This document shows, piece by piece, positions 1 through 14,703 of a stretch of 14,703 nucleotides of DNA. A program made the position numbers and the translations under genes. The notes beneath the pieces were generated by a model. The model searched no databases. It was given only the letters and a program-made list of their open reading frames with translations, and had not been told where the DNA came from. Origin of the DNA: Candidatus Aminicenantes bacterium UBA4085 (GTDB lineage: Bacteria > Acidobacteriota > Aminicenantia > Aminicenantales > UBA4085); NCBI GenBank assembly GCA_002383325.1, contig DFYJ01000060.1, positions 6,972 through 21,674 on the forward strand, written 5' to 3'. Each line of letters begins with the position of its first letter. Position 1 is the first letter of the stretch.

Positions 1-1920
1 GGCCTGCGGGCCCTCCTTCGATCGCCGGCCGGGACGATCGCCGGGATCGCCGTCGCGGCCGTCGCGCTGTTCGGACTGCTGGCCTTCGGCCGCAGGCTTC
101 TGGGCCCGCCGGCCTCCTTCGAAAACCTGATCACGGTCGCCCCCTTCGAATACAAGACGCAGGACCTTCCCGCCCGCCTTATCGAGTTCGCGCTCGACCG
201 CTCCCTGGCCGCCTCGACCCGCATACCGGTCCTCAGCGGTGACGGACGCGATCTGGCCGGAGGCGCCGAGGGCCTCCGGGCCCGCAAGCCCCTGGCCAGG
301 ATCTCGGGGACCGTCGTCCCGACCCTGACTGGATTCGACGTCGACGTGACGCTGGTCCACAAGGGCGTTAAGAGCCGCCGGGTCTTCCCCTGCAAGGGCA
401 GCCTCGATCTGATCTCGAGCCGGATCGACGAGATTCTGGCCTTCCTCAAGTCCCGGACCGCCGGGGACATCGGCCCGATCGAAGGCGGCCGGACCTTCGC
501 CTCCATCTGCACCTCCAACTGGGACGCCCTGAGCCATTTTCTCAAGGCCCGGGCCGCCTGGGACAAGCTCGACGCCAAGACGGCCGCGGCCGAGTTCAAG
601 ACGGCCCTCGAATACGACCCGGATTTCGCCCTGGCTCGCCTCAAGGCCGCCGAGGTGGACTTCTTCCAGGACGACCGCGAGGTGGCCCGGGTCAAGGCCG
701 CCGCGGCTTTGGCCTCCGGCGAGCGGCTGATCGGCTACGACACCCTCCGGCTCAAGGCCCTGCTGGCCCGGATCGAATCCAGGCCGGCCGAGGAGCGGGG
801 CTTCCTGATGCAGCTGATGGAAGCCTTCCCCCGCAACCGCGAGTACCTTTACGAGTTCGCCGAGTCTTACTTCCATACCGGGGACGGGGCCGAGGCCATT
901 CCCTACTACACCAAGGCCCTGGACCTGGACGAGACCTACGCCCTGGCCCACAACCACATCGCCTTCTGCTACGCCTGGACCGGGAATCACGCCAAGGCCG
1001 AGGAGCATTTCCGCCGCTACGTCGAGCTGGACAAGACCGCCAACTCCTTCGATTCCATGGCCTCCGGCTTCATGTTCGCGGGCCGTTACGCCGAGGCCCT
1101 GGCTGCGCTCGACCAGGGTAAAGCGCTCGACTCCGGCCTCTACTACCTCTACTCCAACTATGCCACCAACTTCGCCCTGACCGGAGCCCTGGACAAAGCC
1201 GAGGAAAGCCTGCGCCGGGAAGCCGATAACGCGACCGGCGAATCCTCCCGCTTCGACATTCAGTTCGACCGGGCCCACATCGCCGTCCTGCAGGGCGAGG
1301 CGGCCCGGGGCGAGGAGCTCTTGCGGCCCGTCCTGGAGTTCTACGGCGGATCGGCCTTCGCCGGGCGGCTGGACGAATCGCCCGTCCGACCGATCTGGCT
1401 TTCGGGCTGCCTGGCCGCGCAGCGGAGCGACAGGGGCCGCCTCCGCTCGGCGATCGCCGACCTGACCCGCAGGGCCGAAGCCAAGAGCTTGAACGCCGCC
1501 AACTACTTTCCGGTCCTCAAGTTCCTGGTCCACCTGAGGGCCCTGGAAGCCCGCCTGGCCAAGGACCGGGAAGGCGTCCTGCGCGAGGTCGAGGAAGCCC
1601 AGCGCTTCGAGTCCAAGATGGGCTACTGGACTTCGCCTTTCGACCGGGCCTATTTTCTGGACGAGTACGCCCGCCTCATTCTGGAGATCGATCCGGCCTC
1701 GGCCAAGCCCAAGGAGATCCTGAGCGGGGTCTTGGCCTACAACGCCAGCTACCCTCCGGCCCTGCTGCGGATGGCCCGCCTGCTGAAGGCCGAGGGGGAC
1801 GCGGAAGGAGCCAAGCGCCTTCACGGCCGGGCCAGCGCCGTCCTGACCGGAGCGGTCGCCGGATCCCTCCTGGCCAAGGAGCTGGCCGCCGTCGGAGCGC
1901 TTCTAGGAGTCCGTCCATGA
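1..1920 (+). CDS. TPR signalling protein with transmembrane segment (5'-partial), probably the C-terminal part of a Ser/Thr kinase or CadC/TolB-like sensor
   Basis: The frame is open from the first base, so the start lies outside the window; 639 codons are visible. Visible residues 11-30 form one hydrophobic transmembrane helix followed by arginines. Residues of about 42-110 (starting FENLITVAPF) resemble the TolB-like/cyclase-associated domain that follows the membrane helix in many TPR signalling proteins. From about residue 170 to the C-terminus there are helical tetratricopeptide units, clearest around 294-405 (for example AEAIPYYTKALDLD and AKAEEHFRRYVELD). Proteins of this layout usually have an N-terminal kinase or winged-helix domain inside the cell and TPRs outside; that part cannot be seen here, so the kinase assignment is inference. 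The gene overlaps the following FHA-cyclase gene by 4 bp (ATGA), so the two are translationally coupled, and an FHA domain downstream fits phospho-threonine signalling. An internal ATG at codon 284 and other internal starts are less likely than continuation past the edge. Confidence 0.8.
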   Translation, partial: GLRALLRSPAGTIAGIAVAAVALFGLLAFGRRLLGPPASFENLITVAPFEYKTQDLPARLIEFALDRSLAASTRIPVLSGDGRDLAGGAEGLRARKPLARISGTVVPTLTGFDVDVTLVHKGVKSRRVFPCKGSLDLISSRIDEILAFLKSRTAGDIGPIEGGRTFASICTSNWDALSHFLKARAAWDKLDAKTAAAEFKTALEYDPDFALARLKAAEVDFFQDDREVARVKAAAALASGERLIGYDTLRLKALLARIESRPAEERGFLMQLMEAFPRNREYLYEFAESYFHTGDGAEAIPYYTKALDLDETYALAHNHIAFCYAWTGNHAKAEEHFRRYVELDKTANSFDSMASGFMFAGRYAEALAALDQGKALDSGLYYLYSNYATNFALTGALDKAEESLRREADNATGESSRFDIQFDRAHIAVLQGEAARGEELLRPVLEFYGGSAFAGRLDESPVRPIWLSGCLAAQRSDRGRLRSAIADLTRRAEAKSLNAANYFPVLKFLVHLRALEARLAKDREGVLREVEEAQRFESKMGYWTSPFDRAYFLDEYARLILEIDPASAKPKEILSGVLAYNASYPPALLRMARLLKAEGDAEGAKRLHGRASAVLTGAVAGSLLAKELAAVGALLGVRP

Positions 1921-2858
1921 ATCCATCCCTGCACCTCGAGATCTCCGGCCGCGAACCCGTCATCTACGAGGTCGGCAACACCACCGGAATCGGGAGGGCC
2001 TCCTCCAACCAGATCTGCATCAAGGAAGACGCCGCCGCCTCACGCCAGCACGCCCTGATCCGCCGCCAGGGGGAGCAGGAGTACTACCTCATCGACATGG
2101 GCTCGGCCAACGGCACCCTGCTCAACTCCAAGCTCATCATCGGCCCGACCCTGCTGCGCAACAACGACCTCATCCAGGCCGGCGAAACCATCTTCCGCTT
2201 CGAGCTCCCCGGGCCCTCGCCCGAGGAAGTCGCCAAGCTCAGCCAGACGATGTGCGAGAAGACCCAGATGGCCGTCCACCTGAAGACCATGGTCATCCTG
2301 GTCTGCGACATCCGCAACTTCACCCGCATCGGCGAGCTTCTGACCCCGGATATGCTGGCCCGCTTCCTGGGTTCCTGGTTCCGCCAGACCCAGGAGATCA
2401 TCGCCGCCCAGGGCGGGGTGGTGGACAAGTACATCGGTGATGCCGTGATGGCCTACTGGCCGGTCTCCTCCCAGGTCCCGACGGAAGCAGCCGAGAACGC
2501 GGTCAACGCCGCCTTGAGGATCCAGGCTCTGGCCCAGACGACGACCCTGCCGGAAGGCACCGACTTTCCCTTCGCTGTGGGAGTGGGCATCAACCAGGGC
2601 CTGGTCTCCAGCAGCAACGTCGGGCAGTCCCAGCGCGACATGACCATCATGGGCGACGCCGTGACCCTGGCCTTCCGGCTGGAATCGGCCTGCAAGGTCA
2701 AAGCCATGCCCATCGTCGTCGGGACGGACATCCACCGCGTGCTGGGAGACAAGTTCAAGTTCATCGCCCTCGGCCAAGTCAAGCTCAAAGGCAAGACGAC
2801 CAGCCCGGAGGCCTTCGGACTGCGGGTTGAGAACGAAGCGGGACATAAAGCCGGTTGA
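1917..2858 (+). CDS. FHA domain - class III adenylyl cyclase
   Basis: This 313-residue soluble protein should make cAMP (or cGMP) under control of a phosphopeptide-binding domain. Residues of about 20-95 are a forkhead-associated domain: GIGR (24-27), SRQH (42-45) and SANGT (63-67) are the phospho-Thr-contacting signatures. Residues of about 125-300 are a class III nucleotide cyclase domain. The two metal-binding aspartates are D131 (in CDIRNFT) and D175 (in KYIGDAV). K171 and T243 occupy the base-selecting positions and give the Lys/Thr pair typical of class IIIb adenylyl cyclases. R254 is the transition-state arginine, but the usual partner Asn (GDAVN) is Thr (GDAVT, T250), which could lower activity. 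The start ATG overlaps the stop of the upstream TPR/membrane gene by 4 bp, implying one operon. cAMP as product is inferred from the Lys/Thr pair. Confidence 0.92.
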   Translation: MNPSLHLEISGREPVIYEVGNTTGIGRASSNQICIKEDAAASRQHALIRRQGEQEYYLIDMGSANGTLLNSKLIIGPTLLRNNDLIQAGETIFRFELPGPSPEEVAKLSQTMCEKTQMAVHLKTMVILVCDIRNFTRIGELLTPDMLARFLGSWFRQTQEIIAAQGGVVDKYIGDAVMAYWPVSSQVPTEAAENAVNAALRIQALAQTTTLPEGTDFPFAVGVGINQGLVSSSNVGQSQRDMTIMGDAVTLAFRLESACKVKAMPIVVGTDIHRVLGDKFKFIALGQVKLKGKTTSPEAFGLRVENEAGHKAG

Positions 2859-2936
2859 GGTCCCGCCCGCTCCGTCGGGGCGGACAGGCCGGGCCGACGC
2901 GGCGCCCCCGAAGTCGGCAAGGGAGAGAATGCCAAG

Positions 2937-3533
2937 ATGCGCCAGATCATGTTTTTGCTTCGAACAGCGGCCGTCGTTCTCACGCTGACCGCCTCGCTGG
3001 CCGCGGCGTCCTCCCCTGCCGCGGCCGAAAGCCAGGCCTCCGATGCCCGCCTGTCGGCCATCCGGGAGCATGCAGCCAAAGTCCAGGCCCTCATCGCCGA
3101 GGCGGACAAGGAAGCGGAAGGCGGCGGCATGCCGGGCTTCTACTGCACCGAGGTCTTCGTCAACAGCCGCAACGGATCCTGGCGGGCGGTCGGGAACTAC
3201 TACCAGAAGATCGCCTTCTGGCATACCGACCAGCCGGAATTCGCCGGGGAAGGCAAGCCGGAAGCCTCCGTCCTGGCCAAGGTTGAGATTCAGGATGGCG
3301 CGGCCATCCGGACATCCTACCGGGACTATCTCTTCCGGGACGGCCGCCTGGTCTTCGCTTACATCAAGGAAAAATCGGGCGACGGCCCGTTCGAGGAGCG
3401 CCGCTACTACTATGACGGCGGGAAGCTTTTCCGCGTCCAGATCGGCAAGGACGTCAAGGAACAGGCGCCCGACGCCGAAGTCGTGCGCGAGGCAGCCGCT
3501 CTGCAGGCCCGCTTCCTGGCCCTTTACCGCTGA
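2937..3533 (+). CDS. Exported protein of unknown function
   Basis: This 198-residue protein is not one I recognise. Residues 1-30 form a classical Sec signal peptide: basic start (MRQIMFLLR), hydrophobic core, and an Ala-rich end with a likely cut after SSPAAA. The mature part starts with a charged helix (about 35-62) and continues with alternating beta-like, aromatic-rich stretches (NYYQKIAFWH, RDYLFRDGRLVFAYIKEK, RYYYDGGKLF). These look like repeated antiparallel hairpins, as in small periplasmic or surface beta proteins. No catalytic motif or cysteine cluster is visible; there is one Cys (70). The start was chosen because GGGAGAG at 2921-2927 lies at ribosome-binding distance and gives an intact signal peptide. 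It follows the cyclase gene by 78 bp on the same strand and could be its co-transcribed periplasmic partner, which is inference. It converges on the alpha-galactosidase frame with a 13-bp gap. Confidence 0.85.
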   Translation: MRQIMFLLRTAAVVLTLTASLAAASSPAAAESQASDARLSAIREHAAKVQALIAEADKEAEGGGMPGFYCTEVFVNSRNGSWRAVGNYYQKIAFWHTDQPEFAGEGKPEASVLAKVEIQDGAAIRTSYRDYLFRDGRLVFAYIKEKSGDGPFEERRYYYDGGKLFRVQIGKDVKEQAPDAEVVREAAALQARFLALYR

Positions 3534-3546
3534 CGGGGGGGGCGGA

Positions 3547-4527
3547 TCACCGCAAGCGGCGGTATTTGATCAGGAGCGAGCCCCTCGCTTCAGCGATCTT
3601 GATGTCGACGCCCTCCGCAAGCTCGCCCCCCTTCTTGATCAGCATCAGTCCATAATCCTCGTAGGAGATCTCGTAGTCCGCTGCGGCGTCGAGTCCGTGC
3701 AGATTCGCGCGGATCGCCGCTGCCGGCGCCTTGTCCCGCCGGAAGGCCAGGACGATGCCGTCCCCTTCCTCAGGGCGGTTCCACTGGAACGCGGCCCGGG
3801 CGTCGTCGGATGTGGAGTATTCCGTCAGGGGGTAGAAGTCCGCGGAGAAATACGGGCGTAGGCGCCGGAACTCGGCGATGTCCTCGCGGGCCAGGGCGGC
3901 CGAGAATGTCGGCTTGTTGGGGGCGCCGTTGATCTCCCAGGCCAGGACGACGGCGCCGCCGGACATGGCGCTGCGTGAGGCGTACCGGCTGGGATCGTTG
4001 TTCCCGGTCCCGCTGAACGGGAGGTAGAGCTGGAGCCCGTAAGTGTGGCCCTGCTCCCCGTTCGGCTCGCAGGGCTCGGAGTCGGTCCGCCAGAGAGGGA
4101 TGCTGCGGCCGATCGTCTCGAGATCTAGCCGGCGGCCGCCCCCGGCGCAATTATCGATCAGCAGCCCGGGGACCTTGGCCAGGAGGGCGTCCCAATAGGC
4201 ATAGAGCCCCTCGACGTGCTTCATCTCCGAGATCCCGATCCGGTCCGGCGCATCCATGGTCCGCCAGTAGACCGCCGCGTTGAAGTTGATATCCTGGCGG
4301 TAGATGGTCACGCCCGAGGCCAGGAGAAGACCCGAGACATGATCGATCAGCCAGCCCAGGGCTTCGGGGTTGCCCAGGTTCAACAGTCGGTCGGGGACAT
4401 CCGGAAGGCGGGTCAGCCACTCCGGATGCTCCCGGTCGAGCCAGGTGCCTTCGTAGACGCGCTCGGGCTCGAACCACAGGACGAAGCGCTTGCCCCGTCG
4501 CCAGGCCTCATCCCCGATCGGCTTCAA
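3547..4527 (-). CDS. Alpha-galactosidase, C-terminal catalytic fragment (after the in-frame TAA)
   Basis: The frame continues directly from the TAA; the first usable start codon is a TTG at 4527, leaving 31 conserved codons untranslated between the stop and that start. The 326-residue piece has the catalytic nucleophile (YRQDIN, D79 of the piece), the acid/base region (LWRTD, D149) and the C-terminal beta domain. It has no signal peptide and no convincing ribosome-binding site, so independent translation into a working enzyme is unlikely. It ends with TGA 13 bp from the stop of the convergent exported-protein gene. Confidence 0.7.
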   Translation of the reverse strand: MKPIGDEAWRRGKRFVLWFEPERVYEGTWLDREHPEWLTRLPDVPDRLLNLGNPEALGWLIDHVSGLLLASGVTIYRQDINFNAAVYWRTMDAPDRIGISEMKHVEGLYAYWDALLAKVPGLLIDNCAGGGRRLDLETIGRSIPLWRTDSEPCEPNGEQGHTYGLQLYLPFSGTGNNDPSRYASRSAMSGGAVVLAWEINGAPNKPTFSAALAREDIAEFRRLRPYFSADFYPLTEYSTSDDARAAFQWNRPEEGDGIVLAFRRDKAPAAAIRANLHGLDAAADYEISYEDYGLMLIKKGGELAEGVDIKIAEARGSLLIKYRRLR

Positions 4528-4620
4528 GCCGCGGGGAAAGCGCGTCGCATCGGGGCGCCAGGTTCCGACGCCGTCCCACCAGAACGTGGAGGCGTTCTCG
4601 TACCAGCCGGCGTCGATCCA

Positions 4621-5583
4621 TTAGGCGTCGGGATCCAAGCCGAACTGGGCCAGCCGCTCGATCATGGACAGAACCCGGATCTCGGTGGCGCAGGTGTATT
4701 CGTTGCAGGGGGCGGGCCCGCCGAATCCAACACCGTGCGAGATCGGCGGCACCACCAGTTGGCCGTCCGGGCGGGGCGAGTGATGCGCCAGGACGAAGCG
4801 GCGGAAGAGATTGTGCCCGTCGAATCGATCGGAGCCCTGCCAGAAAAGGAGGGCGAAGGAGGGGCCGCGGACCTCCTCCCCGGGATGGAGCCGGAAATGC
4901 GTCTTCTCCATCCCGACCTCAAGGCTGACGGCGCGATCGGCAGGCTTCTTGACAACAGCCCGCCAGCGGCCGGTCCAGCCCACGGCCACCATGATCCCCT
5001 TTCCCGGTCCGGCAATGTTGAAAAACGGCAGGGCCGTGTCGGACGGCCGGCCTCCCTTGGGCCCGAAGGCGACTTCCGATCCTTGGGAGAGGACGTCGGC
5101 GATCGGCGCGAAATCGGTCCGGGCGGCGTCGCTGCCGAGAGCGTGGTGGAGAGTGGCCGGTCCCTCGGGACGATCCTCGAACAGAAGCGATGAGATCAGG
5201 ACATCGCGCAGAATCGGCGTGTCGGCCCGCCCCTCGTTCTTGAACCGGACGACCCACTCGACGGCCGGGAAATCCGCGGTGAGCGTATAGACCACGGTCA
5301 CCCGAAGCTTGGTCATCGGGTCGGAGTAGACAACCGTCTTCAGCGTCTTGCTTCCGATCGTTTCGTTCTTCGAGCTGACGCGCCATCTTCCGAGAAGCGA
5401 CACCGATGGTCGATCGCCATAGATGAAGGAGAACGGCGGCGCGGCGGTCCGCTCGACGTGGGCAGCCGCGAACCGGGCCAGGCTGTCCTTGTCATGCGCC
5501 GCCGCGGGGTTAAATTCGGACGCAGCCGCTGATGCCGTCAGGACCATCACGGCGGCCGAAATCAGTCCGATCTTTTTCCTCAT
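4621..5583 (-). CDS. Alpha-galactosidase, N-terminal fragment (up to the in-frame TAA)
   Basis: This 320-residue piece holds the signal peptide (about 1-22), the beta-sandwich domain typical of GH36 enzymes (about 25-260) and the first strand of the catalytic barrel. It ends abruptly at GLDPDA, before any catalytic residue. A purine-rich Shine-Dalgarno stretch (the complement of the pyrimidine run at 5584-5614, with GGAG/AGGAG elements) supports the start at 5583. If translated only to the TAA, the product would have no catalytic site and would likely misfold, so this is better seen as the 5' part of the interrupted gene. Confidence 0.75.
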   Translation of the reverse strand: MRKKIGLISAAVMVLTASAAASEFNPAAAHDKDSLARFAAAHVERTAAPPFSFIYGDRPSVSLLGRWRVSSKNETIGSKTLKTVVYSDPMTKLRVTVVYTLTADFPAVEWVVRFKNEGRADTPILRDVLISSLLFEDRPEGPATLHHALGSDAARTDFAPIADVLSQGSEVAFGPKGGRPSDTALPFFNIAGPGKGIMVAVGWTGRWRAVVKKPADRAVSLEVGMEKTHFRLHPGEEVRGPSFALLFWQGSDRFDGHNLFRRFVLAHHSPRPDGQLVVPPISHGVGFGGPAPCNEYTCATEIRVLSMIERLAQFGLDPDA

Positions 5584-5729
5584 GGTCCTTCTCCCCTTCC
5601 TCTCCTCTTCTCCAACCCTCCCATCCCGTGACGAGTTCCCTTATACACCACCTGGATCGAAAGATGAATCCGTTCGCGTCAGCCGCAAACGCCAAAGACA
5701 TCCGCGGCTTGGCTGCCACACTCGGATCG

Positions 5730-5759
5730 TTGACAGCTTTCCAAGAGCCGAAGTACGAT
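5730..5759 (+). promoter_or_regulatory. Candidate sigma70-like promoter for the alpha/beta hydrolase
   Basis: A perfect TTGACA at 5730-5735 is followed after 18 bp by TACGAT (5754-5759, four of six consensus positions). It lies in the 174-bp divergent gap between the alpha-galactosidase and the hydrolase. If real, transcription would start near 5766, after the first possible ATG (5758), favouring a later start such as the ATG at 5809. The match is by eye only. Confidence 0.35.
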
Positions 5760-6633
5760 GAAAAACATGATTCACCATCGTTGCCGCCGCGGCCGCCTCT
5801 CAGGGCTCATGACGGGAGGACCGGCAGCAAGAACCGCCCTCGCCGGCCTGGCGGCCCTGATTCTGCCGCATGGAAGTTGCCTCCTCCTCAGGCCCGCCTC
5901 CGCTCCGATGCGCGTCGTCCGCTTCGCCCCTGCCGCTGCGCACGCCCCGACCCTGGTTGTTTTCCTGCCGGGCCGGGCCAGCGATCCGGCCGATTTCGGA
6001 ACCGAACGATTTCCGGCTCTAGCCAAGGAAGCGGGCCTCGCGGTCGATATGATCGCCGTGGATGCCCACCTCGGGCATTACCTGAAGCGGACGCTCAATG
6101 TCCGGCTCAAGGTCGATATCATCGATCCGGCCCGCGCCGCCGGCTACAAGGACATCTGGCTCGTCGGCATCTCCATGGGCGGACTCGGCGCTCTCTTGTA
6201 CGCGAGGGAGCATCCGGACGATGTCAACGGATTGGTGCTCCTGGCGCCCTTTCTCGGCGACAGGGCCGTGATCGACGAGATCGGAGCCGCCGGGAGATTG
6301 TCGATGTGGAAGCCGCAAGAGCCGCTTCCGGCGAGCGATTATCAAAGGATGATATGGCTCTTCTTGAAGGATGCTTTGCGTCCCGGGGCGGCCGGGCCCG
6401 ATATCTGGCTCGGCTTCGGCACGGAGGATGCCTTTGCCCGAGCCAATGGACTTTTAGGCCGGGAATTACCCCCCGAGCGCGTCTTCACGGCGCCGGGCGG
6501 CCACCGTTGGGAAACTTGGCGGGGACTTTGGAGGCGAATGTTGGAGCGCGGGATGCTCCCAACGCTCGGCGAGCTCCGCAAAGTGCCCGCCGCGGACACG
6601 GATAAGGCGCCTCGTCGTCGTTCGAACGCCTAA
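5758..6633 (+). CDS. Exported alpha/beta hydrolase (esterase/lipase-like)
   Basis: This 291-residue protein has the serine-hydrolase fold in order: a beta strand ending in an oxyanion region (LVVFLPGR, 66-73), the nucleophile elbow GISMGG (S139), the acid in FGTEDAF (D224) and the histidine in GGHRWETW (H249). A hydrophobic stretch (about 26-45) suggests a signal peptide or membrane anchor; a Cys (41) follows it but the preceding HGS does not fit a good lipobox. Substrate is unknown. The first ATG at 5758 is used here, but the in-frame ATG at 5809 (codon 18) would give a more normal signal peptide and sits downstream of the candidate promoter. Neither start has a strong ribosome-binding site (AGGG 3 nt before the ATG at 5809). 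It is divergent from the alpha-galactosidase, and its TAA overlaps the TAG of the next, convergent gene. The composition is GC-rich like the genes to its left. Confidence 0.85.
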   Translation: MKNMIHHRCRRGRLSGLMTGGPAARTALAGLAALILPHGSCLLLRPASAPMRVVRFAPAAAHAPTLVVFLPGRASDPADFGTERFPALAKEAGLAVDMIAVDAHLGHYLKRTLNVRLKVDIIDPARAAGYKDIWLVGISMGGLGALLYAREHPDDVNGLVLLAPFLGDRAVIDEIGAAGRLSMWKPQEPLPASDYQRMIWLFLKDALRPGAAGPDIWLGFGTEDAFARANGLLGRELPPERVFTAPGGHRWETWRGLWRRMLERGMLPTLGELRKVPAADTDKAPRRRSNA

Positions 6634-7514
6634 GTCTGCTTGGCTTCTTCTTCGGCGCGAACGATTTCGAGTGCCTCTTGTAATGGGCGCGCTACAACAT
6701 GGGAGATCCATTGACCAGGAAGGGCGGCCTTGTCACGAATGGCATCTTGCACGGTCCCAATCTGGACAAAACCGTCTCCGCATTTCGGACAGATGCGACA
6801 GGTCATGAAGCCCATCCCACGGGAGTCCTTCCGGAGGATTTCAACCAGATCTTCCTTGGTTGGGGCCTGTGGGAGTAATTCTCTGATAGTTGAGACGGCG
6901 ATCTGCCCCATGGCCTTCCCGACTTTGGGACCAACATACCTCTCGCATTTCGGGCAAAGCAAGTATCGGTGCTTATCCCTGGCAACAACCATCCATCCGC
7001 CGACCATGACACCGAGAGTCGCGGAGGCAGGTATGTAGATTCGCAAGTCCCGAGTCGGAAATACAAAGGCCGCCCAAACAAACGACAATATGGCGAAACC
7101 TGCGCTTGATACGGCGACGGCTCGCATCACCGGCTTGATATTTGTGACCCTGACGCCCTTGGCTATGGCGCCAAGCACCTTGAAAGCGGTATATCCTCCA
7201 ATCATTCCGCTAATCATAGTCATCACTGAAGTCATGATAAAAGAACCGATACCACCGCCTCCGACGAGTCTAAGGAACTGACCCGATGCGTATGTCGTTC
7301 CCCGTGCTGACTTAAACAGGCCGGCGCCGAGGGTCGACAGAAGGAACATGGAAAGCCCACCCACTATCAAGCAGGCCGCGATCGCGATGGGCACCCCAAC
7401 CATGAGCAGCGTGAGTCGTTGTTTGGGAGTGGAGTTTCCTTTTTCGCTGCCTGCCCTCTTAGCCGCCTCTTGCCCGCGCATCTCTTCTCTATCTTGTTGG
7501 GATGGCCCGCTCAT
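6630..7514 (-). CDS. Membrane protein with C-terminal zinc-ribbon-like cysteines, unknown function
   Basis: This is a 294-residue protein I do not recognise. It has a charged, hydrophilic N-terminus (1-33), then hydrophobic helices at about 35-60, 84-113, 133-152 and 159-178, and a cytosolic-looking tail. The tail has CPKC (187-190) and, after a helical insert, CRICPKC (239-245), which together could bind one zinc ion as a split ribbon. The middle helices are rich in Gly, Ser and Met. The ATG at 7514 was preferred over the upstream in-frame start at 7556 because GGAGAG lies 4 bases before it. Base composition is clearly lower in GC than the genes to the left, and the stop overlaps that of the alpha/beta hydrolase, so this is where accessory-looking DNA begins. 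It lies outside the tRNA-bounded element defined at 7942. A role in membrane-associated sensing or stress is only a guess. Confidence 0.8.
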   Translation of the reverse strand: MSGPSQQDREEMRGQEAAKRAGSEKGNSTPKQRLTLLMVGVPIAIAACLIVGGLSMFLLSTLGAGLFKSARGTTYASGQFLRLVGGGGIGSFIMTSVMTMISGMIGGYTAFKVLGAIAKGVRVTNIKPVMRAVAVSSAGFAILSFVWAAFVFPTRDLRIYIPASATLGVMVGGWMVVARDKHRYLLCPKCERYVGPKVGKAMGQIAVSTIRELLPQAPTKEDLVEILRKDSRGMGFMTCRICPKCGDGFVQIGTVQDAIRDKAALPGQWISHVVARPLQEALEIVRAEEEAKQT

Positions 7515-7941
7515 CTTCTCTCCTTTCGTCCGAACACTGTAGGGACTGTCAAGCAAATCGCAGCGCTATAAAAGGGGGTTCTGATGGATGGGAATTTGCT
7601 TTATCCGGTAGGCTGCGAATCCACGTTCCGACCGATGAACCTCCCCTGTTGGCTATTTCGAAATAATCTCGCGCGGAGATGTCAACACACTCACCACTTC
7701 TCGCCCGCTCGTCCATTTCCCGATAAGCTGAGCTCGCCAGGCTGCTTCTGGCGATGAGACAGTCACCGAATCGACTCATCACCTGTTCGATTCCAGGTCC
7801 ATAGCTTGTGGCAAATTTATGCCGTCGGTGCGTGATTTGCGCCAAATCTGTGACGTAATTATGTCCACTAGGGCGGAATAGGACTGAAACGGATGGAATC
7901 CGTATCGTCCTGATTAGGGATGATTTAGAGCAGGTTATGGA
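7515..7941. other. Gap of 427 bp without a convincing gene
   Basis: A 98-codon minus-strand frame (7549-7845) exists but starts with TTG, has no visible ribosome-binding site, and its product shows no domain or hydrophobic pattern, so I do not call it a gene. The stretch is the flank originally downstream of the tRNA-Arg target. I see no strong hairpin-plus-T-run terminator and no repeat here other than the edge of the 14-bp repeat that starts at 7940. Confidence 0.5.
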
Positions 7942-7986
7942 TGGCGCGCCTGGGGTGACTCGAACACCCGACCAACGGTTTAGGAA
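7942..7986 (-). other. 3' half of a tRNA-Arg(CCU) gene: attachment site (attR-like) of the integrative element
   Basis: Read on the minus strand the sequence gives each part of a tRNA 3' half in order: anticodon loop TTCCTAA (7986-7980, anticodon CCT), 3' anticodon strand ACCGT, variable loop TGGTC, T stem GGGTG, T loop TTCGAGT, paired stem CACCC, acceptor strand CAGGCGC, discriminator G and encoded CCA (7944-7942). The bases just 5' of the loop (GTGGG) cannot pair with ACCGT, and no D arm precedes, so it is a fragment and not a working tRNA. Tyrosine integrases often cross over in the anticodon loop of tRNA genes, leaving this type of fragment at one end. The integrase stop codon TAA is the TAA of the loop. 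Because the recombinase lies on the 5' side, the element extends to higher coordinates and the intact tRNA is expected beyond the window. Confidence 0.85.
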
Positions 7987-9098
7987 CCCACCTTATCGGA
8001 CCTGTAACTCTTTATATTCGAGTCGTTTGCAGCTTTCGGAATTTCGACTTGTGCCATGTTTGTGCCATTAGCTTCGGAAAAACGGCCGTTTCTCCCTGAT
8101 CGGGACTCCAGCAGCTTCACCGCGTCCAAGGTGTGATCGAAGCCCGGATGGCTGTAGCGTTCGGTGAGCTTGATCGTCGAGTGGCCAAGGATTTTCGAGA
8201 CCGTGTGAAGATCGACACCGGCCCTGACCATGGCCGTCGCGGCGTAATGGCGGAGGTCGTGAATCCTCAGATCTTCGATCCCCGCCCGCCGGCAGGCCGT
8301 CAGGAAGGCCCGACGCGGGTATTTCGTGAAGGACCCGGTACTTGGGTTGGGGAAGACGTAATCGGCGCTCTGAGCGCGTGTTTTAAGGCTCCCCAGGGCT
8401 TCCAGGGCCAGGCTGTTGAGGGGGACCTTTCGGGAGCGGCCGCTTTTACTGTCCCGGACGACAAGGTATTGCTGAGACTCATAGACGTCCGTCCAGCGAA
8501 GCGCCATAAGCTCCCCTATCCTCATGCCTGTGTTCACGGCAATGATGATCGTCTCTCGGAGCGGAGAACTCGAGTTCGAAAGGAGTGAATCGAGCTCCTT
8601 CGAAGTTAGCTCCCGCCAGCGAAGCCTGTTCTTTTCGTTGAAGAGCTTGACCCGGCTCGCGGGATTCTCGGTTGCATAGCCCCAGTCGATCGCCTTGGTG
8701 AAGAGGGTCTTCAGGATCGAAAGCTCTCGGTTTACCGAAGAAACCTCGACCTCTTCCTGCCGCTTTTTCTTGTATCCCTCGATCAGGAACGGCGAGATCT
8801 TCTGGAGAGGCATTCCCTTGAAGAATTCCTTCAGGACCTTGAGGGCGACTTCGTCGCGCTTCCAGGAACGCTTATTGGGCTTGGCGTGTCTCTCCAGGTA
8901 GATTTTCGCGAAATCCCCGAAAATGACTCTCTGCTCGGCTTTGAAATTGAACGCCCCTCGAAGAATATCGGTTTGCACCGCGGAAAGGGCTGCCTGGGCT
9001 TCGGTTTTCGACCTGGCCCCGGGGATCCGGCGCCTTACACGCTTCCCCCCGGAGGAAAGATCCATGAACCAGGTAGTTCCCCGACGAAATATCCTCAA
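7980..9098 (-). CDS. Tyrosine recombinase/integrase
   Basis: This 372-residue phage-type integrase would catalyse site-specific insertion and excision of the element. An N-terminal arm-binding segment (about 1-55) and an SAM-like core-binding domain (about 58-150) precede the catalytic domain. The active-site set is complete: R193 (NTGMRIGE), a Lys in the beta hairpin SKSGRSRK (K218 or K224), H280-x2-R283 (HDLRHYAAT), H306 (LGHST) and the nucleophile Y315 (ERYSH). A 57-residue tail follows the tyrosine, longer than usual. The start is TTG at 9098, preceded by GAGGA 6 nt upstream; the nearest in-frame stop lies just before. Its 3' end runs into the tRNA-Arg fragment, so the gene stays intact whether the element is integrated or free. 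It follows the excisionase-like gene by 57 bp, probably on one transcript. Confidence 0.95.
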   Translation of the reverse strand: MRIFRRGTTWFMDLSSGGKRVRRRIPGARSKTEAQAALSAVQTDILRGAFNFKAEQRVIFGDFAKIYLERHAKPNKRSWKRDEVALKVLKEFFKGMPLQKISPFLIEGYKKKRQEEVEVSSVNRELSILKTLFTKAIDWGYATENPASRVKLFNEKNRLRWRELTSKELDSLLSNSSSPLRETIIIAVNTGMRIGELMALRWTDVYESQQYLVVRDSKSGRSRKVPLNSLALEALGSLKTRAQSADYVFPNPSTGSFTKYPRRAFLTACRRAGIEDLRIHDLRHYAATAMVRAGVDLHTVSKILGHSTIKLTERYSHPGFDHTLDAVKLLESRSGRNGRFSEANGTNMAQVEIPKAANDSNIKSYRSDKVGS

Positions 9099-9155
9099 AA
9101 TGCTTCCTCATATAGCTATTGCAGGAAGCGGGATTTTGCTCAAGTAGATAGGCGC

Positions 9156-9374
9156 CTAGAGTCGGTTTTTCCAGCCATCGGGACGCTCGTAACCTTCCTG
9201 CAGCCACTGCAGTAGGTCGTTTCGGATGAATCTATAGCCAATACCTGGCTTACGGAGGAACGGGATCCTCCGTTCAGAAATCAAGCGATAGACTGTTTTA
9301 ATGTGAATCTGCAATAGTTGGGCGACCTGGACGACAGTGAGGATGGCCTCGTCATTGCGTCCAGGGGTGGCCAT
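9156..9374 (-). CDS. Excisionase-like helix-turn-helix protein (MerR/AlpA-type)
   Basis: This 72-residue protein has a single winged helix-turn-helix: LTVVQVAQLLQIHIKTVYRL, then a wing with basic residues (RRIPFLRK) and the typical ending RFIRNDLLQWL. This is the HTH_17/excisionase pattern, in which a small DNA-bending protein biases the integrase toward excision or represses nearby promoters. The ATG at 9374 is preceded by GAGGG at a distance of about 9 nt. Its position just upstream of the integrase on the same strand agrees with an Xis role; a transcriptional regulator of the AlpA type is the alternative. Confidence 0.85.
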   Translation of the reverse strand: MATPGRNDEAILTVVQVAQLLQIHIKTVYRLISERRIPFLRKPGIGYRFIRNDLLQWLQEGYERPDGWKNRL

Positions 9375-9553
9375 TGTTATATTCCCTCTTGCTTGTCGAA
9401 ATCTAGGATCAGTACTCGTTCCATCGTTTTGTTCGAAAACAGCATCATATAGTGCTCCATTTACGGCAAGTTATTGTTGGCAATGGTTCTCCTATGATTC
9501 CTTGGGTTGGGCCCGTCATCATCCAAAACGACACTCCCCTGTGCTTCGGACGA

Positions 9554-9784
9554 TCAATTCGAGCCATTCTTCGGCTCTTCCCTGATTTTCATCATTTCCA
9601 GGAATTCCTTCGGCCATCTCTTTGCGGCCTTCTGCATTCTGGCTGCGTAACGTTTATCTTTGGGCGAGTAACCGAAGCGATATTCCCAATAACGACATCT
9701 TGGTATTGCGCATAAAGTCACTTCCTTGGAAGAACCGCCACTGCATTCGAGACATTCTAGCTTGATGATTTTTGATTTGGTCAT
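9554..9784 (-). CDS. Small Cys-rich phage-type protein, probable zinc-binding
   Basis: This 76-residue basic protein has CLECSGGSSKEVTLC followed by CRYW and EYRFGYSP. The pattern C-x2-C, SGGS, KEV-x-LC, C-x-[LY]-W, YRFG is one I recognise from small uncharacterised proteins of prophages and integrative elements; the four cysteines probably hold a zinc ion. The C-terminal third is a basic amphipathic helix. The ATG at 9784 is preferred to the TTG two codons earlier because AGGA sits 7 nt before it. It lies between the primase-helicase and the excisionase gene on the same strand. No specific function is known to me; binding of nucleic acid or a partner protein is a guess. Confidence 0.7.
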   Translation of the reverse strand: MTKSKIIKLECLECSGGSSKEVTLCAIPRCRYWEYRFGYSPKDKRYAARMQKAAKRWPKEFLEMMKIREEPKNGSN

Positions 9785-10085
9785 TTTCAATTCCTAAATT
9801 GAATTATTAGCGGAGCGACAGTCGATATGACAGCGGATTCCCCAGGCATGACCGGAGGACTATTAAACGCTGATTTGCCGTTAAGCCGGGGGGGAAGCAT
9901 CGGGAGGGAAAAAGGACGGATGTCTCTCTCCGGTAGTGGGCTATTTCTTAGCGTACTCCCCTGGAGCCCTGTATTACCCTCCCAACTGGGGTGGATATTA
10001 ATGCAGGGGGGGGTGCATAAATAAATATACAATATATATATACTTTTATACCTTATATTATGCATAAAGGAGGGTATGCCGCTGC
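9785..10085. other. 301-bp gap with AT-rich core and G-tracts; possible replication or promoter region
   Basis: The stretch holds G runs on the plus strand (seven at 9888-9894, eight at 10006-10013, and shorter GGG runs between), then about 50 bp of almost pure A/T (10018-10066) with alternating TATATA and two TGCATAAA copies (10014-10021 and 10061-10068). Such a strand-biased, easily melted segment next to a primase-helicase gene is where a replication origin could sit. It may equally supply the promoter for the genes to its left (TATAAAAG and TATATATATATTG on the minus strand). The 100-codon frame across it is low-complexity and not called. Confidence 0.35.
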
Positions 10086-12014
10086 TCATGCCGCTTTCCT
10101 TGACTTGACGAGGATCGGATGGCCCCTGCCGGGAAGCTCCTCGGTCACGATGTAGCCGGCCGATTTTTCCTTATCGACCGCGTTCTTGACCGTATGCGGC
10201 GAGAGCGCATTGTCTCGCTTTCTGAAGTAGGTAATGAGGTCCGCTAGCCGCGCCGATCCGCCTTGGGCCTCGCAGTAATCGCGGACTTCTCCAAAGCCGA
10301 TCTTTGCCCCGACCTCATGCCAGACATCGGATACGCGCATTAGGAAGGATTTTCCGTCAAATTCTATGGCGAATCGCGGCGGCCACTTGCCGTTGCGGAG
10401 CGTAATTTCGACTTGGTTGTAATCCTCATAGGCGAGCCTAAGGTTTGGGTTGTCTTTCTGTCCGCCTTGCAGTCTGTGGAGAAGAAAGAGGACGTCGGCA
10501 GCGTCTGCCAGAACGGAGTGCCCTCGAAAGAAGCCGGCCGCTTCAGCGGGGGCGTCGGGATCATCCTTGGGCCGTTTGCTGGAGAAGTGATGGCTGGTGA
10601 TGACGCCGCAGTTATAAGTTGTCTTGAGGTAGTTAACCCGATCCCGTATCGCGGCGAAGGCTTCATCCCGGTTTTCTCCCCCGATCATGAAGGTATGAAG
10701 CGGGTCCAGGCCGAGGATGTCGGGCTTGAACTTGTCGCACAGCTCGCGCAGCCGCTTGAAGCCCTCGTCCTTCATGAGCTTGATCGGTTCGCTCGTCCCC
10801 GTATAGGGGAAGAAATTGTCCGGGTCGAAGTGCCCAGCGTCGACGACTTTTCTCAGGCGTTTCCTGAATTCGCCCTCACCGAGTTCCTGCTGGACCATAA
10901 GGAACCGCCCCGGCCTCGGGATCAGGAAGTTAAGCCATTGCTTCTCGCCGCTCGCGAAGTGCAGACCCAGGTTCATCATGACGGTCGTCTTGTGCGCGTG
11001 TTTTACGCCGCCCAGGAGCATAAACTCTTCCCGAGCGAGCAGTCCCTCGATAAGGACCTCGGCCTCCGGAAGATCAGCCTTAAAGAAGTCTCCGAGCGAC
11101 CCGGTGAATGTTGGCTTCAGTTGGCGGGACAAGGCCGGGACATCTGTCTTCGCCGGTTGGATTCTCTCTGCTCTCGCGGCCAGCGCACGTACGGCCAAGG
11201 ATTTCTTGTCATTCGGAATGTCTCCGAGTCCGTTGATGAAGTCCGTGATGTCATGTTTCCCCTTCAAGTTGGCCTGTTTCTCCAGATCGACTAGGAGTGT
11301 GGTCTCCGCGACCTTCGACGCGGCCAGAGCCCGCTCCCTTCCGATCTGGGCGGCGTCTGTGTCCCAGCAGACGATGATCTCCTTCCCCGCGAAGAAGGGA
11401 AGAAACTCGTTCGTCCAATCATTCGCCCCGCCGGCTGTGGTTGCAGCAAAGCCCAGGTTTTCGAGCGTGAGCACGTCCTTCTCACCTTCGACGAGCCAGA
11501 TCGACTCCTGCTTGATGACTTCCGGCAGATTGAAGAGGACGCGACGAACTCCCTTGATGTCCCAGATCGGCTTGCCATCGACCGTGCGATAGAAATCAAA
11601 ATCCTTTGGTTTGAACCGGCGTTTGACGTAGAGGATAACTCCCTGCTCATTTGTGTAGGCGTATTCGGCTTCGACGATCTCTTCGGGGGCTGGACGCTTC
11701 CATGGCGCCGCCCGCCTCTTCTTCGCTGATGGCATGGCCCCAGCCTTGATGCCCTCGAGTACCTGGATACGCCGTCCCGCGTCCACGAAGTTGACGCCTT
11801 CCATCTTCATTACAAAATCAAATATTGTGCCGGCTGCCTTACAGCCGTGGCAATTGAACAGCCAGATTCCATCCTTCTTCTGAGTTACTGATAAGCTTGG
11901 TACGTGGTCGTTGTGGAAAGGACAGATCGCCGCTCCGTTCGAACTGACGATGACGCTGTAATGCAGACCGAGAAAAGCGGGGAGGTTGATCTTCTTGAGG
12001 GCGTCCTGGTTCAT
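10086..12014 (-). CDS. Primase-helicase of a mobile element (CHC2 zinc finger, TOPRIM, RecA-like ATPase)
   Basis: This 642-residue replication protein joins three modules. Residues 1-90 are a CHC2-type zinc finger (C31, H34, C55, C58; CPFH...CHGC) that reads single-stranded template. Residues of about 160-265 are a TOPRIM domain with the glutamate in VEGEKD (E177) and DTD (218-220), the catalytic metal ligands for primer synthesis. Residues of about 315-515 are a RepA/RecA-like helicase ATPase with Walker A GGVKHAHKTT (335-344) and Walker B ILGLDPLH (D437), followed by TSHH (473-476). The Walker A glycine before the lysine is His (H341), an unusual change. The C-terminal ~75 residues look like a winged helix. 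GAGGAG lies 9 nt before the ATG. Such fused proteins replicate plasmids, phage satellites and integrative elements; here it implies the element can replicate after excision. Confidence 0.93.
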   Translation of the reverse strand: MNQDALKKINLPAFLGLHYSVIVSSNGAAICPFHNDHVPSLSVTQKKDGIWLFNCHGCKAAGTIFDFVMKMEGVNFVDAGRRIQVLEGIKAGAMPSAKKRRAAPWKRPAPEEIVEAEYAYTNEQGVILYVKRRFKPKDFDFYRTVDGKPIWDIKGVRRVLFNLPEVIKQESIWLVEGEKDVLTLENLGFAATTAGGANDWTNEFLPFFAGKEIIVCWDTDAAQIGRERALAASKVAETTLLVDLEKQANLKGKHDITDFINGLGDIPNDKKSLAVRALAARAERIQPAKTDVPALSRQLKPTFTGSLGDFFKADLPEAEVLIEGLLAREEFMLLGGVKHAHKTTVMMNLGLHFASGEKQWLNFLIPRPGRFLMVQQELGEGEFRKRLRKVVDAGHFDPDNFFPYTGTSEPIKLMKDEGFKRLRELCDKFKPDILGLDPLHTFMIGGENRDEAFAAIRDRVNYLKTTYNCGVITSHHFSSKRPKDDPDAPAEAAGFFRGHSVLADAADVLFLLHRLQGGQKDNPNLRLAYEDYNQVEITLRNGKWPPRFAIEFDGKSFLMRVSDVWHEVGAKIGFGEVRDYCEAQGGSARLADLITYFRKRDNALSPHTVKNAVDKEKSAGYIVTEELPGRGHPILVKSRKAA

Positions 12015-12082
12015 GTCCCAGACTCCTCTGCAATACTAAGCTTCTCGAAACCGGCAACGGCGGCCGCACTCATTTGGCTTGA

Positions 12083-12100
12083 CTTTGCGGAATCGCAAAG
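12083..12100. promoter_or_regulatory. Perfect 7-bp hairpin between XRE and primase genes
   Basis: CTTTGCG (12083-12089) and CGCAAAG (12094-12100) are perfectly complementary around GAAT. There is no T-run on either side, so it is not a typical intrinsic terminator. It lies in the 121-bp gap before the primase-helicase start and may be an operator or an mRNA hairpin in its leader. Confidence 0.4.
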
Positions 12101-12135
12101 GCAGGGACACTCCCTACAGCAGCCGGAACGAAGAA

Positions 12136-12342
12136 TCATTTCTTCACTTCAAGATCGTCGTTAGGAAATACCTCAGAAACTCTGCACTTAAGCGCCTTCG
12201 CGATTCTGCGTTTTGTTTCCTTGCTGGGATCTTTAAAACCGCGCTCGACTAAGCTCAGCGTTGCCTGGGAAATCTCCGCGTCCCTTGCGATTTGATACTG
12301 ACTGAGTTCCCGATCCCGCCTCGTCCTTCTAACGTTGTTCAT
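12136..12342 (-). CDS. XRE/Cro-C1 family transcriptional regulator
   Basis: This 68-residue protein is almost all one lambda-repressor-like helix-turn-helix: RRDRELSQYQIARDAEISQATLSL... with the second recognition helix at about 25-34 and the family-typical VERGFKDPSKET and AKALKCRVSEVF that follow. It is the size of single-domain repressors or restriction-modification C proteins. GGAG lies 8 nt before the ATG at 12342. It faces away from the AT-rich unknown gene across a divergent promoter region with inverted repeats, and heads the minus-strand block that leads to primase and integrase. It probably represses its own promoter and perhaps both directions. Confidence 0.93.
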   Translation of the reverse strand: MNNVRRTRRDRELSQYQIARDAEISQATLSLVERGFKDPSKETKRRIAKALKCRVSEVFPNDDLEVKK

Positions 12343-12364
12343 CTCGCGCTCCTAATAATTAAGA

Positions 12365-12378
12365 ATCATAAATATGAT
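12365..12378. promoter_or_regulatory. Candidate operator overlapping the -10 of the XRE gene
   Basis: ATCAT (12365-12369) and ATGAT (12374-12378) form an inverted repeat around AAAT and overlap the predicted -10 hexamer of the XRE promoter. A dimeric XRE protein bound here would block its own transcription. The arms are short, so this is tentative. Confidence 0.35.
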
Positions 12379-12402
12379 CGGCCGTTTTCTCCAGTTTGTC
12401 AA
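12374..12402 (-). promoter_or_regulatory. Predicted sigma70-like promoter of the XRE gene
   Basis: On the minus strand TTGACA (12402-12397, perfect -35) is followed after 17 bp by GATCAT (12379-12374, four of six -10 positions). Transcription would begin near 12367, giving a leader of about 25 nt that includes the GGAG ribosome-binding site of the XRE gene. Confidence 0.55.
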
Positions 12403-12429
12403 GCGTATTTCGTTTATTATCATATACAT

Positions 12430-12472
12430 ACAATATACCGATATATTTGATTATGTGATTTTGGTATATTGT
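12430..12472. repeat. Perfect 10-bp inverted repeat in the divergent promoter region
   Basis: ACAATATACC (12430-12439) and GGTATATTGT (12463-12472) are exact reverse complements, 23 bp apart (33 bp centre to centre, close to three helical turns). Each arm contains a TATATT that reads as a -10 element outward: toward the AT-rich unknown gene on the plus strand (12465-12470) and toward the XRE gene on the minus strand. A pair of operator half-sites, or one looped operator, is the simplest reading. Confidence 0.6.
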
Positions 12473-12488
12473 TTTTGGGCGAAACAAA

Positions 12489-13469
12489 TTGTCAGATTCT
12501 AGCCTGGATGCTGCTGATTCTCTTAAAGATATCGACAGGATATTAAAGTCAGATTATAGATTCGGTCTCTTTGACTTCGCCTATTTTTTAGCGATTACTG
12601 TAACGAACATTTTTCTCGCTAACAGATCTTCATCGGATTCTAAAACGGATCTTTGGAAATACGACAAGGCCGCTGAACGTTATAGAAACGTTTTACTTCG
12701 TCGTCAGGAGATCACCAAGCGCCTGGATCAAGAACTCCAGCATGAGCGATCCAATATTCGCGACAATATTTCGCGATCTGCGCGACTGAAGAATAAAACT
12801 AAATTGATTCTGCTATGGTCTTACGCTCTTAATAAGCTGCGATGGAAATCTGTTCGAATACTGAATACTTCCGGTGAACTCGAAACGCCTGCTATAGGAA
12901 TAGAAACCAAGACATTAATTAGTTGGAATTCTTATCAATTCCTAATTAGTTGGTTTTATGAAAGGCTCTCCTCATGTTCGTATTCTTGCCTTTTTAGACC
13001 TGCCCCATTCAAAAACAAAGAAAAAGAAGCGGCAATATCGTTACGAGAGAAGAACTCTAAATTGTTCAGGCTCGAAGTGGCAAGTGAGATTTGGTTGTAT
13101 TGTGAAGGTCAGAGATATTTTCTCAAAAACGAATTCGTCATCAGAAGAAATCGCCCCGAACAGAGTGTACGACGACCTGTTATATATATTAAATTCGGAA
13201 ATAAAACGATCGAGTTGGGAGAGATGTCTTCAGGAAAGATAATTGTCTATAAGTATTCTTTTTCGAAAGGGAAGTTTACACGAACTAAGAAACGGATATC
13301 TGCTGAGTTCATTATCCCAGCATATCCGCTAATAGAATTTCCTTCTGGAGAGAAGTACTATTCCGAAAAATATATGCCGCCCCCATATCCTAGTTATGAA
13401 AGAATGAACATTATGTGGGACGATTTCATGAACGGAGTAATATCTTCATCAGACCGGTCAGAGAAATAA
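12489..13469 (+). CDS. AT-rich protein of unknown function
   Basis: This 326-residue frame is one I do not recognise. Its codon use is far more AT-rich than every neighbour, so it was probably acquired separately. Residues of about 26-45 are mostly hydrophobic (FGLFDFAYFLAITVTNIFLA), possibly a peripheral or single membrane helix. A charged helix rich in Arg, Glu and Gln (59-100) could be a coiled coil. The rest is basic and aromatic with beta-like stretches (RPVIYIKFGNKTIELGE). The C-terminal part is rich in Pro, Tyr and Ser. The only start after the upstream stop is TTG at 12489 (or ATT at 12468), with no strong ribosome-binding site; a near-leaderless message from the TATATT at 12465 would fit. 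It sits between an XRE repressor (divergent) and a GIY-YIG/DUF499 operon (convergent, 20-bp gap), the usual place for defence or toxin cargo; that role is inference. Confidence 0.65.
   Translation: MSDSSLDAADSLKDIDRILKSDYRFGLFDFAYFLAITVTNIFLANRSSSDSKTDLWKYDKAAERYRNVLLRRQEITKRLDQELQHERSNIRDNISRSARLKNKTKLILLWSYALNKLRWKSVRILNTSGELETPAIGIETKTLISWNSYQFLISWFYERLSSCSYSCLFRPAPFKNKEKEAAISLREKNSKLFRLEVASEIWLYCEGQRYFLKNEFVIRRNRPEQSVRRPVIYIKFGNKTIELGEMSSGKIIVYKYSFSKGKFTRTKKRISAEFIIPAYPLIEFPSGEKYYSEKYMPPPYPSYERMNIMWDDFMNGVISSSDRSEK
12916..12953 (+). repeat. 11-bp direct repeat inside the AT-rich gene
   Basis: TAATTAGTTGG occurs at 12916-12926 and 12943-12953, exactly nine codons apart in frame. It gives the repeated tetrapeptide LISW at residues 143-146 and 152-155. 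Between them GGAATT (12925-12930) and AATTCC (12937-12942) form a small dyad. A short internal duplication is the likely origin. Confidence 0.5.
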
Positions 13470-13489
13470 GCAATATTAAAATGGGCCGG

Positions 13490-14077
13490 CTATACAAGAA
13501 GCCGTTCCGGAATTCCCAGAAGCGGCATCGACGAACTCACTCGGCATATAATGGCAGTCTCCTCTTGAGTACGTGGATGATAACGGATTCCTGTTTCTTG
13601 GAATAAGCCGACGCTACTGGGCGCAGCATACAGAGTATTGGCTATAGCCGCCTCGATCCTCCTACGGATCCTAGTTTCGCATGAAAGCGGGGCTAGGAAG
13701 AACCGATAAATGTAGGCGAGTTTCGTTATCGGTTCTCCCAACCTTGAGCACTCAAGGATACATTCCTTCGCGCTCTTCTTCATCGTCGGATCGTACCGTC
13801 CCGGCCAGATCACAACTCTCTCGCCGCGAGCAAACTCCTCGGGAGAGTTTACATGATACATGCCAGAGGCGTGTTCGCAGTAGTGCTCGAGGAGCCTGGC
13901 TTCGAAGCTTCGGCCAGTTTCGCCAACATAATAAACGAGGTATCCCTGAGCAAGCAGGACTGTCCAGAGGTATATGCCAGACGTTCGCCTCAACTCAGCC
14001 TCGAAGATCGATGGCGCGCCTGGTGAACCCGGCCATGAGAACGGTCCTTCAAAGGCTACGATGAGATCGGTCGTCAA
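13490..14077 (-). CDS. GIY-YIG nuclease family protein
   Basis: This 195-residue protein has a GIY-YIG endonuclease domain at about 32-150. SGIYLW (33-38) and YYVGET (49-54) are the two signature strands; R61 follows in the helix (SFEARLLEHY) and E142 (RRIEAAIANTLY) is placed to be the metal-binding glutamate. These are the catalytic positions of the family, so it probably cuts DNA. The remaining C-terminal 45 residues show no known domain. The start is TTG at 14077, 6 bp after the TAA of the upstream DUF499-like gene and in the same frame as it, with AAGGA about 10 nt before; coupled translation is likely. The close pairing suggests it acts with the DUF499 ATPase in one system. It converges on the AT-rich unknown gene. 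Confidence 0.85.
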   Translation of the reverse strand: MTTDLIVAFEGPFSWPGSPGAPSIFEAELRRTSGIYLWTVLLAQGYLVYYVGETGRSFEARLLEHYCEHASGMYHVNSPEEFARGERVVIWPGRYDPTMKKSAKECILECSRLGEPITKLAYIYRFFLAPLSCETRIRRRIEAAIANTLYAAPSSVGLFQETGIRYHPRTQEETAIICRVSSSMPLLGIPERLLV

Positions 14078-14083
14078 GACTAT

Positions 14084-14703
14084 TTAGTCCTTCTCGAATC
14101 CCTGGCTCAGGAATTTCAATGTACGGCTGTTCTCGGTGACCGTGCGGACTACCTGATCTGAGGCGCCAGTGGGGATTTTGGCTTCAATCTCGAGGGTCAC
14201 GCACACTTCAGCTCCGACGAGCCCGTTAAGATGTGCGATCACCTCGTCGGCGATACGGCTCGCATCGCGACCGACGCGCTCGGGATCGAGCGTCACGGTG
14301 CCGTGGTAGCGGCGTAGCAACGCACGGCCTCCGGCCGGTGTGGCACCTGCAACCCCGGCCTCGGCTCCAGCAATCCCTGGTATCGTAGCCCCGTCTCCGC
14401 CCGCATCACCGCCGGCTGCACCTTCGCCGGGGACCTTAGGCGGCTGTGTCTCAGCATCCAGTTGCCGTTGCGCAACGTCCGGCTTTACCAGCAAACCTAC
14501 GCTGTCAGACGACACATTGACGACTTGGCCGCCTCGCAATCCCCGGAACCTGCTCGCCGCCTCATCATAGCTCTCGGCATAGGCGAACGTGTCCGACTTA
14601 AAGGTGAGCAATGCGATCCCGTCACGTATCGCCTGTATTAAAACCTCCGGACCAACGAGCCGCGGCAGATAATGATAGCGCGCGAAGTCTTCCACGAGTT
14701 GCC
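14084..14703 (-). CDS. DUF499-like ATPase, C-terminal part (gene continues past the right edge)
   Basis: The frame is open to the window edge with no stop, so only the last ~205 residues are visible. The first part (DFARYHYLPRL, then VLIQAIRDGI...FAYAESYDEA, GLLVKPDVA) and the last ~75 residues (YHGTVTLDPERVGRDASRI, EEVIAHL-like, LEIEAKIP, VRTVTENSRTLKF) match my memory of the C-terminus of large DUF499 AAA ATPases. A Gly/Ala/Pro linker (about 87-125) joins them, also typical. DUF499 proteins are the ATPase of helicase/methylase/ATPase (Hma-type) defence loci, normally with a DUF1156 methylase and a helicase nearby; those would lie to the right. The ATPase motifs are outside the window, so the call rests on the tail only. 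Confidence 0.75.
   Translation of the reverse strand, partial: QLVEDFARYHYLPRLVGPEVLIQAIRDGIALLTFKSDTFAYAESYDEAASRFRGLRGGQVVNVSSDSVGLLVKPDVAQRQLDAETQPPKVPGEGAAGGDAGGDGATIPGIAGAEAGVAGATPAGGRALLRRYHGTVTLDPERVGRDASRIADEVIAHLNGLVGAEVCVTLEIEAKIPTGASDQVVRTVTENSRTLKFLSQGFEKD

Follow-up and report, generated by a model that had tools for sequence, protein, structure and literature searches.

A small stand-alone GIY-YIG gene followed directly behind the 3′ end of a DUF499 (HmaC) gene at the right edge of the 14,703-nucleotide stretch of DNA analysed (the window). We hold with moderate confidence that it encodes a DNA endonuclease, recruited to the 3′ edge of a DUF499-centred (Hma/BREX-related Type-1) operon within an integrative element to act as an auxiliary or backup effector. 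The explanation is built on gene order, the 6-bp spacing of the two genes, conserved catalytic positions and the over-representation of the family beside McrC and N6-methylase genes across the genomes analysed. On this account the nuclease would be co-translated with DUF499 and co-regulated with the defence operon, would cut DNA and would serve in defence, and by analogy with models in PMC12839542 and PMC10853773 it may either add cleavage to that of the main helicase-nuclease or fire when the helicase-nuclease is blocked. Relatives of the protein stand beside several quite different restriction systems, and it therefore looks like a shared, promiscuous accessory part, neither an obligate subunit nor a dedicated partner. 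A preliminary description of this DNA had named both genes and had suggested an extra effector, a dedicated DUF499 partner and a readthrough fusion; the gene names stood and the extra effector emerged as the best reading of the nuclease, whereas the partnership was not supported and the fusion is unlikely.

Table 1. Features of the window around the nuclease gene and of the surrounding element.
Feature	Position	Strand	Basis or remark
Tyrosine integrase	7980..9098	-	PF00589, E 6.7e-33
HTH_17 (excisionase-like) protein	9156..9374	-	PF12728, E 1.2e-13
Primase zinc-finger + AAA_25 protein, replication-type element gene	10086..12014	-	Pfam
XRE-type HTH regulator	12136..12342	-	PF01381, E 5.3e-9
Orphan 326-aa ORF, convergent with nuclease	12489..13469	+	Next gene downstream of nuclease, other strand
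GIY-YIG-type nuclease ORF, 195 aa	13490..14077	-	TTG start; no Pfam, NCBIfam or PADLOC match
Junction: DUF499 TAA, 6-bp gap, AAGGA within DUF499 end	14078..14095	-	Sequence reading
DUF499/HmaC, C-terminal 205 aa, entering from the window's right edge	14084..14703	-	PADLOC HmaC, E 3.1e-37

The DUF499-side ORF (14084-14701, minus strand) was terminated by TAA, with the TTG of the nuclease 6 bp past it and both ORFs in one frame (junction letters: GAGAAGGAC TAA ATA GTC TTG ACG). The ORF coordinates and the junction sequence thus confirmed the two genes as described beforehand, 6 bp apart on one strand and sharing a frame, although a shared frame arises by chance about one time in three and by itself means nothing. 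An AAGGA stretch resembling a Shine-Dalgarno sequence was located inside the 3′ end of DUF499, 10 nt ahead of the nuclease TTG, which makes translational coupling of the DUF499 piece and the nuclease plausible, and this TTG start aligned with the N-terminus of the nuclease's family. A scan of 13300-14703 turned up neither a terminator-like nor a promoter-like site; chance alone would give about one of each in that interval.

The drop in GC content and the integrase, excisionase-like, primase/AAA_25 and XRE regulator genes indicate that the region from 6000 to 14703 is probably an integrated element with its other end beyond the window. GC content fell from approximately 0.66 (1-5000) to 0.39-0.6 across 6000-14703, the most AT-rich stretch of the window (GC 0.39) being that of the convergent orphan ORF, which retrieved only its own cluster in a search of 5.8 billion proteins and is a possible orphan defence gene or element gene. 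No convincing repeats marking the ends of the element were found, and the window gave no Rfam match and no tRNA. Further left in the window, two minus-strand ORFs (3547-4527 and 4621-5583) resembled, by eye, two parts of one split alpha-galactosidase-type gene.

The 205-aa DUF499 piece covered positions 741-940 of the 941 in the PADLOC HmaC profile and matched no family in Pfam or NCBIfam. It is the C-terminus only, with the ATPase domain, the helicase and the methylase lying beyond the window's right edge. The closest relative found (61% identity over 205 aa) was a 1115-aa protein of a viral-collection contig (L062) that carries HEPN_Swt1 (PF18731, E 5e-34) and DUF499 domains, and the same locus also bears an HmaB methylase piece. 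DUF499 relatives were present on 39 plasmid records, and the order helicase, DUF1156 methylase, DUF499 was annotated in seven of the eight plasmid records examined, with intervening genes in some; the eighth (L065) had no DUF1156 row. Taken together, the HmaC tail match, the L062 relative and the plasmid gene order indicate that the window gene, as judged from its C-terminal piece, very probably supplies the DUF499 component of a Type-1 BR/Hma system. Where the ends of relatives of this subtype were read, they closed with the same ...FE.. tail as the window gene. The gene behind DUF499 varied among related loci and encoded a phosphotransferase (L033), RhuM (L036), a UvrD helicase (L065), a TIR protein (L067), a Uma2-type nuclease (L040; E 3e-5, below Pfam's cut-off) or, on the opposite strand, a NACHT protein (L068), with unknowns at other loci. 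In L062 this place was taken by a 246-aa ORF 63 bp past DUF499 that had no Pfam or PADLOC match and, from an E-C-K stretch seen by eye, may be a PD-(D/E)XK nuclease. The position behind DUF499 seems to be a site where accessory genes land, occupied in the window by a GIY-YIG nuclease.

Profile searches matched the nuclease protein to no Pfam, PADLOC or NCBIfam family, and PF01541 was not recovered even at E 0.1; this Pfam family was matched by two of 23 relatives (best E 7e-4). Alignment of 31 homologs, however, revealed eight invariant positions (G34, Y36, Y50, G52, R56, R61, H65, E142), and across 23 diverged rows G34, Y36, G52, R61, H65 and E142 remained invariant with Y50 in 90% or more. 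By alignment, these residues supply the hallmarks of the GIY-YIG superfamily, namely the GIY and YIG tyrosines, a catalytic Arg (which would be R56 or R61) and a metal-binding Glu. The predicted structure of the 195-aa protein was confident and had little beyond the nuclease fold except a short tail, with no separate large sensing domain. A second-look structural search with this model returned GIY-YIG folds, the UvrC N-terminal domain among them, and supports a GIY-YIG fold for the window protein; structural families missing from its match list are not thereby excluded. Foldseek against PDB alone gave no significant match. T4 EndoII and Hpy188I have the GIY-YIG fold as well, but a sequence search of PDB gave no match for the window protein even at E 10. 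The invariant positions and structural matches, together with the HmaC profile match next door, bore out the initial naming of both genes. The nuclease family comprised 328 protein clusters at E 1e-3; among the members listed none carried a precomputed Pfam domain or a functional name. The family has no name in the libraries searched, and the protein is probably DNA-cutting.

The proposal of a dedicated DUF499 partner called for recurrent adjacency, and the recurrence test was negative. HmaC was found in none of the 18 nuclease-bearing genomes and was also absent from one viral record, while it was present in 24 of 149 Acidobacteriota and 41 of 246 Planctomycetota genomes. In a search with a broadened nuclease profile (A2), one clear member emerged from these 65 HmaC genomes, in genome G277, with an E-value inflated by the inclusion of the G277 protein as an A2 row; a search with profile A1, which lacks G277, gave 3.2e-7. 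Two more A2 rows in HmaC genomes were partial (E 6e-4 and 0.006) and were taken as chance. No family member was detected at 70 DUF499 loci within the DNA around the match (approximately 1.5 kb each side for genome loci); these were 60 genome loci (some of which are fragments of a single gene), two viral loci (one a short match only) and eight plasmid loci. A loose GIY-YIG letter pattern occurred in ORFs of two of the 70 (L037, L043), on the strand opposite DUF499 and with no family-profile match, and was dismissed as chance. In G277 the nuclease ORF (L075 7979-8548) ended 186 bp ahead of an HmaA helicase ORF (E 6e-166), followed in order by a PDC-S02 gene, which we take to be DUF1016-like, a Ppl-like gene, a Schlafen-like gene (by eye), HmaB (7e-77) and HmaC (9e-99). 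This Hma/BR operon is complete, its nuclease lies at the end opposite to that in the window, and the nuclease is only 21% identical to the window protein. A dedicated DUF499-GIY-YIG pair was accordingly rejected. What recurs is weaker: one Hma/BR locus, at the opposite end, and McrBC and other restriction systems, but no regular adjacency to DUF499.

We read 26 loci of the family (the window, L001-L020 and L072-L076; L021-L031 repeat some of these as short copies) and counted a restriction-type gene within 6 kb at ten of them. Besides the DUF499 gene of the window, these were McrBC at L012, L014 and L019 (the last two from one genome, with the L019 nuclease copy broken), HmaA at L075 (G277), HsdS at L004, a type III-like restriction gene at L009, a type IIG gene at L073, an N6 methylase at L074 and, at L002, an HNH nuclease before and a type IIG-like enzyme after the nuclease gene. 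The other 16 loci, several of them on short contigs, had no counted restriction gene within 6 kb; this, together with plain metabolic neighbours at some loci, counts against our preferred explanation. Such neighbours included a molybdopterin oxidoreductase at L013 and, judged by eye, seryl-tRNA-synthetase-like and flavodoxin-like ORFs in L072 and L011. All neighbours were scanned at 17 loci (101 of 109 ORFs of at least 150 aa within 6 kb, the eight of L020 being left out) with the top 25 families per library considered, a limit by which restriction genes with weaker matches may have escaped, and at the remaining loci chosen neighbours only were scanned. The methylase model 'mad2' was matched by two members in the neighbour scan, one of which was identified. 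A candidate type II restriction-modification pair at L020 was left uncounted: its methylase, whose C-terminal part matches type II methylases, is ParB-type (by eye), is spread over two frames and lies on a viral-collection contig.

Four McrC genes were present in the 22 member-bearing genomes, three of them directly upstream of the nuclease (G012 once, G014 twice) and the fourth (G009) on a contig other than the nuclease's. The number expected within 6 kb was 0.02 (P ~2e-4 for two genomes, a post hoc value calculated with the pattern already seen). N6 methylases occurred at 29 places, three of these within 6 kb of the nuclease (G464 twice, G012 once), compared to an expected 0.10 (P 0.004 for two genomes, likewise post hoc with the pattern already seen). 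The closest subfamily (10 loci of ~50% identity or more, window included) had a restriction neighbour in three only (window, L002, L004), and the tree placed the McrBC, BR, type IIG (L073) and HsdM cases outside the well-supported clade holding the window. The window's own subfamily is thus tied to defence less clearly than the whole family.

Several members departed from the common form. The L074 member (2014-3186) was 390 aa long, its GIY-YIG part being preceded by an additional N-terminal segment of ~195 aa, and lay close to two N6 methylase places. On the planctomycete contig G014 C109, partial or broken nuclease copies (L019 8343-8922 and L076 8183-8566) lay ~12 kb apart, the L019 copy being preceded by a second McrC with a start nearly identical to that of the L014 McrC; as read from these genes, G014 carries a duplicated McrBC-nuclease unit (L014/L019). 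One Bathyarchaeota genome bin contained a member (L015 9734-10567) with 37% identity to the window protein, and the family may cross domains. The L020 member (9938-10555), on a phage-like viral-collection contig beside the two-frame pieces of the ParB-type DNA methylase, was closely related to the member of an Acidobacteria locus (L017).

The family was sparse overall, with members in four of 247, three of 246 and one of 251 genomes in three phyla. At E 1e-5 the nuclease was matched in none of 72,556 plasmid records and none of 50,697 phage records, which is unusual for a mobile defence gene, and a viral_contigs scan returned one locus (L020). A selfish homing-type endonuclease inserted between genes would suit this sparse distribution and the L020 member with its phage-like surroundings, and free-standing homing enzymes are known in the GIY-YIG superfamily. 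The phage-record result, the single viral locus and the repeated position next to McrC nevertheless make a homing enzyme very unlikely. Readthrough giving a DUF499-nuclease fusion had been raised from the single frame, in which TAA and two codons alone separate the ORFs. It is scarcely credible here, as the TAA stop is followed by A, the nuclease start is conserved in its family and has a Shine-Dalgarno-like stretch of its own ahead of it, and DUF499 ends in the ...FE.. tail of its relatives; no fused form was noticed in the DUF499 loci read.

The GIY-YIG protein might instead make the main cut for an operon whose helicase has no C-terminal nuclease. Helicase-nuclease fusions are given for 79% of Type-1 BR taxa, with other nucleases nearby in the rest (PMC12839542), but with the window's own helicase beyond its right edge and no family member in the DNA around the match at any of the 70 DUF499 loci, this role is unlikely. 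Independent cargo is a possibility we entertain with some doubt: a free-roaming passenger with a function of its own, for example a solitary and possibly modification-dependent restriction enzyme, would have landed behind DUF499 and would share the transcript alone. The 16 loci without a counted restriction neighbour, the variation of neighbours from locus to locus and the lack of HmaC in all 18 genomes are in its favour, and type IV enzymes encoded by a single GIY-YIG gene are known (CMoRE/PD-T4-3, PMC12923530). Against it stand the surplus of McrC genes immediately before the nuclease and of N6 methylases no more than 6 kb away, the location of the nuclease in the operon in the sole HmaC genome with a clear member, and the absence of a large separate sensing domain from the 195 aa. 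If the nuclease is indeed an auxiliary effector, GIY-YIG enzymes would join the auxiliary nucleases already on record for systems centred on DUF499, a role would be assigned to its family, and one small, easily tested protein common to several kinds of restriction system would allow a direct test of 'backup effector' models. We suggest only tentatively that the unnamed family as a whole could be a system-independent auxiliary effector at the operon edges of DUF499-BR, McrBC, type I and type IIG systems, responding to a shared trigger, for example foreign DNA that is stalled or partly cleaved.

DUF499-centred BR systems are also named Hma, and their auxiliary nucleases are described as belonging to the PD-(D/E)XK, HNH, HKD, TOPRIM/OLD, HEPN, PIN and Schlafen groups (PMC12839542). 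The window shares with the Type-1 systems of that paper the DUF499/HmaC tail and a nuclease flanking the core genes; the terms GIY, URI, UvrC and T5orf172 have no occurrence in its main text. An N-terminal Swt1-type HEPN domain on DUF499 marks a subset of Type-1 systems and is present in the window's closest relative, L062. No paper dealing with a pairing of GIY-YIG with DUF499 or McrBC was found by title or abstract, 'GIY' is absent from the main text of the CoCoNuT McrBC paper, and wH-GIY-YIG fusions are the subject of PMC11037411. PMC7641849 alone contains both 'DUF499' and 'GIY-YIG' and, in the sections covered, treats them separately, GIY-YIG in EVE-GIY-YIG fusions and DUF499 in a COG1743-DUF499-helicase operon with EVE proteins. 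The protein was not assigned to the CMoRE/PD-T4-3 type IV restriction enzymes (PMC12923530), since it has GIYLW in place of the third tyrosine of GIYxY and, at 195 aa with a short tail, lacks the C-terminal sensing domain described there. URI (GIY-YIG) nucleases occur at the boundaries of Dnd systems, where stand-alone nucleases have been proposed as backup suicide effectors (PMC10853773). The window resembles these in having a GIY-YIG gene that stands alone at the border of a defence system based on modification, but the Dnd system differs from the DUF499 type, and the likeness drawn here is one of position. The sections of these sources covered contain no mention of the window's nuclease family at a DUF499 system; since auxiliary nucleases at BR edges and URI nucleases at Dnd edges have both been described, a nuclease at the edge of a defence system is an arrangement of a kind already known.
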